Positions 1 through 64,000 of a stretch of DNA of 64,000 nucleotides are shown here, one piece after another (within the stretch, counting starts at the first letter, position 1; every line of letters starts with the position of its first letter). The stretch comes from Bacilli bacterium. Its GTDB lineage: Bacteria > Bacillota_I > Bacilli_A > RF39 > UBA660. The notes under the pieces were generated by a model. It was not told the DNA's origin. It did not search any database and saw only the letters and a program-made list of their open reading frames with translations. The stretch is taken from the NCBI GenBank assembly GCA_017436345.1, contig JAFSDH010000005.1, positions 62,001-126,000 on the forward strand, in the 5' to 3' direction. A program made the translations under genes and the position numbers.

Positions 1-688
1 TAATAGTTAAAACATAGTTACTATAAGTATAATTACTAGAACTAAGTATTGTATTAGACTTTTTGACTTCAATTGGCGCATCTAAAGTACCAAAAGAAAT
101 AATTAACGTATCTCCATCCAATACATAAGTAGGATAATTACTAGTCGAAGAAAAATTCTCATATGTAACTGTATAACCCTTTTTAAAATTAAAACTTATA
201 TATGAATCTAAACTATTTTTATTTGGAACAGTTGAAGTATTATATTTAAAAGTAACAGTAAAACTTAAAGAACTTTTACTACTAATTAATGATCCAACAC
301 TTATACCTGATACTGTAAAACTAACATTAGTATTAGAATAAAAAGAATTATCATATGAATACCCAGTATAATAATAATTTGATGATGTACTATTATATAT
401 AGTAACTTTATAAGTTACATAAGAATCTATAGTTGCATTAGATAAACTCAAATTAGTATGTAATAAAGTTTGATCTGCAGACATTTGATTAGATGAAGAA
501 TTCTTCTTATCAGAAACTGTTATATCTGAAATAAATACTCCACTTGGAACTTTAGCAACTGCTTTACCATTTATATCTAGCGAAACAGAATATACTGCAG
601 CATATCCAATTCCCATAAAAATAACAGCTATTATTAATAATATTGGAAGATACTTTTTATAATTAAATAGATAATTATTTAATTTCAT
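1..688 (-). CDS. TasA/camelysin-like surface protein, 3' end cut by the window edge
   Basis: Reading from ATG at 688 (RBS GGAGG just upstream) gives an open frame of 229 codons that runs off the window, so the C-terminus is not seen. The N-terminus is a short basic stretch and a hydrophobic helix (about residues 11-35) ending in GIGYAAVYS, followed by a beta-rich, Ser/Thr/Asn/Tyr-rich region. The motif hydrophobic-GIGYA-x-L/V-x-I-x-G-x-A is typical of proteins cleaved by SipW-type signal peptidases (TasA, TapA, camelysin). It shares this with the protein at 3064-3603 and lies next to a SipW-like peptidase. Inferred to be an exported fibre or surface component. An intrinsic terminator at 711-738 lies between it and the upstream gene, so its expression may be reduced or separate. 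Confidence 0.65.
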   Translation of the reverse strand, partial: MKLNNYLFNYKKYLPILLIIAVIFMGIGYAAVYSVSLDINGKAVAKVPSGVFISDITVSDKKNSSSNQMSADQTLLHTNLSLSNATIDSYVTYKVTIYNSTSSNYYYTGYSYDNSFYSNTNVSFTVSGISVGSLISSKSSLSFTVTFKYNTSTVPNKNSLDSYISFNFKKGYTVTYENFSSTSNYPTYVLDGDTLIISFGTLDAPIEVKKSNTILSSSNYTYSNYVLTI

Positions 689-710
689 CCAAAAACCTCC
701 TTCCATAAAC

Positions 711-738
711 AAAAAAGGAAATTAAATAATTTCCTTTT
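711..738 (-). terminator. Intrinsic terminator after the DUF5305-like gene
   Basis: The minus strand reads a GGAAATT/AATTTCC hairpin followed by TTTTTT. The stem includes the stop codon of the gene ending at 722. Confidence 0.6.
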
Positions 739-1843
739 CTACTTTATTTTCAGAATTTTTTAATATTTCTTTTTCAATATCACTTACTTTTAAAGCATAA
801 ATATATAAAATTTTTGTAGTACTTGGAATAACAAAATATACATTATTCTTATTTTTATTTTCAAACATCAATATTGGTTGTTGAAGAGTATCTCTTATTT
901 CCAACATATCAGTAAATGTATCAACCTTTAATGGACGATAATTGCTTAAATCAAGAGTATTATTTACTTTTTGAATATAAGAACGATAATTATTTAAAAT
1001 CTTCTTTAACTCTCTTTCATAAATATTTTCTGCTGTTCTTGTCTTAATATCATATCGTATTGTTAAAACTATTAATACAATATCAACAATAACAAAAATA
1101 ATACCTAATACCATAAAGATAAAATTATTGCTATTTATAGGTTCACATTGCATTACATTATTTTCTGTATCAATTAAATTATTACTAATATCAATAGCTA
1201 CAGTATTTGTAGTAAGAGGAATAATTAATGACATAACAGATTGTTTTTCACTATTACCTAACTCTTCACATGAACCAACAACATTAACATACATATTAAG
1301 TGTTAATGTACTTTCTACATCTTCTAAACTATATACTTTTATAAACTTTTTGATTAAATCATTATAAGAATTATAATCTATAGTAATTTTTTCATTTATT
1401 GTAACTAACTTTTCATTCGTACTATATTCTTTTTTATCTATAACGTTTTCTGTTTTATTATAGATAACATTATCAGTACCAACATTCTTTACAATTACAT
1501 CCGCATCTATTTGATAAGAATATTTATAATCAACATTTTCTTCATTTAAAGATAAACTATATTCAAAATTAGCTGTTATTGTATTTATCAAACTTGCAAT
1601 ATACTCATTACTATTTGCTAAATAATTATCTTTAAAAAAATCATTTTGATTCAACAAAACATCATACCTTATATTGCTCTTTTCATCATATGTAACATAA
1701 TGCTCCTTATTTCGTTCTACATATACTAGAAAAAAAGATAAAGATAAAATAGAAATGAGAATAATCGCACATATATAAGTAACGATTGTATTACGTTTCT
1801 TTGTTTGATTAGATAAAATTTCATTAACTTTATTTCTCTTCAT
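722..1843 (-). CDS. Membrane protein resembling the DUF5305 family
   Basis: The 373-residue protein has an N-terminal membrane helix (about residues 18-42), a long extracytoplasmic beta-rich region, a second membrane helix (about 243-265) and a cytoplasmic tail. This two-helix plan with a central ~200-residue exported domain resembles DUF5305 proteins, which are often encoded beside SipW-type signal peptidases in archaea and Bacillota. The family name is recalled from architecture and context, not searched. It starts 18 bp after the signal peptidase gene on the same strand, so the two are probably co-transcribed. A role in assembling or processing the TasA-like proteins on either side is inference. 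No catalytic motif was recognised. Confidence 0.5.
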   Translation of the reverse strand: MKRNKVNEILSNQTKKRNTIVTYICAIILISILSLSFFLVYVERNKEHYVTYDEKSNIRYDVLLNQNDFFKDNYLANSNEYIASLINTITANFEYSLSLNEENVDYKYSYQIDADVIVKNVGTDNVIYNKTENVIDKKEYSTNEKLVTINEKITIDYNSYNDLIKKFIKVYSLEDVESTLTLNMYVNVVGSCEELGNSEKQSVMSLIIPLTTNTVAIDISNNLIDTENNVMQCEPINSNNFIFMVLGIIFVIVDIVLIVLTIRYDIKTRTAENIYERELKKILNNYRSYIQKVNNTLDLSNYRPLKVDTFTDMLEIRDTLQQPILMFENKNKNNVYFVIPSTTKILYIYALKVSDIEKEILKNSENKVEKEII

Positions 1844-1861
1844 AACAATTCTCCTCCATTA

Positions 1862-3010
1862 TTATAAAAATAAATTTCTTATCCAAATAGTTGGATACCC
1901 AACATACATAACTCTTAATTCAACCAAACCAATAATATTACTATCAGTAATGTAACCAGCATCTCTTTCTTCGTTATTATCACCTTTAGTATAATATCTA
2001 ACTTCCCCATTAATATTAACTATATCAATAACTCTATGAATCAATTTAACACCATTTTTTTCAAAAACAATTACTTGTTCTTTCTTAATATTTTGATTAT
2101 CATAACTATCATATATAACCGCATCTCCTTTATTAATAGATCCAGTCATACTATCTGACCCAACAACTAAAATACCATATCTAAACCTACATGAAATAAG
2201 CATAGTAATTAAAGTCATAACTACTACAAGTACCGTTACACCAATAATATTTTTTCTTTTTTCACGATAAGGAACAACAAAACTAGTTTTAGAATATGTA
2301 TGTTCTAAAAACAAATACATTAAATACGGATATATTACTCGTAAAAACGCCCTAAAATAAATATATATATTAGGAACAATAGGAATAATATATACATATA
2401 AAACTGTAATCATTCTATAAAGAACAATCCCAAAACTTCCATATCTATTAGATACATAATTGTAATACAAATTACATGAGATAGATGCGAATAAAATAAA
2501 TCCCATCGCAGTCATAAAATCATTGAAATTAGTTAAGTCATATACACCTATATAAATAATTAAATCGATTAAAACCATATTTATAAAAGAGAAAATCTTT
2601 GATAAATCAAAACTCTTATTAAAAATTCTAATCTTACCTTCAATAGATAAAAAAGAAGATCTTATAATTTCAGTAGAAGTAATTATTACAATAAGAGGTA
2701 ATATATACCTATATAGTGTTTTAAAATTAAATAATATTGGTTGTTTTACAAAATCATTAATATAAATACCTAATAAATAAAAAATAATCAAATATACAAT
2801 TCCAAAAACAAACATCAAAAATGCAACTTGTTTTCTATAAATAGAATGAATTTTTTTCTTTTTTAATAAATTCTTAACTATTAAAGCATAAATACCTAAA
2901 ACTAATGCCAAAATAATATATGTTATTTTATTTGACACAATGAGAGCAGTGAATAGGATAACTAATAGTATTAATTCTAAAATATATAATCTAAGTTTAT
3001 CTTTCCTCAT
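1862..3010 (-). CDS. SipW-type signal peptidase I with a large N-terminal membrane domain
   Basis: The C-terminal ~100 residues are a signal peptidase I domain of the S26B (ER/SipW) type: GSDSM with the nucleophile near Ser287, then GDAVI, HRVI with His near 325, and TKGDNN with Asp near 344. His replaces the general-base Lys of the bacterial S26A type. This class cleaves exported precursors such as TasA. About 270 residues with roughly eight hydrophobic helices precede it, far more than the one or two in Bacillus SipW (~190 aa), so this is an extended form. It lies between two proteins with SipW-type leaders, which are the likely substrates. It is probably in one transcript with 3064-3603, as no terminator is seen in the 53-bp gap. 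Confidence 0.8.
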   Translation of the reverse strand: MRKDKLRLYILELILLVILFTALIVSNKITYIILALVLGIYALIVKNLLKKKKIHSIYRKQVAFLMFVFGIVYLIIFYLLGIYINDFVKQPILFNFKTLYRYILPLIVIITSTEIIRSSFLSIEGKIRIFNKSFDLSKIFSFINMVLIDLIIYIGVYDLTNFNDFMTAMGFILFASISCNLYYNYVSNRYGSFGIVLYRMITVLYVYIIPIVPNIYIYFRAFLRVIYPYLMYLFLEHTYSKTSFVVPYREKRKNIIGVTVLVVVMTLITMLISCRFRYGILVVGSDSMTGSINKGDAVIYDSYDNQNIKKEQVIVFEKNGVKLIHRVIDIVNINGEVRYYTKGDNNEERDAGYITDSNIIGLVELRVMYVGYPTIWIRNLFL

Positions 3011-3063
3011 ACTATCCCTTCTTTACCATATTCATTGCCTACATTCTAACAAATAAAATTTTA

Positions 3064-3603
3064 TTATTCTTGAACTGCTTCAATATCTTCTAAAATTATT
3101 TTAAAGTTTTCAGTAACACTTGTACCAGCATCAGAACCAACATAAGCTTTATTTAAAGTTACTGTAACAGTAAATGTTGTAGTTTGACCAGCAGCAATAG
3201 TTACATCAGAAACAGTTGGAGTTACTGTGAAATAACTAGATGCATATGGAGTAGTACCATCACTAGCGTACACTTTAACATTTGCAGCAGTAAGTTTTGC
3301 AGCTAAACCTTTTTGGCTATTATTTTTTACTGTAAAAGTTACTGTTTGAGATTCACCAACATTTGTTAATGTAGCAGACATAGTAGCAGTTTCTCCATCA
3401 CCAATAGTTGCTGTAGAACTTGCAGTTGATGTTGCAGTACCAGCAGTAGCATCAGTAAATTCAACATCAAAACTAGATGCTGCGTCCTTAGCTGTTGCAG
3501 TACCCGTAACATTTAAGTCTAAAGTAGTTAATGCATACCCAACACCTAACATTAATACTGCGATAAGTAGTGCAACCACTAGAAAAGAGTTTTTCTTTTT
3601 CAT
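3064..3603 (-). CDS. TasA/camelysin-like major surface fibre protein
   Basis: The 179-residue protein has a Lys-rich start, a hydrophobic helix (residues 7-25) ending GVGYALTTLDLNVTGTATA, which is the SipW-type leader and junction, then a Thr/Ala/Val-rich beta-sandwich. The composition differs from its neighbours: many Ala, Thr and Gly and few Lys or Asn, as in abundant extracellular fibre subunits. SD AGGAGGTG lies 5 nt before the ATG at 3603, with a consensus promoter and a ~135-nt leader upstream, so it is probably strongly expressed. It heads the group with the SipW-like peptidase and the DUF5305-like protein. Called a TasA/camelysin-type fibre subunit by architecture. No M73 peptidase activity is claimed. 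Confidence 0.7.
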   Translation of the reverse strand: MKKKNSFLVVALLIAVLMLGVGYALTTLDLNVTGTATAKDAASSFDVEFTDATAGTATSTASSTATIGDGETATMSATLTNVGESQTVTFTVKNNSQKGLAAKLTAANVKVYASDGTTPYASSYFTVTPTVSDVTIAAGQTTTFTVTVTLNKAYVGSDAGTSVTENFKIILEDIEAVQE

Positions 3604-3745
3604 CTTTTCACCTCCTTATCTTTACAAATAATGAGCAAAAATAGAATAAAACACTATTATTATCATAAGACATAACAATGAAAAAGTACGAGGAACTAAA
3701 TAGTTCTACGGACCTACTATCCTATAATAATAATATTAAACCTTT
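3604..3745 (-). promoter_or_regulatory. Structured 5' leader of the surface-fibre gene
   Basis: About 135 nt lie between the predicted start of transcription and the ATG. The leader contains a hairpin (AGAACT pairing with AGTTCCT around 3691-3709, with one bulge), flanked by GTAGG and CGTAC. It matches no riboswitch I know. It may stabilise the mRNA or control translation. Confidence 0.35.
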
Positions 3746-3774
3746 TTATAAGAAAAATAAAGGGAAAATGTCAA
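3746..3774 (-). promoter_or_regulatory. Consensus sigma-A-type promoter of the surface-fibre gene
   Basis: -35 TTGACA (3774-3769), a 17-bp spacer and -10 TTATAA (3751-3746) on the minus strand, near consensus. Confidence 0.8.
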
Positions 3775-3867
3775 AAAATGTCGAATTATTAAAATATAAT
3801 TAAAACCATTTGCAATTTATAAAAAATTATTTTATTCCATAAAAAAAATCCATTTCCATGGACACCA

Positions 3868-4533
3868 TTACATTCTTTTCATTTTAACTTTTGGCATACT
3901 AGATAATTTATCTATATCTATACTTGTACCTTGATTTGTTGACATTTCCCTTAAAGGTATATCTAATGATTTTACTTTTAAAACATTAGCTAATTCTTTT
4001 AAATTATTATAATTTTTCAAAACTTGCGTAATTGATACATCAACTGGTTCTTTTACTGTACTCATTCTAATAGCTGCAATATACGCTAAAAGTCTCGTAT
4101 CAATAGCTCTAAACTTATCATTCATAATACTTTCATCAGAAAGGTATTCATTACCATAATTTGTACTAACACGTCTCGCTGAAATATCACTAGTAATTAA
4201 AATATCAACATTTTTTTCACAAAACGGATTATATTCAAATTCATCCGGATTTAAATCAGTCATTCCAACTACTGCCAAAGATATAGATTCACTACCATTC
4301 GCATGAGACTCTGTATCATCAAACAATTCCAAAGTTTCATCAGAAATTAATCCTATTTTATTTTGTTCTTTTCCAGATAAAATACCATTTTCAACAATAG
4401 ATATCGTATCCTCATATCTTGTATTATGATGAAATTTATCATCAATTACTTCTATTGGTGTACTAATTACATCCGCTATAGAAGTTTCTACATAATCTAA
4501 TACTTCTTTCTTTTCTAAAATAACATTCTCCAT
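3868..4533 (-). CDS. Hypothetical protein, weakly reminiscent of ADP-ribosyltransferase folds
   Basis: The 221-residue soluble protein has no family I can assign. Residues ~33-55 read FHHNTRYEDTISIVENGIL, which has the shape of the H-x-T...I-x-x-x-GI start seen in DarT/PARP-like folds, and SLAVVG and ILITSDISA follow. This likeness is weak and could be chance. SD AAGGAAG precedes ATG 4533. A promoter at 4557-4586 and the sirtuin terminator upstream make it its own transcription unit. It lies directly downstream of a sirtuin, which would suit NAD or ADP-ribose chemistry but does not prove it. Confidence 0.5.
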   Translation of the reverse strand: MENVILEKKEVLDYVETSIADVISTPIEVIDDKFHHNTRYEDTISIVENGILSGKEQNKIGLISDETLELFDDTESHANGSESISLAVVGMTDLNPDEFEYNPFCEKNVDILITSDISARRVSTNYGNEYLSDESIMNDKFRAIDTRLLAYIAAIRMSTVKEPVDVSITQVLKNYNNLKELANVLKVKSLDIPLREMSTNQGTSIDIDKLSSMPKVKMKRM

Positions 4534-4556
4534 TTATGCACTTCCTTTCAATTATT

Positions 4557-4586
4557 TTAATAGATATTAAAAAATACCTAAGTCAA
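4557..4586 (-). promoter_or_regulatory. Promoter of the hypothetical gene 3868-4533
   Basis: -35 TTGACT (4586-4581), an 18-bp spacer and -10 TATTAA (4562-4557), just downstream of the sirtuin terminator. Confidence 0.5.
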
Positions 4587-4597
4587 CATTCTAACAT

Positions 4598-4632
4598 AAA
4601 AAAAATTAAGTAACAAGATGTTACTTAACTTT
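4598..4632 (-). terminator. Intrinsic terminator of the sirtuin gene
   Basis: A long stem (AGTTAAGTAACA/TGTTACTTAATT) overlapping the sirtuin stop codon, followed by a U-tract. Confidence 0.8.
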
Positions 4633-5448
4633 TTTTATAACCTTTTCTTCACTATTAGTTTTAGCATTTTTCTTATCATCCAAAACCTTTTTTATTTCTT
4701 CAAAAGTTGTTGGTAAATCAACATTATAACGTTCCCCATAACTATAACTATCATATTGTGTAGGTTGATTATTTAAAATATATAGATGTTTATCAGGATT
4801 GTCTCCATGAATAAATAAATCAATAAGTCTAGTAACTGTACTTACTGTTAAACTTGTACCAGCGGCGATTACAACATCAGCACTATTTATAAGTTCAAGA
4901 CATTTAAAATAATCACTTTTATTATATCCTTCACCATATAAAACAATTGCTGGCCTAATATTTCCTTTACAATCAGGACAAGTACATTTAAAACCTTCGT
5001 TCATATAATGTTCCTTAGAATATTCAGTCTCACAATCTTGACAATAAAATCTATTAGATCCATGAATAGTAATTACATTTTCACTACCAGCTTCTTGATG
5101 TAAATTATCAATATTTTGAGTAATTATACCACTTATATATCCTTCTTTTTCTAATTCAGCTAAAACAGTATGATTTATATTAGGCTTAATATCACTAGAT
5201 AAAACTTTATTAATTTTATAAAAATCATAAAAAGCTTCTGGATATCCTAATAAGCATGTACGTGACAACATAAACTCAATAGGCATTTTTCTCAAATATG
5301 GATACTTTTTGTAAAACTCCTCATTTGGATTATTATATAACCCATCTTCACTTCTAAAATCAGGTATTCCACTAGCTGTGGATATACCAGCCCCGGTAAT
5401 AACAACAACATTTTTACCACTAAATAAATCTTCAATTAACTTTTTCAT
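4621..5448 (-). CDS. Sirtuin (NAD-dependent protein deacylase)
   Basis: Sir2-family protein of ~275 residues. The Rossmann NAD-binding part has GAGIS-x-x-SGIPDFRS near the N-terminus, QNIDNLHQ-x-AGS and catalytic HGS. It is followed by a zinc ribbon (CQDC and CPDC) and the later AAGTSLTV and NNQP segments. Such enzymes remove acyl groups from lysine using NAD and make O-acyl-ADP-ribose. All core residues are present, so activity is expected. I place the start at ATG 5448, which has GGGG five or six bases upstream, rather than at ATG 5466, whose purine run is too close. The C-terminus is Lys-rich. A terminator overlaps the stop codon. Confidence 0.85.
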   Translation of the reverse strand: MKKLIEDLFSGKNVVVITGAGISTASGIPDFRSEDGLYNNPNEEFYKKYPYLRKMPIEFMLSRTCLLGYPEAFYDFYKINKVLSSDIKPNINHTVLAELEKEGYISGIITQNIDNLHQEAGSENVITIHGSNRFYCQDCETEYSKEHYMNEGFKCTCPDCKGNIRPAIVLYGEGYNKSDYFKCLELINSADVVIAAGTSLTVSTVTRLIDLFIHGDNPDKHLYILNNQPTQYDSYSYGERYNVDLPTTFEEIKKVLDDKKNAKTNSEEKVIKKVK

Positions 5449-5496
5449 ATTTACCCCATCTTTCAAAAATTATATTAACATTACAATATCTTTTTA

Positions 5497-7908
5497 TCAA
5501 ATATTTTTTCTAATCGGTTTCTTCCTAAGAGACTTTGCTACCTCAACCATATCATCCACAATAAAAGTTCCACCTGAATCTCTTCTATTTCTAATCGTTT
5601 TTGATAAAGTTTCTTCATTACGACCATTTAATAATATATAAGTAGGAATATTTAAGGTTTTAGGTACTAAATCTGATGTACCATTTCCTATCATAATAAC
5701 ATCATCAAGTTCCAAATTAATTTTAAGTTGTCCTAATTGATCAACGAATCCCTTTTTACTTGCTTTAGCATAAGAATTAGACAAATCTCCAACATGTACA
5801 ATATCTCCAACAAAAGATAAATGATTCAACTTCGCTTTTTGAACCAATGACAACCCATTAGTATAAATCGCAATATCATAACCTTGACATTTTAGTTTTT
5901 GAATTCCTTCTTCAACTCTAGGACAAATACGAGTTTCTTTTTTTGCATAATCAACTTCTTCTTTAATATATGTCTTACAGAATTTGTTGTAATCAATTTT
6001 TTCTCCTAAAATACTACTACATCTGTTTTTAATAAACACAGAAAAATTTTCAACAGTTCCAAATCCTTTTTCTTTTTTGCAAGCAGACATAAACTCTAAA
6101 TAAGCCCAATCCATTTCTTTACCCAGTTTAATAGTTTCTTCATCACATAAATTTATTTTCATTTTCTTCAAAGTAGAAACTAAAACCTCTTGTCTATCTT
6201 GGTCTTCTACTAATGTTCCATCAATATCTATCATTGCAACCTTTTTTCCGCTTGTCGCAACAATATTTCTTTTAATTTCCTTAAAATAGTAATCTAAATC
6301 TAATCTATTCATATCAAAATTATCTAACCCATCATTTACTAATTCAAAATTAACCTTCGAATTATATGAAACTAATTTACCACTAGAATTCAATTTATAA
6401 ACTTTCTTTTTAGGCTCATCTTTAACTGCAATAATTCTATTTGAACTTGAAGTTAACTCAACAAGTTCTCCATCCTCAAAAATATATAATGGTGAAGAAT
6501 TAGAACTTCTATTAATTATTTCTTGAAAAAGAGTTGGATCATTTCTATAAAATACATTCATCAAACTATTCATAATATCATTATCATTATTTAAATAATA
6601 ATTTAATAAACATTCACTTAAATATTTTTTAGAATTAGTTTGTAGTAAATCATCTTCCATCTTTCCAAAAGTACCAATTTTCTTCACAGTACCATCAGCA
6701 AACTCTACACAATAACTTTGAGTATTTTTATGTGATATTTTTGTAATTTCATCAACATCACAAGACATATTTAATCTATTACAAATATTATCAACAATTT
6801 CACGAATCTTAGAATTATTACCCTTATCAGTTTTAATAATCATACCATCAGTATTAACTTCAATTACGTCTACCCCTAATTTTTCTATTTGTAAATATAC
6901 TAAATACATAATTAAAGCACCATTTATAACAACAGATTTACCTATATTAGGATTATAACCTTTACTATCTTTATTATTAAAACAATCAATAAAACTATTT
7001 ATAAGTCTCTTATAATATTTTTGTTCTATTTTTTTCTCACTCTTTAATTTAATCCTTCTATCACGCAACATTTCATATCTTTCAGGATAATCACAAATAT
7101 CTTTTAACCATTCATTATTTATAATCATAGATGGTCCAAAACTATTAAAATCAATATATAAATAGTTATTATTCCCAGTATTATCAACAACATTTTTTAA
7201 ACCATCTTTTAAACCTTGACCACTTATACTAACAGGTGTTTTTCCAAAATTTACAACAAATTTTTCTTGCTTACTTGCAACTATCTTATCAAATAAATTA
7301 CGAAGTTCAGGAATTTCCTCCATATATTTACTAAGATTTTTATCTATTTGAATAGAATGAATCTTATTTCCATTAAAAGAAACAATGTCTTCCATAAGTC
7401 TTCCTTTAGAGTGAAAAACAAACTCATTAGGTAAAGAATATTCATCAATAAGACCAAGTCTCCAATCAAAATAATCTTTTCTTAAAGAATATATTTCTTT
7501 TATAAAATCTAATTTATATTTTAACTCTTCTATAACTTTCTTTAATTCACTATCTTGAATTTCATCAGACACATTATAATTAAAAACACGTCTATTTAAA
7601 TTTAATAAACAATTATCTAAACGTACATCATTAGATCTAACAATTTCCTGTGTAACGTCTAAAGATATTGGTAAATAACTATTAGTATCAGTATAGGAAA
7701 CATCCCCATCTAAAGTTCCACATTTTAATAAAGATACAATTTTTTTATTATCATAATGATAATTATCCCCACTAATAAATAAACTATCTTTATTTTCATT
7801 AAAAAATTTTCTTAAACTCTCAACATCATCATAAATAAAATATCTTTTATCATCTTTTTCAAACATTATAAACCAATGATTACCCATTGATTTAAACGTA
7901 TAAAACAT
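5497..7908 (-). CDS. Phage-type family-B DNA polymerase fused to a HAD-family hydrolase
   Basis: The 803-residue protein has two parts. Residues ~1-160 look like a degenerate DnaQ-type exonuclease: GDNYHYDN at 47-54 recalls Exo II, but no D-x-E Exo I motif is seen. Residues ~240-400 carry a family-B palm of the NTDG type seen in phage polymerases: motif A IDFNSFGPS (Asp253), motif B K300-x3-N304-S and motif C NTDG (Asp354). Residues ~555-795 are a HAD hydrolase: DIDGT (561-565), YTN (Thr near 683), a Lys-rich segment near 718 and GNGTSD (Asp near 746). The first acidic residue of HAD motif IV is Asn. It has its own consensus promoter and stands alone on a chromosome region without other phage genes. 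The biochemical role is unknown. Confidence 0.7.
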   Translation of the reverse strand: MFYTFKSMGNHWFIMFEKDDKRYFIYDDVESLRKFFNENKDSLFISGDNYHYDNKKIVSLLKCGTLDGDVSYTDTNSYLPISLDVTQEIVRSNDVRLDNCLLNLNRRVFNYNVSDEIQDSELKKVIEELKYKLDFIKEIYSLRKDYFDWRLGLIDEYSLPNEFVFHSKGRLMEDIVSFNGNKIHSIQIDKNLSKYMEEIPELRNLFDKIVASKQEKFVVNFGKTPVSISGQGLKDGLKNVVDNTGNNNYLYIDFNSFGPSMIINNEWLKDICDYPERYEMLRDRRIKLKSEKKIEQKYYKRLINSFIDCFNNKDSKGYNPNIGKSVVINGALIMYLVYLQIEKLGVDVIEVNTDGMIIKTDKGNNSKIREIVDNICNRLNMSCDVDEITKISHKNTQSYCVEFADGTVKKIGTFGKMEDDLLQTNSKKYLSECLLNYYLNNDNDIMNSLMNVFYRNDPTLFQEIINRSSNSSPLYIFEDGELVELTSSSNRIIAVKDEPKKKVYKLNSSGKLVSYNSKVNFELVNDGLDNFDMNRLDLDYYFKEIKRNIVATSGKKVAMIDIDGTLVEDQDRQEVLVSTLKKMKINLCDEETIKLGKEMDWAYLEFMSACKKEKGFGTVENFSVFIKNRCSSILGEKIDYNKFCKTYIKEEVDYAKKETRICPRVEEGIQKLKCQGYDIAIYTNGLSLVQKAKLNHLSFVGDIVHVGDLSNSYAKASKKGFVDQLGQLKINLELDDVIMIGNGTSDLVPKTLNIPTYILLNGRNEETLSKTIRNRRDSGGTFIVDDMVEVAKSLRKKPIRKNI

Positions 7909-7931
7909 ATCATAACCCCCATTGCAGTGTT

Positions 7932-7960
7932 ATATTACCATTACAAAATAAAAATGTCAA
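7932..7960 (-). promoter_or_regulatory. Consensus promoter of the polymerase-HAD gene with an overlapping inverted repeat
   Basis: -35 TTGACA (7960-7955), a 17-bp spacer and -10 TAATAT (7937-7932). An inverted repeat AAGTGT-n7-ACACTT at 7959-7977 abuts the -35 box and could be an operator. Confidence 0.75.
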
Positions 7961-7991
7961 GTGTATTTTCAACACTTTTGTTATAAAAAAT

Positions 7992-8016
7992 AAAAACCAA
8001 CTAATGTTGATTTTTT
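7992..8016 (-). terminator. Intrinsic terminator after the P-loop kinase-like gene
   Basis: ATCAAC-ATTA-GTTGGT hairpin followed by a T-run, right after the stop codon at 8015. Confidence 0.7.
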
Positions 8017-8596
8017 ATTTCACTTTATTTTTAACAGATAAGTTAAACTTATTTACAATAATATCTGTAACTTCATCTGGTGATAAATTTGTATTATCAA
8101 TTTTTATATGATTAGGACAAATCATTTCTCCTTCTAAAGAGTTTAAACGATACTTTTCTACAGTATTTATTAAATCTTTAGTACTTCTTTCAATATCATT
8201 CTTAGATAATTTTGATTCTAATCGATGCGGTGTAACATTTCTTTCTAATCTAGTTTGTAAATCTGCTGATAATTCAACAAAATAAAAAGATCCACCTGTA
8301 TTTTCAAACATATTTCTTAAATTATTTAAATATTCAATATCTTGAGGCATATCATAAGCAGTTACAAAAGTAAAAATCATATCAACATCATACTTTATCG
8401 CAGTACTAAAAGCAGCTTCACGAATCATACGATTTAAATCTTTTTGAGCATCACTTCCTCTTTCAAAGATTTTATCAGAAACTTCAATACTATCATGATT
8501 AACCATTAATGAATAACCTATTTTATCTCTTAAACTTTCTGCAACAGTCATCTTACCAACAGCTTGTGGTCCTGATACAACTATTAAATTCGCCAT
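8015..8596 (-). CDS. P-loop kinase-like protein (AAA_33/shikimate-kinase-like)
   Basis: The 193-residue protein opens with a Walker A loop, SGPQAVGKMT. A MIFTF strand (~93-97) is the probable Walker B region, and an Arg-rich lid follows (LERNVTPHRLESKLS). This resembles small-molecule or nucleotide kinases of the shikimate-kinase/AAA_33 type. The substrate cannot be told from sequence. It follows the related P-loop gene 8618-9043 by 21 bp on the same strand, so the two are likely co-transcribed and end at the terminator at 7992-8016. Confidence 0.7.
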   Translation of the reverse strand: MANLIVVSGPQAVGKMTVAESLRDKIGYSLMVNHDSIEVSDKIFERGSDAQKDLNRMIREAAFSTAIKYDVDMIFTFVTAYDMPQDIEYLNNLRNMFENTGGSFYFVELSADLQTRLERNVTPHRLESKLSKNDIERSTKDLINTVEKYRLNSLEGEMICPNHIKIDNTNLSPDEVTDIIVNKFNLSVKNKVK

Positions 8597-8617
8597 AAAA
8601 TCACTCCTATATTTATA

Positions 8618-9043
8618 TTATACAATCTTATCTATAACATCTGATAAATACTCACCAGATTCTAAAACTATTTTCTTTGCAAAAGTATTTTTTTCACAAT
8701 CAGAAATATGTTCATCCCATCTAGAGAAAAAACCATTAACAAACTCTTCAGAACTATTTCTAGAAATAGCTCTATTTTTATATTCATCTTTTAATTCACG
8801 TTTAGGATATACTAAATAATATTCAATGCCAAGTTCATTTAATCTCTCAAGCATTACACCATGAGTAGTAATAAATACATAATCATACTTAGAAGAAAGA
8901 GCAAGTAAGCATTCGACATACATTTTCTCCCAACCTTCTTCCTTACGAAAGAAGTGAGTATCAAAATCAATATAATTAAGATCCTTAAATTTACTTAAAG
9001 AACTTTTACCTATATTAGAAAAACCACTTATAATAATTCCCAT
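8618..9043 (-). CDS. Small P-loop protein, kinase-like
   Basis: The 141-residue protein starts with a compact P-loop, SGFSNIGKSS, then YIDFD and YDYVFITTHG, which resemble the substrate-binding and Walker B strands of small nucleotide kinases. It is shorter than most kinases (160-220 aa) and has no clear lid, so activity is uncertain. SD GAGGTG lies a few bases before ATG 9043. It is probably transcribed with the P-loop gene downstream. A specific substrate is not proposed. Confidence 0.6.
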   Translation of the reverse strand: MGIIISGFSNIGKSSLSKFKDLNYIDFDTHFFRKEEGWEKMYVECLLALSSKYDYVFITTHGVMLERLNELGIEYYLVYPKRELKDEYKNRAISRNSSEEFVNGFFSRWDEHISDCEKNTFAKKIVLESGEYLSDVIDKIV

Positions 9044-9112
9044 CTAATCACCTCGGTATTTATATTGATAAATAAAAAGTTAATATTTTTCATTCATACT
9101 ATTAAATTATAA

Positions 9113-9144
9113 CACAAAAAAACGAATCTAAAATTCGTTTTTAT
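9113..9144 (-). terminator. Intrinsic terminator after the SDR gene
   Basis: AAACGAAT-n5-ATTCGTTT hairpin with a following T-run, just past the stop codon at 9148. Confidence 0.7.
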
Positions 9145-9147
9145 TTA

Positions 9148-10092
9148 TTATCCTTTAAATAGTCCTCCATTAATATGTAAAACTTGACCAGTAACATAAG
9201 AAGCATCATCACTTGCTAGATAAACGAATAATGGCGCTATTTCATAAGTTTCACCAGCTCGTTTCATTGGTGCATCAGCACTTAAAGTAGGAATCTTTTC
9301 TGCTTCCCAACATGCAGGTTGTAATGGTGTCCAAAAATATCCCGGAGCAACAGCATTTACTCTAATATTTTTATCTGCTAGATTAGTAGCTAAAGATCTA
9401 GTAAAACCAACAATCGCTCCTTTGGTTGTAACGTAATCAATCAGTTCAGGTTCACCATAAAAAGTAGTAACTGAAGATAAATTTATAATATTAGAACCAG
9501 GTTTCATATATTTAAGAGCACTTCTAGTTAAATAAAACATACCATAAACATTTGTTTTCATCGTTTTATCAAATTGCTCATCACTAATATCTAATAAACT
9601 CTTTTGTTGATATTGTACCGCAGCATTATTTATTAAAATATCAATTTTGCCAAACTTCTTTATTGTTTCTTGAACTATAAAATTACAAAAACTCTTTTCT
9701 TTAATATCACCTGCTAAAAATAAACTTTCCCCACCTAAATCATCTAGCACCTTCTTTGTTTCCATCGCATCTTTATGTTCATTTAAATACGCGATTACAA
9801 CATGAGCTCCTTCTTTAACATAAGCAACAGCTACTGCTCGACCAATACCAGAATCTCCTCCAGTAATAATTGCTACTTTTCCTTTTAACTTTCCACAAGC
9901 TTTATAATTATCGTTATTATATATAGGTCTAGGACACATTAAATATTCCATTCCCGGTTGAACATCCTGTTCTTGGGGTGGGTATTCTACTTTAAAAGAA
10001 GTACATTTTAATCCATTGCAATTTTCATCAATTGCTTTCAAACCATAATCATCTTGACCATTATTATTAGAATAATAAAATTTATAATCCAT
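9148..10092 (-). CDS. Short-chain dehydrogenase/reductase of the YhdF/YghA type
   Basis: The 314-residue SDR has the ~45-residue N-terminal extension (PPQEQDVQPGMEYLM) typical of the stress-related YhdF/YghA subgroup. The Rossmann domain has TGGDSGIGRA for cofactor binding, NNAAVQ, a catalytic Ser in NLSSVT, and Y-x-x-x-K as YVTTK. The C-terminal VTGQVLHINGG is the usual SDR end. It is predicted to reduce or oxidise carbonyls with NAD(P)H in the cytosol, with unknown substrate. It is a single-gene unit with a terminator downstream. Confidence 0.85.
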   Translation of the reverse strand: MDYKFYYSNNNGQDDYGLKAIDENCNGLKCTSFKVEYPPQEQDVQPGMEYLMCPRPIYNNDNYKACGKLKGKVAIITGGDSGIGRAVAVAYVKEGAHVVIAYLNEHKDAMETKKVLDDLGGESLFLAGDIKEKSFCNFIVQETIKKFGKIDILINNAAVQYQQKSLLDISDEQFDKTMKTNVYGMFYLTRSALKYMKPGSNIINLSSVTTFYGEPELIDYVTTKGAIVGFTRSLATNLADKNIRVNAVAPGYFWTPLQPACWEAEKIPTLSADAPMKRAGETYEIAPLFVYLASDDASYVTGQVLHINGGLFKG

Positions 10093-10143
10093 GTCATCAC
10101 CATTATTAATATATGCCTGATAAAAAAAATGGTAATATTATAT

Positions 10144-10170
10144 AAAAAAATTTAGTTAAATAACTAAATC
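10144..10170 (-). terminator. Intrinsic terminator of the ktr operon
   Basis: TTTAGTT-ATTT-AACTAAA hairpin followed by TTTTTTT, 14 bp beyond the KtrA stop codon. Confidence 0.75.
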
Positions 10171-10183
10171 TTTAAACTATAAT

Positions 10184-10858
10184 TTAATCTTGATTTAAAA
10201 AATCTTTTTCAAATTCTTCAATATTTTCATTATCTCCAACAACTACCATATAATCATCCTCTTTTAAAATATGCTTAGGATTAACTTTAGTATATGTTTC
10301 TCCGTCACTTTCTACAGCAACAATACTTAAAAAATATTTATCTCTGAGTTGTGTCTCCTTAATAGTCATACCAACAAAACATTCAGGAATTCTAAATTCA
10401 CTAACACTAACATTACCATTTAAATGAATAAAGTCTAGACGCCTTGAATTTAACAACATTCCACCAATCCTATCAGCCATATCACGTTCTGGATAGACAA
10501 CTTCTGCACCCAACTTCTCTAAAATCATACCATGATCATCGCTATTCGCTTTAGCAATAACTCTCGGTACACCCATATTAACAATATTTAAAGTTGTAAG
10601 AACACTAATTGCCATATCTTTTGAAATACATACAATTACTGTCTCACAATTTTGGATTCCAGTTTCTTCCAATATAAACTTATCCAAACTTTTTACCACA
10701 AAAGCTGTAGAAACATAATCTTTTATATCATTAACTCTATCTTCATTTTGATCTATAGCTAAAACTTCTCTTCCTGCTTTAGCTAATTTCTTTGCTAAAT
10801 TAGAACCGAATGTCCCCAACCCAATAATACCAAACTCTATAGCTGCCTTTTGTTTCAT
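10184..10858 (-). CDS. ktrA: KtrA-type cytoplasmic regulator of potassium uptake
   Basis: The 224-residue protein has an RCK domain with the nucleotide-binding loop GLGTFGSNLAKKLA and an acidic end of strand 2 (AIDQN), then a TrkA-C domain (about 140-224). This is the size and order of KtrA/KtrC, the ring-forming subunits that bind ATP/ADP and gate the KtrB channel. The TrkA-C domain in this family can bind c-di-AMP, and the window also encodes the synthase CdaA. It follows ktrB by 14 bp on the same strand and ends at a terminator. KtrA versus KtrC cannot be separated here. Confidence 0.85.
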   Translation of the reverse strand: MKQKAAIEFGIIGLGTFGSNLAKKLAKAGREVLAIDQNEDRVNDIKDYVSTAFVVKSLDKFILEETGIQNCETVIVCISKDMAISVLTTLNIVNMGVPRVIAKANSDDHGMILEKLGAEVVYPERDMADRIGGMLLNSRRLDFIHLNGNVSVSEFRIPECFVGMTIKETQLRDKYFLSIVAVESDGETYTKVNPKHILKEDDYMVVVGDNENIEEFEKDFLNQD

Positions 10859-10872
10859 ATATATTCCTCCTC

Positions 10873-12135
10873 TTATCCAACAATAATATTTTCTTCTGGA
10901 TATTTAATATTTTTTTGATCTTCCTTTAACAAAATTGAAAGTAAAGTCAATGTACCTACTCTACCTATAAACATAACAATACATAGTACAATTTTACTTG
11001 CAACAGATAAACCACTTGTTATTCCAAGTGATAATCCTACAGTTGCATAAGCACTTATTATTTCAAAAAATATTTCCCTTATACCTAATGTTGGTTCAAA
11101 ACAACAAATTAAAAACGTTGCCATAAAAATAATTAAAATAGCTGAAAGTAAAACTACTAAACATTTACTTATAGTCGAATTAGAAATACGTCTCTTAAAT
11201 ATTTCAAAATTTCTTCCCCTACAAATACTATAGATAGCCAAAATTAACACAAAAAAAGTAACAGTTTTTATACCACCACCTGTTGAATTTGGTGATGCAC
11301 CTATAAACATTAAAAATATCGATATAATATACCCCGCATTACTAATAGAACTTAAATCCCAATAACAAAACCCTGCAGTTCTTGTACTAACAGATAAAAA
11401 TATCGAATCAAATAAGCCTAGCTCTGTTGTTAATAAATAACCAATGGAACCAAATACTAATAATAATGTAGTTGTCAATAAAACAATTTTAGTCTGTAGT
11501 GATAATGTTTTAAAACCCTTTTCCACTATCTCCGATATAACTAAAAAACCAATACCTCCTAATATTATCAATATCATTGTAACTACTTTAGAATAATCAT
11601 CAAACAATCCATATTTTGAAATAATATCAAAACCAGCATTATTAAATGAAGATATTGAATGAAAAAGAGAAAGAAAAATCGATTTAAAAACATTATAATT
11701 AAAAATATATCGAATAAATAATAAAATGGCACCAATTAATTCAATTCCTAAAGTTATCTTAAAAACACTGAGAACAAACTTAACAATACCTTTTAAAGAA
11801 TTTAAATTAAAAGAGTTTTTTATTAATATTCTTTGTTTTAATCCAATTTTCTTTCCAAGCTTTATAAATAACAATATAGCAGCACATATAATACCAAGAC
11901 CACCTAATTGGATTAACAATGCAATAATTGTTAAACCAAAGAAATTAAATGTATTAGCAAAATCTATAGTATTTAATCCAGTTACACACAAAGCACTTGT
12001 AGCAGTAAAAAAAGAATCAATAAAAGATATACTAGCACCTTCTAAATGGCTTATAGGAAGCCATAATATAAAAGATGAAACTAATATCACATAAAAAAAT
12101 AAAATTGTAATAAATTTATATGGTTCATACCTCAT
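10873..12135 (-). CDS. ktrB: KtrB/TrkH-type potassium channel subunit
   Basis: The 420-residue integral membrane protein has the four M1-P-M2 repeats of the Trk/Ktr/HKT family. The four selectivity-filter glycines are visible in TSALCVTGLNT, SSFNNAGFD, STRTAGFCYW and ATVGLSLG. It imports K+ with the RCK partner encoded immediately downstream. Its promoter is at 12157-12184 and leaves a leader of only about 15-20 nt, too short for a riboswitch, so regulation is more likely at the protein level. Confidence 0.88.
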   Translation of the reverse strand: MRYEPYKFITILFFYVILVSSFILWLPISHLEGASISFIDSFFTATSALCVTGLNTIDFANTFNFFGLTIIALLIQLGGLGIICAAILLFIKLGKKIGLKQRILIKNSFNLNSLKGIVKFVLSVFKITLGIELIGAILLFIRYIFNYNVFKSIFLSLFHSISSFNNAGFDIISKYGLFDDYSKVVTMILIILGGIGFLVISEIVEKGFKTLSLQTKIVLLTTTLLLVFGSIGYLLTTELGLFDSIFLSVSTRTAGFCYWDLSSISNAGYIISIFLMFIGASPNSTGGGIKTVTFFVLILAIYSICRGRNFEIFKRRISNSTISKCLVVLLSAILIIFMATFLICCFEPTLGIREIFFEIISAYATVGLSLGITSGLSVASKIVLCIVMFIGRVGTLTLLSILLKEDQKNIKYPEENIIVG

Positions 12136-12156
12136 ATTATCATTCCTTTAAAAAAC

Positions 12157-12184
12157 ATTATAACACGAATAATTAATAAGACAA
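12157..12184 (-). promoter_or_regulatory. Promoter of the ktr operon
   Basis: -35 TTGTCT (12184-12179), a 16-bp spacer and -10 TATAAT (12162-12157). This sits beyond the end of the integrated element. Confidence 0.7.
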
Positions 12185-12319
12185 TCAATTTAGATAAAAA
12201 AACATAATATAACAAATATATTTTTAACAACTTAATAAGGAAATTAAAAATGTTACAATCAGAAACTTTAAGAAAAGAAATATCTCATTAATATTAAACA
12301 ACACCAAAAAACTAAATAA

Positions 12320-12402
12320 AATAAAAAAAGTAGCAACATTGCTACTTTAAAATTCAAATGGCAGGGGATGAGAGAATCGAACTCCCAACTAAAGTTTTGG
12401 AG
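12320..12402 (-). repeat. attL: 83-bp direct repeat with displaced tRNA-Trp 3' half and terminator
   Basis: Identical over 83 bp to 18533-18615 (constant offset 6,213). On the minus strand it holds the 3' part of tRNA-Trp from the anticodon loop to CCA, plus the tRNA's own terminator (AAAGTAGCAA-n-TTGCTACTTT then T7, about 12323-12347). This is the piece displaced when the element integrated. Confidence 0.92.
12359..12402 (-). pseudogene. tRNA-Trp 3' fragment (displaced by integration)
   Basis: 44 nt identical to the anticodon-loop-to-CCA part of the intact tRNA-Trp at 18572-18645. The 5' half is absent and replaced by element sequence. Confidence 0.9.
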
Positions 12403-12688
12403 TTTTACTCAAACCTAGCCCAATCCACTTGCTACCTATCATTTTTATTTCTTAGTTACCAATGTTTAAATTTGGAACTCTATAAATCACAACTTCATTA
12501 TATAAAAGACTTATTTTTTTATCAATGATAAATAATTAATTTTTTTAATTAGAGTACGAAAATTAAAAAATCGCGGGCTTCGCCCAAACGAGGAACAGAA
12601 AATATTTTTTCTATTGTTATTTTTAATAAATCGTAATTAAAATCAAAACAAAAAGAATCGCAAAGGGGTGTGGGGAAAGCGATTCTTT
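12396..12688. repeat. Left arm of a ~290-bp inverted repeat flanking the cargo genes
   Basis: Nearly identical in reverse complement to 16766-17050. The match is close to continuous from the 7-bp att core TTTGGAG (12396-12402) to about 12645, with a few substitutions and short indels. It resumes at GTGTGGGGAAAGCG near 12680. It includes a GC-rich mini-hairpin (GGGCTTCGCCC, about 12575-12585) that stands out from the AT-rich surroundings. Most of the 338 bp before the first cargo gene is this repeat, and no ORF is seen in it. Confidence 0.9.
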
Positions 12689-12690
12689 TA
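12651..12690. terminator. Hairpin AAGAATCGC...GCGATTCTT upstream of the first cargo gene
   Basis: A 9-bp perfect stem (12653-12661 with 12679-12687) followed by a T-run. A second copy of the stem and its left flank lies at 13684-13738, on the other side of the gene 12742-13629, so the gene is bracketed by related hairpins. Confidence 0.5.
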
Positions 12691-12699
12691 TGATATAAT
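12691..12699 (+). promoter_or_regulatory. Extended -10 promoter of the HEPN-like cargo gene
   Basis: TGATATAAT (TGn plus TATAAT at 12694-12699) lies 42 bp before ATG 12742. No good -35 box is seen, as expected for an extended -10 promoter. Confidence 0.5.
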
Positions 12700-12741
12700 T
12701 AGCACAAATACACAACTAATTAATAATACGAGGAAAAATAT

Positions 12742-13629
12742 ATGAAAAATACTGCAACAAAAATCAAAAACAAAAATATGTTAAATCAGTTAATAAATGA
12801 TATTAAAAATAAAAAACAAATTTGTGAAAAATTCACTTTCGAATCATATAATTATAAAAATATTTTATTAAAAGAATTAAAAATTGATGTAAAAAAATTT
12901 AACGAAAAATATTATTATTTTAATATGAGAAAAAATTTACATATTTCTGAAAGCGAAAATAATTATTTTTTAATTAGCACTATAGGGATTGTAATGTATA
13001 ACGAGAAATTCAAAAACAAAACAGAAAAAATTGTATTTGCTTTCGAATCACAAGCACATGTTTTAGAAATAATTTTAGAAAAAATTAAAACCTTAATTAA
13101 AAAAAATGATATATATGATATTGATAGTTATAATTATAATTATTTAATGCAACTCACAACAGGTTTATCTAATAATCTAGTACTTTTTTTAGAATTGCTT
13201 GCAAAGGCTTATATTACATTAAATAATAAAGAATATCCTAAACGACATGATTTAGTAGAATTATTAAGTATTGTTCAACAAACAATGTTTAGCAATAAAC
13301 AAAATGATACAACGTTTCACGCAATAGTATATAAAAAATTTGAAGAAATAGTAAAAGCAATGAATGCAGAATCAGATGATTTTATCGAGCCATATATAAA
13401 ATATAATGAAAGCAGTCAGTTAGGCTATATATTAAAAGACATAAATGAACTGAAAAATTTTATAGAAATAAGTATTGATACAATTATGATTTTATTTTAT
13501 GGGGATGACGACTTGTATTTTAAACAAGGATTATTTCAGAGATTAATGAATCGTGCTAAAACCAATAGCGAAAAAGAAAAAATAAGATTTTCATATAAAT
13601 TTCTGATAGACAGTAATTTTTACACCTAA
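12742..13629 (+). CDS. HEPN-like cargo protein
   Basis: The 295-residue, Lys/Asn/Ile-rich protein is the only plus-strand gene of the element. Residues ~137-185 (LSNNLVLFLELLAKAYITL, then YPKRHDLVELL) have the helix pattern of HEPN domains, with His169 in the place of the KxHDL motif of substrate-binding HEPN proteins. The RNase-type RNxxxH motif is not seen. No other domain was recognised. SD GAGG lies 8 nt before the ATG. It is bracketed by two related hairpins and convergent with the PIN-HEPN operon. A role in phage defence is inference from location. Confidence 0.55.
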   Translation: MKNTATKIKNKNMLNQLINDIKNKKQICEKFTFESYNYKNILLKELKIDVKKFNEKYYYFNMRKNLHISESENNYFLISTIGIVMYNEKFKNKTEKIVFAFESQAHVLEIILEKIKTLIKKNDIYDIDSYNYNYLMQLTTGLSNNLVLFLELLAKAYITLNNKEYPKRHDLVELLSIVQQTMFSNKQNDTTFHAIVYKKFEEIVKAMNAESDDFIEPYIKYNESSQLGYILKDINELKNFIEISIDTIMILFYGDDDLYFKQGLFQRLMNRAKTNSEKEKIRFSYKFLIDSNFYT

Positions 13630-13696
13630 CGTTTAAAAGAAACAAACCAAGAAAATATTTTAAAACGATAATAATAAAATGCAATTAAAATCAAAA

Positions 13697-13738
13697 CAAA
13701 AAGAATCGCAAATCTATAAGCAAAAGCGATTCTTTTAT
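13697..13738. terminator. Bidirectional terminator between convergent cargo genes
   Basis: Perfect stem AAGAATCGC/GCGATTCTT (13701-13709 with 13726-13734), with A-runs on one side and T-runs on the other, so it can serve both 12742-13629 and 13755-14903. Confidence 0.7.
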
Positions 13739-13754
13739 AATTATTAAAAAAAAT

Positions 13755-14903
13755 TTACTTATTTAATTGTTGATACTGTTTTCGTAAATCTGCAAATGCC
13801 TCTCTAACAGGAGACATTGAGTCAGCAACTGATTGAATAAATTTAGAAAGTCTATTTCGAATATCTTTCATAGATTTTTCAAATTTTTCAGTATTTATAT
13901 CAATAAAATCTTTTGACTCTGTAATTGCTATTGCCTCGTCAAGTATTTTACTCGTATCTATTAATAACACTTTTAAACATTCAAATTGTTCTTTATTAAA
14001 CATTTTATTATGTGCCACTATATTTCTCAATTTGCCAATTTGTTTAATTGTATCTTCCATATTTTCAGACAGCTTTTTATTTTCAAAAAACCTTTCCCAA
14101 TCACTTTTAGGTCTAATATTAGATATCATTTCTCTTAATTCCTTATCTGTCACTTTGGACAAATCTGCATTATCATCCAAAAATTCATTAACATCCGCAA
14201 CTTCTAAATCAGTCCATCTTTTTTCAAATAAAAATTCCTGCAAAGTTCCGAAATCTAAATAATAAAAAAAGTTTTTTATTTGGTCTATTTCTTTTTTTCT
14301 TTTATTATTTGTTTTTGTTTGAATTTTCTCTTTAACCTTCTTTTGAAATTCTTCAGAAGTTGTTTTCTTAAAATATTCTTTTTCAAATTGTGAAGTGTAA
14401 ATCAAATATAATAGCTTTCTTAATTTTCTTTCAAAAGAATTCAATTTAGGATAAATTTTATCACAATAATACTCAGAAACATAATCATAAGAAGGAATAA
14501 CGATATAATCTTTTAAATCTTTAGAATCTTCTTTTAATAATATACTATTAATATGTTCTAAAAATGGAATAGCTGAAGCTTTTTGGTTAGTTTCAATAAT
14601 TATATCCAAATAATGTGTCGAATTAACTACGATAAATTTATATTTTATTTCCATTGCTTTATCATTTATATTTAATTTGAAAGTTCCTCTTATTATTCGA
14701 TAAAATAAATCCTGTAATCTTTTTTCCACATGCACATTATTATCTTTTATTTCTTCAAGTGTCAAATTATTATCAGTAGCATTAAAAATTTTTTTAAACG
14801 TATCCGAAAGACTAGTCTTTAATACAATATAATAATTTCCATCTTTATCTTTTTTTAACTCTTCCTCTTTTCTAAGGAAAACATAACTATTAGTAATCAA
14901 CAT
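13755..14903 (-). CDS. HEPN-domain protein with an RNxxxH motif, candidate RNase
   Basis: The 382-residue cytosolic protein has two recognisable parts. Residues ~150-185 (FERKLRKLLYLIYT...FEKEYF) and ~285-330 form a helical HEPN region. The second contains R293-N-I-V-A-H298, the R-x4-6-H active-site motif of HEPN ribonucleases. The first 140 residues are beta-rich and unassigned. The C-terminus is a charged helix. It lies 40 bp downstream of the PIN gene on the same strand, so the two are almost certainly co-transcribed. Pairing of two nuclease folds suggests a toxin or defence module. This combination is not one I can name. Confidence 0.65.
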   Translation of the reverse strand: MLITNSYVFLRKEEELKKDKDGNYYIVLKTSLSDTFKKIFNATDNNLTLEEIKDNNVHVEKRLQDLFYRIIRGTFKLNINDKAMEIKYKFIVVNSTHYLDIIIETNQKASAIPFLEHINSILLKEDSKDLKDYIVIPSYDYVSEYYCDKIYPKLNSFERKLRKLLYLIYTSQFEKEYFKKTTSEEFQKKVKEKIQTKTNNKRKKEIDQIKNFFYYLDFGTLQEFLFEKRWTDLEVADVNEFLDDNADLSKVTDKELREMISNIRPKSDWERFFENKKLSENMEDTIKQIGKLRNIVAHNKMFNKEQFECLKVLLIDTSKILDEAIAITESKDFIDINTEKFEKSMKDIRNRLSKFIQSVADSMSPVREAFADLRKQYQQLNK

Positions 14904-14943
14904 ACTACTCCCTCACCTTATTATCTATTGCTAACAACATTAT

Positions 14944-15939
14944 TTATCCATAATAATCCATTTGATCTAAATAATCAGTTAAATCAATAATTTGTCCTTT
15001 TGTTACTTCATATTTAATAAAATTCTTATTTTCATCCAAATATATTGTAACCTCATTTACTAAATCATCTAACATAATATCTTTTGTTGTTTTATAAATA
15101 TAAGAAGAACACTCTGGATTTTCTTTATCATATACTGATTCATAGGGATCAAAAACCACAAATCGACCATTTAAGCCTATATTAAATGTAATAATTATTT
15201 CAATCTGCGTAGAACTAACACTCACAATATCAACTCTGCCAAATTCATATCCACCAATATCATATTCTATAATATCCGTGGCACTAGATGATGTTATGGA
15301 TAAACTTTCATGTTCACCCAAGAAATTGCTATGAAGTATATAATGGGATATTTTTTGTTCGAACTCATCAGTATAAAGATAAACGTTTTTAGTAACTTCA
15401 CCAATATTTTTATAAACAGAATAATTAGAATGACTCTCTATTCCATCAATAAATCCACTATCGTTAGATAATATAAAACTTTCATCATAATCTGACGTAC
15501 TTAAAAAATTTATTATAGATAATACAATCATTGCATCTGGAAATTCTTTAGGTTTATTAATTTCAAAAGGTTTTTCCATATTAAAATACCACTTATTTAC
15601 ATCATCAATATTAATATAATCTGAACATTTTAAGATTTTTATTTTGTATTTATCTATAAAATCATCGATTGCTTTTACATTATTATTTATTAAATCTTCA
15701 AAAAAATTTGATGGAAGACCTCTTTTAAAATATCCGGACTTTTTCGACATCTTATCTTCATTAATTGACTCTTTTACATGTTTTTTCATTTCATCAACAA
15801 CTATGTTTGGTAAATAAACATCGATATTGCTACTTAATTTTATTCCATCAAGGAATTTAATAATTGTCCCTTTATCAAATGCATAATTATTTGGTTTTCC
15901 AAAAATATTAGTATCAAAAAAAATTGCAATTTTTTTCAT
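14944..15939 (-). CDS. PIN-domain protein, candidate RNase with a C-terminal beta-rich domain
   Basis: Residues 1-~180 form a PIN-like nuclease domain (PIN_8/DUF4935 style). FFDTNIF holds Asp9, LPNIVVDEMKKH holds Glu50, FPDAMI holds Asp135 and LSNDSGF holds Asp160, which together match the acidic metal-binding set of PIN RNases. Residues ~200-331 are an unassigned beta-rich domain, so at 331 aa it is much longer than VapC toxins (~130 aa). SD GAGGTG precedes ATG 15939. It is the first gene of a two-gene operon with the HEPN protein. Function beyond predicted nuclease is unknown. Confidence 0.7.
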   Translation of the reverse strand: MKKIAIFFDTNIFGKPNNYAFDKGTIIKFLDGIKLSSNIDVYLPNIVVDEMKKHVKESINEDKMSKKSGYFKRGLPSNFFEDLINNNVKAIDDFIDKYKIKILKCSDYINIDDVNKWYFNMEKPFEINKPKEFPDAMIVLSIINFLSTSDYDESFILSNDSGFIDGIESHSNYSVYKNIGEVTKNVYLYTDEFEQKISHYILHSNFLGEHESLSITSSSATDIIEYDIGGYEFGRVDIVSVSSTQIEIIITFNIGLNGRFVVFDPYESVYDKENPECSSYIYKTTKDIMLDDLVNEVTIYLDENKNFIKYEVTKGQIIDLTDYLDQMDYYG

Positions 15940-16051
15940 AATTCACCTCTAGTATTATTTCTATAAGACAATTATAAATAACCATAATTACTAGTAGAAC
16001 CAACTAGCAGTAGAAGTATGTATCTTTTAAATCGAATTGTAGTAAAATATA

Positions 16052-16089
16052 CAAAAAAGAGCAAATTAAGATAATTCGCTCCCAAAAAA
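16052..16089 (-). terminator. Intrinsic terminator downstream of the PH/SHOCT gene
   Basis: GAGCGAATTA-TCT-TAATTTGCTC stem followed by TTTTTT on the minus strand, about 55 bp after the stop codon at 16142. Confidence 0.7.
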
Positions 16090-16141
16090 ATTGTAATATT
16101 AGTTTTTATATTTTTTACCTATCATTTTATAATTTACAATC

Positions 16142-16633
16142 TTATTTGATAGATTTTAAATTTAATAGTTCTTTTTTCTTTGCTTCAAATTCTTCTTGGG
16201 TTATCGCGTTGATATCTAATAACTCTTTTAACTTTTTAATTTCATCAAAATTACTACTAGAATTAACTACTTGTTTCAATTCGTTTTGTCTCATATTGTA
16301 TTCCTCAATATATTTTTTTATAAACTCTGCATTTTTATTTTCTTCATCAAAATTGCCCCAAGCATCTTTAAAATAAACAATATTTTCATCATATGAATTT
16401 TTTTTAGCTTCAGCAGTCCCTGGAACGATAAATTGTAAAAATCCTCGCGTAAATGTATTAGACTTTTTAAATTGTACACTTGTGATCTGATTTATCAAAA
16501 TTGTTTTTTCGCCAACAAAACCATGGGTAAATTTTGAAATAAAACCTGGTCTTGATATTGTTATACTGTTATCATTCAACTTTATTATTGCTTTTCCCTC
16601 TAATGAAACCTTAAAAACAAATTCTTTATTCAT
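16142..16633 (-). CDS. PH-like (DUF4429-type) protein with a C-terminal SHOCT domain
   Basis: The 163-residue protein has an N-terminal beta-rich domain (SITISRPGF...TILINQITSVQFK...GFLQFIV) resembling bacterial PH-like/DUF4429 domains. Its C-terminal ~30 residues (IKKLKELLDINAITQEEFEAKKKELL) are a clear SHOCT motif. Such proteins are common on mobile elements and their role is not established. I place the start at ATG 16633, which has GGTG 5 nt upstream, rather than at ATG 16651. The best -10 upstream is TATAAT in GATATAATTTC. It has its own terminator, so it is separate from the PIN-HEPN operon. Confidence 0.65.
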   Translation of the reverse strand: MNKEFVFKVSLEGKAIIKLNDNSITISRPGFISKFTHGFVGEKTILINQITSVQFKKSNTFTRGFLQFIVPGTAEAKKNSYDENIVYFKDAWGNFDEENKNAEFIKKYIEEYNMRQNELKQVVNSSSNFDEIKKLKELLDINAITQEEFEAKKKELLNLKSIK

Positions 16634-16765
16634 TACATCACCACTCCACATAGAAATTATATCATGTAAATTATAGTTTATCCATCAAATTAATAATAAC
16701 ACATAAATTAAGTGTTTAAATTCAATCATCATTACGCCACTTATATATCATATATAAAATAAAAA

Positions 16766-17050
16766 AACCGCTTTCCCCACACAATATAATCTCACACCTT
16801 TTGATTTTAATTACGATTTATTAAAAATAACAATAGAAAAATATTTTTTGTTCCTCGTTTGGGCGAAGCCCGCGATTTTTTAATTTTCGTACTCAAATTA
16901 AAAGAATTAATTATTTATCATTGATAAAAAAATAAGACTTTTATATAATGAAGTTGTGATTTATAGAGTTCCAAAATTAAACATTGGTAACTAAGAAATA
17001 AAAATGATAGGTAGCAAGTGGATTGGGCTAGGTTTGAGTAAAACTCCAAA
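16766..17050. repeat. Right arm of the inverted repeat flanking the cargo genes
   Basis: Reverse complement of 12396-12688 with few mismatches. It ends at CTCCAAA (17044-17050), the same 7-bp anticodon-loop core found in attL and attR but in inverted orientation. It accounts for most of the 554-bp gap between the PH/SHOCT gene and the SymE-like gene. Confidence 0.9.
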
Positions 17051-17113
17051 TCCATTAAGGACTTTAAAAGCCATTTATCTAGATCCATTGATTTATATAG
17101 GTATTTTGATTAT

Positions 17114-17176
17114 AGGGGATTAGTTAAATGGTATTATAGAAGAATCCAAATCTTTAGGTTCGATTCGACAATCAGG
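17114..17176 (+). pseudogene. Degenerate tRNA-Trp-like sequence
   Basis: The first 21 nt (AGGGGATTAGTTAAATGGTAT) are identical to the 5' end of tRNA-Trp. An anticodon arm follows with stem GAAGA/TCTTT and loop ATCCAAA, still presenting CCA, and then a shortened GGTTCGATTC segment. There is no 3' acceptor strand (ATCCCCT) and no good T-stem, so a functional tRNA is unlikely. It lies on the strand opposite to the real tRNA-Trp. It could be a remnant of an earlier insertion, part of an attachment site or a decoy. Confidence 0.7.
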
Positions 17177-17177
17177 T

Positions 17178-17217
17178 AAAAAAAGACTCAAATCTTTTTA
17201 TTAAGATTTGGGTCTTT
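17178..17217 (-). terminator. Strong terminator of the integrase-symE operon
   Basis: GACCCAAATCTT pairs with AAGATTTGAGTC (one mismatch), followed by T7. It overlaps the last codons of the SymE-like gene. Confidence 0.8.
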
Positions 17218-17367
17218 TATTCTTTCTATGATAACTTTATCTTTATATGTGAATATTCGTACTTTATCATGATATTTAAATCCTAGTTCTTGCAACCATT
17301 TTCCTTTTAAAATGATGTAAGGTTTAGAATAAAAATCTTGGTAAACAGAAAGTTTTCTAGTCTTCAT
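17188..17367 (-). CDS. SymE-like small protein (AbrB-type fold)
   Basis: About 59 residues. The core KPYIILKGKWLQELGF, then DKVRIFTYKDKVII, matches the SymE toxin family pattern (P-x-I-x-L-K-G-x-W-L-x-x-x-G-F). SymE proteins have an AbrB-like fold and were described as SOS-controlled RNA-cleaving or nucleoid-binding toxins. I place the start at ATG 17367 with SD AGGTG six bases upstream. Earlier ATGs at 17388 and 17373 have no well-placed SD. It overlaps the integrase end by 11 nt, so translation is coupled. No antisense antitoxin promoter was identified. Confidence 0.65.
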   Translation of the reverse strand: MKTRKLSVYQDFYSKPYIILKGKWLQELGFKYHDKVRIFTYKDKVIIERIKDPNLNKKI

Positions 17368-18391
17368 ACTCATCACCTGATTGTCCATTATTTTCTATAT
17401 TAGAGATTATTGAATGTTTAACGTGTTTTGTCTTTAAATCTTTTGGGGACATATCAACATATATCTTAGTTGTTTCAATATTAGTATGTCCCAAAAGATC
17501 CCTAAGTGAAAAAGGGTCACCACCATTAATAATAAAGTGAGTAGCGAATGTATGTCTAAACTTATGTGGATTCATCCTAATTTCTTTGTTAAATAGTTTC
17601 TTAGACCTTTGACTAAGAATTCGATACACCATCTGTGTATTTATCCCATGACCATGCATTGGTTCATTAAACTCACTATGAAATTTAATAAAAAGTGGCC
17701 CTTTTTCTACGCCTTTTAGAACTTCTCTCCTATAAACATTTAATATTCTCTCAGTTTCTTTTGAATAATAGACCGTACGAAATGTATTAGTCTTAGTAGC
17801 GTATATATAAATACTACGTTCTTGGTAGTTGATATCTTCCAGTTTGATTCTTACGAGTTCACTATTTCGAATACCAGTATCTAATAAAACTATAATTATA
17901 AGTAAGTTTCTTAACTCTGACTTATATCGTAAATCAAACGATGTTAATAACTTTCGTATCTGGTCTATCGTAAAGTAATCTATTTTCTCTTTTCTTTGTT
18001 TTTTTGGTTTAATATTATGAGCTGGATTAGCAATTAAATACCCATCTCTTTCAAGATAGTTAAAGAAAGCTCTTAGTGCCCTAGCGTGACAATTATAATA
18101 CCCTACTTTGTTTTTAGAATATTTACTTTCAAAATAAAATTTTATCTCACTTTCTGTTAAAGTTTCTAAACATTGAACCTTCTTAATTTGCACTAAGAAC
18201 TTTCGGAACGTTTGTAGTTTCTTCTTATAAAAATACATTGTCTGTTCTGCTAAGCCACGCTCACGCATGTTGTTGAAAAAATATTCTACTGCATTATCAT
18301 ACAATAGATTACTTTGCGTGTTTTGTTTTCTCTCTCCTGTTTTAAATTGTTGAAAAAAATTTGTTAATTCATTGATTGTTTCTTCTGTCAT
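17357..18391 (-). CDS. Tyrosine recombinase (integrase)
   Basis: The 344-residue XerC/D-like recombinase has an N-terminal SAM-like core-binding domain (~25-120) and a catalytic domain with the complete set R175 (TGIRNSEL), K200 (ATKTN), H276 and R279 (HKFRH), H302 (GHTNIETT) and Tyr311. It lies 141 bp from the attR repeat and intact tRNA-Trp, transcribed away from it, as is usual for the integrase that moves such an element. It is predicted to exchange strands at the anticodon-loop core. SD AGGAG lies upstream of ATG 18391. Confidence 0.92.
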   Translation of the reverse strand: MTEETINELTNFFQQFKTGERKQNTQSNLLYDNAVEYFFNNMRERGLAEQTMYFYKKKLQTFRKFLVQIKKVQCLETLTESEIKFYFESKYSKNKVGYYNCHARALRAFFNYLERDGYLIANPAHNIKPKKQRKEKIDYFTIDQIRKLLTSFDLRYKSELRNLLIIIVLLDTGIRNSELVRIKLEDINYQERSIYIYATKTNTFRTVYYSKETERILNVYRREVLKGVEKGPLFIKFHSEFNEPMHGHGINTQMVYRILSQRSKKLFNKEIRMNPHKFRHTFATHFIINGGDPFSLRDLLGHTNIETTKIYVDMSPKDLKTKHVKHSIISNIENNGQSGDEYED

Positions 18392-18477
18392 ATAAATTCT
18401 CCTTCTATAAATATTTGCAACTTATAGAATTCAAAACAAAACGTTTTCAAAAGAAATAATATGGAAAATAACTAGCA

Positions 18478-18510
18478 AAAGGACTCTTACACCCCATTAA
18501 GGGTCCTTTC
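18478..18510 (-). terminator. Hairpin between tRNA-Trp and the integrase gene
   Basis: AAAGGAC-n-GTCCTTTT with extra CTTA/TAAG pairs. It probably insulates the integrase gene from tRNA transcription. Confidence 0.5.
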
Positions 18511-18532
18511 TAAAATTACTCCCTGCCATTCC

Positions 18533-18615
18533 AATAAAAAAAGTAGCAACATTGCTACTTTAAAATTCAAATGGCAGGGGATGAGAGAATCGAACTCCCA
18601 ACTAAAGTTTTGGAG
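18533..18615 (-). repeat. attR: 83-bp direct repeat including the tRNA-Trp 3' half
   Basis: Exact copy of 12320-12402. Contains the tRNA terminator (about 18536-18560) and the 3' part of the functional tRNA-Trp. Confidence 0.92.
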
Positions 18616-18645
18616 ACTCCTATTATACCATTTAACTAATCCCCT
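18572..18645 (-). tRNA. tRNA-Trp (CCA), intact
   Basis: Acceptor stem AGGGGAT/ATCCCCT, discriminator G and encoded CCA. D-arm is GTTA/TAAT (G-U wobble). Anticodon arm GGAGT/ACTTT has loop CTCCAAA giving anticodon CCA. T-arm contains GTTCGATTC. It reads UGG and is the insertion target of the element. A promoter lies just upstream and a T-run hairpin follows. Confidence 0.93.
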
Positions 18646-18654
18646 ATGCCAAGT

Positions 18655-18683
18655 ATTATAGCACACAACTTTTATAAATACAA
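18655..18683 (-). promoter_or_regulatory. tRNA-Trp promoter
   Basis: -35 TTGTAT (18683-18678), a 17-bp spacer and -10 TATAAT (18660-18655), ending 9 bp before the tRNA 5' end. Confidence 0.7.
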
Positions 18684-18726
18684 TAACACTTTTTCACTTT
18701 TTTCATAATATATTTTAGGTGATTTT

Positions 18727-19155
18727 ATGCCAATAATTAACTATAATAATAACGAATTAGAATTAATGGCTAGACTAATGCGTGCTGAAGCTTTAGGAGA
18801 AGGAGACCTAGGTATGCTTATGGTTGGAAATGTTATTGTTAATCGCGCTATCGCAAACTGTTTAACATTTAAAAATATCAATACTATTCAAAAAGTAGTC
18901 TATCAAACTCCAGGTGGCTTCTCAGGCATAAATAGTCCCTTATTCAATCATGCTGCTACTACATTAGAAAAAGAATTAGCTATTCGCAACTTAAATGGCC
19001 AATATTATTTTCCTGCAACTAATGCTTTATGGTTTTACGCTCCAACAACAGGAGCTAATTGTGTATCATTATGGTATAATCAACAACTAAGCGGTAAATA
19101 TAAAAATCATTGTTTTTATAAACCATATCCAGGAGTATGTAACGAATTACATTAA
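18727..19155 (+). CDS. Cell wall hydrolase of the CwlJ/SleB type
   Basis: The 142-residue protein is one Hydrolase_2 (SleB/CwlJ) domain: LMARLMRAEALGEGDLGMLMVGNVIVNR holds the family glutamate, and GGFSG and LWFYAPT follow. The length matches CwlJ (~142 aa), with no signal peptide or binding repeats. These enzymes cut peptidoglycan, in spore formers the cortex. No spore gene is seen here, so a role in wall turnover is equally possible. It is one of only two plus-strand genes in the window and converges with the LysM protein; the two stop codons overlap. Confidence 0.85.
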   Translation: MPIINYNNNELELMARLMRAEALGEGDLGMLMVGNVIVNRAIANCLTFKNINTIQKVVYQTPGGFSGINSPLFNHAATTLEKELAIRNLNGQYYFPATNALWFYAPTTGANCVSLWYNQQLSGKYKNHCFYKPYPGVCNELH

Positions 19156-19988
19156 CGAGGAATAATTAACTTTTGATTAATCATCAACTTATTAGATATT
19201 AAACTATTAATATCTTTTATTTTGTTAACATCAGTATTAAACTTTTTAGCAATACTATATAAACTATCCCCATTTTTAACAATATATATATCATTCATTA
19301 ATTTAGGTACTTTTAATACTTCTCCTATATTTAAAAAATCTGTACCTAGATTATTAATTTTTTTTAAAACATCTACATTAGTATTAAAACGCTTAGCTAA
19401 TTTATATAAATAATCCCCTTTTTCTACTACATAACTATCATAAATATTACTATCAAAAACTCTTTCTTCAAAATGACTTATTAAAATATTACTAACGCTA
19501 TTAATAATTTCGTTGTTATCACCACTTAATAAATAATTATATCCAAATTCTAATACAATAACATCACTATTTAAAGGAGCGACTCTATGTACTGCATAAT
19601 AGTCCTTTGAGTTATCATTTATTAAAACTCTTTTTTTTACCTCACCTATTGCTTTAAATACATCATAAATATCATTTTTTGAATCAATAACACTTTTTAT
19701 AGAACGAATAATAGATATATTATCTTTATTTTCATCACTTACTTTAATCAATATTACTAATGCACTATCATTTCTCACTAAATTATTTATATACTCATAT
19801 CTATCATAATTACTTAATGTAATATCACTATCTCTTGTCATAAAAACAGGATATCCAGATTGATTTAATTTATAATATATCTTTTTGCCTACTTCCAAAT
19901 TAAAATCTTTTTCTGGTCTATTTCCTTTCATATATCCATAATCAATACCTCCATGACCTGGATCAATAATTATATATTTATAACTCAT
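19152..19988 (-). CDS. Amidase_3-like protein with two LysM domains, zinc site incomplete
   Basis: Residues 1-~180 resemble N-acetylmuramoyl-L-alanine amidases (Amidase_3): IDPGHGGIDYG has the first zinc His, KDFNLEV has the Glu ligand, and VLEFGYN has the catalytic Glu. The usual S-x-H-x-N segment reads LVILIKVSDEN, so the second zinc His is not seen. Two LysM repeats follow (about 183-228 and 233-278), each beginning Y-x-V-x-x-G-D-x-L/S-Y and ending in I/V-P, for glycan binding. There is no obvious signal peptide. It could be a degenerate, non-catalytic wall-binding protein. Confidence 0.75.
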   Translation of the reverse strand: MSYKYIIIDPGHGGIDYGYMKGNRPEKDFNLEVGKKIYYKLNQSGYPVFMTRDSDITLSNYDRYEYINNLVRNDSALVILIKVSDENKDNISIIRSIKSVIDSKNDIYDVFKAIGEVKKRVLINDNSKDYYAVHRVAPLNSDVIVLEFGYNYLLSGDNNEIINSVSNILISHFEERVFDSNIYDSYVVEKGDYLYKLAKRFNTNVDVLKKINNLGTDFLNIGEVLKVPKLMNDIYIVKNGDSLYSIAKKFNTDVNKIKDINSLISNKLMINQKLIIPR

Positions 19989-20030
19989 ATTATCACCATT
20001 AAATTATATGAATTATATTTTATTAAATGA

Positions 20031-20056
20031 AAAAAAAGCTCCAATAGAGCTTTTTT
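20031..20056 (-). terminator. Intrinsic terminator of the gene 20055-20996
   Basis: AAGCTC-TATTG-GAGCTT stem followed by T7. Confidence 0.75.
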
Positions 20057-20996
20057 ATAAAATATCTTCAATATTTTCATAACGTTGTTCATTATCATAT
20101 ATATTTAAATCATAATCTAAACATTCTTTATTATTGCAATTAAATACTTCATCTTTATCTTCTTTTATAATGTCAACACTTACTCTTTGATAATCACCAT
20201 TATCAAAAACTAATATATTACTATCATAAATACCAACTAGATAATCTTTTAAGACCTTATCATTATCTAATAAATAAGAATCATTAACTTTTAAATTACG
20301 ACCATTAACATAATAAAAATTATAATCAGTATATATATTTTTCCAACTAATAAAAATTGGTATTAAATCATAAGCATCCATACTCATATTAGGATTAATT
20401 AAAAGTACTAAAGCTTTTTCTTTTCTATCTCTTAATGATAAATATCCATCAATAGATAACTCATCTAAAACCGATAATTTACTAACCTGAATATTTTTAT
20501 ATACTTCACTATCATTAACCTTTGATATTAAAAAATCATTATCTTTCATTATTTCTTCAATATCAGAATCAGATAATTCATTAATATTATTATCCATTAA
20601 ATATTTAGTTAAATCATATGAAGAATAGTAAATATAACTATCATTATTAATTTTAAGAATAAGTTTATATTTAGAAATACTAACAAGTTCTAAAGTATAA
20701 CTCTTACAATTTAAACTAATAACTTTATTAATATCATTATAATAATACCTATTACAACTATTTAAAGAACTTTCTTTATCACTATACTTAAATTTACCAG
20801 AAGAAAACTCTATACTATTTAAAGTACCATATTCATACCAAATATTATCAGTTACCTCTATAGGTAAATCAACACTTGTACTTTTAACTTCTTCAGCCAT
20901 TACATACAACTTGATATATAATCCTAAAGAAACAAATAATAATATAAATAAAAATATTCTAAAATAATTTATTTTCTTATTATCTTTCTTCTTCAA
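20055..20996 (-). CDS. Membrane-anchored hypothetical protein
   Basis: A Lys-rich N-terminus and one membrane helix (about residues 12-30 from the TTG start) are followed by ~270 extracytoplasmic residues rich in Asp, Asn, Tyr and Ser. The part at about 160-250 (ALVLLINPNMSMDAYDLIPIFISWKNIY, then FYYVNGRNL and NILVFDNGDYQ) has the strand/helix alternation of a thioredoxin-like fold but lacks CxxC. This is a structural guess. Start chosen at TTG 20996, which has SD AGGTGG five bases upstream; the GTG at 21005 lies inside that SD. No family recognised. Confidence 0.55.
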   Translation of the reverse strand: MKKKDNKKINYFRIFLFILLFVSLGLYIKLYVMAEEVKSTSVDLPIEVTDNIWYEYGTLNSIEFSSGKFKYSDKESSLNSCNRYYYNDINKVISLNCKSYTLELVSISKYKLILKINNDSYIYYSSYDLTKYLMDNNINELSDSDIEEIMKDNDFLISKVNDSEVYKNIQVSKLSVLDELSIDGYLSLRDRKEKALVLLINPNMSMDAYDLIPIFISWKNIYTDYNFYYVNGRNLKVNDSYLLDNDKVLKDYLVGIYDSNILVFDNGDYQRVSVDIIKEDKDEVFNCNNKECLDYDLNIYDNEQRYENIEDIL

Positions 20997-21052
20997 CTTT
21001 ACCACCTACTAAATAATATTATACTACATATAATAAAATTTAAAAAGATTAT

Positions 21053-21080
21053 AAAAAAAGATGGCCTAGCCATCATTTTT
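21053..21080 (-). terminator. Intrinsic terminator of htrA
   Basis: GATGGCTAGGCCATC hairpin plus T-run, overlapping the end of htrA. Confidence 0.8.
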
Positions 21081-22163
21081 AGTAAGTGTAACTTTTGTTG
21101 TATATTCTTTACCATTTCTAATATACGTTACATCAATAGTATCTCCTACTTCATAACTATATAAAACATACTTTAAATATGCTTGATTAATAATCTTTTC
21201 ATCACCAATTTTAATAATTACATCCCCTTGACGAAGATCAGACTTACTAGCTCCACTGTCACTAGCAACACTAATTACAACAATACCATATTCAATATCC
21301 TTACTAATTTTTATATTATAACGACTTAAAGTAGCTTCTTCATCAACATTAGTAAGCGTTATTCCTAAAAGTGGTCTTTCAATTTCCTTACCTGCTTCAA
21401 AAGTATCTGTATAATTAAGAGCATCTTCTATCATAATAGAAAATCCCATTCCTTCTACACTACTATCAACTAACTTCATTGAATTAATTCCAATTACTTT
21501 ACCTTCATTACTAAATAAAGGACCTCCACTATTACCAGGATTAATAGCAGCATCAATTTGAATAGATTTCATAACCCAATCTTCATTACTCTTAACACTA
21601 ACAGTAATCTTTCGATCAAGTCCTGATACAATACCTCTTGTAACAGTATTATAATACTCTTCTCCAACAGGAGAACCAACTGCAAAAACAGTATCACCTA
21701 ATTCTAAATCTGATGCTTTACCCATTTCTGCAACTTGTAAAACTGAAGACTTAGGTACTCTAATAACAGCTACATCTAAATATTCATCTCCACCAAGTTT
21801 AGTAGCATCAACAATAGTTTCATTAGTATATAACACCTTTAAACTAGTAGAATCTTCTACAACATGATAATTAGTTAAAATATAACCATACTTATCATCA
21901 GTTTTATAAACAAAACCACTTCCACTACCAGCATATTCACCCTTTTGATAATTCTTTATCATAACAACTGAATTATACACTTTAGCAACAGCTTCTGATA
22001 TATCATTATCAGTAATAGTAATATCTCTATTCTCAATAATTGTTTGTATTTCCTCAGTAGTTATTTCATGTTTAAAAAATGTTTTATTTACAAAAAACAT
22101 GCATCCCGCACCAAGAAAAAATACAAATAATGTAAAAAACAAATTTAAAAATTTTTCTCTCAT
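21066..22163 (-). CDS. htrA: HtrA/DegP-type membrane serine protease
   Basis: The 365-residue protein has one N-terminal membrane helix (~8-28), a trypsin-like domain with the triad His100 (NYHVV), Asp130 (LDVAV) and Ser212 (GNSGGP), and one C-terminal PDZ domain (~265-355, with LRQGDVIIKIGDEKI). It degrades misfolded exported proteins on the outer face of the membrane. The organisation matches Bacillus HtrA/HtrB. Its ATG directly follows the stop codon of the Abi_2 gene, so expression is coupled to it. A terminator overlaps its end. Confidence 0.9.
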   Translation of the reverse strand: MREKFLNLFFTLFVFFLGAGCMFFVNKTFFKHEITTEEIQTIIENRDITITDNDISEAVAKVYNSVVMIKNYQKGEYAGSGSGFVYKTDDKYGYILTNYHVVEDSTSLKVLYTNETIVDATKLGGDEYLDVAVIRVPKSSVLQVAEMGKASDLELGDTVFAVGSPVGEEYYNTVTRGIVSGLDRKITVSVKSNEDWVMKSIQIDAAINPGNSGGPLFSNEGKVIGINSMKLVDSSVEGMGFSIMIEDALNYTDTFEAGKEIERPLLGITLTNVDEEATLSRYNIKISKDIEYGIVVISVASDSGASKSDLRQGDVIIKIGDEKIINQAYLKYVLYSYEVGDTIDVTYIRNGKEYTTKVTLTKNDG

Positions 22164-23105
22164 CTAACCACCTATCTCAATATCAGCAATATCTTTCCAA
22201 TTAGGAGGAAATCCCATTCTATCTAGTACTTTATCAATAGATATACTTTTTAAATTATATTCTAAATTATTAAGTACATGTTCTATTTCAAGAATCAAAT
22301 TTTTCACTTCATTTTGTGTAAGTAATTGTCTAATAATGATTAAAAGAGCAAACAAATCATTTTTACCATAAATATATTCATCATTAATCTTTTCAATATT
22401 TAATAAAGAATGATATTTAGTATCATCTATAAATCTTTGGGTTTTATTTTCAAACAAAATATCTTCATGAGCACATAAATTACGATAATTAGCAAGTATT
22501 GGTAAATAATTAGTTAATGTTTCTTGATCAATATCATAAATATTTGCAATTGCTAAACGATCTTCCAATTTTAATATTGAAAACATCTCACTAACAATAC
22601 CAAAAGATAATACTTTAACTAATACCCATAAAGGAATATAACCATAATTACTCAAATAATGGCTTGTTGCCGAGTGTTGACTACCATTAACACGAATTTG
22701 TCTTTTCATCTTCTTTAACAAATCATTTATCTGTCTTTGTTTTTCTGGACTATTATCAAAGTTCTTAGTCTTTAAATAATCACTTTCTTTATAACCATAT
22801 TTCTTTGATAACTGATATGAAATAATAGATTTAATATTATTCTCTATCATTAATAAATTCTTAAATATAATATTACGAAATTGTCTATCAAATAAGAATA
22901 AACTATATAACTCTTCAAAAGTAGTACCTTCTATATATCTCTTATTATTAGCAGATTTCATAAATAAATGACGATAACCATTCAAAAAGAAGTAATTTTC
23001 ACGAAGTAACACATTTTTAGCAAATTCTTCATCATCAATCACTAAACCTTTATACTTAAAAATCTCTAATTGCTCATCCAGGTTCTTGAACTGCTTGTCC
23101 CTCAT
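22164..23105 (-). CDS. Abi_2 (AbiD/AbiF-like) HEPN protein
   Basis: About 313 residues of the Abi_2 family. The N-terminus FKNLDEQLEIFKYKGL and ENYFFLNGYRHLF, then LYSLFLFDRQFRNIIFKNLLMIENNIKSII, are typical. The C-terminal HEPN motif NYRNLCAHED (R208...H213) is intact, so RNase-type activity is possible. Homologues give abortive phage infection in lactococci. I place the start at ATG 23105 with SD AGGTGA, rather than at GTG 23114, which is inside the SD. It lies immediately upstream of htrA with no gap, an unusual partnership for an Abi gene. Confidence 0.85.
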   Translation of the reverse strand: MRDKQFKNLDEQLEIFKYKGLVIDDEEFAKNVLLRENYFFLNGYRHLFMKSANNKRYIEGTTFEELYSLFLFDRQFRNIIFKNLLMIENNIKSIISYQLSKKYGYKESDYLKTKNFDNSPEKQRQINDLLKKMKRQIRVNGSQHSATSHYLSNYGYIPLWVLVKVLSFGIVSEMFSILKLEDRLAIANIYDIDQETLTNYLPILANYRNLCAHEDILFENKTQRFIDDTKYHSLLNIEKINDEYIYGKNDLFALLIIIRQLLTQNEVKNLILEIEHVLNNLEYNLKSISIDKVLDRMGFPPNWKDIADIEIGG

Positions 23106-23194
23106 TATTCTCACCTACTATTAAATTATAACATACAACATATTAAATTGTATGAAATTTTAAAGAAAAAGACATGGAATAAGTATATTTTACA

Positions 23195-23224
23195 CAAAAA
23201 AAGAAGCCTTATTTGACTTCTTTT
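23195..23224 (-). terminator. Intrinsic terminator of the NUDIX operon
   Basis: AGAAGTC-n-GGCTTCT hairpin with T7 following the stop codon of the gene at 23209. Confidence 0.65.
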
Positions 23225-23607
23225 CTCTTAACTAAACATTTATTATTAATTATTCTTTCTACATCATTTTTTAACTCTTCTCTATTTCGATCATAAAACC
23301 ATCCTCTTCCAGTAATACCAGAAAAAGCAACTTCATAATATTTCATATCAGAAATATCTTTAATTAGTAATGGTATTTTCTCATCACTAGAAATATTTTC
23401 ATACCTACGAATATATTTACTATGATAATCATCATAAATGCTAACAGCAACACACTCCCCATTACTTCGTTTTATAATACAATAAAATCTCGGATCAATA
23501 TTAGCTTCTTCATCCCAATTATCTATATCAGACGAAAAAGGATATCTTAAAACCCTAAATTCTTCAATTTCTTCGCCATCACAATCAAATCCCAAAACTT
23601 CTCCCAT
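23209..23607 (-). CDS. Hypothetical acidic protein, last gene of the NUDIX operon
   Basis: The 132-residue soluble protein is rich in Asp and Glu in its N-terminal two thirds and basic at the end (KRKEVK). No known motif is seen. It begins 10 bp after the P-loop gene on the same strand, and the NUDIX gene precedes that one, so the three form one operon. A shared role in nucleotide or cofactor handling is only a guess. Confidence 0.6.
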   Translation of the reverse strand: MGEVLGFDCDGEEIEEFRVLRYPFSSDIDNWDEEANIDPRFYCIIKRSNGECVAVSIYDDYHSKYIRRYENISSDEKIPLLIKDISDMKYYEVAFSGITGRGWFYDRNREELKNDVERIINNKCLVKRKEVK

Positions 23608-23617
23608 AATCTACCTC

Positions 23618-24706
23618 TTAATAATTTATTACTTTCTTTAAAAATTCATTTGAACCTTTATACCATTTATAAATTTTTAATTTCTTTTCAGAATATTTCT
23701 TCAATTCTTCATCAGTATAATTAGAATTATTATTTTTAAAACGCTCAATACATCTCTTATAACAAGTATCTATACAAGTACGCATAATAATAATTTTTCC
23801 TCTTAAAAGTGAAATATCTTTAATACAATGAAACTGTGCACAATCAATAACAATTACTTTATCATACTTCTTACAATAATCAATTATCTCTTGATAGATT
23901 AAATCAAAATCCTCAAAAAGATTAGGTAATTTTTCATATTTATTTCTAAAATAATTACCAAGTTCTTTATTAATACCACTCGTTTTATTAAATCTATTAT
24001 CACTAAAAATTTCATCAGTATCAATAATTAAATAATTATCATCATATATCTTAGTAAAAAAAGATTTACCACTACCAGATTGACCTGTTATATTAATTAT
24101 TTTTTCAGATGTTAAATCTTTTATTAATGGTTCACGATCAATACAAATAGTAATTAAATTTTTATCTTTTATCTCTTCCAATACTTCTTTTATTTTTTTA
24201 TAACAACCATGTTCTTCATCATCTTCAACTTTTAAAAACCCATCAAAAGTTTGTAATACTAAATCTATATTACTTTCATTAACTTTATCTCTAATAATCA
24301 TTAAACATAATTCTTTATAATCTTTAAATGATAAAAATTTCAAACATTCAAAATATACAATTTCTGGTAACTTAGATTTTAAATATAAATCTATAGCAAT
24401 ATCTTCAGTAACTTCCCTAGGATTCTTAACAATTATCTTATTAGTGCGATAAGCACCTTTAGGATTATTTCCTTCATAAAACAAAACTTCTGCATCATCA
24501 GGTAATTCTACATCATACAAAACATCCCCACGAAGTAACCATCTAAGCATATGTTCATCATCAGAAAAATTAAAACCACCTATATCTTTAGGTTCTTTTG
24601 CATCTGGATTCCATAAATCAGAAACATTAACTTGATCAAGTTTATATTCGAATCCTCCGGCATGAGAAGTAATACCATTCATAACTCTTAAATATTTTCT
24701 TTTCAT
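23618..24706 (-). CDS. Two-domain protein: N-terminal unknown domain plus P-loop kinase
   Basis: The 362-residue protein has an N-terminal ~180 residues (GGFNFSDDEHMLRWLLRGD...YRTNKIIVKNP) resembling sequence found in phage-linked proteins of unknown function. A C-terminal kinase-like domain starts near 205: ITGQSGSGKSFFTKIY is Walker A, YLIIDTDEIF and VIVIDCAQFH are the substrate and Walker B strands, and R-x-x-x-R-F supplies lid arginines. The fusion suggests a kinase with a regulatory or substrate-binding head, but the substrate is unknown. It lies between the NUDIX gene and the hypothetical gene at 23209 in one operon. Confidence 0.65.
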   Translation of the reverse strand: MKRKYLRVMNGITSHAGGFEYKLDQVNVSDLWNPDAKEPKDIGGFNFSDDEHMLRWLLRGDVLYDVELPDDAEVLFYEGNNPKGAYRTNKIIVKNPREVTEDIAIDLYLKSKLPEIVYFECLKFLSFKDYKELCLMIIRDKVNESNIDLVLQTFDGFLKVEDDEEHGCYKKIKEVLEEIKDKNLITICIDREPLIKDLTSEKIINITGQSGSGKSFFTKIYDDNYLIIDTDEIFSDNRFNKTSGINKELGNYFRNKYEKLPNLFEDFDLIYQEIIDYCKKYDKVIVIDCAQFHCIKDISLLRGKIIIMRTCIDTCYKRCIERFKNNNSNYTDEELKKYSEKKLKIYKWYKGSNEFLKKVINY

Positions 24707-24715
24707 AATTTTCCC

Positions 24716-25138
24716 CTATTTAATACTATTAATATATTTATCAATAAATTGCTTTGTTGGACTATAAATATTATTTGGTAAATTATCTAAATCAAACCAT
24801 TTCCATTCATCTTCTTTAGTAGGTTCCATAACTTTTAACTCTCCAGAATAACTATTAGCAATTACCTGAATAGTCACATAATGCTTATTAGGTTGAATAT
24901 CATCAGACACACTAAATACATATAAATCACTAATATCTAAATTAGTTTCTTCCTTAACTTCACGAATCGCACCATCTAAAATAGTTTCATTAAACTCTTG
25001 CTTTCCACCAGGAAAAGTCCAAGTATCTGGCTCAAAAATTCCTCCAGTATCTTCTCTATTAATAGCACGATGTCCTAGTAATATCTTATTACCATCTTTT
25101 AACATAACACCAAGACCTACTTTAACTTGATTTTCCAT
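24716..25138 (-). CDS. NUDIX hydrolase
   Basis: The 140-residue protein has a complete Nudix box, G-x5-E-x7-REVKEE-x-NL, beginning GGKQEFNETI at about residue 43. Such enzymes cleave nucleoside diphosphates linked to another moiety, often oxidised or non-canonical nucleotides. The form VGLGVMLKDGNKILLGHR...FEPDTWTFPGGKQ resembles MutT/dCTP pyrophosphatase-like members, but specificity cannot be read. It is the first gene of a three-gene operon with the P-loop protein downstream. Confidence 0.88.
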   Translation of the reverse strand: MENQVKVGLGVMLKDGNKILLGHRAINREDTGGIFEPDTWTFPGGKQEFNETILDGAIREVKEETNLDISDLYVFSVSDDIQPNKHYVTIQVIANSYSGELKVMEPTKEDEWKWFDLDNLPNNIYSPTKQFIDKYINSIK

Positions 25139-25164
25139 AATATCACCTAAATAAATTATAACAT

Positions 25165-25194
25165 AAAATAAAAAGTCAGATATAAATCTGACCT
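25165..25194 (-). terminator. Intrinsic terminator of the P-loop gene 25193-25672
   Basis: Perfect GTCAGATTTATATCTGAC hairpin then TTTTTATTTT. Confidence 0.8.
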
Positions 25195-25672
25195 AAAAAG
25201 TATTTAAATCTTTATACGTTAAATATACTACTTTATCTTTATATTCATCTAACTTTTTTAATTTATCTTTTTCATGTTTAAAATATAATCTAGCTACTCG
25301 AATCATATCATAAAACTGAAATAAAGTTGGAGGATAATTATACTTTTCTTTACCTAACCTTTGCTTAAACCAACGCTTAACAACTCTTAAATAAACTCTA
25401 TATTTAGATATTTTTAAATAATATATTTGATCACACTTATCTAGTCCCTTATAGAAACGACTCCTTCCTACATCTTCTATAATCCAGGATTTCTTATTTA
25501 TTATTTTATTAAATAATCTTTCGACTTCACTATCACTTCTTTTAACATGATCATGTTCATCATCATAAACTAAACAATCAAGCTCATAACACTCTGTATT
25601 ATACTTTTTTGCTAGTTTCTTTGAAAGTGTTGTTTTACCAGAACCCGATGGTCCTATTATATATATCTTCAT
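25193..25672 (-). CDS. P-loop kinase-like protein (FlaR/topology-modulation type)
   Basis: The 159-residue protein has Walker A IIGPSGSGKTTLSKKL at its start, then YELDCLVYD, SWIIEDVGRSRFY and the arginine-rich YLRVVKRWFKQR. This is the layout of the adenylate-kinase-related family annotated as DNA topology modulation protein FlaR, whose substrate is not established. It is a single gene between two terminators. Confidence 0.75.
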   Translation of the reverse strand: MKIYIIGPSGSGKTTLSKKLAKKYNTECYELDCLVYDDEHDHVKRSDSEVERLFNKIINKKSWIIEDVGRSRFYKGLDKCDQIYYLKISKYRVYLRVVKRWFKQRLGKEKYNYPPTLFQFYDMIRVARLYFKHEKDKLKKLDEYKDKVVYLTYKDLNTF

Positions 25673-25704
25673 TACAATCCTCCCACATCACTTATATTAT
25701 AGAT

Positions 25705-25742
25705 AAAAATAATGAAAACTAGATCCCTCATCTAGTTTTGCT
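25705..25742 (-). terminator. Intrinsic terminator of the gene 25747-26529
   Basis: AAAACTAGAT-GAGGG-ATCTAGTTTT stem followed by a T-rich run. Confidence 0.75.
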
Positions 25743-25746
25743 ACAT

Positions 25747-26529
25747 CTACATTTTATATTTTTTCATTAATTCCTTTGTATGTTGAGAATAAGAATCATC
25801 CAACTCAACAATACCATAATCATGAATACTTTCTATAAATTCTCCATTAGTATCATAATATGTACTCCAGCATCTAGGATCAGTTACTACTTTAAAAGAT
25901 AAATCACTGTTTATTCGTCTACCAACGTAATCATTAACTATTTTATAAGTATTAAGACAAAAAGAACTATTTTGATCTATAATAATACCAAAATAAGAAT
26001 TATTAACAAGCATCTTCTTAATTCTAGGAACAATCATATCAGGCATCATAAATGGTATTTTAACATCATTAATATTTGGAAGTATTTCTTTACCACCTAA
26101 TAAATCTTTATAATATGATAAATAAAAACTTAAAGAAGATTCTAGGTCCTTGCTAAAATCATCAAAGGAATCATATGAAGACTTATCACTAGTAACTATA
26201 CATAGTTGTCTTAAAAACTTTGAAACATTTTCATCACTAAGTAAACTTTGATTATCCTTAATTCTACTAATAATATTCTTTATAAGCGCTAAGTTAAAAT
26301 ACTCGCGACTAACTTGTTGTAATCTAAATTTATCTACATCAAAATCAATATCTCTTTTAGGTAATGAAAAACCTTTCATATAAACCGCAATCGGACTGTT
26401 TTCATTAACTTTCACAGGATAATCTTCTTCTAACGATTTAAAGGCAAGACACTTTTCCAAAGTATCATAACCATATATAAATTGATGACGACTTTGCTCC
26501 ATTATTTCTTTTTTTAAATATTCATTCAT
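25747..26529 (-). CDS. Hypothetical cytosolic protein
   Basis: The 260-residue protein has no signal peptide or membrane helix and no motif I recognise. It has mixed helix and strand, ending in a basic helix (HTKELMKKYKM). Start chosen at ATG 26529 with SD AGGTGG five bases upstream. It forms its own unit ending in the terminator at 25705-25742. The 117 bp upstream show no feature beyond a possible promoter. Confidence 0.55.
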   Translation of the reverse strand: MNEYLKKEIMEQSRHQFIYGYDTLEKCLAFKSLEEDYPVKVNENSPIAVYMKGFSLPKRDIDFDVDKFRLQQVSREYFNLALIKNIISRIKDNQSLLSDENVSKFLRQLCIVTSDKSSYDSFDDFSKDLESSLSFYLSYYKDLLGGKEILPNINDVKIPFMMPDMIVPRIKKMLVNNSYFGIIIDQNSSFCLNTYKIVNDYVGRRINSDLSFKVVTDPRCWSTYYDTNGEFIESIHDYGIVELDDSYSQHTKELMKKYKM

Positions 26530-26646
26530 CCAAACCACCTAACAATATTTTATCACACAAAAATAAATATTAAAAATAACATATAATTTAGTTACAAATT
26601 TGATTTAAAAAAACAGATATATATTTAACTTAATATAAAAATAACT

Positions 26647-27063
26647 TTATAAATCAAGATTATTTTTTACCCACTTTAATAAACCAGAAGGCATTTTAGA
26701 TAAAGAAGAAATATTTTCATCTTTATTTATATAGTAACAATAACTTTCTTCCTCTAACTGAATACCAATTGAAATTGAATCATCATATATAATTTCTATT
26801 TCTTGTAATAAAGCAAGTCTTACCATTTCCTTTTCTGATAATGGTTTTAATTTATTAACATATTTACTTAACTTTTTTATTTTGCTTTGATCTTCGATCT
26901 TAACTTCTTTTATTTTTTCGAATCCACCAGCTTTATATTGAATAATAGTAACTTCTTCTGGTAAATTGCTATTACTAAATAAAGATGGTACAAATAAACA
27001 TCCTAATAAAATTATTAAAAATATTAGAACTATTAAAACAATATACTTTTTTTGATTTTTCAT
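26647..27063 (-). CDS. Small membrane-anchored hypothetical protein, in an ABC exporter operon
   Basis: The 138-residue protein has one N-terminal membrane helix (about 7-28) and an ~110-residue extracytoplasmic domain with no known motif. It starts 13 bp after the ABC-2 permease gene on the same strand, so it is probably co-transcribed and may assist or be handled by the exporter. Confidence 0.6.
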   Translation of the reverse strand: MKNQKKYIVLIVLIFLIILLGCLFVPSLFSNSNLPEEVTIIQYKAGGFEKIKEVKIEDQSKIKKLSKYVNKLKPLSEKEMVRLALLQEIEIIYDDSISIGIQLEEESYCYYINKDENISSLSKMPSGLLKWVKNNLDL

Positions 27064-27076
27064 AAAAACACCTCAA

Positions 27077-27967
27077 CTACTTATTTTTACATAACATATA
27101 TCTTAATATATATATTACAAAAAGAACAATAATTGTTAATATCACTATCAAATACATCGTTGATATACTAACAACATTATTATTAAATATTAATCTAATA
27201 TCAATAGATTCTTTTAAACTATTTATTGCATCCACAGGAAGTATATTTCCTAACTCTCTAAATGTACTTATCATGACTGAATTCTTCATTAATGCTGTTC
27301 CATATGTAGTAGGTAAAAATAACAAAACATTTCTTAATCCTTCTGCAAATTGACTCATTGGCATATAAGCACCAGCAATAAATCCATACATAGAACTTAC
27401 AATTGCTCCAACTGCTGAAATTTGACCTTGTGAAGTTAAAAATGAATTTATTAATGAAGATAAAATACATCCAAATAAAGTTAATCCTACAACATTTAAA
27501 ACTATTAATAATATATCAATTATGTTCATAAACCAACCATTACTTGCAATATATATTAAGCATAAAACCAATGCAAATAAATTAACAATTAAAGTAGATA
27601 TAAATGATGCTAAAAAATATGATATAGCCAATGTTTTATTATCAGTTGGTGTAATAATTAAATCTTTGATATTATCATTTACTTTATCTTGAACCATTAA
27701 CATATTTGAACAAAAAGCAACAGTTATACATGAAACAGATAAAAGTGAACCTACTAGTTGACCACTTACTAGACCATTAAGCAATTTATTACTTATCTCT
27801 ATACCTTCAGGAATAGCACTTATAAAAGCATCTTTATATACATTAGCTAAAAATGTAGAATATAAAATTAATAAAATAGCTGGTGTAATTAATGAAGTAA
27901 AAAACATTCCTTTATCACTAAAATAAACTTTTATATTTCTTATAGTTAAATTAATTATTTTTTTCAT
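27077..27967 (-). CDS. ABC-2 type transporter permease
   Basis: About 296 residues with six predicted helices in the ABC-2 pattern: one near residue 25, a cluster from ~85 to 240 and the last at ~265-290. Partner ATPase lies directly upstream and overlaps by 17 bp. I place the start at ATG 27967 with SD GGAGG seven bases upstream; the ATG at 27997 is inside the ATPase gene without an SD. This permease type exports drugs, lipids or polysaccharides. The substrate is unknown. Confidence 0.82.
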   Translation of the reverse strand: MKKIINLTIRNIKVYFSDKGMFFTSLITPAILLILYSTFLANVYKDAFISAIPEGIEISNKLLNGLVSGQLVGSLLSVSCITVAFCSNMLMVQDKVNDNIKDLIITPTDNKTLAISYFLASFISTLIVNLFALVLCLIYIASNGWFMNIIDILLIVLNVVGLTLFGCILSSLINSFLTSQGQISAVGAIVSSMYGFIAGAYMPMSQFAEGLRNVLLFLPTTYGTALMKNSVMISTFRELGNILPVDAINSLKESIDIRLIFNNNVVSISTMYLIVILTIIVLFVIYILRYMLCKNK

Positions 27968-28871
27968 CTGATGCCTCCAATTCACTTCCAGTAGCATTCA
28001 AAAACACATCATCCATCTTACCTTTTACTATTTCATAATCTTTAAATAAATCTTTATTTTTAATTATTAATTCAGTTGCTAAATTAGTATTTTCAATTTC
28101 TATTCTAAATCCGTCTCTAATCTTTGTATAAGGTAATTTCAACTTCTTTATATCTTCCTCATCAACGTGATAAATACTTATCATATCTTTGGCGTATTTA
28201 TTCTTTAATTCCAAAGGAGTTCCTTCAGTAATAATCTTACCTTTTTCTATTATTATTATAAAATCTGCATCACTAGCTTCTTCCATATAATGTGTTGTCA
28301 AAAAAACTGTCATACCATTTTTTTCTCTTAAACCTCTTATTATATTCCATAACTTTTTCCTTGTATTTGGATCAAGTCCTGTTGTTGGTTCATCAAGAAT
28401 TAAAACCTCTGGATTATGAAGAATTGATCTTGCAATATCAACTCTTCTTCTTTGCCCACCGGATAAAGTTTTAACTTTCTGATTTCTTATTTCATCAAGT
28501 TCAAACATCTTTGCTAATTCTTCAAATCTTTTTTTAAATTTACTCCCTGTGATATCATACAAACTAGCACGATATTTCAAATTATCATATACAGTTAAAG
28601 TTTGATCTAAAACAGAATTTTGAAAAACAACACCTATTTTATTTTTAATATAATTTGAATCTTTATTTAAGTCTTCTCCGCATACTAATATACTTCCATT
28701 ATCTTGTTTTAAAGTTCCACATATCATCGATATAGTTGTAGATTTACCAGCACCATTGACACCTAAGTAAGCAAACATTTCACCTTTTTTCACTTTAAAA
28801 CTAATATTATCAACTGCTTTTACTTTACCAAAACTCTTACTAACATTAGTTATCTTTAAAATTTCTTCCAT
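27951..28871 (-). CDS. ABC transporter ATPase (DrrA/CcmA type)
   Basis: The 306-residue ATPase has Walker A GVNGAGKST, a Q-loop (GVVFQNS), signature LSGGQRRRVDIARS, Walker B LILDEPTTGLD and the H-loop His in TTHYMEE. The ~80-residue C-terminal extension is that of the drug/antibiotic export subgroup. It powers the overlapping ABC-2 permease. A 15-bp perfect inverted repeat lies in its upstream region, so repressor control is possible. Confidence 0.9.
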   Translation of the reverse strand: MEEILKITNVSKSFGKVKAVDNISFKVKKGEMFAYLGVNGAGKSTTISMICGTLKQDNGSILVCGEDLNKDSNYIKNKIGVVFQNSVLDQTLTVYDNLKYRASLYDITGSKFKKRFEELAKMFELDEIRNQKVKTLSGGQRRRVDIARSILHNPEVLILDEPTTGLDPNTRKKLWNIIRGLREKNGMTVFLTTHYMEEASDADFIIIIEKGKIITEGTPLELKNKYAKDMISIYHVDEEDIKKLKLPYTKIRDGFRIEIENTNLATELIIKNKDLFKDYEIVKGKMDDVFLNATGSELEASDEKNN

Positions 28872-28938
28872 GCCAGAACCTCACTTTTAGTCATTATTTA
28901 ATTAACAATTATATTATATCACAGCCTTTATTAAAAAG

Positions 28939-28953
28939 TTGTATATGATACAA
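28939..28953. promoter_or_regulatory. Possible operator of the ABC exporter operon
   Basis: Perfect inverted repeat TTGTAT-n3-ATACAA, about 20 bp upstream of a TATAAT-like -10 (near 28915) and 68 bp before the ATG. Confidence 0.35.
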
Positions 28954-28973
28954 GTAAAAGTCCAATTTTAAAT

Positions 28974-29030
28974 AAAAAAGCCAGATGTAAATCTGACTTT
29001 TGAAATATCTGTAATTTTCTCTTAATGTTT
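28974..29030. repeat. Diverged copy of the rpsI terminator region
   Basis: 57 bp matching 30102-30158 with three mismatches. It contains an intrinsic terminator hairpin (GTCAGAT/ATCTGGC then T6, 28974-28999) that now serves the XRE gene. The rpsI-side copy runs into the last codons of rpsI, so this copy most likely arose by duplication from there. Confidence 0.8.
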
Positions 29031-29065
29031 ATACATGATACCAACACGTTTTCTATAGTATCTTC

Positions 29066-29082
29066 AATTGTAATTTGTATTA
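29066..29082. repeat. 17-bp direct repeat, copy 1 (end of the XRE gene)
   Basis: AATTGTAATTTGTATTA, identical to 29713-29729. The two copies bracket the XRE regulator gene. Confidence 0.6.
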
Positions 29083-29616
29083 TTTTTTAATACGAAGTTT
29101 CATACCCATTAATTGTTTTTTTACTTCAACATTATACTTTAATTCATATAATGAAGTTCCAGACATAAAGGCTTCCTTTATTTCCATTATTTCTTTTGAT
29201 ATTTGTTCTTTATCTTCATACCAACCTAGAAAAGTATTATTAGCACCAAAAACAGTATTATTATTTTCATCACTTCCAAATAAAGCATACTTTGGTGAAT
29301 CTTTTCCACCTTTGTATTTACTTGATGATTGAATTTTATTGCAAGTTACTATAACATTTTCTATTGGTGATATTATAGTGATTTTTTTCTCATTATCTGT
29401 TTTACCTAAATATTCAAATGTTGAATCTCCAGTTAAATCATCTAAACTTACATTAAATATTTTAGACAACTCTTTTCCTTGTTTTAAATCTGGACTAGAT
29501 TCATCTAATTCCCAATTACTTATCGTTTGTCTTGTTACTCCCATTTTTTCAGCAAGTTGTTCTTGTGAAAGTTTTGCACTTTTTCTTAAGTTTAAAATAT
29601 TTTGACCAATATTCAT
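29080..29616 (-). CDS. XRE-family transcriptional regulator
   Basis: About 178 residues. The N-terminal helix-turn-helix (NIGQNILNLRKSAKLSQEQLA then VTRQTISNWE) is a classic HTH_3 domain. The C-terminal ~110 residues are unassigned and lack a membrane helix. Start chosen at ATG 29616 with SD AAAGGAA, not at ATG 29640. The gene is bracketed by 17-bp direct repeats and followed by a duplicated rpsI-type terminator, so it looks like an inserted cassette together with the small membrane gene upstream. Confidence 0.8.
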   Translation of the reverse strand: MNIGQNILNLRKSAKLSQEQLAEKMGVTRQTISNWELDESSPDLKQGKELSKIFNVSLDDLTGDSTFEYLGKTDNEKKITIISPIENVIVTCNKIQSSSKYKGGKDSPKYALFGSDENNNTVFGANNTFLGWYEDKEQISKEIMEIKEAFMSGTSLYELKYNVEVKKQLMGMKLRIKK

Positions 29617-29712
29617 ATAACCATTCCTTTCACAAATCATTTTACTTTTTATTATTCGTTTAATCTACCAAATTTCTTTTGAAGTTTTGCAAATATTTTT
29701 AACATTTCATTA

Positions 29713-29729
29713 AATTGTAATTTGTATTA
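29713..29729. repeat. 17-bp direct repeat, copy 2 (between the XRE and membrane genes)
   Basis: Identical to 29066-29082. Confidence 0.6.
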
Positions 29730-29730
29730 C

Positions 29731-30039
29731 TTAAAATATTCCTTTATTATACTTAAACATTGCATAAAAAATTATAATAAATCCTGTTACAAATCCAATA
29801 ACTAATATAACATTACTTATATTAGTATAATTAAAAATTGTGAATACTCCTGCCAATATTATTGTAATTCCTATAATAATGCTTCCTATTCCCACTTTTT
29901 TTCCAAAAGGTATTACATCTTCTTTTTTTACTCTTTTTCTATGATATGAATGTAACAAAGATATATTTCCTTTCATATTACATATACCTATAATTATTAA
30001 AACTAAACCTATTATTATTTGTATTATAAATTCTTCCAT
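29731..30039 (-). CDS. Small membrane protein, DUF3784-like
   Basis: About 102 residues with three hydrophobic helices (about 5-20, 48-67 and 75-95). It resembles DUF3784-type proteins in size and in the short polar loop between helices 1 and 2, but this is not certain. I place the start at ATG 30039 with SD GAGGAG seven bases upstream; the ATG at 30054 overlaps that SD. It precedes the XRE gene and is probably part of the same small unit. Confidence 0.5.
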   Translation of the reverse strand: MEEFIIQIIIGLVLIIIGICNMKGNISLLHSYHRKRVKKEDVIPFGKKVGIGSIIIGITIILAGVFTIFNYTNISNVILVIGFVTGFIIIFYAMFKYNKGIF

Positions 30040-30100
30040 AATATATCTCCTCAAAAAATTATTATTTACATTTCTATTCGATTATACCATAAATAAAAAC

Positions 30101-30128
30101 AAAAAAAGCCAGATATAAATCTGACTTT
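30101..30128 (-). terminator. Intrinsic terminator of the rplM-rpsI operon
   Basis: GTCAGATTTATATCTGGC hairpin followed by T7. Duplicated at 28974-28999. Confidence 0.8.
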
Positions 30129-30158
30129 TGAAATAACTGTAATTTTCTCTTAACGTTT
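30102..30158. repeat. rpsI-terminator repeat, original copy
   Basis: 57 bp matching 28974-29030 with three mismatches. Includes the last codons of rpsI. Confidence 0.8.
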
Positions 30159-30569
30159 TGAGAATTGTGGAGCACGTCTTGCTTTCTTTAAACCTGGTTT
30201 TTTACGTTCTTTAATTCTAGCATCTCTAGTGATAAATCCTTCAGGTTTTAATAATTTTCTGAAACTATTTTCACTATCTTTATCAGTTGTAGAATCATAT
30301 TCAAGTAACGCTCTTGTTATCCCTAAACGGATAGCACCAGTTTGTCCTGAGAATCCTCCACCACGAACTTCAACTACTACATCAAACATTTCTCTTGTAT
30401 TAGTAATATCTAAAGGTTGAGTTAAATCCATTACTAAAGTTTCATAAGGTAAATATTCATTAACATCTTTACCATTAACTGTAATTTTTCCTTTACCAGG
30501 TACTAATTTAACCTTAGCTACACTAGTTTTTCTTTTACCAGTTCCATAATAAACATTTGTCTTTGCCAT
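30150..30569 (-). CDS. rpsI: 30S ribosomal protein S9
   Basis: The 139-residue protein has the S9 pattern: [28 protein letters not shown], then [15 protein letters not shown], and the basic tail ending in FSKR that reaches the P-site tRNA. Usual length is ~130 aa. It follows rplM by 14 bp, the standard pair. Confidence 0.96.
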
Positions 30570-30583
30570 AATATTTTACCTCC

Positions 30584-31015
30584 CTATTTAATTTCCATAA
30601 CTTCTGGTTGTTGTGCCATATGTGGATGTTCACTACCAGCGTATACAAATAATTTTTTATACATTTGTCTACCTAATCTATTGTGAGGTAACATTCCTTT
30701 AACAGCTCTTTCAACCATTTCTACTGGATATTGTTCTTTCATAACTTTAGCACTTCTAACTCTTAAACCACCTGGGTACATAGAGTGATTATAATACATC
30801 TTGTCTTCTAATTTATTACCAGTTAATACAGCTTTTTCAGCATTAACGATAATAATATAGTCACCACAATCAATATGTGGAGTATAAGTAGCTTTGTGTT
30901 TTCCACGTAAGATATGCGCAGCTTTAGCAGCAACTCTACCTAATACTTGCCCTTCAGCATCAATTACATACCATTTACGATTTACAGTTTCTTTCTTTTG
31001 CATATAACTATTCAT
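30584..31015 (-). CDS. rplM: 50S ribosomal protein L13
   Basis: The 143-residue protein has the L13 features [34 protein letters not shown] and [11 protein letters not shown]. Start ATG 31015 follows SD AAGGAG by eight bases. First gene of the rplM-rpsI operon, driven by the promoter at 31093-31121 through a structured leader. Confidence 0.96.
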
Positions 31016-31021
31016 AATTTT

Positions 31022-31062
31022 TTCTCCTTCTTACATTTTGATTTACCGGATCTAAATCAAAT
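31022..31062 (-). promoter_or_regulatory. L13 leader-type hairpin
   Basis: In the rplM 5' leader, TTTGATTTA pairs with TAAATCAAA around GATCCGG, extended by ACAT/ATGT. It ends just before the SD. Position and shape fit the Bacillota L13 leader, which lets L13 control its own mRNA. Assignment is by context. Confidence 0.55.
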
Positions 31063-31092
31063 AATGTGGGGATAATTAATGTACCAATTGAG

Positions 31093-31121
31093 ATTATACT
31101 AAAAAGACCCCTAAAAGTCAA
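31093..31121 (-). promoter_or_regulatory. Promoter of rplM-rpsI
   Basis: -35 TTGACT (31121-31116), a 17-bp spacer and -10 TATAAT (31098-31093). The -35 box overlaps the loop of the terminator of the upstream peptidase gene. Confidence 0.85.
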
Positions 31122-31140
31122 TATCTTTAGGAGCTTTTTA
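31101..31140 (-). terminator. Intrinsic terminator of the M29 peptidase gene
   Basis: CTCCTAAAG-n7-CTTTTAGGGG hairpin followed by TCTTTTT. Confidence 0.7.
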
Positions 31141-31144
31141 TCCA

Positions 31145-32365
31145 TTAATTCCAAGCAAAATTACCATTTTCAAATACTAAAACTTCTTCACCACTAGCAG
31201 TTGTACCTACTATTTTTAAATCACTCGTACCAATCATAAAATCAGTATGTTCATTTGATTGATTTACTCCGACTTCCAATAACTCTTCTTTAGTCATATT
31301 AACACCATTTTTATAACAAGAAGGAAAACCTACACCTAACGCTAAATGACATGCAGCATTTTCATCATATAAAGTATTATAAAATAAAATACCAGAATTA
31401 GATATTGGAGAATCATATTCAACAAGAGCAACTTCTCCTAGCTTACAACTTCCTTCATCAAAATTAATTAGTGTTTCTAAAACTTCTTTTCCCTCTTCAC
31501 TATCAAAATCTACTACTTTACCATTTTCAAACTTTAACCAAAAATTATTAATAAATGTATTACTATAAATTAATGGCTTTGATGCATAAACTATTCCATT
31601 AGTTGAATCTTTTAAAGGACTAGTAAATATTTCCTCTGTAGGCATATTAACAATTAAAGGAGTACCATCTGGCATTTTTTCATCTGCACCACACCAAATA
31701 GCACCTTCTCCAAGTTCAACAGTAAAATCAGTACCTAAACTATTAGTATAATGTAACTTTCTTAAATTTAAACTATTTAATTTATCAACATTTTTCTTAT
31801 TATTATCAGTCTTTTTATCCCATTCTTTTAATGGATCATCTTTATCAATCAAACAAGCTTTAAATATTTCATCCCAAAGTCTTTCTTTAGAATTCTCTAG
31901 ATTGGGAAATACCTTCTTAGATGAAACCTCAGTAGATACCATTGCTATACACCAAGCGACTTCATACTTACCTTGTTTTTCTTTATAAACAGGACGACTA
32001 GTTCTACTAATATAATTAGCTTTAGCTATCTTTTCAGGATCTACATCCTTAAAAATATCACTTTCTTCAGCTGTTAACATTAAAAATGCTCCATCTTTTT
32101 TAGCATATTCATCATATATTTTTTTATTCCAAAACAAACTATTTTCAAACTCTTCATCACTAAAGTGTAATAACTGATAATATTTTAAATAACTATCCGT
32201 AAAATCAAAATAAATATCATGAACTCCCATTTCATAAGCCTTTTTAGTTAAAACTCTCACAAAATCTATACATTCAATTAAACTAGTAATAACAAGAGGT
32301 TGACCACTCTTCATATTTAAACATTTCTTTAATAAAAGTTCTGCATACTTTTCAAAATTATTCAT
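31145..32365 (-). CDS. M29 family aminopeptidase (AmpS/PepS type)
   Basis: The 406-residue protein is a cytosolic metallo-aminopeptidase of family M29. Metal ligands expected for the family are seen: the Glu in NMPTEEIFTSP, the Glu in LGEVALVEYDSPIS, the His in NAACHLALGVGFP, and the His and Asp in NEHTDFMIGTSDL. Full length matches AmpS and PepS (~410 aa). It releases N-terminal residues from peptides. It is monocistronic, ending at the terminator that carries the rplM -35 box. Confidence 0.92.
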   Translation of the reverse strand: MNNFEKYAELLLKKCLNMKSGQPLVITSLIECIDFVRVLTKKAYEMGVHDIYFDFTDSYLKYYQLLHFSDEEFENSLFWNKKIYDEYAKKDGAFLMLTAEESDIFKDVDPEKIAKANYISRTSRPVYKEKQGKYEVAWCIAMVSTEVSSKKVFPNLENSKERLWDEIFKACLIDKDDPLKEWDKKTDNNKKNVDKLNSLNLRKLHYTNSLGTDFTVELGEGAIWCGADEKMPDGTPLIVNMPTEEIFTSPLKDSTNGIVYASKPLIYSNTFINNFWLKFENGKVVDFDSEEGKEVLETLINFDEGSCKLGEVALVEYDSPISNSGILFYNTLYDENAACHLALGVGFPSCYKNGVNMTKEELLEVGVNQSNEHTDFMIGTSDLKIVGTTASGEEVLVFENGNFAWN

Positions 32366-32413
32366 ATTAATCCTCCTATTTATTTAATATTATCATTATT
32401 TTTATAATTATTC

Positions 32414-32441
32414 AAAAAAGAAGTTAATAACTAACTTCTTC
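32414..32441 (-). terminator. Intrinsic terminator of the ECF-truA operon
   Basis: AGAAGTTA-GTTA-TTAACTTCT hairpin overlapping the truA stop codon, then T6. Confidence 0.75.
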
Positions 32442-33155
32442 TAAATATAATCCTTCACTTTTCGCAGTCATAACTAACTTTTTATAATTTTCATCAAGCA
32501 AAATCTTTTCTATATCACTACTATTAATTTTATTTTTTCCGACTTTAATCAAAGTCCCAACCATATTTCTAACTTGGTACTTCATAAATCCATTTCCTAT
32601 AAAAACAAACTTAATAATATCATTATCTTGTTCTATATAAGCATCATATATTTCTCTTACATAATCATCTTTTATACAATCATCAGATACAAAATTCTTA
32701 AAATTATGTTTTCCTATATAATACTTAATCCCATCCTTCATATTTTCAATATCAAGTTCATGATTATATTGATAAATATAATTTCTCATTAAAGGACTAT
32801 ACTCACCAACATTCATATAATATACATATTTCTTCTTTTTAACCATGAATCTTGCATGAAAACTATCATCTACTACTTCTGTATCAATAACATGAATATC
32901 ATCAGGTAAGAGGCTATTTAAAGCACATTTCAACTTATATAGAGTAATATCAATATCTAAATCAAAATGAGCAACTTGCCCTCTAGCATGAACACCTCTA
33001 TCAGTTCTTCCACTAGAATATATCTTAGTTTCAGTATGATTATTAATATCATATAAAGCTTTTTCAAAACACTCTTCGACACTTCGGTATCCAACTTGCT
33101 TTTGATATCCATGAAACAAAGTACCATCATAAGAAAAAGTAATCTTATATCTCAC
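32424..33155 (-). CDS. truA: tRNA pseudouridine(38-40) synthase TruA
   Basis: The 243-residue protein has the catalytic motif SSGRTDRGVHARGQVAHFD with the nucleophilic Asp, and the C-terminal KYQVRNMVGTLIKVGK. It makes pseudouridine at tRNA positions 38-40. It ends the ECF-like operon, starting 4 bp after the small membrane gene, as in many Bacillota. Confidence 0.95.
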   Translation of the reverse strand: MRYKITFSYDGTLFHGYQKQVGYRSVEECFEKALYDINNHTETKIYSSGRTDRGVHARGQVAHFDLDIDITLYKLKCALNSLLPDDIHVIDTEVVDDSFHARFMVKKKKYVYYMNVGEYSPLMRNYIYQYNHELDIENMKDGIKYYIGKHNFKNFVSDDCIKDDYVREIYDAYIEQDNDIIKFVFIGNGFMKYQVRNMVGTLIKVGKNKINSSDIEKILLDENYKKLVMTAKSEGLYLEEVSY

Positions 33156-33159
33156 CTAA

Positions 33160-33789
33160 TCACCTTCCCAAAACTATAACAAGTACAAACAATAATAAAC
33201 TAACTGCTATATAAAAATTATCATAATTATTCCAAGTAAAAGGTAATTTACTCTTTTTACTATTAAAGAATCTATCATATCTAATTCTATCTAATAAATA
33301 TAAATTATCTATTTCCATATGAGCTTTTCTCTCTGCTTGTCTTCTTAAATATTTAGAATATTTATCAGGATTATCTAAATACTTTTCAATTCTTTTATTA
33401 GCTTCTATATTATTATTTAATAAATCTTTATAATAATATTTTCGTATATATCCTCTTAACTTTTTACTAGTTCGATTACGATAAAATAATTTATCATATA
33501 AAAATCTTTTTTCCAAAGAAAGTAAACTAGATTCAATAATCAAAGCATAAACAATTACTAATAATACTTTTAAAACTATAAAAGTAATATCATTAAATTC
33601 TAAAATATAAGTTGCTAAAAAAAGAACTAAACTAACTAAAAAATATTTTTTTTCTTTATTAATAAAACTAAGTATAAATACCATACCACATATTAGTAAA
33701 AAAATATTATAATTTTTTACTAAAACCATTGCTATAACAAGTAAAATAAAACTAACTAACTTACCATAAAAACTAAGACTCTTATACAT
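33160..33789 (-). CDS. Small membrane protein at the EcfT position
   Basis: The 209-residue protein has about four N-terminal helices, a long basic cytoplasmic stretch (about 105-180, with YLRRQAERKAHME) and one C-terminal helix. It overlaps the second ABC ATPase gene by 8 bp and precedes truA by 4 bp, which is where ecfT sits in Bacillota. It is shorter than EcfT (~265 aa), and the paired ARG coupling motifs are not clear. It is either a strongly diverged EcfT or a lineage-specific replacement. Confidence 0.45.
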   Translation of the reverse strand: MYKSLSFYGKLVSFILLVIAMVLVKNYNIFLLICGMVFILSFINKEKKYFLVSLVLFLATYILEFNDITFIVLKVLLVIVYALIIESSLLSLEKRFLYDKLFYRNRTSKKLRGYIRKYYYKDLLNNNIEANKRIEKYLDNPDKYSKYLRRQAERKAHMEIDNLYLLDRIRYDRFFNSKKSKLPFTWNNYDNFYIAVSLLLFVLVIVLGR

Positions 33790-34567
33790 GTTTATATATA
33801 TCCTTTATAATATCTCTAACATCTTTATGATATGATAACTTCACTTTCTTGTTTTTAGCTAAATAAGTAACTTTTGTTATATATGGCATAGGTATCACTT
33901 TATCCTTCATTAATTCTGTAGAAGTAAAAATCTTATCACAATTTCCACTTTTATATATATTATTCTTATCTAATAATATAACTTCATCTGTAAACTCATA
34001 TAAAATATTAGTATCATTGCTAGTAACAATTACTATTTTATTTTCTTCTTTTAAATTTTTTATTATCATCATAATCTTCTTTTTACTATTACGATCAAGT
34101 CCTTGAAAAACATCTTTAAAAATAACAATATCAGGACTATATAATAAATTGATTACTATTGATAATAAATATTTTTCACTATTTGATAACGAATTAATAG
34201 GTCTAGTTAGAATAGATAAATCCAAACCAACTAAATTAAATAATTCTTTTTCTTTTTTTTCTAAATCACAATCATATTTTCTAAAATCTAAATTAAACTT
34301 TATTTCTTCTTCTACTTTAGTTGTAAAAAAGAAAGGTTTAGAATCTATAAGAGCAATTTTAGTTGGATTTTTCCTATAAAACTTCTTATCAATTATTTCT
34401 TCATCAATACGAATATCTCCATCATAATCATTATTATCACCGCAAATTATATCAACAATATATTTAGAATTATCACCATATATTCCAACAATCTTCTTAC
34501 TAACAAAAGAATACGAAATATTATTTAATAAATCTAAATACTTAACACTATCTAAAACTAATTCCAT
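33782..34567 (-). CDS. Degenerate ECF-type ABC ATPase (EcfA2 position)
   Basis: The 261-residue protein has the overall ABC ATPase layout, but the Walker A loop reads GIYGDNSKYIVD and lacks the GK(S/T) core. The signature reads NSLSNSEKYLLSIV in place of LSGGQ, and Walker B ends in KDVFQGLD in place of DEP. ATP hydrolysis by this subunit is doubtful. It overlaps its neighbours on both sides (10 and 8 bp). By position it is EcfA2. Confidence 0.6.
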   Translation of the reverse strand: MELVLDSVKYLDLLNNISYSFVSKKIVGIYGDNSKYIVDIICGDNNDYDGDIRIDEEIIDKKFYRKNPTKIALIDSKPFFFTTKVEEEIKFNLDFRKYDCDLEKKEKELFNLVGLDLSILTRPINSLSNSEKYLLSIVINLLYSPDIVIFKDVFQGLDRNSKKKIMMIIKNLKEENKIVIVTSNDTNILYEFTDEVILLDKNNIYKSGNCDKIFTSTELMKDKVIPMPYITKVTYLAKNKKVKLSYHKDVRDIIKDIYKHV

Positions 34568-35364
34568 AACTCATCAACCATTTCCTCTGGATTTAATATT
34601 ACTTTATCAAGCAAATCATAAAACTGAAGCTTTAAAGACATATCCATCATTACAGGAATATCTATTCCTAATTTAACTAAACTATTGTCATGTTTTAATA
34701 TATCTTCCAATTTACCACTATATTTTATTTTACCATTATCAATAACCAAAATTGCATCACTATATATCGCATCACTTAAAGACGATGTTGTAGATATAAC
34801 AATTAACTTTAACTCTCTGATAAGACGTTTTAAAATAAGTAAAATTCTTTCTTTATCTTCATCATTAAGCCCAACCAAAATATCATCAACAAATAACACC
34901 TTTGGTTTATGAATAATAGCTGTTGCAATAAGAACCTTTATTTTTTCAATATTAGATAATTCCCATACCTCTTTATCTAATAAATCATCTAAAAATAATA
35001 ACTTTGTTACTTCATTTAAGGCTTCTCTCATCTTCTTTTTACTAAAGTTTAAATTCCCTAAAGGAAATAATATCTCATCAATTACTTTATTAAATAAAAA
35101 CTGATTTTGATCTAGACTAAAAACAACACCAATATTTCTAGAATACTTTTTAATATTTTTCTTATTTAAAACAATATCATCAATCATTACACTTTCTTCT
35201 ATTGGCATTATACCAGATAAGCATTTTATTAATGTTGTTTTACCACAATTATTTGAACCAACAATCGTTACCAAAGAAGGTATTTTTACTTTAAAAGTAA
35301 TATTCTTTAATATTTCATTACTATTATAAGAATAATTTAATTTATCAATTGAAATCATACTCAT
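34558..35364 (-). CDS. Diverged ECF-type ABC ATPase (EcfA1 position)
   Basis: About 268 residues. Walker A VGSNNCGKTTLIKCLSG is intact and Walker B is VLFVDDILVGLN, but the signature is WELSNIEKIKVLIA, not LSGGQ. Such a pair, one subunit with a working P-loop and one without, suggests an asymmetric or relic ECF module. Start chosen at ATG 35364 with SD AGGGTGG; the GTG at 35373 is inside it. First gene of the four-gene operon ending in truA. Confidence 0.65.
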   Translation of the reverse strand: MSMISIDKLNYSYNSNEILKNITFKVKIPSLVTIVGSNNCGKTTLIKCLSGIMPIEESVMIDDIVLNKKNIKKYSRNIGVVFSLDQNQFLFNKVIDEILFPLGNLNFSKKKMREALNEVTKLLFLDDLLDKEVWELSNIEKIKVLIATAIIHKPKVLFVDDILVGLNDEDKERILLILKRLIRELKLIVISTTSSLSDAIYSDAILVIDNGKIKYSGKLEDILKHDNSLVKLGIDIPVMMDMSLKLQFYDLLDKVILNPEEMVDELWN

Positions 35365-35381
35365 ATATACCACCCTTTAAT

Positions 35382-35406
35382 AAAAAAAGGAAAACTATTT
35401 TTCCCT
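35382..35406 (-). terminator. Intrinsic terminator of the SDR gene
   Basis: GGGAAAAATAGTTTTCC hairpin followed by T7. Confidence 0.6.
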
Positions 35407-36162
35407 TCTACTTTTTAATTTTTTCTTTTGTATTTTATATACAATCTTAGCTAACATTTTAGTAGATACAAATCTAGAAAAGAAAATCGATAACTTCATT
35501 TTTAAACCAGGAATAATTATTAACTTTTTCTTAAACATCTGCTTCAATGCATATTCACTAACATATTTACTACTCAATGGTTTTATAGAAAATACAACAT
35601 TTGCTGTTTTATTAAAATTAGTATCAACAGGTCCTGGACATAAACAAGATACTACTACCTTAGACTTATCACGTCTAAGTTCCTCATATATCGATGTAGT
35701 AAGCCTTAAAACATAAGCTTTAGTACTGTAATATGTAGCCATTAATGGACCAGGTTCAAAAGCTGCTGATGAAGCAACATTTAATATATAACCACTATCT
35801 CTTTTCTTCATATCTTTTAAAAATAATTTTGTTAAAATATGTACTGCTTTAATATTAGTATTAATCATTTCAATCTCAGTATTTAAATCAATTTCATCAA
35901 ATTTTCCACACATACCAAAACCAGCATTATTGATTAATACATCTATATTTTCATTTTTACATAAAACATACACTTCTTTTAATTTACTCTCAATAGACAA
36001 ATCAGCTACTATTATTTTTACATTAGTCGAAATATCTTTTTGCATTTCTTGAAGCTTAGCTTTATTTCTCGCCACTAATATCAAATCATAACCTAAACTC
36101 CCTAAATAGTAAGCCATATCATAGCCTATTCCAGATGATGCACCTGTAATTAACGCTTTCAT
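35395..36162 (-). CDS. Short-chain dehydrogenase/reductase
   Basis: About 255 residues of the classical SDR family (DltE/YqjQ-like): cofactor loop TGASSGIGYDMA, NNAGFGM, catalytic Ser in NVASSA and the Y-x-x-x-K pair in YYSTKAYV. A basic C-terminal extension (KLKSRREK) is present. I place the start at ATG 36162 with SD GGAG; the upstream ATG at 36213 adds 17 residues without an SD and overlaps a terminator. The substrate is unknown. Confidence 0.85.
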   Translation of the reverse strand: MKALITGASSGIGYDMAYYLGSLGYDLILVARNKAKLQEMQKDISTNVKIIVADLSIESKLKEVYVLCKNENIDVLINNAGFGMCGKFDEIDLNTEIEMINTNIKAVHILTKLFLKDMKKRDSGYILNVASSAAFEPGPLMATYYSTKAYVLRLTTSIYEELRRDKSKVVVSCLCPGPVDTNFNKTANVVFSIKPLSSKYVSEYALKQMFKKKLIIIPGLKMKLSIFFSRFVSTKMLAKIVYKIQKKKLKSRREK

Positions 36163-36191
36163 ATAACCATCTCCAATTTCATTATAGCATA

Positions 36192-36215
36192 GAAAAAATG
36201 CTATTTCTAGCATTT
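36192..36215 (-). terminator. Intrinsic terminator of the gene 36214-37449
   Basis: AATGCTA-GAAA-TAGCATT stem with a GNRA-type loop and T6. Confidence 0.8.
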
Positions 36216-37449
36216 AAAAAGCAAATATAAGATTAATAGTAGATAATAATTCTGACAAAGTTTCCCTATCATTTGCCGGTATATTATCAATAACAATACT
36301 ATTAGTAGTATCTACATTAGGAATTTGTTTATCTAATGTTATTTCATTAGTAGAATCTATTTTATAATCTAATTCTGACAACTTAATATCAATTAAGAAA
36401 TTAACAATAAACTTATTATCATTTTTCTTAGTTATAGAATAAGAAATATTTCCTAAAGAAGATCCTTCATAATCAGTAAAATCTATCTCAATAGAATTAT
36501 CAGTATATTTTCCTTTACCATATCCAATACCATCTAAAAATAAATCGATTTTTTTATCATAAACTTTTAAATAAGAAATATCTTCTTCAAGCGTAGTATA
36601 TCTAACTTCAAAATAATCATCCATTGTTATAATACCTAACCTATCATTTCCATGAAATCCATCTTCTATTTCATTCATAATTGGTTTATTTTTATAAAAA
36701 TAAATAGAATATGTAACAATACCTTGATTAAACTTAATATCATAATTATCAATATAATTAGTTAACTCTTCTTTCGTTGAAACGTCTATTAAAGACATAT
36801 ATAAATATGATAATCTTTCATCTTTAAGAATATCTTTATGAAAATTATTCATCATATTTTTAAATTCATCATCAGTTAAAATAAGCATAATTTTTCTAGT
36901 ATCATATCTTTTAGAATTAATTGTTATTTCAACATCATTTGCTTTAAATTCATCTGATTTCAAATTACTAATTAATAAAGATAATAAATCATAATAATCA
37001 TTTGTTTTAAAACTACTAACATTATCATAATTAGTATAATAATATTTAGAATCATCTATTCTATAATATAATCTTGAATCTTTGTTTAACAATTCAAGTC
37101 CATAATTAACATTATTTGTATTAATATCTAAATCATAATAATTAGATTTATCATTTAAATATATATCTCCTTTAAAATTAATATTAGTATCTAATTCTGA
37201 TGTTTTAACTTTAAATGAAGAATCTGTCTTATTATAATAATTTGAATTAATATAAGGCATATAATCATCTATAAAAGATAAATCTTCTAAATAAGAATAT
37301 GTTTTATCTAAACCTTTAAAAAATAAATATTTAGATGTATGTGTATATAAATAAAAACCTATCCCACCAATAATTAAACATATTATTAAAATTAATACTA
37401 TTACTGGACCTTTTTTTAATTTTCTACGTCTTCTTCTTTTCTTAGCCAT
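36214..37449 (-). CDS. Membrane-anchored hypothetical protein
   Basis: About 411 residues: a strongly basic N-terminus (KKRRRRRKLKK), one membrane helix (~17-38) and a large extracytoplasmic region rich in Asp, Asn, Tyr and Ser with many predicted beta strands. No catalytic motif was recognised. The start at ATG 37449 follows SD AGGTG by six bases. It lies after rplQ but is separated from it by a terminator. Probably a surface-exposed domain of unknown function, conserved in this lineage if the gene order is. Confidence 0.6.
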   Translation of the reverse strand: MAKKRRRRRKLKKGPVIVLILIICLIIGGIGFYLYTHTSKYLFFKGLDKTYSYLEDLSFIDDYMPYINSNYYNKTDSSFKVKTSELDTNINFKGDIYLNDKSNYYDLDINTNNVNYGLELLNKDSRLYYRIDDSKYYYTNYDNVSSFKTNDYYDLLSLLISNLKSDEFKANDVEITINSKRYDTRKIMLILTDDEFKNMMNNFHKDILKDERLSYLYMSLIDVSTKEELTNYIDNYDIKFNQGIVTYSIYFYKNKPIMNEIEDGFHGNDRLGIITMDDYFEVRYTTLEEDISYLKVYDKKIDLFLDGIGYGKGKYTDNSIEIDFTDYEGSSLGNISYSITKKNDNKFIVNFLIDIKLSELDYKIDSTNEITLDKQIPNVDTTNSIVIDNIPANDRETLSELLSTINLIFAF

Positions 37450-37478
37450 ATTCTTCACCTACTATTAAATTATAACAC

Positions 37479-37506
37479 AAAAAAAGAAGTATAAATACTT
37501 CTTTAA
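37479..37506 (-). terminator. Intrinsic terminator at the end of the ribosomal super-operon
   Basis: AAGAAGTA-TTTA-TACTTCTT hairpin followed by T6, right after rplQ. Confidence 0.8.
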
Positions 37507-37508
37507 TT

Positions 37509-37856
37509 TTATTCTTCAACTAATTCTAAAATTACCATTAACGCGTCATCTCCACGTCTTTCTGATAATTTAATAATTCTAGTATAACCACCATTTCTAG
37601 TAGCATACTTAGGAGCTAATTCTTCAAATACTTTTTTAACTGCAGTATTGTCGTTTTGAAGGAAAGCTAATGCTTTTCTTCTAGCAACTAAACTACCATC
37701 TTTACCATAAGTAATCATTTTATCAACGAACTTACGAACTTCTTTAGCTCTAGTTTCAGTAGTTTGAACTTTACCATTCATGATAACATCTTTAGTAATG
37801 TTAGCAAGCATGCTTCTTCTGTGTTTATTATCAACACCTAATTTTCTATATGCCAT
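37509..37856 (-). CDS. rplQ: 50S ribosomal protein L17
   Basis: 115 residues, with [20 protein letters not shown] and the [15 protein letters not shown] helix typical of L17. It lies at the exit of the peptide tunnel. Last gene of the alpha operon, 15 bp after rpoA. Confidence 0.96.
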
Positions 37857-37871
37857 TGTTTTCCCTCCTCA

Positions 37872-38822
37872 CTAGTCTTCATCACGTAATACTAGTCCAA
37901 GATCTCTAACTTTGTCTAATACTTCTTTTAGAGACTTTTTACCTAAATTACGAATCTTCATCATATCGTTTTCACTCTTGTTAACTAAATCTTGTAGAGT
38001 ATGAATTCCAGCTCTCTTTAAACAATTATAAGCACGAACTGAGAAATCTAAATCTTCGATTGTAGTTTCTAATGCTTTTACTTTAGGATCTTCTGTTTTT
38101 TCAATCATCATTCCTGTCATATCAGCAATATTACTTAAATTAGTTAAAATATTGAAATGTTCAATTAAAATTCTAGATGCAAGAGCAATAGCTTCTTCAG
38201 GTCTAATAGACCCATTAGTCCAAACTTGTAAAACTAATTTGTCATAACTTTCATCTTGACCTACACGAGCACTTTCGATTTCATAAGATACTCTTTCAAT
38301 TGGTGAAAATAATGAATCAACAGGTATTACACCAACTTTTCTAATATCTAATAATCTCTTATTTTCTTCACTTCTTACATATCCACGACCATTAGAAACA
38401 GTCATTTCCATAACTAAACTTCCACCTTTAGCAACATGTGCTATTACTAAATCTGGATTTAATATTTCGATATCACTATCATGATCAATGTCACCAGCAG
38501 TAACTTCTTTTTCTTCTGTTACATTAATTCTAATAGTTTTCATTTCATTAGAATGATTTTTAACAACTACTTTCTTTAAATTTAAAATAATAGTTGTAAC
38601 ATCTTCAATAACACCTTCAATTGTTTGGAACTCATGTAATGCACCTTCAATTTTTACACTACTAATAGCAGCTCCTGGTAATGAAGATAACATAACACGT
38701 CTTAAAGCATTACCTAAAGTTGTTCCGAACCCTCTTTCAAGTGGTTCAATTTCAAACTTACCATAGAAATTATTTTCTACATAGTCAGTTATTTTATAAT
38801 TTGGTTTTTCAAATTCAATCAT
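37872..38822 (-). CDS. rpoA: RNA polymerase alpha subunit
   Basis: 316 residues. The N-terminal dimerisation domain has [21 protein letters not shown], and the C-terminal domain (~240-316), with [13 protein letters not shown] and [14 protein letters not shown], binds UP elements and activators. Standard alpha operon position between rpsK and rplQ. rpsD is not in the cluster, as usual in Bacillota. Confidence 0.97.
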
Positions 38823-38843
38823 GAAACTACCTCCCTTTATTTA

Positions 38844-39227
38844 TTAACCACGTGGACGTTTTGGTGGACGGCATCCATTATGTGGAATTGGTGTCACATC
38901 ATTAATAGCAGTAACTTCTAATCCTGCAGTTTGAAGTGATCTAATAGCTGTTTCACGTCCTGGTCCTAGACCTTTAACAAAAACTTCAACTTTTCTCATT
39001 CCGATATCAAAAGCAGCTTTACCAGCAGCTTCTGCAGCCATACCAGCCGCAAAAGGAGTTGATTTTTTGCTTCCTTTAAAACCTATTGCACCACTACTTG
39101 CCCAAGCAATTGCATTACCTTCTTTATCAGTAATAGTAGTGATTGTATTATTAAATGTTGCATGAATGTGTGCTACACCTTCAGGTACATTCTTTTTAAC
39201 TTTTCTTTTTCTAGTTTTATAAGCCAT
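38844..39227 (-). CDS. rpsK: 30S ribosomal protein S11
   Basis: 127 residues with [26 protein letters not shown] and the C-terminal [13 protein letters not shown] typical of S11. SD GGAGGT lies upstream. Confidence 0.97.
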
Positions 39228-39269
39228 AACTTTGACCTCCTTTTTAACTATTATATATTTTAATATTTA

Positions 39270-39635
39270 TTATTTCTTCTTATTAGCAACAGTTTTACCT
39301 TTACCCTTACGAGTACGAGCATTACTTCTAGTAGATTGCCCTCTTACAGGTAAACCTCTTTTATGACGAATTCCTTGGTAACAGTTGATTTCCATTTTAG
39401 TTTTGATGTTCATATTAACATCTCTTCTTAAATCACCTTCAACTACATAGTTAGAAATTTCATCACGGATTTTATCTAATTCTTCATTTGATAAATCTTT
39501 TACTTTTCTTGTTGCATCTATTTTTACTGCTTCTAATACTTTTTTAGCAGTAGTATTTCCAATACCATAAATATAAGTTAGTGATACTCCTACTTGTTTA
39601 TCATTAGGTATATCTACACCTTTAATACGAGCCAT
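39270..39635 (-). CDS. rpsM: 30S ribosomal protein S13
   Basis: 121 residues with [29 protein letters not shown] and the [20 protein letters not shown] tail that contacts tRNA. Confidence 0.97.
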
Positions 39636-39653
39636 AAATCACACTTCCTTTCA

Positions 39654-39767
39654 TTAACCTTGTACTTGTTTGTGTTTTGGATTTTCACAAATAATTTTAA
39701 TTTTTCCACCACGCTTAATAACTTTACATTTAGCGCAGATTGGTTTAACTGATGATCTTACTTTCAT
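39654..39767 (-). CDS. rpmJ: 50S ribosomal protein L36
   Basis: A 37-codon gene, easily missed by length filters. It begins [15 protein letters not shown] and ends in a HKQVQG tail. The zinc-ribbon ligands C-x2-C...C...H are present, so this is the C+ (zinc-binding) form. It lies between infA and rpsM in the usual order, with SD GGAGGG before ATG 39767. Confidence 0.95.
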
Positions 39768-39781
39768 ATTTTTCCCTCCTA

Positions 39782-39997
39782 TTATTTCCTATAGGTTATT
39801 CGCCCACGTGTTAAATCATAAGGCGATAGTTCCAACATTACGGTATCCCCCGGTAAGATGCGAATGTAGTTCATTCGGATTTTACCAGAAACGTGGGCTT
39901 CCACAATGTGACCATTCTCAAGTTCAACTTTAAACTTACCACCAGGTAAGATTTCAAGAACTTTACCTTCTATTTCAATTGTATCATCTTTTGCCAT
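39782..39997 (-). CDS. infA: Translation initiation factor IF-1
   Basis: 71 residues, one OB fold: [20 protein letters not shown], then [17 protein letters not shown] and [12 protein letters not shown] 39997 gives the normal IF-1 N-terminus; the in-frame GTG at 40009 would add four residues and touch map. It blocks the A site during initiation. Confidence 0.96.
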
Positions 39998-40005
39998 ATT
40001 CTCTC

Positions 40006-40752
40006 TCACTCTCCCGTTAAGATTTCACACCCATCATTACGAATAACAACAGTGTGCTCAAAATGACCAGATAAACTACCATCGTCTGTTTTTATTGTCC
40101 AGTCGTCATCTAGCATATATATTTCAGGACTTCCTAAGGTAAGCATCGGCTCAATTGCGATTACCATACCTTCTTTTAATATTGGTCCCGTACCAGCTTT
40201 TCCATAATTTGGAACATTAGGTTCTTCATGTAGGTGACTACCGACACCGTGACCAGTTAATTCTTTAATAACACCTAAGTGATACTTCTTTGCATATTCT
40301 TCAACTGCATGTGATATATCACCAACTCGATTACCAGCTTTTGCCATTTTTAATCCCTCATATAATGCTTGTTCTGTATGTTCCATAATGTATTTTGCAT
40401 CACTTGAAATTTCACCAACAGCATAGCTCCAAGCCGAGTCACCATGATAACCTTTATAACATGCACAAATATCTAATGTTACTATATCACCATTTTTAAG
40501 TTTTCTTCTTCCAGCAATTCCATGAACAACTTCATCATTTATGCTAATGCATATATTAGCTGGATAACCTTGATAACCTTTACAAGAAGGAGTAGCACCT
40601 TTACTTTTTATAAACTCAGCTGCTAAATCATCAATCTCTTTAGTACTAATTCCTTCTTTTAAGAAAGGTTTCAAATATTGGTGAGTTTCATACACAATTC
40701 GACCAGCAATTCTAAGTAATTCAATTTCTCTTTCACTTCTAATACTAATCAA
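40006..40752 (-). CDS. map: Methionine aminopeptidase type I
   Basis: About 248 residues. The five metal ligands are visible: the Asp in TLDICA, the Asp in YHGDSAW, the His in TGHGVGS, the Glu in AIEPM and the Glu in HFEHT. It removes the initiator Met from new proteins. I choose TTG 40752 (MISIRSERE) as start, because SD AGGTGA lies five bases upstream and the alternative GTG at 40761 lies inside that SD. It overlaps the end of adk by 8 bp. Confidence 0.93.
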
Positions 40753-41413
40753 TCTTATCACCTAGTTTTTTTAAAATTTCTTCAACTGATTTTAAGGTTT
40801 CATCCATATCAGATGAATCAACTTCGTATAAATTTCCTTTTTCTTTATAATAATCAATTATTGGAGCAGTAACTTTGAAATAAGTATCAACTCTCGTTCT
40901 CATAGCTTCTTCATTATCATCATCTCTTTGATATAATGTTCCACCACACTTATTACAAATACCTTCTTTTAATGGTTTTAATTGTTCACTATAAATATTA
41001 TAAATAGCTCCACAATCTTTACACATTCTTCTTCCAATAATACGATTGATAAGTAGACTTTCAGGAATAGTCATATTAATTACTATACCTAAATCTTTAT
41101 TTAATTTTTCTAATATTTTGCTATAACCTTCAGCTTGTTCTATATTTCTAGGAAAGCCATCAAGAATATAACCATTTGCACATTCAGGTTGACTTATCTT
41201 ATACTCAATAGCTTCAAAAATAATGTCATTTGAAACGAAAATACCGTTATCAATAAGATTCTTTATTTTCATTCCAAGTTCATCCCCAACAGCAGATCTT
41301 TCTCTTAATAAATCACCTGTTGAAATATGTTCATAACCATATTTTTCTTTTAAAGCTTTTGCCAAAGTACCTTTACCAGCACCTTGAACAGCTAACAAAA
41401 TTAAATTCTTCAT
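40745..41413 (-). CDS. adk: Adenylate kinase
   Basis: 222 residues. P-loop GAGKGTLAKAL, substrate part DGFPRNIEQAE and a long LID with four cysteines (CKDC...CNKC), meaning the zinc-bound form common in Gram-positive bacteria. It interconverts ATP+AMP and 2 ADP. Typical place between secY and map. (The first two letters of the P-loop read Q-G in VQGAGKGT.). Confidence 0.96.
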   Translation of the reverse strand: MKNLILLAVQGAGKGTLAKALKEKYGYEHISTGDLLRERSAVGDELGMKIKNLIDNGIFVSNDIIFEAIEYKISQPECANGYILDGFPRNIEQAEGYSKILEKLNKDLGIVINMTIPESLLINRIIGRRMCKDCGAIYNIYSEQLKPLKEGICNKCGGTLYQRDDDNEEAMRTRVDTYFKVTAPIIDYYKEKGNLYEVDSSDMDETLKSVEEILKKLGDKID

Positions 41414-41415
41414 AT

Positions 41416-42675
41416 TTATCTTCTACTATATCCTTTTTTATAATTTCTTGATACTAAACTACCTTCAAGTTGTTTATAAGTTTCAAGAGCAACACCAACT
41501 ACAATTAATAAACTTGTACCTGCTATTGCAGAAGCACCTTCTAAACCACCTATTAAACTGAAGATTATTGGTAATGCTGCAATACCAGCAATAAATAAAC
41601 CTCCAACTAAAGTAAGTCTAGCTAATACTTTACTAATATATTCCTCAGTAGCCTTACCAGGTCTAATTCCTGGAATAAATCCACCATTTTCATTTAAATT
41701 TTTAGCTAATTCTTCAGGCTTAATTTGAATAAATGTATAAATATAAGCAAAGAAATATATTAATAACATATAAATAACAAATCCTACTGGTTTTGTATAA
41801 GTTAAATAGTTATTAACAAAGTTAACAAATCCTTCATTATTAACAAATTGCGCAATTGTTGCTGGTATTGCAAGTAAACTAGATGCAAAAATTACTGGAA
41901 TAACTCCTGCTGAGTTAATTTTAATTGGCATATAAGAACGATTTCCAGACATAATAGTACTTTTATTAGCATATTGAATTTGAATCTTTCTTTCTGCTTC
42001 TTGTACAAAAATAACTCCTACAATAATTAATACATATACTAGTATAAATCCAATAAACATTAGAATACCTTGCCATAAATCATATGTGCTACCTAAAATT
42101 AAACTTTGATAAGCAGATATGAATGCAGCAGGTAATTCAACAAGAATACCAGCCATGATTAATAATGATACACCATTACCAATACCCTTTTGAGTAACTT
42201 GATCTCCTAACCATAAAAGGAAAGAAGTACCAGCTGTTAATATTAAAGCTACATATAAACGATCAAAAGCTGTTGCTGACTCCATCATCATAAATGAATA
42301 AGCAAAACCTTGAATAAACGCAAATATAATACCCATATATCTTGTTATTTTATTAATTTTTTGACGACCACTTGGTCCTTGTTTCTTTAATTCACTAAAA
42401 TATGGAACAATATCCATTTGTAACAATTGCGTAATAATTGATGCACTAATGTATGGCATAACACCTAGAGCAAATATTGAGAAATTTCTAAGTGCTCCAC
42501 CACTCATCGCATTAACTATTTCTAAAAAACCTAAATTTCCAGTATAATCTGTTGTACCTGGTACCCTAACATTAACACCAACTACAAAGATTAATAATAC
42601 TAATAAAGTAAATCCAATACGTTGTCTTAAATCTTTATTAGTTGGAGATGTTAGTTGTTTCAATGTACGAAACAT
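41416..42675 (-). CDS. secY: Preprotein translocase subunit SecY
   Basis: 419 residues, ten membrane helices. Landmarks: LGVMPYISASIITQLLQ, GQKINKITRY-like cytosolic loop and IRPGKATEEYISKVL near the C-terminal ribosome-binding loop. It forms the channel for exported and membrane proteins, including the SipW-type substrates at the start of the window. Confidence 0.96.
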   Translation of the reverse strand: MFRTLKQLTSPTNKDLRQRIGFTLLVLLIFVVGVNVRVPGTTDYTGNLGFLEIVNAMSGGALRNFSIFALGVMPYISASIITQLLQMDIVPYFSELKKQGPSGRQKINKITRYMGIIFAFIQGFAYSFMMMESATAFDRLYVALILTAGTSFLLWLGDQVTQKGIGNGVSLLIMAGILVELPAAFISAYQSLILGSTYDLWQGILMFIGFILVYVLIIVGVIFVQEAERKIQIQYANKSTIMSGNRSYMPIKINSAGVIPVIFASSLLAIPATIAQFVNNEGFVNFVNNYLTYTKPVGFVIYMLLIYFFAYIYTFIQIKPEELAKNLNENGGFIPGIRPGKATEEYISKVLARLTLVGGLFIAGIAALPIIFSLIGGLEGASAIAGTSLLIVVGVALETYKQLEGSLVSRNYKKGYSRR

Positions 42676-42676
42676 A

Positions 42677-43120
42677 CTAGATCACCTCAAATTTACTTCC
42701 TGCTTTATTAATTTTATCCATAGCTTCTTTAGAAAATTTATTAGCTTGAATAGTTAATTTCTTTTCTAAAGTACCATTACCTAAAACTTTAACTCCATCA
42801 AGTTGTTTTTTTAGTAACCCAGTTTCTTTTAATAAAGCTGGAGTTACAACTGTACCATCTTCGAATACATTTAAATCGCTAACATTAATAACTGCATAAG
42901 TAGTTTTGAATTTAGCATTTGTAAATCCTCTCTTAGGTAAACGTCTATATAATGGAATTTGTCCACCTTCGAAGTTTGCTCTAACTCCTCCACCACTTCT
43001 TGAGTTTTGTCCTTTTTGTCCTCTACCACTTGTTTTTCCGTTTCCAGAACCTCTACCAATACCTTTTCTTTTTGCTCTATGAGTAGCACCGATATTTTTT
43101 TCTAATTCATGTAATTTCAT
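42677..43120 (-). CDS. rplO: 50S ribosomal protein L15
   Basis: 147 residues with the glycine/arginine-rich start ([21 protein letters not shown]) and [17 protein letters not shown]. Its ATG overlaps the rpsE stop by one base (TAATG), leaving no room for rpmD. Confidence 0.96.
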
Positions 43121-43629
43121 TATCCTAAAATCTCCTCTACTGTTTTTCCTCTTAATTCAGCAACATGTTCTGGTGTCTTTAATTGTCTTAAAGCATTTAA
43201 TGTTGCATTAGCCATATTGTTTTTAGTTCTTGATCCAAGTGATTTTGATAAAATGTCGTGAATTCCTGCAAGTTCTAATACTGCACGAACAGCACCACCA
43301 GCAATTACTCCAGTACCAGCTGATGCAGGTTTAAGTACTACTTTAGCAGCACCTGCTTCACCAATTAAATCATGAGCAATTGTTCTATTATCTGTTAGAG
43401 GTATTCTAACAATGTTTTTGTTAGCAGCTTGAATAGCTTTTTTGATTGCATCAGGTACTTCGTTAGCTTTACCAATACCTAATCCAACTTGACCTTTTCT
43501 ATCCCCAACAACAACTGTAGCAGAAAATCTTCTTTGTCTACCACCTTTGTTAACTTTAACTACACTTTTGATTTCAATTACTTGTTCTTCAAAAGTTTTA
43601 ACTTTTGGGTCATTATTTCTTTTTTGCAT
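43120..43629 (-). CDS. rpsE: 30S ribosomal protein S5
   Basis: 169 residues with [32 protein letters not shown] and [13 protein letters not shown]. It helps decoding fidelity. Confidence 0.97.
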
Positions 43630-43643
43630 AAATTACCCTCCTT

Positions 43644-44006
43644 TTAGAATTCTAATCCATTTTCACGTGCTGCTTCAGCTAAAGCTTTAACACGTCCATG
43701 ATAAAGATATCCACCTCTATCAAATACTACATTTTTAATGTTTGCTTTAAGAGCTTTTTCAGCAATGCTAGCTCCTACTTTAGTAGCTGCTTCAACATTA
43801 CTTCCATTAGCTAATTTCAAATCTTTATCAAGTGATGATGCGCATACTAAAGTTACACCATTTTCATCATCAATAATTTGTGCAAAAATGTTTGAATTTG
43901 ATCTAAACACGTTTAATCTAGGAACTGCTGGTGTTCCATGGATACTTTTTCTTACTCTTTCGTGTCTAGCTTTACGCATAACATTCTTTGATTCTTTCTT
44001 AATCAT
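43644..44006 (-). CDS. rplR: 50S ribosomal protein L18
   Basis: 120 residues with [33 protein letters not shown] and [21 protein letters not shown]. It binds 5S rRNA. Confidence 0.96.
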
Positions 44007-44032
44007 AAGTAACTTCTCCTTATCTTATATTA

Positions 44033-44569
44033 TTAAGCAGCTTTCTTACCTTCCTTACGACGGACATGTTCATCTTTATAACGAATTCCTTTTCCTTTGT
44101 AAGGTTCTGGTTGTCTTACTTTTCTTACATTTGCTGCAAATTCACCTACTAATACTTTATCGATACCTTTTACAGTAACTTCAGTATTGCTTGGAACTTC
44201 AACAGTAATTCCTTCTGGAATTTCCATTTCAACTGGATGAGAATATCCTGCATTGATTACTAATACATTTCCCTTTAATTGGAAACGGTACCCAACACCG
44301 ATGATTTCTAATCCTTTTTCAAATCCTTTTGTAACACCAGTCATCATGTTATTAATTAAAGCATTAATTGTACCATGCATTGTCTTAGTGTTAGTATTGT
44401 CATTACTTCTTAAAACTTCTAAAGTGTTTCCTTCTACTTTAATAGTGATATTTTCAGCTAAATTAGTAGTAAGTTCTCCCTTAGGACCTTTAACAGTAAC
44501 AACGTTATTTTCTTCAGTAATAGTAACACCTTCAGGAATTACTAATTTTCTATTTCCTATACGACTCAT
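44033..44569 (-). CDS. rplF: 50S ribosomal protein L6
   Basis: 178 residues with [27 protein letters not shown] and the C-terminal [13 protein letters not shown] of L6. Confidence 0.97.
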
Positions 44570-44596
44570 GTTAGTCCTCCTTACACTTTAGTTATC

Positions 44597-44995
44597 TTAC
44601 CAAATATACGCAAGAACTTCTCCACCAAGATTTTGTTTACGAGCTTCTTTATCTGTCATAATTCCTTGAGATGTAGAAATAATAGCGATACCTAATCCGT
44701 TTAATACCTTAGGAATTTCACTACTCTTAGCATAAACTCTTAAACCTGGTTTAGAAATACGTTTTAATCCAGTAATTACTCTTTCTTTATTTACATATTT
44801 TAAAGTTATTACGATACTTCCTTGAGCATCTTCTTTAACTACTTTATAATTTTTAATAAATCCTTCTTCTTTTAAAATTCTAGCAAGTTCTATTTTTAAT
44901 TTAGAAGCAGGCACTGAAACTTCATTATAACGCATTGCGTTTGCGTTTCTAATACGTGTTAGCATATCTGCAATTGTATCAGTTACTACAGCCAT
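44597..44995 (-). CDS. rpsH: 30S ribosomal protein S8
   Basis: 132 residues with [28 protein letters not shown] and [18 protein letters not shown]. In many bacteria S8 also represses its operon. Confidence 0.97.
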
Positions 44996-45016
44996 TTTTA
45001 ATTCCTCCTTCCCAAA

Positions 45017-45202
45017 TTACCAGCTTGATTTTTTAACACCTGGTATTTGTCCTTTATATGCTAATTCTCTAAAGCAAATACGGCAGATTCCAAATTTACT
45101 CATAACAGCATGAGGTCTACCACATCTTTTACAACGTGTATATTCTCTAACCTTAAATTTTTGCTTTTTATTAGCTTTAACAATCATACTTTTTTTTGCC
45201 AT
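45017..45202 (-). CDS. rpsN: 30S ribosomal protein S14, zinc-binding type
   Basis: 61 residues. Two C-x2-C pairs (CKRC...CRIC) make this the short zinc form (type Z). Ends GVKKSSW. Confidence 0.97.
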
Positions 45203-45216
45203 TATTTACCCTCCAA

Positions 45217-45756
45217 TTACTTTCTAAATGGAATTCCAAGTTCATTTAATAAATCATAAGCTTCTTCATTAGATTTTGCAGTTGTAACAAGAACGATATC
45301 CATTCCTCTTACTTTAACTACGTTATCATATTCAATTTCATTAAAAATTAATTGTTCTTTAATTCCTAATGTGTAGTTTCCTCTACCATCAAAAGCTTTT
45401 GGAGAAACTCCTCTAAAGTCACGAACACGAGGTAAAGAAATACTAACTAACTTATCTAAGAAGTTATACATATTTTCTCCTCTTAATGTAACTTTACATC
45501 CGATAGCTTGTCCTTCTCTTAATTTGAATCCAGCTATAGATTTTTTAGCTTTTGTGATTACTGGTTTTTGTCCAGAAATTAATTCTAGATCATTACAAGC
45601 AGCTTCTAATAATTTAGAATTACCTGTTGCATCACCTACACCGATATTAATAACGATTTTTTCAAGTTTTGGTACTTCCATAACTGACTTATAATTATAT
45701 TTGTTTTGTAAACTTGGTACTATTTCATTTAAGTACTTTTCTTTTAGGCGGTTCAT
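45217..45756 (-). CDS. rplE: 50S ribosomal protein L5
   Basis: 179 residues with [33 protein letters not shown] and the [16 protein letters not shown] end. It binds 5S rRNA and P-site tRNA. Confidence 0.97.
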
Positions 45757-45774
45757 ATTTATACCCTCCTTCTA

Positions 45775-46083
45775 CTAATCAATCTTTTCGCCAGATTTTT
45801 TAGCGATTCTTATTTTCTTATTATTTTTGTCAATTGTATGTCCGATTCTAGTAGGTTTCTTTGTTTTTGGATCTACTATCATAACATTAGAAGCATGAAT
45901 AGGAGCTTCAACTTCAAGGATTCCTCCAGTTTGTTGAGCATTACCTTTATTATGTTTCTTTACGATATTGCATCCTTCAACGATAACTCTATTTTCATTT
46001 CTTAAAACTTTTGTTATTTTACCTTCTTTACCTTTGCTAGATCCGGCAATTACTACAACTTTATCTCCTACTTTAAAGTTCAT
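45775..46083 (-). CDS. rplX: 50S ribosomal protein L24
   Basis: 102 residues with the KOW motif [20 protein letters not shown]. Early 50S assembly factor. Confidence 0.96.
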
Positions 46084-46094
46084 AATTTCCTCCT

Positions 46095-46463
46095 TTATAG
46101 TACTTCTTTAGCTAAAGATACTATTTTCATGAAATCTTTTTCACGTAATTCACGTGCAACAGGTCCGAAAATACGAGTTCCGATTGGACTCTTATCATCT
46201 TTGATAATAACACAAGCATTGTCATCAAATTTGATATAAGAACCATCTTCACGTCTTACACCAAATGTACTTCTTACAACAACTGCTTTAACTACTTTAC
46301 CTTTTGCTACAGTTCCATTAGGTGTGGCTTTTTTAACTGTACCAACAACTATGTCACCGATATTACCTGTTTTAACTTTGCTTCCACCAAGCACTTTAAT
46401 AACTAAAAGTTCTTTTGCACCTGAGTTATCAGCAACTTTTAAACGACTTTCTTGTTGAATCAT
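46095..46463 (-). CDS. rplN: 50S ribosomal protein L14
   Basis: 122 residues starting [19 protein letters not shown], with [14 protein letters not shown]. Interface protein contacting 16S rRNA. Confidence 0.97.
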
Positions 46464-46487
46464 AATTAATCCTCCTTCACCTAATTT

Positions 46488-46745
46488 CTATAAAATAACT
46501 GCTTCTTTTACGATTTCTGCTAAATAGAATCTTTTTGTAGCTGATAATGGTCTTGTTTCAACTATTCTAACTACATCTCCTTCTTTAGCTTTGTTAGTTT
46601 CATCATGTGCAGCATATTTTTTAGAATATTTAACTCTTTTTCCATATTTTGGATGTTTTTTATAAGTTTCAACTAAAACTGTAATAGTTTTATTGTTTTT
46701 TGCGCTTACTACTGTTCCAACTAATTCTTTTTTAACTTTTTCCAT
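46488..46745 (-). CDS. rpsQ: 30S ribosomal protein S17
   Basis: 85 residues, OB fold, with [17 protein letters not shown] and [18 protein letters not shown]. Confidence 0.97.
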
Positions 46746-46756
46746 AAACTAACCTC

Positions 46757-46951
46757 CTATTCACCTAACTCACGTTCACGAAGAACTGTTTTAAGTCTTG
46801 CTACTTGATGTCTTAATTCTCTGATTCTTGAAGGTTTTTCTAGATTACCAGTTGCTTGTTGGAAACGCAAATTGAATAATTCTTCTTTAGATTCTTTAAT
46901 TTTTACTTTGATTTCTTCAGTGGATAAATTTCTTATTTCATTAACCTTCAT
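46757..46951 (-). CDS. rpmC: 50S ribosomal protein L29
   Basis: About 64 residues, two helices, [14 protein letters not shown] and the [15 protein letters not shown] motif. Start chosen at ATG 46951 with GGTG six bases upstream; the GTG at 46963 would add four residues. It overlaps the rplP end by 11 bp. Confidence 0.95.
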
Positions 46952-47372
46952 TTTTTTCACCACTTTCTTCTTTAGTTACAAATTTAGTTCTAATTGGTAA
47001 TTTGTGAGATGCAAGTCTTAATGCTTCTCTTGCAGTTGCTTCGTCAACTCCAGCAATTTCAAATAAGATTTTACCTTCTTTAACTACAGCAACCCATGCT
47101 TCAACAGCACCTTTACCTTTACCCATACGAGTACCAATAGATTTTTTAGTTAAAGGCATATGTGGGAAAATATTGATCCATACTTTTCCACCACGTTTCA
47201 TGTAACGAGTCATAGCTACACGTGCTGCTTCGATTTGGTTTGCTGTAATCCAAGCACCATCTTTAGCCATTAAACCATATTCACCTTGAGTTACTTTTGT
47301 ATTACCTTTAGCACGACCATCGTAAGGTAATCTATGTACACGACGATATTTAGTTCTTGATGGTATTAACAT
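46941..47372 (-). CDS. rplP: 50S ribosomal protein L16
   Basis: 143 residues with [34 protein letters not shown] and [16 protein letters not shown]. Confidence 0.97.
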
Positions 47373-47373
47373 A

Positions 47374-48030
47374 TTAATTACCTCCTTTAGCCTTTTTATT
47401 ATCTTCTAGTATTTCTCCTTTATAGATCCATACTTTAACTCCGATTTTACCGAATGTTGTATCTGCTTCATCATGAGCATAATCAATGTCAGCTCTTAAT
47501 GTATGAAGAGGAATTGTTCCTTCAGTATAACCTTCACTACGAGCGATGTCAGCTCCACCTAAACGTCCAGAAACTAATGTTTTGATACCTTTAGCTCCAG
47601 CTTTCATTGCATTTCTAATTGCTCTTTTTTGAGCTACTCTGAATGATGCTCTATTTTCGATTTGACTAGCAATACTTCTAGCTACTAATACAGCATCTGT
47701 GTCTATTTTCTTAACATCAACGATTGATATTTGAACATTTTCATTTGCGATTTTAGAAATTTCGTTTTTAATCTTTTCGATTCCTTCTCCACCTTTACCG
47801 ATGATTACACCAGGTTTAGAAGTATGAACGATAATTTCGCATCTTTTGTTATTTCTTTCAATTTCAACTTTGCTAATTCCAGCTTCATCTAAATTCTTTT
47901 CAATGTATTTACGAATTTTTAAATCTTTTTGTAAATAATCAGAAAATTCAGAATTGTTAGCATACCATTTAGCTTCCCAGTCTTTATTGATTCCTAATCT
48001 AAGTCCGATTGGACTAACCTTTTGACCCAT
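47374..48030 (-). CDS. rpsC: 30S ribosomal protein S3
   Basis: 218 residues with [14 protein letters not shown], the KH-domain loop [17 protein letters not shown] and the C-terminal [13 protein letters not shown] part. Forms the mRNA entry site. Confidence 0.97.
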
Positions 48031-48047
48031 ACTAACCTCCTATCAGA

Positions 48048-48380
48048 TTATTTGCTAGCCACAGTAATAACAATGTGACTAGTTCTCTTATCATTGTGTC
48101 CTATATGACTTCTTGAATCAAACATGTGTCTTTTCATAACAGGACCAGCGTCAACTCTTGCTTCTTTTACATAAAGAGTGTTAACGTCTAAGTTTAGATT
48201 ATTAACTGCATTAGCGATAGCAGAATCTAAAACTTTCTTTGTAAGCCTAGCAGGCTTTTTATTCATATTGTTTAAGATATTTAATGCATCTTTAACATTT
48301 TTACCACGAATCATATCAACAACTAATCTAGCTTTGATAGGTGATACTCTAAGAGTTTTTGCGATTGCTCTTGCTTCCAT
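48048..48380 (-). CDS. rplV: 50S ribosomal protein L22
   Basis: 110 residues with TLRVSPIKARLVVDMIRGK and the hairpin tip near GPVMKRHMFDSRSH that lines the exit tunnel. Confidence 0.96.
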   Translation of the reverse strand: MEARAIAKTLRVSPIKARLVVDMIRGKNVKDALNILNNMNKKPARLTKKVLDSAIANAVNNLNLDVNTLYVKEARVDAGPVMKRHMFDSRSHIGHNDKRTSHIVITVASK

Positions 48381-48399
48381 ATTTATTCCCTCCTAGTCA

Positions 48400-48669
48400 T
48401 TATTTTTTCTTGTTATCGCCATGACCACCAAATTTACGAGTTAAAGCGAATTCTCCAAGTTTATGTCCTACCATATCTTCAGTTACATATACAGGAATAA
48501 ATTCTTTCCCATTGTGTACTGCAAAAGTGTGTCCGATAAAGTCAGGATAAATTGTAGAACGGCGTGACCATGTTTTAATGACTTCTTTTTTACCATTTTT
48601 ATTTAGTTCTTTAACCTTATTTAATAATCTAGCGAATACATAAGGTCCTTTTTTCAAACTTCTTGCCAT
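48400..48669 (-). CDS. rpsS: 30S ribosomal protein S19
   Basis: 89 residues with [31 protein letters not shown] and [15 protein letters not shown]. Confidence 0.97.
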
Positions 48670-48683
48670 AATTAAATTCCTCC

Positions 48684-49511
48684 TTATTTACTACGACGAC
48701 GTACGATAAATTTATCAGACGCTTTTTTCTTTCTTGTTTTAACTCCAAGTGCTGGTTTACCCCAAGGTGTCATAGGTGACTTACGTCCTACTGGAGCACG
48801 ACCTTCACCACCACCATGTGGGTGATCATTAGGGTTCATAACAGAACCACGAACTGTAGGTTTAATACCTAAGTGACGAGTACGTCCAGCTTTACCTAAT
48901 TTAACTAGTCCGTAATCTTCATTACCAACTTCACCAACAGTTGCATAACAAGTTCCAAGAACTTTTCTTTGTTCTCCACTTGATAAACGAATCATAACGT
49001 ATTCATTTTCACGTCCAAGGATTTGAGCAGATGCACCAGCACTTCTTGCTAGTTCTCCACCTTTACCAGGTCTTAATTCAATATTATGAATTACTGTACC
49101 AACTGGAATGTTTGCGATTGGAAGAGCATTACCAACTTTAATATCAGCATTTTCTCCAGCAACAATTTGCATTCCAACTTCAATTCCCTTAGGAGCGATG
49201 ATATATCTTTTTTCTCCATCAACATAATTTACTAAAGCAATATTAGCACTTCTGTTTGGATCATATTCAATAGTAGCTACTTTACCAGGAATATCTCTTT
49301 TATTTCTTTTAAAATCGATAATTCTGTATTTTCTTTTTTCTCCACCACCATGATGTCTAACAGTGATTTTACCAGAGTTATTACGTCCTCCGTTTTTACT
49401 CATGCTTACTAATAAGCTTTTTTCTGGAGTACTTGTAGTAATTTCAGTATTTACTAATGTACTCATTTTACGTCTACCTGGAGTAGTTGCTTTATAATTT
49501 CTTATTGCCAT
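48684..49511 (-). CDS. rplB: 50S ribosomal protein L2
   Basis: 275 residues with [33 protein letters not shown] and [15 protein letters not shown] near the peptidyl transferase centre. Confidence 0.97.
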
Positions 49512-49526
49512 AAGTCATTCCTCCTT

Positions 49527-49808
49527 CTACCCTAGATCGATAGTTTGTCCTTCAGCAAGTTTAACGATAGCTTTTTTACTACGATTACTCATTCCGCTGT
49601 AACGACCAACTCTTCTCTTTTTAGGTACTACGTTAATTGTTGAAATTTCTTCAACTTTAACATTGAATAATTTTTCAATAGCCATTTTAATTTCTGTTTT
49701 ATTAGCTCTAGGATCTACTTTGAATGCGTATTTCCCTTCTTGTGCTAATTGAGCACTTTTTTCAGTAATAACTGGTGCTTTAATGATTTCTAAATATTTA
49801 GTATTCAT
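49527..49808 (-). CDS. rplW: 50S ribosomal protein L23
   Basis: 93 residues with IIKAPVITEKSAQL and FKVDPRANKTEIK. Docking site for SRP and trigger factor at the tunnel exit. Confidence 0.97.
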   Translation of the reverse strand: MNTKYLEIIKAPVITEKSAQLAQEGKYAFKVDPRANKTEIKMAIEKLFNVKVEEISTINVVPKKRRVGRYSGMSNRSKKAIVKLAEGQTIDLG

Positions 49809-49809
49809 A

Positions 49810-50430
49810 TTATGCTAGCACCTCCTCAATTTTCTTAAGAGCTTCTTCAGTTGTTAAAATCTTATCAGCTGAAATTAAATCTAATACATTAACTTCACTA
49901 GCTTCGATTAATACAACATTTTCTAAATTTCTAGAAGCTAAAATAATATTTTCATCTAATTCTTTAACAATAACTAAAGTATTTGTATTTTCTAATTTTA
50001 ATCCTTTTAGTAAAGCTACCATATCTTTAGTTTTTGGAGTAGCTAATGTTAATTCTTCAACTACTACCATGTCTGCTACTTTAGTACTTAATGCACTAAG
50101 TAAAGCTAAACGACGTTCCTTACGGTTCATCTTTTTACTATAATCTCTTGGAGTTGGACCGAATGCAATTCCTCCACCTCTCCATTGAACAGCTCTAATA
50201 GATCCTTGTCTAGCGTGACCTGTTCCTTTTTGACGCCATGGTTTTCTTCCACCACCACGTACTTCAGCACGGTTTTTTGTGTCATGAGTTCCTTGTCTTA
50301 AACTAGCTCTTGTTAAAATAATAGCATCGTATAAAACTTTATTATTTGGTTCAACACCAAATACATCTTTATTTAATTTAATGTCCTTAACCTTTTCACC
50401 TTTTAAGTTTAAAAGTGCGATCTTTTCCAT
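49810..50430 (-). CDS. rplD: 50S ribosomal protein L4
   Basis: 206 residues with the RGGGRKPWRQKGTGHARQGS loop and FGPTPRDYSKKMNRKERRLA. In E. coli L4 also represses its own operon. Confidence 0.97.
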   Translation of the reverse strand: MEKIALLNLKGEKVKDIKLNKDVFGVEPNNKVLYDAIILTRASLRQGTHDTKNRAEVRGGGRKPWRQKGTGHARQGSIRAVQWRGGGIAFGPTPRDYSKKMNRKERRLALLSALSTKVADMVVVEELTLATPKTKDMVALLKGLKLENTNTLVIVKELDENIILASRNLENVVLIEASEVNVLDLISADKILTTEEALKKIEEVLA

Positions 50431-50494
50431 CTCTAATTCCTCCCTTCATCACATATACAAATAATAGAATTCAAAATTATCTTTCCTGTGATGA
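50431..50494 (-). promoter_or_regulatory. Intergenic rplC-rplD segment with a long-range inverted repeat
   Basis: TCATCACA just after rplC pairs with TGTGATGA just before the rplD SD, with ~40 nt between. The gap is the longest inside the S10 part of the cluster. It may form an mRNA structure controlling rplD. Confidence 0.35.
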
Positions 50495-51223
50495 TTATTC
50501 AGTAACTTCTGTTGTTTCTTCAGCTTCAACTACTGGTTCTTCGTTAACTACTTCTTCAACTACATAAGTAATTAATTCTTCTGTTTCATTAACTTTTTCA
50601 CCTTTTTTAACTGAAGTTTTAATCATAACTAAAGATTTTTTTGGACCTGGAACATTACCTTTAATTAAGATAACGTTATTTTCTAAATCAACTGAAACAA
50701 CTTCAAGATTTTGAATAGTTGTTTTTTCATTACCCATATGACCTGGCATTTTCTTACCTTTTAATACGTGCATTGGTAATAATGTACCTAATGAACCAAC
50801 ACCTCTATGATATTGAGAACCATGTCCCATTGGACCACGAGATTGATTCCAACGTTTAATTACACCTTGGTAACCTTTACCTTTACTAGTTCCAGTTACA
50901 TCAACAATTTCTCCTTCTGTGAAGATACCAGCATCAATAACTTGACCTAAAGTATAATCTTCAACGTTTACTCCCCTAATTTCTTTTAAGAAGCGCTTAG
51001 GAGCTGTATTTGCTTTGTTTGTATGACCAGTTCTTGCTTTATTAGAACTTTTTTCCTTAATTGTAACAGCACCAAGTTGAATTGCATTATAACCATCTTT
51101 TTCAACAGTTTTAATTTGAGTAACAACGTTAGGTTCTACTTCTATTACAGTTACAGGAATTAGTTTTCCACTTTTTGTAAAAACTTGAGTCATTCCAACT
51201 TTTTTACCTAAGATTCCTTTCAT
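50495..51223 (-). CDS. rplC: 50S ribosomal protein L3 with an acidic C-terminal tail
   Basis: 242 residues with [38 protein letters not shown] and [15 protein letters not shown]. Typical L3 is ~210 aa; here the last ~30 residues are an extra Glu/Val-rich tail (about 13 Glu). Confidence 0.96.
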
Positions 51224-51249
51224 TTTAATTTCCTCCTATAATTTAAATC

Positions 51250-51555
51250 TTATAATTTAATTTGAATATCTACACCACTTGGTATATCTAAATGAGTTAA
51301 AGCATCAATTGTTTCCTTACTTGGATTTTTGATGTCGATTAATCTCTTATGTGTACGCATTTCAAATTGTTCACGACTATCTTTGTACTTATGAACAGCT
51401 CTTAAAATAGTATACTTTTGAATTTCAGTTGGTAGTGGTACTGGTCCACTAATTTCTCCACCTGTTCTTTTTACAGTTTCAACTATTTTTGTTGCAGCAT
51501 TATCTAGTACTCTGTGATCGTACGCTTTTAATTTAATACGAACTACGTTTGACAT
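51250..51555 (-). CDS. rpsJ: 30S ribosomal protein S10
   Basis: 101 residues with [34 protein letters not shown] and [12 protein letters not shown]. First gene of the super-operon. S10 (NusE) also joins antitermination complexes. Confidence 0.97.
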
Positions 51556-51690
51556 TTTAAGTCCTCCCTTCGCCTATATCATAGTATAGACTTGCTCCGT
51601 GTAAAAACCTGATTTACCGTTTTTAAGTTTATTTTTTACTTCAACTTAACCCGGTGTATCAGCAACCTCACACATCTAAGCAGCCACACA
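51556..51690 (-). promoter_or_regulatory. rpsJ leader
   Basis: About 135 nt of untranslated leader with several short inverted repeats. The position fits an S10-type leader, but I cannot assign a specific regulatory fold. Confidence 0.4.
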
Positions 51691-51696
51691 TAGTGA

Positions 51697-51726
51697 AGTA
51701 TATCACAGAATTCCCTTTAAAATCAA
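51697..51726 (-). promoter_or_regulatory. Promoter of the S10-spc-alpha cluster
   Basis: -35 TTGATT (51726-51721), an 18-bp spacer and -10 TATACT (51702-51697). Confidence 0.65.
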
Positions 51727-51737
51727 GCTTTTTTTAC

Positions 51738-51790
51738 AAAAAAAATTTATATTTCTATAAGAGAAAATATCTTATAAAAATATAAATCTA
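51738..51790 (-). terminator. Intrinsic terminator of ctpA
   Basis: Long AT stem ATTTATATTT-TATAAGA / TCTTATA-AAATATAAAT followed by T8, between ctpA and the rpsJ promoter. Confidence 0.8.
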
Positions 51791-51833
51791 TATTTTTTTA
51801 TAATATTTTTTTATTACTTTTTTTATTTTTTTA

Positions 51834-53162
51834 TTATTTTAGAAGATTTATAGCTTCTTGCAATTGATTATCATTAGCTTCTAATGGATTATTATAAAAA
51901 TCATCTGAAAGTGTAACAAAATGAGTTGGTTCAACACCTACACCATTAACTTTATTGCCTTTAGGAGTATACCATTCTTGAATAGTATATTTAATCATTG
52001 TACCACTAGATAAAGTCTTTGTTTTTTGAACAGTACCTTTACCATATGTTTTTTCACCAACAATCTTAGCATCTATATTTTCTTTCAAAGTAGCTGCTAA
52101 CATTTCAGAGGCAGATGCGCTACCATTATTAGTTAAAACAATAACATTAGCATTTTTATATTTCCCATTTTTGTCAGCCTTAACATATTCGATTATACCT
52201 TTAGTATCTAATTGATACATAACATCATTCTTCTTCAAGAACATCGAAGAAATTTCTTCAGCTGTTGTTAAATATCCACCACTATTACCTCTAACATCAA
52301 TTATAAAAGCTTCTGCACCTAATTTAATTAACTCATCCATTGCATTTTCAAATTGTTTACCACTATTTTTAGCAAATAAACTAATATTTATGTAACCAAT
52401 ATTGGTTTCATCCAACATCTTATATGTTACAGATGTAAGAACAATTTTTCCTCTAGTAAGAGTTAAAGCCTTTTCTTCACCATTTCTTAAAATAGTAATA
52501 TCTACTTTAGTTCCTTCTTCGCCTTTTATCAAATATGAAACTTCTTCAGTAGTCATATTTTCAATAGATTTATCATCTACTTTTATAATTATATCACCAA
52601 TTTCAAATCCTGCTTTTGCAGCTGGACTATCTTCAAATAAATCATAAATATAAATCTGATTATTATCATTAGAAGAAACCGTTGCTCCCATACCAACAAA
52701 TTCACCCTCAAGTTCTTCATTTAAAGATTGTGTTTCACCATAATCTAAATATGTAGAAAAAGGATCTCCTAAATGTTTAACCATTCCTTCAATACCAGCT
52801 TCTACCAAAGCCTTTTTATCAATTTCATTATAATATTCATCACTTATTTCATAGTATACATCAACAAGTTCCCTCAACTCATCTGGTATATTATTGTCAT
52901 CAACTACATGTTCTTTAAAATATGCAACACAAGTTCCAATCAATATTCCAAAAACAGCTGTAATTACCATTATTATAATAACTTCAATCAAATTAAAAGT
53001 AGATGAACTATTTCCTCTTTCATTTTCTACTACTTTAATTACTTCTTCTTCAACAACTTTTTCTTTTTTCTTATATTCTCTTTTTACTTTACCAGAATTA
53101 ATTCTATTTGTACTTTTTGTTTTAGTAACATTTTTCTTATTATCAACTTTCTTATTAGCCAA
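51834..53162 (-). CDS. C-terminal processing peptidase (S41, CtpA/CtpB type)
   Basis: About 442 residues: a basic cytosolic N-terminus (~1-60), one membrane helix (~62-85), an N-terminal helical part, a PDZ domain (~135-220, with GEFVGMGATV and GFEIGDIIIKVDD) and the S41 catalytic domain. The Ser is in NNGSASASEML and the Lys in TYGKGTVQK. It cleaves exported or membrane-bound substrates. I choose TTG 53162 as start with SD AGAGGTGA; the GTG at 53171 is inside it. Confidence 0.9.
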   Translation of the reverse strand: MANKKVDNKKNVTKTKSTNRINSGKVKREYKKKEKVVEEEVIKVVENERGNSSSTFNLIEVIIIMVITAVFGILIGTCVAYFKEHVVDDNNIPDELRELVDVYYEISDEYYNEIDKKALVEAGIEGMVKHLGDPFSTYLDYGETQSLNEELEGEFVGMGATVSSNDNNQIYIYDLFEDSPAAKAGFEIGDIIIKVDDKSIENMTTEEVSYLIKGEEGTKVDITILRNGEEKALTLTRGKIVLTSVTYKMLDETNIGYINISLFAKNSGKQFENAMDELIKLGAEAFIIDVRGNSGGYLTTAEEISSMFLKKNDVMYQLDTKGIIEYVKADKNGKYKNANVIVLTNNGSASASEMLAATLKENIDAKIVGEKTYGKGTVQKTKTLSSGTMIKYTIQEWYTPKGNKVNGVGVEPTHFVTLSDDFYNNPLEANDNQLQEAINLLK

Positions 53163-53264
53163 AACAATCACCTCTACTATACATCATATTAATATTATCA
53201 TATTTTATTTTTTTTTAAAACATAAAAATCCTACAATTAATATTATGAAATGTAAAATGAATTA

Positions 53265-53621
53265 TTAATAAAAAAAAGATTTATATTCAGCCTCATGAAC
53301 TAACGAAGACATAGCTTCGTCTTCAGTTCCAAAAAAAGAATGACCAAATTTACTATCTTTAGGCTCCCAAAAAGCAGGATAAGAATTAACTTTACAACCT
53401 ATTTTATTCCATTCATCCTCATCATAAACATAAATTTCCTCATAAGTATATTTATAATAACCATTTTTACTTTTTAAAAGAATGAATCTTTTCGATCTAT
53501 CTTTACTATATATTACTTTGACAATTTCTAAATCATTACTAAACATTAAATCCTTATCATATAAATCTTTAACAATCTCATCAAAACAATGAATATATTT
53601 ATTTCTTTTAAATAAACTCAT
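53265..53621 (-). CDS. Hypothetical small protein
   Basis: 118 residues, soluble, rich in Tyr, Lys and Asp, without a motif I recognise. It follows tRNA-Asn on the same strand, but the tRNA terminator at 53640-53669 separates them. Real by its good length in a sparse region and a start at ATG 53621, but function is unknown. Confidence 0.55.
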   Translation of the reverse strand: MSLFKRNKYIHCFDEIVKDLYDKDLMFSNDLEIVKVIYSKDRSKRFILLKSKNGYYKYTYEEIYVYDEDEWNKIGCKVNSYPAFWEPKDSKFGHSFFGTEDEAMSSLVHEAEYKSFFY

Positions 53622-53639
53622 ATTATCACTACCTTAAAA

Positions 53640-53669
53640 TAAAAAACTTACAACCATTAGTTGTAAGTA
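53640..53669 (-). terminator. Intrinsic terminator after tRNA-Asn
   Basis: ACTTACAAC-n-GTTGTAAGT hairpin then T6, about 17 bp past the tRNA. Confidence 0.8.
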
Positions 53670-53685
53670 AAATAATTATAATAAA

Positions 53686-53762
53686 TGGCGCCTCAACTAG
53701 GACTTGAACCTAGGACCCCTTGATTAACAGTCAAGTGCTCTAACCAACTGAGCTATTGAGGC
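53686..53762 (-). tRNA. tRNA-Asn (GTT)
   Basis: Acceptor GCCTCAA/TTGAGGC, discriminator G and encoded CCA. Anticodon arm CTTGA/TCAAG has loop CTGTTAA giving anticodon GTT. T-arm contains GTTCAAGTC. 77 nt. Confidence 0.95.
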
Positions 53763-53764
53763 AT

Positions 53765-53785
53765 CAAAACTCCTTTCGGAGTTTA
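53765..53785 (-). terminator. Intrinsic terminator of the zinc-ribbon protein gene
   Basis: AAACTCC-GAAA-GGAGTTT hairpin. The T-run is short, and the tRNA follows at once. Confidence 0.6.
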
Positions 53786-53794
53786 TATTAATTT

Positions 53795-54781
53795 TTAACC
53801 TTCATCTTTAAAAGATTTAATTTCTCTTGAAAGCTTATCTACAACTTTATCGCCTTCATAATATTTAATATTTTTTCCATCTTTAACGCGTATTAAAGTA
53901 GGATTAGATACTTTAAGTTCTGAATACTTTTGAGCATTTGGATTTGTTTCTTCGCCTTTAGAAACAATTATATCTTCATTAAACTTATTACTTAAATCAA
54001 CAATAAATAAAGGTAAAACATCTTCATCTTCAAGTAAAACATATTCTTCATATACCATTGTATAGTAATCTGCCCATTCATCTGTTGTATCATAAATTAA
54101 AACAAAATACTCATCGTCCGCCTTATTAAAGATAGAAGATGCTAATATCTTTTCATTTTGAATTGTTTCAACTACTTCATTATCAACATTTTCTTCTTCT
54201 TTCTTAAATTCTCCACTTGCAGTAGCATAGATTAAATAGAAAACTATAACTAATAAAATAACACAAATAATTATTTTTATAAAAGTAAATAAATCTTCAT
54301 TTTGGTCAACAATAGATGTTCTATCAACTATATATTTAGCTTTTTTATTATTCTTTTCTTTTTTATTATTTTTTTCTTTTTTAGAATCCTTAGTCTTTTT
54401 AGCTTCTTTTTTTACATCTTTCTTTTCTTCTTTTGCTTTTTCTTTAATAACCTTTTCTTTTACTTTTTCTTCTTTTACTTTCTTAGGCTTTTCTTCTACG
54501 ATTTCTTCTTTTACCTTCTTAGGCTTTTCTTCTGCGATTTCTTCTTCATCTAAATCTTCTTCTTCAATTCTTTCTTCATAAAGATCTTCATCATCTTCAT
54601 CATCATATTCTTCAAAAGAAGTCTCAATTTCATCGTCTTCTTCATCATAGAATGTTTTTTTATTATCTAAAGCTGAATAACCACATTTAGGACATACATC
54701 TAAAGTAGCTAAATGTTTTTTACCACAAGCTTCGCAAACTACTAACTCTTCTTTTTTTTCTTCAACCTTTTTTCTTGCCAT
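53795..54781 (-). CDS. Zinc-ribbon membrane protein with a thioredoxin-like exported domain lacking CxxC
   Basis: 328 residues in four parts. A zinc ribbon, C-x2-C...C-x2-C (CEAC, CPKC), is at 19-37. A very acidic region and then a Lys/Glu-repeat region (EEKPKKVKEE twice) span ~45-150. One membrane helix is near 172-192. The ~120-residue outer domain (FVLIYDTTDEWADYY...VLPLFIVDLSNKF...NPTLIRVKDGK) has the strand order of thioredoxins, but no CxxC. The charged region may reflect a tether. Function is unknown. Confidence 0.65.
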   Translation of the reverse strand: MARKKVEEKKEELVVCEACGKKHLATLDVCPKCGYSALDNKKTFYDEEDDEIETSFEEYDDEDDEDLYEERIEEEDLDEEEIAEEKPKKVKEEIVEEKPKKVKEEKVKEKVIKEKAKEEKKDVKKEAKKTKDSKKEKNNKKEKNNKKAKYIVDRTSIVDQNEDLFTFIKIIICVILLVIVFYLIYATASGEFKKEEENVDNEVVETIQNEKILASSIFNKADDEYFVLIYDTTDEWADYYTMVYEEYVLLEDEDVLPLFIVDLSNKFNEDIIVSKGEETNPNAQKYSELKVSNPTLIRVKDGKNIKYYEGDKVVDKLSREIKSFKDEG

Positions 54782-54829
54782 ATCTTAACACCACCTAAAT
54801 TGATTATAGCACATAAACTATAAGTTTCA

Positions 54830-54862
54830 AAACAAAAAGTTAATTTATAAAACTAACTTTTA
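54830..54862 (-). terminator. Intrinsic terminator of the lipoprotein gene
   Basis: AAAGTTAGTTT-n-AATTAACTTT hairpin followed by TTGTTTT. Confidence 0.65.
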
Positions 54863-55861
54863 TTTATCATATTCAATAGTAGTAACAGAGCTTGCAATTT
54901 CAATTAATTCAATTTGACTCATAACATCAGAAATTAAATAATATTCTATTCCATCACTAATCCAACTAATAGAGTTATCTGATAAAGTTGCTACCGAATC
55001 AAACATAAAAAAGGGTTCACCAAAAGTAGGTATTATGGAAAAATCATCTCCTACTGAAATAGTTTCTTCTACTAAAATAAATGGTTTTTCTCCATCAAAT
55101 GTTAAAATAATTCTTTCGCCATCATCTTTAGATACTTTCTCTTCTTCAATAAGAACAGTTCCATTTGGAATATAAAGTGGATATATAATATCATCTATTG
55201 ATGAAACCTCTTTATCATTACTATTAACATCAGTTCCTTTAATAATTGCATCAAGATCAAATACATCATCATCAATATTTTCATTTATTACAATATTTTT
55301 AAAATCCATATTCATTTGTAATACATCATTATCATCATATACTTTTACATTTATTAATTTTAAATTATTATCAAACTCAATAGTTTGTTTCACCAAATTA
55401 CTATTATTAGGATAATTTGCCTCTATTTTAAAAACATAACCAGAGTCTACTTTTTCAAACATTCTATTTTCACTAATAAAAATATCTTCATATAAAGACT
55501 CAATTAAATATATTTGTGAACTATCTTTTGGCCAACTACTTTGAAATTTAAAGCTTTTATTTAAAGAAGGAGTTATAACATATACTTCATTACTATTTTT
55601 TAAAATTATTTGTTCATGATTATTTAAAACATTAGTTAAATTAACACGATACTTTTCATCTTCTTCATAAAAAACATTAACATTATAATCATACTGATTA
55701 TTATCATTATAAATAGTTAAATTACCTTCTACCTGATAAGAAGACATATCCTTCAAATTCTTTTTAATATTTTTAACTATTTCATCTTCACTATCATTAG
55801 AACAACCACATAAGAAACAAGCACATAATACAACTAATAAAAATATTCTTAATTTATTCAA
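54860..55861 (-). CDS. Lipoprotein with a LolA/GerS-like domain
   Basis: 333 residues with a lipoprotein signal peptide ending in the lipobox LCGC (Cys near 20). The ~160 residues after it (SYQVEGNLTIYNDNNQYDYNVNV, then QIILKNSNEVYVITP and FKFQS) have the beta pattern of LolA-like lipoproteins such as GerS. A second, unassigned beta domain forms the C-terminal ~130 residues. It is likely anchored on the outer face of the membrane. In Clostridioides GerS acts in spore cortex processing, but no such role can be assumed here. Confidence 0.7.
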   Translation of the reverse strand: MNKLRIFLLVVLCACFLCGCSNDSEDEIVKNIKKNLKDMSSYQVEGNLTIYNDNNQYDYNVNVFYEEDEKYRVNLTNVLNNHEQIILKNSNEVYVITPSLNKSFKFQSSWPKDSSQIYLIESLYEDIFISENRMFEKVDSGYVFKIEANYPNNSNLVKQTIEFDNNLKLINVKVYDDNDVLQMNMDFKNIVINENIDDDVFDLDAIIKGTDVNSNDKEVSSIDDIIYPLYIPNGTVLIEEEKVSKDDGERIILTFDGEKPFILVEETISVGDDFSIIPTFGEPFFMFDSVATLSDNSISWISDGIEYYLISDVMSQIELIEIASSVTTIEYDK

Positions 55862-55911
55862 AATCCATCACCACATTAAAATATATGTTAATAAAATATA
55901 AATATTCAAAT

Positions 55912-55938
55912 AAAAAAAGACAAATTAATTTGTCTTTT
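55912..55938 (-). terminator. Intrinsic terminator of the cdaA-cdaR operon
   Basis: AAAAGACAAATTAATTTGTCTTTT hairpin continuing into T7. Confidence 0.8.
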
Positions 55939-55940
55939 TA

Positions 55941-57293
55941 TTATTTCTTTTCAATATGAACTTTAACTTTTTTACTTCGAGAAGTATATGTTAATTTATT
56001 ATCTTCACCAGTTACTTTTACTTCAACTTCATGATCTCCAGGTTGTAGTCCACTTAAATCAACAGATGCATAAATAGTTGTACTATCTAGTGAGTCAATA
56101 ACAGCTTGACTACCTTTTACAATAACTGTTATAGAACTATCCTTTTCATCAATTGCTGTTGCTGTATATCCATCTGGTAAATTAGTTATATTAATTCTAA
56201 CATCACTAATTTCTTTAGAAACAACTTCATCTACAACCAATTTAATATCAATAGTCTTAACACTTATTTCTCTAACACCACTTGGGTTAGTTAAATTAAC
56301 ATTATAATTCTTATCAGTTGTTATACCAGAAATATCAATTGATACTGGTAAATATTCAATTTTATCTAATGCTTCTTGCGAACCATATAAAGTAACTTCA
56401 TTAATACTTGGTGATAAAGACTTTATAGCTTTACCATCTAATTGTCCTTCTGTTTCAATTTTAATTGGAACAGTTTTGTGTGGAGATGAAATAACTACTT
56501 CAGCTTCCAATGTATCAGGAACAATTTCAATATCAATTATATTACCAGTACTATCATAAGCAACTAATTGAATATCTTCTAATTTATGCTTTCCAACTTC
56601 TTGACTTGCTAAATTATTAACATCAATTAAAGCTTTTACAGAAGCAACTTGTTCAAGTTTATATTCAGGCCCTTTAATTGTAACCCTATCTTTACTTAAA
56701 TCAACACTTTCAATATTTAATTTAGTATCTAAGTTGTCTTTATGAATAACATCAGCTGTTATTTCTCTAGTTTCGGACATCTTTTTATATACAACAACAG
56801 TTACTGTTGAAGGATCAACTTTATAAGTAACTGATTCAACATCTTGTTTATAATTTAATGACACTTTATGAGTCCCAGGTGTTAAATTACTTAAATCAAC
56901 TGTAACTTCATCTGCTGGATATTGCTTAGCTAAATAAACATCCCATTTTTCACCTATTAAAGTAACATCCACAGCATCAGGTAATCCCTCAATTACATAA
57001 GCTTCTTCATTATAAACAGGATTAATTGGAATACCATATAAAATTTCAGCATTATCATCTACTAATGATACACCTTTACGATCTATTGCATAAAATGCCA
57101 TAAGAGCAAATAATAAAGATATAACAACTAAAGCTTGTCTATTATTTAAAACCTTTTCAATTCCTTTATCATTATTTTTAAGTGAATCAGTAATAAACAA
57201 AATAAACTTAGTAATTGGAGTAATTAACCATTTATCGAAGAACTTAATTATAGGGCTAAATATATTTTTTCTCTTTCTACTTATTTTCTTCAT
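55941..57293 (-). CDS. cdaR: CdaR (YbbR-domain regulator of CdaA)
   Basis: About 450 residues: one N-terminal membrane helix (~50-72) and then four YbbR-type repeats of ~85 residues, each with a D-V-T-L-x-G/P-E-like strand (for example VDVTLIGEKWDV, RVTIKGPEYKLEQV, EVTLYGSQEALDKI and SITVIVKGSQAVIDS). CdaR regulates the diadenylate cyclase encoded just upstream. Start at ATG 57293 with SD AGGA; the ATG at 57308 overlaps the SD. The gene overlaps cdaA by 17 bp. Confidence 0.9.
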   Translation of the reverse strand: MKKISRKRKNIFSPIIKFFDKWLITPITKFILFITDSLKNNDKGIEKVLNNRQALVVISLLFALMAFYAIDRKGVSLVDDNAEILYGIPINPVYNEEAYVIEGLPDAVDVTLIGEKWDVYLAKQYPADEVTVDLSNLTPGTHKVSLNYKQDVESVTYKVDPSTVTVVVYKKMSETREITADVIHKDNLDTKLNIESVDLSKDRVTIKGPEYKLEQVASVKALIDVNNLASQEVGKHKLEDIQLVAYDSTGNIIDIEIVPDTLEAEVVISSPHKTVPIKIETEGQLDGKAIKSLSPSINEVTLYGSQEALDKIEYLPVSIDISGITTDKNYNVNLTNPSGVREISVKTIDIKLVVDEVVSKEISDVRINITNLPDGYTATAIDEKDSSITVIVKGSQAVIDSLDSTTIYASVDLSGLQPGDHEVEVKVTGEDNKLTYTSRSKKVKVHIEKK

Positions 57294-58107
57294 ATATCTC
57301 TTCCTCATCTATTTCTTCATCAAAATCTAATTCTTGTTTAGGTCTAAGCTCATCAATTAAAGTCATTCTTACATCATCAATTGATAAATTGTAAAATAAT
57401 TCGCCCTTTAACGCAATTGATAAACGACCAGTTTCTTCTGAAACAATAAGAACAATAGCATCTGTTTCTTCACTTAATCCAAGTGCTGCTCTATGTCTAG
57501 TTCCTAAACGTTTATTTCCTTTTAAATTACTACTTGTTGGAAATACTGCACCTGCACAACTAATTCTATCTCCTTGAATGATTACTCCACCATCATGAAG
57601 TGGATTATTAGGGAAGAATAAAGATACTAATAAATCACTTGATAAATCACCATATATTTTTTTTGCTTTTTCAATATAGTCTGAAAGACTAACATCTCTT
57701 TCAATAACCATTAAAGCTCCTATACGACCTTTTCTTAGTTGATCCATTGCATTAACAATTTCATAAACTAATCTTTCACGTTCGTCAACAGTTAAAATTT
57801 TATGTCTTCCTAATAATTGGCTTCTTCCTAATTGTTCAAGAGCTGCTCTAATTTCAGGTTGAAATATAATAATAATAGCAAGAGGTCCCCAAACCGCAAC
57901 ATATTCAAGTAACATACCTACAGTAGTAAAATTAAAGAAATCAGAGATAATCTTTAAAATCACTAAAAATAGAACCCCTTTAAATATAAGAGTCAATTTA
58001 ACATTATCTTTTATTATCTTTAAAATATAATAAAAGATTAACCATACTAATAAAATATCTATTACGCCATTAAGTATCGTAAAAATACTATCTATAGAAA
58101 TACTCAT
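57277..58107 (-). CDS. cdaA: Diadenylate cyclase CdaA (c-di-AMP synthase)
   Basis: 276 residues: three membrane helices (~10-80) and a DAC domain with the active-site motifs LHDGGVII (Asp172-Gly-Gly) and GTRHRAALG (202-209). It makes c-di-AMP from two ATP. In Bacillota c-di-AMP controls K+ uptake (including Ktr proteins), osmotic balance and wall homeostasis. Both KtrAB and wall genes are in this window. Confidence 0.95.
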   Translation of the reverse strand: MSISIDSIFTILNGVIDILLVWLIFYYILKIIKDNVKLTLIFKGVLFLVILKIISDFFNFTTVGMLLEYVAVWGPLAIIIIFQPEIRAALEQLGRSQLLGRHKILTVDERERLVYEIVNAMDQLRKGRIGALMVIERDVSLSDYIEKAKKIYGDLSSDLLVSLFFPNNPLHDGGVIIQGDRISCAGAVFPTSSNLKGNKRLGTRHRAALGLSEETDAIVLIVSEETGRLSIALKGELFYNLSIDDVRMTLIDELRPKQELDFDEEIDEEEIYEENK

Positions 58108-58146
58108 CTAAAATCCTCCAAATCTATTTAAAACTAATAAAAACAA

Positions 58147-58644
58147 TTATGCATTACTAGTACCATCATCATTTATAACTAACACAGCTGGTACTTCTTC
58201 TTTAACAGCTTCTTCACTTGTATTATCAACAATTGGTGTAACATTATCAACAACAGCTTCACTCTCACTTGCAGGAGCATCTAATACTACTACAGTAGGT
58301 TCTTTAACTTCAACCTCTGGAGTTTGTTGAGTTTGAGCTTGTTGAGTTTGAGCTTGTTGAGTTCCTACATTATTCTTTTCTTCTGCAGCTTTTTTAGCAG
58401 TAGGATCTAATGTATTATCAACACCATAAGAATGAGCTTGTTTATCAATTAATTCTTGTGCTTTTCTATATTCTTCTTTAGCTAAAGCTTCTCTTTTCGC
58501 AATCAATTCAGCTTGTTTCTTTTTAGATACTTTGTCACCAACAACACCCAAACAAGCCAAAGAACAAATTAACATAAAAATAAGATATACCCAAAACAAA
58601 GGTCCATCTAAAGTATATTCAAAAAAATCTAAAATCATACGCAT
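58147..58644 (-). CDS. Membrane-anchored protein with a Gln-rich tail, upstream of cdaA
   Basis: About 165 residues: one membrane helix (~10-32), a charged helix with KKKQAELIAKREALAKEEYRKAQELI (likely coiled coil) and a Gln/Thr-rich tract with AQTQQ repeats, then an acidic Val/Glu/Asp tail. Start chosen at ATG 58644 with SD GAGGGTGA. It shares a promoter (58671-58699) with cdaA-cdaR, and no terminator is seen in the 39-bp gap, so it may belong to the c-di-AMP operon. Function is unknown. Confidence 0.6.
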   Translation of the reverse strand: MRMILDFFEYTLDGPLFWVYLIFMLICSLACLGVVGDKVSKKKQAELIAKREALAKEEYRKAQELIDKQAHSYGVDNTLDPTAKKAAEEKNNVGTQQAQTQQAQTQQTPEVEVKEPTVVVLDAPASESEAVVDNVTPIVDNTSEEAVKEEVPAVLVINDDGTSNA

Positions 58645-58670
58645 GGCTATCACCCTCTACTCTATACAAT

Positions 58671-58699
58671 ATGATACCATTTATAACGACTTTTTACAA
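58671..58699 (-). promoter_or_regulatory. Promoter of the cdaA operon
   Basis: -35 TTGTAA (58699-58694), a 17-bp spacer and -10 TATCAT (58676-58671). Confidence 0.6.
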
Positions 58700-58842
58700 T
58701 CTCAAATAAAAAAAAAGCTCATTTTCTATAATAATAAGAAAAAGAGTATTTTTCAAGAATAACAGTAGTATCTAATGTCAATTTACACTCGATTATAAGT
58801 TTATTTTTCAATAATAAATTTATATAAATTATTATTTTTGAT

Positions 58843-58877
58843 AAAAAAAGACACTATTTTAAATTAAATAATGTCAC
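58843..58877 (-). terminator. Intrinsic terminator of the JAMM peptidase gene
   Basis: GACATTATTT-n-AAAATAGTGTC hairpin followed by T7. Confidence 0.75.
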
Positions 58878-58886
58878 AAAATAGAA

Positions 58887-59324
58887 TTATTTTTTACTTA
58901 ACAATTTAGCTTTATAACTTTTACCATCCATATCCATAAATTCACCAATTAAATGTTTATGTTTTGGACTATAAATCAATGTCACTTTTCCTCGCCCAAA
59001 ATAAGCTTGTAAACTTTCTCGATCTTCTTTAGAAAATCTAGCAGGATATTCCCCATGTGAATGATAAGTCCCCATGAACTCCATTCCTTCCAACTTCCAA
59101 GCTGCTTTACGACCATTACGAATATAACTAGGAGTAAATACAAAACGATTATTCGTTCCTTTTTTATCTTCATAATATATGGCATCTATATCACACATAA
59201 CACCATTTTCAGTTCTCCAAACTTTACCATAAACAAATCCTCCACATTCCTTAGAAGGATCTTTCATTGTATGTTCAATTAAAGCTTGTCTAATTTTAGG
59301 AGAAAACCTAATACAATAATACAT
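58887..59324 (-). CDS. JAMM/MPN-domain metallopeptidase (M67-like)
   Basis: 145 residues, one complete JAMM domain: the upstream Glu in KECGGFVYG (Glu26) and H-x-H-x7-S-x2-D (His87, His89, Ser97, Asp100). The zinc site is intact. Bacterial members act on isopeptide-like bonds, or on sulfur-carrier or cell-wall peptides. No ubiquitin-like partner gene is seen here. It is monocistronic, with its own terminator. Target unknown. Confidence 0.85.
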   Translation of the reverse strand: MYYCIRFSPKIRQALIEHTMKDPSKECGGFVYGKVWRTENGVMCDIDAIYYEDKKGTNNRFVFTPSYIRNGRKAAWKLEGMEFMGTYHSHGEYPARFSKEDRESLQAYFGRGKVTLIYSPKHKHLIGEFMDMDGKSYKAKLLSKK

Positions 59325-59375
59325 ACAACCACCCCTTAATTGCTGCCTATTATATCAATTTTTTTAAAAAAAGTA

Positions 59376-59399
59376 AAGAAAAAGGACCTAAAGGCCCTA
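59376..59399 (-). terminator. Terminator after tRNA-Thr
   Basis: AGGGCCTTTAGGTCCT hairpin then TTTTTC. Confidence 0.65.
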
Positions 59400-59407
59400 T
59401 ATATCAA

Positions 59408-59483
59408 TGGTGCTGGAAATAGGAATCGAACCTACGACCTACTCTTTACGAGGGAGTTGCTCTACCGACTGAGCTATTCCAGC
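59408..59483 (-). tRNA. tRNA-Thr (CGT)
   Basis: Acceptor GCTGGAA/TTCCAGC, discriminator A and encoded CCA. Anticodon loop CTCGTAA gives anticodon CGT. T-arm GTAGGTTCGATTCCTAT. 76 nt. Confidence 0.93.
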
Positions 59484-59509
59484 ACGACAAAAATATTATA
59501 TCATAAAAA

Positions 59510-59541
59510 AAGAAAAAGATATTAAATTCAATATCTTTTTT
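59510..59541 (-). terminator. Intrinsic terminator of the gene 59540-60046
   Basis: AAAAGATATT-GAATTT-AATATCTTTT hairpin followed by T-run. Confidence 0.75.
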
Positions 59542-60046
59542 ATACATTATCACCAATTATTCCTCCAGGAATAATTTCTGTTTCTTCTTTTGATTTAGTT
59601 ATTTTAAAATAATACCTAGTTATATTACCATCTTCCGCTGTTACTTTTATATTATGTTCAACTACTTCACCAGGTTTTACTTCAATGCTATCTTTACATC
59701 CTTCAACCTTAGATTTCTTACTAGCTACCTCACACTCAAAAGTAATATAGTTTGAAGACGTAGCTTCTACCTCATACTTAAAAGTCTTAGAATCAAAACT
59801 AGTATTCAACCTTCCGCCAAATACAACTAATGACTCTAAATAACTATTACTATCTTTTTTATTATATTCCGGAGCACTATTTTTACTAGTAAACAAGAAT
59901 ATAACAATAAATAAAATAATAACAGCAGCAATTCCTAATAATACAAAAAACGAATAATTCTTAAAAAATCTATTTCCTTTAGGTACATTACCATTATCAT
60001 CAAAATTATAATCAGTTGGTTCAGGAGCACCAGAATAATAATCCAT
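59540..60046 (-). CDS. Membrane-anchored protein with a cadherin-like beta-sandwich domain
   Basis: About 168 residues: a short acidic N-terminus, one membrane helix (~34-54) and an ~85-residue outer domain (SYLESLVVFGGRLNTSFDSKTFKYEV...VVEHNIKVTAEDGNITRYYFKI) that fits the Cadherin_like (PF12733) beta-sandwich, common in Bacillota surface proteins. I place the start at ATG 60046 with SD GAGGTG six bases upstream; earlier ATGs at 60100 and 60067 lack an SD. Confidence 0.7.
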   Translation of the reverse strand: MDYYSGAPEPTDYNFDDNGNVPKGNRFFKNYSFFVLLGIAAVIILFIVIFLFTSKNSAPEYNKKDSNSYLESLVVFGGRLNTSFDSKTFKYEVEATSSNYITFECEVASKKSKVEGCKDSIEVKPGEVVEHNIKVTAEDGNITRYYFKITKSKEETEIIPGGIIGDNV

Positions 60047-60110
60047 ATCATTCACCTCATCTATCATAATAGATATAACATTTTTTAAAACTAAAATCAA
60101 TATTTAACAA

Positions 60111-60230
60111 TTATTCTTGAGGTTCATCAGTATCATTTAAAGTATTTAACAAATCATCAATATTAAATCCATAAGCTCTAAATTTTTCTAATTCATCTTC
60201 CATTGTTTCATCTTTTTGTAATTTTTCCAT
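60111..60230 (-). CDS. 39-codon ORF translationally coupled to murD
   Basis: Starts with MEKLQKDETMEDELEKF and ends in DTDEPQE, an acidic helix-like peptide. Its ATG overlaps the murD stop (TAATG), and GGAGAT in the last murD codons is a good SD, so translation is probably coupled. Too short for family assignment. It could be a small regulator of wall synthesis or a chance ORF; the coupling favours a real gene. Confidence 0.6.
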   Translation of the reverse strand: MEKLQKDETMEDELEKFRAYGFNIDDLLNTLNDTDEPQE

Positions 60231-61591
60231 TATTTATCTCCTTTAACTATTTCTTCAAACGCTTTCCCTTTTTCTTCAAAATTTTTAAAGAATTCATAAC
60301 TAGCTGCTGCCGGAGATAATAAACAACTCATCCCTTTAGCTGTATTTTCTTTACTAACTTGATAAGCTTCTTCAAGTGTATTAACAAAGAAAATATTTTT
60401 ATTACACTTTTCTTTCAAAATATTACCAATTGTAAAACCAGTAGTAGGCATACACACTAAATTTGATATAGAACTTTTTTCTAAAAAATCAATTAGTTCC
60501 CCATATTCAATATGCCTATCCATTCCTCCAAAAATCAATGTATCTACATCACCAATAGCTTTAATCGCATTAATTGTCGCCTCAGGTATTGTTGCAATTG
60601 TATCATTATAATAAGTTACATCATCAAAAGTTCCAATACATTCCATACGATATTTAAGGCCTTTAAACTTACTAACTGATTCTTTAGCCTTTTCTAAGTC
60701 TAAACCTTTTAACTTAGCAATTGTCATAATAAACATAATATTATTTAAATTATGATCACCCAGTAATTTCCTTTTTCCATCAACATATAAAAGTTCCCCA
60801 TTTAAATAAATACTTTTATCTTTAATTCTAACGGAATGAACTCCACCTTCACTATCATCAAACCTCACATCATAGAAAATACTTTTATAGCCATCATTAA
60901 CAACTCTATCATGTAAATATTTATTATCATCACCATATAATGCTATATCGTTCTCATCTTGGAATTTAAACATACGCATCTTATTATCATGATAATGTTT
61001 CAAATCTCCTGCATGATCTAAATGATCTTGAAATAAATTAAGTACAATTCCAATATGTGGAGATACTTCAATAAATTCTAATTGGTGAGAACTCATTTCT
61101 ATTATAAGCAACGTATCTTCTTTATATAAATCGATATTATCTAAAACCGGAACTCCAATATTTCCTAAAAGATATACATCATAGTTTTGATCTTTAAATA
61201 CTTCATATAACAAACTAGATGTTGTACTTTTACCTTTAGTACCAGTAACTCCAATAATATTATCACGATTAACTTCAAGAAGTAATTCAAGTTGTGAAGT
61301 TACTTTTTCTTTTATTTTTTCGTCTTTTATATCCTTTAAACTAACACCAGGAGCTTTAATAATATAATCATATATCCCTAAATTAGATAAGTATCCTTCA
61401 CCACATACAAAATCAACATTATTATCATCAATAAACATCTCATTACCACTAACATCATTCATATCAATAATAGTTAAATGTTTATCACTTAAATACTTTC
61501 TAATAAAAGAATAGGTTGATTTACCTTCTTTACCAAAACCAAGAATAGCTAATTTCTTATCCTTTAATTTATCTATTATCTTCTTATACAT
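60230..61591 (-). CDS. murD: UDP-N-acetylmuramoyl-L-alanine--glutamate ligase (MurD family)
   Basis: About 453 residues with the Mur ligase layout: an N-terminal Rossmann-like part (LAILGFGKEGKSTYS), ATP loop GVTGTKGKSTTSSL, MSSHQLEF, FQDHLDHAG, and the C-terminal YYNDTIATIPEATINAI and FGGMDRHIEY. It adds glutamate to UDP-MurNAc-L-Ala. It overlaps the MurL-like gene upstream by 8 bp. In the Xanthomonas pathway the ligase paired with MurL (MurD2) uses L-Glu rather than D-Glu; the substrate here cannot be read from sequence. Start chosen at ATG 61591. Confidence 0.88.
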   Translation of the reverse strand: MYKKIIDKLKDKKLAILGFGKEGKSTYSFIRKYLSDKHLTIIDMNDVSGNEMFIDDNNVDFVCGEGYLSNLGIYDYIIKAPGVSLKDIKDEKIKEKVTSQLELLLEVNRDNIIGVTGTKGKSTTSSLLYEVFKDQNYDVYLLGNIGVPVLDNIDLYKEDTLLIIEMSSHQLEFIEVSPHIGIVLNLFQDHLDHAGDLKHYHDNKMRMFKFQDENDIALYGDDNKYLHDRVVNDGYKSIFYDVRFDDSEGGVHSVRIKDKSIYLNGELLYVDGKRKLLGDHNLNNIMFIMTIAKLKGLDLEKAKESVSKFKGLKYRMECIGTFDDVTYYNDTIATIPEATINAIKAIGDVDTLIFGGMDRHIEYGELIDFLEKSSISNLVCMPTTGFTIGNILKEKCNKNIFFVNTLEEAYQVSKENTAKGMSCLLSPAAASYEFFKNFEEKGKAFEEIVKGDK

Positions 61592-62948
61592 ACTTATCAA
61601 GTTCCTTTCTAACTAAAGAATCATAATAACTATTTATATTATTCTCTTCATTATATTTAAGAATTTCACTACCATCTAATTCAAAATCATAATTATCTAA
61701 ATAATATTTAAGTAAAACAGGTAAATTTTCCTTACCAAGTTTTTTAATTAATAAACTAACCGCATACCTAGCTTCGCTATAAGTGCCAACACATTCAAAT
61801 GGTTTTGTTTCTCCATATCCTAAAATCTCTTTAAAAGTTTCAAGCAAATCATCTCTGTCATATAAATCACTTCCAAATATCGAAACAAGTTCATCCTTGT
61901 ATAAGAAAGGACTTAAAATTATATATACAAACAAACATTTAGGACAATTACAACACCATTTCCAAGTAGATTCTTTACTACCTAAATTACAACTTTTGAA
62001 TACTGAATGATAATGCTTATAATTAGAAAACAATCTACCTATTTGAAACTCACTAATACCACGAAGCAAACTAAAATAATGAATATCTAAACCAAAATAC
62101 TTATTAACATAATCATCAAAATCTTTTTCAAATTCAAAACTCTTAGAATATTGATGATTTACATTAGTACCTATTACTGTTGCTTCATTAGCACTTGATT
62201 CATTTGATAAAACAATATTCTTTTTACCTTGTAAATAACAACATAAATAAGAAATAAACGCAACAACTGAACTAAATGGAGTATGACCATTTAAATAACC
62301 TAAATTATTTAATTCAATAATCTTACGATCTAATATTCTATCTACGCAAACAACTCTTTCATCACTATAACCAGCAACCTTACTACATTCAAGAGATGGA
62401 TATTTAGGATTAATTATAAAACAAGAATTATTATCTTCATCCTTTAAAATTTCTAAGCTAACACAAGAATCTTTTCCACCACCAACACTAATTAAATTAC
62501 CAATTCCCTTATAATCAATTTTTGGTAGGATTTTTTCTTCACATTCACAAGTAACATTCATTAATTCATCAACTGTTGTAGAAATATTATTTATATATAA
62601 AAATTCTCCTAATCCATTAAAATATAACTTCTTAAACCATTCAATCTGATTATCATTAATATATCCAGCCTTAATAATAACATTAGGACTACAAGTACAT
62701 TTAAAATAACTAACTAACTCTATTAATCCAATATGAAAAACTAAACTATTTAAATATTCTTCATTTATATCATCATTTAATATATATTTTCGATTAATCT
62801 TTATTTGTGGATAAAACCAAGTTAAACCAGGAATATTAAAATAATACTTTATATTCATATATTCTTCATCATAAATAATTTCATATCTATCATAAATAAA
62901 AGTATCATACTTTTTTCTAAAGTCTAAAAATTTATCATAATTATTCAT
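61584..62948 (-). CDS. murL: MurL-like UDP-MurNAc-L-Ala-L-Glu epimerase
   Basis: 454 residues matching features I recall of MurL: an ATP-type loop SVGGGKDSCVSLEIL (156-161 at the core), HTPFSSVVAF, SNESSANEATVIGTNVNHQY followed by SKSFEFE, the cysteine cluster WCCNCPKCLFVY (331-342), LSPFLYKDELVSIFG and KPFECVG. MurL, described in Xanthomonas, inverts the terminal L-Glu to D-Glu using ATP. Immediate overlap with murD supports the assignment, which would make glutamate racemase dispensable for wall synthesis. SD AGGAGG before ATG 62948. Confidence 0.8.
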   Translation of the reverse strand: MNNYDKFLDFRKKYDTFIYDRYEIIYDEEYMNIKYYFNIPGLTWFYPQIKINRKYILNDDINEEYLNSLVFHIGLIELVSYFKCTCSPNVIIKAGYINDNQIEWFKKLYFNGLGEFLYINNISTTVDELMNVTCECEEKILPKIDYKGIGNLISVGGGKDSCVSLEILKDEDNNSCFIINPKYPSLECSKVAGYSDERVVCVDRILDRKIIELNNLGYLNGHTPFSSVVAFISYLCCYLQGKKNIVLSNESSANEATVIGTNVNHQYSKSFEFEKDFDDYVNKYFGLDIHYFSLLRGISEFQIGRLFSNYKHYHSVFKSCNLGSKESTWKWCCNCPKCLFVYIILSPFLYKDELVSIFGSDLYDRDDLLETFKEILGYGETKPFECVGTYSEARYAVSLLIKKLGKENLPVLLKYYLDNYDFELDGSEILKYNEENNINSYYDSLVRKELDKYV

Positions 62949-63010
62949 AATTTTATCCTCCTATTAACATTATACACGAAAATATAAAAGAATTAGCTTT
63001 AAAATAAATT

Positions 63011-63913
63011 TTATTCACAAGATTTGGGGAAAACTTTTCTTTTTTGTTTAACTCCAAAACCAACAAGATTTTGCTTAGTTAACACTTCCTTAATCGTTTT
63101 CTTTTCTAAAATACCTTCAAAATAATCAGAAAAACATAATAATGAATCATCACCATCATTAGCTAAATATTCAAGTGCTAAACTAGAATCTCCATAACTA
63201 ACAGGAACCTTAACATCCCTTTCAAACTCTCTTGCAAATAATACACCACGTCTTGGACCATAAAACTTACCACCACGTTCAACAATATTATACATAATAG
63301 TATCAAATAAACCTTCTCTAACACTTACTCTTTTCTTATAACTATTAATAATATTATTTATTTTAACATAATCAGCATTTATCTTATTTTCTTTCATTAT
63401 TATTGGCCATTCATCAAGACTTTTACCATCTAATAATTTACTTGCATCATATAAATAATCACCACTAGACTTAAATCTATCAAATAAAATAATATCAGAA
63501 GCATCACTAACAGATCCATCTTCATTTAAATGAATATGACTACGTCCACTATTTAAATAAATCATATCGACAAAACATGGTTGATTTAATAATTCTTTTT
63601 CTCTTTTCGATAAAGAATAATAAAACTTATCAAAACTATAAAATTCTCCCCAATCTTGATTATTACAAGAATTCATTTTATTAAACATAACACTATCAAT
63701 ATCTTCTTGGTCTAAATAACTATCAGGATATCTAAGCTCATACCAAATAGTAACTTTATTAATAATATTTTTTATATCTTTAATATCATAATCAGTACCA
63801 TTTTTACTACACCACGAAATAAAATAAGTTATCTTATCCTCTAAAGAATCAACTTCATAAGCTTTACTTCTATCATAAATAGAACTACCAACTACTAGAT
63901 TAAATAATTTCAT
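63011..63913 (-). CDS. Hypothetical protein
   Basis: 300 residues, cytosolic, with no family I can name. Seen: an acidic middle part (SVSDASDIILFDRFKSSGDYLYDAS) and a Lys/Arg-rich C-terminus with KFYGPRRGVLFAREFERDVKVPVSYGD. It lies 62 bp upstream of murL on the same strand, with a TATAAT-like -10 near 62970 between them, so co-transcription is uncertain. The 87 bp from its start to the window end show no other feature. Confidence 0.6.
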   Translation of the reverse strand: MKLFNLVVGSSIYDRSKAYEVDSLEDKITYFISWCSKNGTDYDIKDIKNIINKVTIWYELRYPDSYLDQEDIDSVMFNKMNSCNNQDWGEFYSFDKFYYSLSKREKELLNQPCFVDMIYLNSGRSHIHLNEDGSVSDASDIILFDRFKSSGDYLYDASKLLDGKSLDEWPIIMKENKINADYVKINNIINSYKKRVSVREGLFDTIMYNIVERGGKFYGPRRGVLFAREFERDVKVPVSYGDSSLALEYLANDGDDSLLCFSDYFEGILEKKTIKEVLTKQNLVGFGVKQKRKVFPKSCE

Positions 63914-64000
63914 ATTATCCCCCTAATAAATACTGTCTTCTATTATAACAAAACAAATATCTATTATCTATAAAAAATTAAAAATCTAAAGGAATATGAG

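Follow-up and report, generated by a model that had tools for sequence, protein, structure and literature searches.

The window, which is the whole 64-kb stretch of DNA that was analyzed, comes from a Bacilli bacterium with a genome of 1.7 Mb, where it is part of a contig of 219 kb. On its minus strand the window carries a gene that joins a family-B DNA polymerase (PolB) of phage type to a HAD phosphatase. The main features of this locus are as follows.

5497..7908, minus strand: PolB-HAD fusion gene, an uninterrupted open reading frame of 803 aa plus stop
7264..7908, minus strand: inactivated 3'-5' exonuclease region (residues 1-215), with substitutions in Exo I-III
6253..7263, minus strand: PolB palm, fingers, and thumb (residues 216-552), the best-conserved part of the fusion protein
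5500..6252, minus strand: HAD-superfamily phosphatase domain (residues 553-803), PF00702
7916-7920, minus strand: ribosome-binding site of the fusion gene, GGGGG
7932..7960, minus strand: promoter of the fusion gene, TTGACA-17-TAATAT with TG ahead of the -10, sigma-A-like
17357-18391: tyrosine recombinase, about 10 kb from the fusion

The preliminary description had proposed, from the letters of the sequence, that a phage-type PolB and a HAD phosphatase share one frame, and profile searches and structure prediction bear this out. The polymerase part matched PHROG_1252, "DNA polymerase" (E 2.5e-35, residues 110-554), and the HAD part exceeded the Pfam cut-off for PF00702 (E 8e-9, residues 556-747). 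Pfam, run on the 803-aa protein, found the HAD alone and detected no polymerase, so that ordinary annotation would probably label the gene product "HAD hydrolase"; as a fusion, it is not covered by the family libraries used. AlphaFold2, given an alignment of 43 viral-contig homologs and one second fusion, modeled residues 1-550 as a PolB with a mean pLDDT of around 90 (mostly 80 to 96 in the palm, fingers, and thumb), and residues 240-400, proposed earlier as the palm, fall within this fold. Foldseek matched the model to the solved archaeal polymerases 9N, KOD, Tgo, and RTX (E about 1e-11) and, in BFVD, to phage polymerases (E 1.6e-30). A search of solved structures with the single fusion sequence gave no match, but an alignment profile did, placing motif A of the fusion on the SLYPS motif of archaeal PolB in the PDB without gaps.

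The gene is chromosomal, as originally suggested. The contig that holds it also contains the ribosomal-protein operon, including rpoA and secY, about 25 to 45 kb from the fusion, and because the host RpoA is 87% identical to that of a congener, the contig can be taken as host chromosome and not as phage or foreign contamination. The further statement that no other phage genes lie nearby was nearly right, the exceptions being the tyrosine recombinase and an open reading frame at 8618-9043. The latter encodes a 141-aa P-loop-like protein that matches PHROG_4182 (phage, unknown function; E 5e-36) and has no Pfam or NCBIfam match; it is possibly a second captured phage gene.

As a class, promoter-like matches are not commoner than in shuffled sequence (28 versus 30.4). 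The consensus promoter assigned to the fusion is nonetheless credible, because the two other fusion loci that we found (in genomes G288 and G487) also carry TTGACA-17/18-TATAAT-like promoters just upstream, and each fusion copy has a ribosome-binding site. All-against-all BLAST of the three loci found no gene common to them besides the fusion. The sirtuin gene and two P-loop kinase-like genes noted beside it are absent from the G288 and G487 loci and are thus not part of a unit with it, and we rejected the idea that fusion, sirtuin, and kinases make up a conserved operon or defense module. With a promoter-like sequence and ribosome-binding site of its own at every locus, the fusion probably acts as a solitary gene. 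A KtrA-like neighbor has no close ortholog in sister species.

Several other features of the window are also worth recording. The 17-mer TTGTAATGNTAATATAA has two occurrences in the 64 kb and no more, at 5470-5486 and 7930-7946. They lie at the -10 regions of the fusion gene and of the sirtuin gene downstream of it, 21 bp ahead of the ATG in each case. The 17-mer was not found in the loci fetched from other genomes, and it is possible that these two genes are coregulated in this species only. Adjoining the sirtuin gene, at 3868-4533, is a gene for a 221-aa protein with no significant match in Pfam, NCBIfam, PADLOC, or PHROG; its stretch HHNTRYEDTISIVENGIL resembles an ADP-ribosyltransferase by eye only. 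A cluster at 23618-25672 encodes a NUDIX-like protein and two more P-loop kinase-like proteins (362 and 159 aa).

Active site of the polymerase part

We compared the active site of the three fusions with that of 93 unfused homologs. The palm motifs in the window are as follows.

7132..7152, minus strand: motif A, DFNSFGP (residues 253-259), with D253 kept and the steric-gate Tyr replaced by G258 (codon 7135-7137)
6985..7011, minus strand: motif B, KRLINSFID (residues 300-308), with K300 and N304 kept and YG replaced by ID
6844..6855, minus strand: motif C, NTDG (N352-T-D-G355), with the catalytic D354; invariant in the 93 homologs and three fusions

The palm residues singled out in the preliminary description (D253, K300 and N304, and NTDG) show no variation when the protein is aligned with phage polymerases. 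The three fusions all retain D253, S256, P259, R285, K289, K300, N304, N352-T-D-G, and Y399, so the metal-binding Asp residues and the fingers Lys/Arg are preserved. The exonuclease region had been called degenerate, and the alignment goes beyond this, since its catalytic residues are substituted in every fusion: D to T/K and E to K in Exo I (D and E in 90/93 homologs), N to D in Exo II (N in 92/93), and Y to E and D to K in Exo III (Y and D in 91/93).

The most informative features, which were missed in the earlier reading, are that the steric gate is lost and motif B changed. At the steric-gate column, which aligns with the Tyr of archaeal SLYPS in the PDB profile alignment, all three fusions have Gly and all 93 homologs have Tyr, turning SxYP into SFGP. 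In motif B (KxxxNSxYG), the K, N, and S remain, but NSxYG has become NSFID; the YG columns hold Ile-Asp in 3/3 fusions, whereas Gly is found in 93/93 homologs and Tyr or Phe in 91/93. The presumed DNA-binding motifs are altered as well (GGLHG to QGLK(D/S) and KDVNNY to (K/R)NT(Q/G)SY), and for this reason the fusion may not copy any template.

Substitution of the steric gate in B-family enzymes usually costs catalytic efficiency too. In the phi29 polymerase, the incoming nucleotide is received in a pocket made by Tyr254 and Tyr390, with its sugar stacked on Tyr254 (PMC4974454). Judged by motif position, the Tyr replaced in motif A corresponds to phi29 Tyr254, and the Tyr replaced in motif B, now Ile, should be the equivalent of Tyr390. 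The B-family Tyr is a highly conserved steric gate against NTPs whose substitution reduces sugar selectivity, and in Pol epsilon an asparagine of the fingers serves as a second sensor (PMC10639073). The retained N304 is probably the counterpart of this asparagine, again going by the motif. A later paper (PMC4215692), citing Cozens et al. 2012, describes a steric-gate mutation that together with E664K made the Tgo polymerase a polymerase of long RNA. Because catalytic residues are kept while selectivity residues have been swapped identically in three genera, we read the fusion as a case of neofunctionalization and not of decay.

HAD domain

The HAD domain, described earlier as complete-looking, does have all four motifs intact, including motif II (T683) and motif III (K715/K719). 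Its principal features, with the nearest unfused relative, are as follows.

6214..6228, minus strand: HAD motif I, D561-x-D563-G-T565, invariant in the three fusions and an unfused relative
5935..6201, minus strand: predicted helical C1-type cap (residues 570-658) with the signature CKKEKGfGTvENF, modeled as four helices that separate HAD motif I from motif II
5671..5688, minus strand: HAD motif IV, G741-x-G-T-S-D746; GNGTSD, GDGTSD, and GNGTSD in the fusions
L114:432-1229: unfused HAD relative, 34-36% identity

The G288 copy also matches PF00702 (E 3.5e-12). Motifs I and II are separated by an insert of ~90 residues, whose predicted cap helices are locally confident in both models. The remainder of the HAD model is of low confidence (mean pLDDT of 54 for the HAD), the structure obtained from two sequences being too weak for comparison, and we attribute this poor modeling to the small number of homologs. 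For the two copies tested, the best NCBIfam model was that of the noncanonical pyrimidine nucleotidase YjjG (TIGR02254; E 3e-8 and 5e-11), with scores of 33 and 42 bits that are far under the cut-off of 160. Small metabolites are the usual substrates of capped HADs, and end phosphatases of the PNKP type are uncapped, or C0 (PMC8069645). The suggestion that the domain acts on nucleotides or DNA ends is therefore plausible in its first half, for which YjjG is the best NCBIfam model, and less likely in its second, given the predicted C1-type cap; a nucleotide or pyrophosphate is the better guess.

The nearest unfused relative is a free-standing 265-aa protein in genome G132. HAD relatives were not found in the phages or viral contigs searched, so the domain looks host derived.

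Distribution and origin of the fusion

The fusion is not unique to this assembly, as full-length, uninterrupted copies occur in two further genera of the host's family. One, 64% identical, is in G288:C5 (contig CAMXBB010000005.1, an uncultured Firmicutes metagenome-assembled genome), and the other, 55% identical, is in G487:C33. All three fusion-bearing genera belong to one family, in which the gene is sporadic, at about one species per genus (1/9, 1/9, and 1/11 genomes in the three genera). Two overlapping draws of genomes from the family and order (386 and 385) yielded these three fusions only, a repeat profile search of apparently the same family genome set found no others, and none turned up outside the family in 237 genomes spread across the class. 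The fusion is known from three sequences only. RpoA is 67% identical between fusion genomes, so the fusion could be old, or could equally have been passed from one genus to another.

A phage-borne fusion was also sought and rejected for the sets searched: there was no match at 80% coverage among 50,697 phage records, plasmids gave matches of the unfused-polymerase type only, and neither a motif-A pattern nor a fusion alignment found the fusion in viral contigs. The three fusions come together as a single clade (support of 1.0) on a long stem in a tree built from the polymerase part. This clade groups with viral contig L009 (0.925) and a polymerase from G381 (0.995), a genome of the same family. 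The G381 gene lies among portal, terminase, primase, and integrase genes and is hence in a prophage. Overall, the nearest unfused relatives of the polymerase part are phage and prophage enzymes of the PHROG_1252 type, and tree and gene context suggest that it was probably captured from a phage infecting this bacterial family.

Both domains are under purifying selection, as judged by dN/dS among the three fusions, with the palm and fingers most tightly constrained (63-68% identity and dN/dS of about 0.25 to 0.28 for the palm/fingers/thumb region). Taken together, the idea of a domesticated phage polymerase agrees with a gene that is chromosomal, apparently monocistronic, under purifying selection, and nested by phage and prophage polymerases in the tree.

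Possible functions and comparison with known systems

The explanation that we favor, and to which we would give an even chance, is that the polymerase part of the fusion is a PolB without proofreading that admits ribonucleotides, and that it works together with a HAD of the nucleotide type. A PHROG_1252-type phage or prophage PolB would have been captured by a Bacilli-type host lineage, would have lost proofreading, and, joined to a capped HAD phosphatase of host type, would have been retooled. The two-metal core would have been kept while the sugar gate went from Tyr to Gly and the motif-B YG to ID. The product would be a monocistronic nucleotidyl-transferring enzyme that uses NTPs, or other 2'-bulky or damaged nucleotides, at low fidelity, and its C-terminal HAD would remove phosphate from a small phosphorylated partner in that reaction, for instance a nucleoside monophosphate or pyrophosphate. 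Ribonucleotide use, the small-molecule HAD substrate, and the coupling of the domains are what we infer here, and other changes in the pocket could restore sugar selection. The job of the fusion now probably differs from DNA copying. The features seen predict NTP incorporation, shifted back to a dNTP preference by G258Y.

What such an enzyme does for the cell is a more tentative matter. An antiphage or stress role is a guess that follows from the gene being solitary and patchily distributed, and a single-gene defense or stress enzyme is a doubtful assignment at this stage. A fuller version can be put forward, still well short of an even chance, in which a naturally evolved PolB derivative, acting as a ribonucleotide polymerase or a nucleotide-signal synthase, with its proofreading removed and a nucleotidase serving as effector or processing domain, constitutes a single-gene immune or stress enzyme. 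Alternatively, the fusion might be an antiphage system like DRT1, in which nongenomic nucleic acid is made by the polymerase, with or without a template, and the small-molecule enzyme joined to it acts as effector. We consider this somewhat doubtful. DRT1, a reverse transcriptase plus nitrilase that defends as a single gene (PMC13275509), is a precedent for joining a polymerase and a metabolite enzyme, and the patchy, solitary occurrence of the fusion with its own promoter fits. PADLOC-type genes are also found at all three loci, within about 15 kb (AbiD and a PDC-M34B match in the window, HerA/mad8 and PDC-M03A in G288, and PrimPol and PDC-S01 in G487), although such neighbors support a defense role weakly. 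PADLOC-DB has no model for the fusion protein (no match at E 0.1), and its promoters look constitutive. This alternative is compatible with the ribonucleotide-permissive PolB that we favor, to which it adds a biological role.

Some of these neighbors merit description in their own right. At 13755-15939, a HEPN_Swt1-like protein (subthreshold in Pfam; PDC-M34B, E 4e-10) adjoins a PIN_12 protein, making them a candidate toxin-antitoxin or defense pair. The AbiD-type abortive infection protein is encoded at 22164-23114 (PADLOC E 2.5e-61). Near the G487 fusion, at L132 382-2751, a PrimPol-helicase protein (PADLOC PrimPol, E 4e-74) resembles the primase-helicase of TOTE-type conflict systems.

It is unlikely, in our view, that the fusion is a repair or lesion-bypass DNA polymerase whose pocket has opened to admit damaged nucleotides or template bases, with the HAD sanitizing damaged nucleotides, like YjjG, or cleaning 3' ends. 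The retained catalytic core, lost exonuclease, opened pocket, and proximity of the HAD to noncanonical pyrimidine nucleotidases would suit such an enzyme, but occurrence in about one species per genus is unlike a housekeeping repair gene, a HAD of the capped type predicted here is unlikely to clean DNA ends, and bypass does not require a Gly steric gate. A decaying prophage remnant, accidentally fused to an adjoining HAD gene and with its polymerase function gone, could account for the altered exonuclease and polymerase motifs and the long branch, but is very improbable given that three genera have kept an open frame of 800 aa, all metal-binding residues, and the same motif substitutions, that dN/dS is well under 1, and that no fused phage version was found in the sets searched.

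If the ribonucleotide-permissive reading is true, evolution has arrived at a steric-gate change of the sort by which engineers convert a PolB into an RNA polymerase. It would also reveal a route from phage replication enzymes to new cellular nucleotidyltransferases, parallel to the defense enzymes based on reverse transcriptases, and would offer a natural, mesophilic scaffold for making RNA or XNA. The open-licence literature searched yielded no report of a natural B-family enzyme with fixed loss of the steric gate and a kept catalytic core.

Among known systems, the PHROG_1252 phage polymerases (for example those of Paenibacillus phage LincolnB, Staphylococcus phage phiST9-C, and Weissella phage PWc) have the same length and the same exonuclease, palm, fingers, and thumb order, and share the motif A Asp, motif B Lys/Asn, and NTDG at about 22% identity over residues 1-550. 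Unlike the fusion, they keep the exonuclease residues, the steric-gate Tyr, and the motif-B YG, lack a HAD, and reside in phage genomes, for example near primase genes. The engineered Tgo steric-gate mutant with E664K likewise has a PolB fold with the gate Tyr replaced, but it is laboratory made, on a hyperthermophilic archaeal backbone, and without a HAD; its motif-B YG is not known to be altered. The nucleotidase YjjG/YfnB (TIGR02254) has a capped HAD, as is predicted for the fusion, but YjjG stands alone, and the cap signature of the fusion is distinct. PNKP also contains a HAD phosphatase within a nucleic-acid enzyme, although its HAD is uncapped (C0) and accompanied by a kinase domain, with no polymerase. 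Finally, DRT1 resembles the fusion in that a single gene joins a nucleic-acid polymerase to a small-molecule hydrolase, with a reverse transcriptase palm in place of PolB and a nitrilase in place of the HAD.
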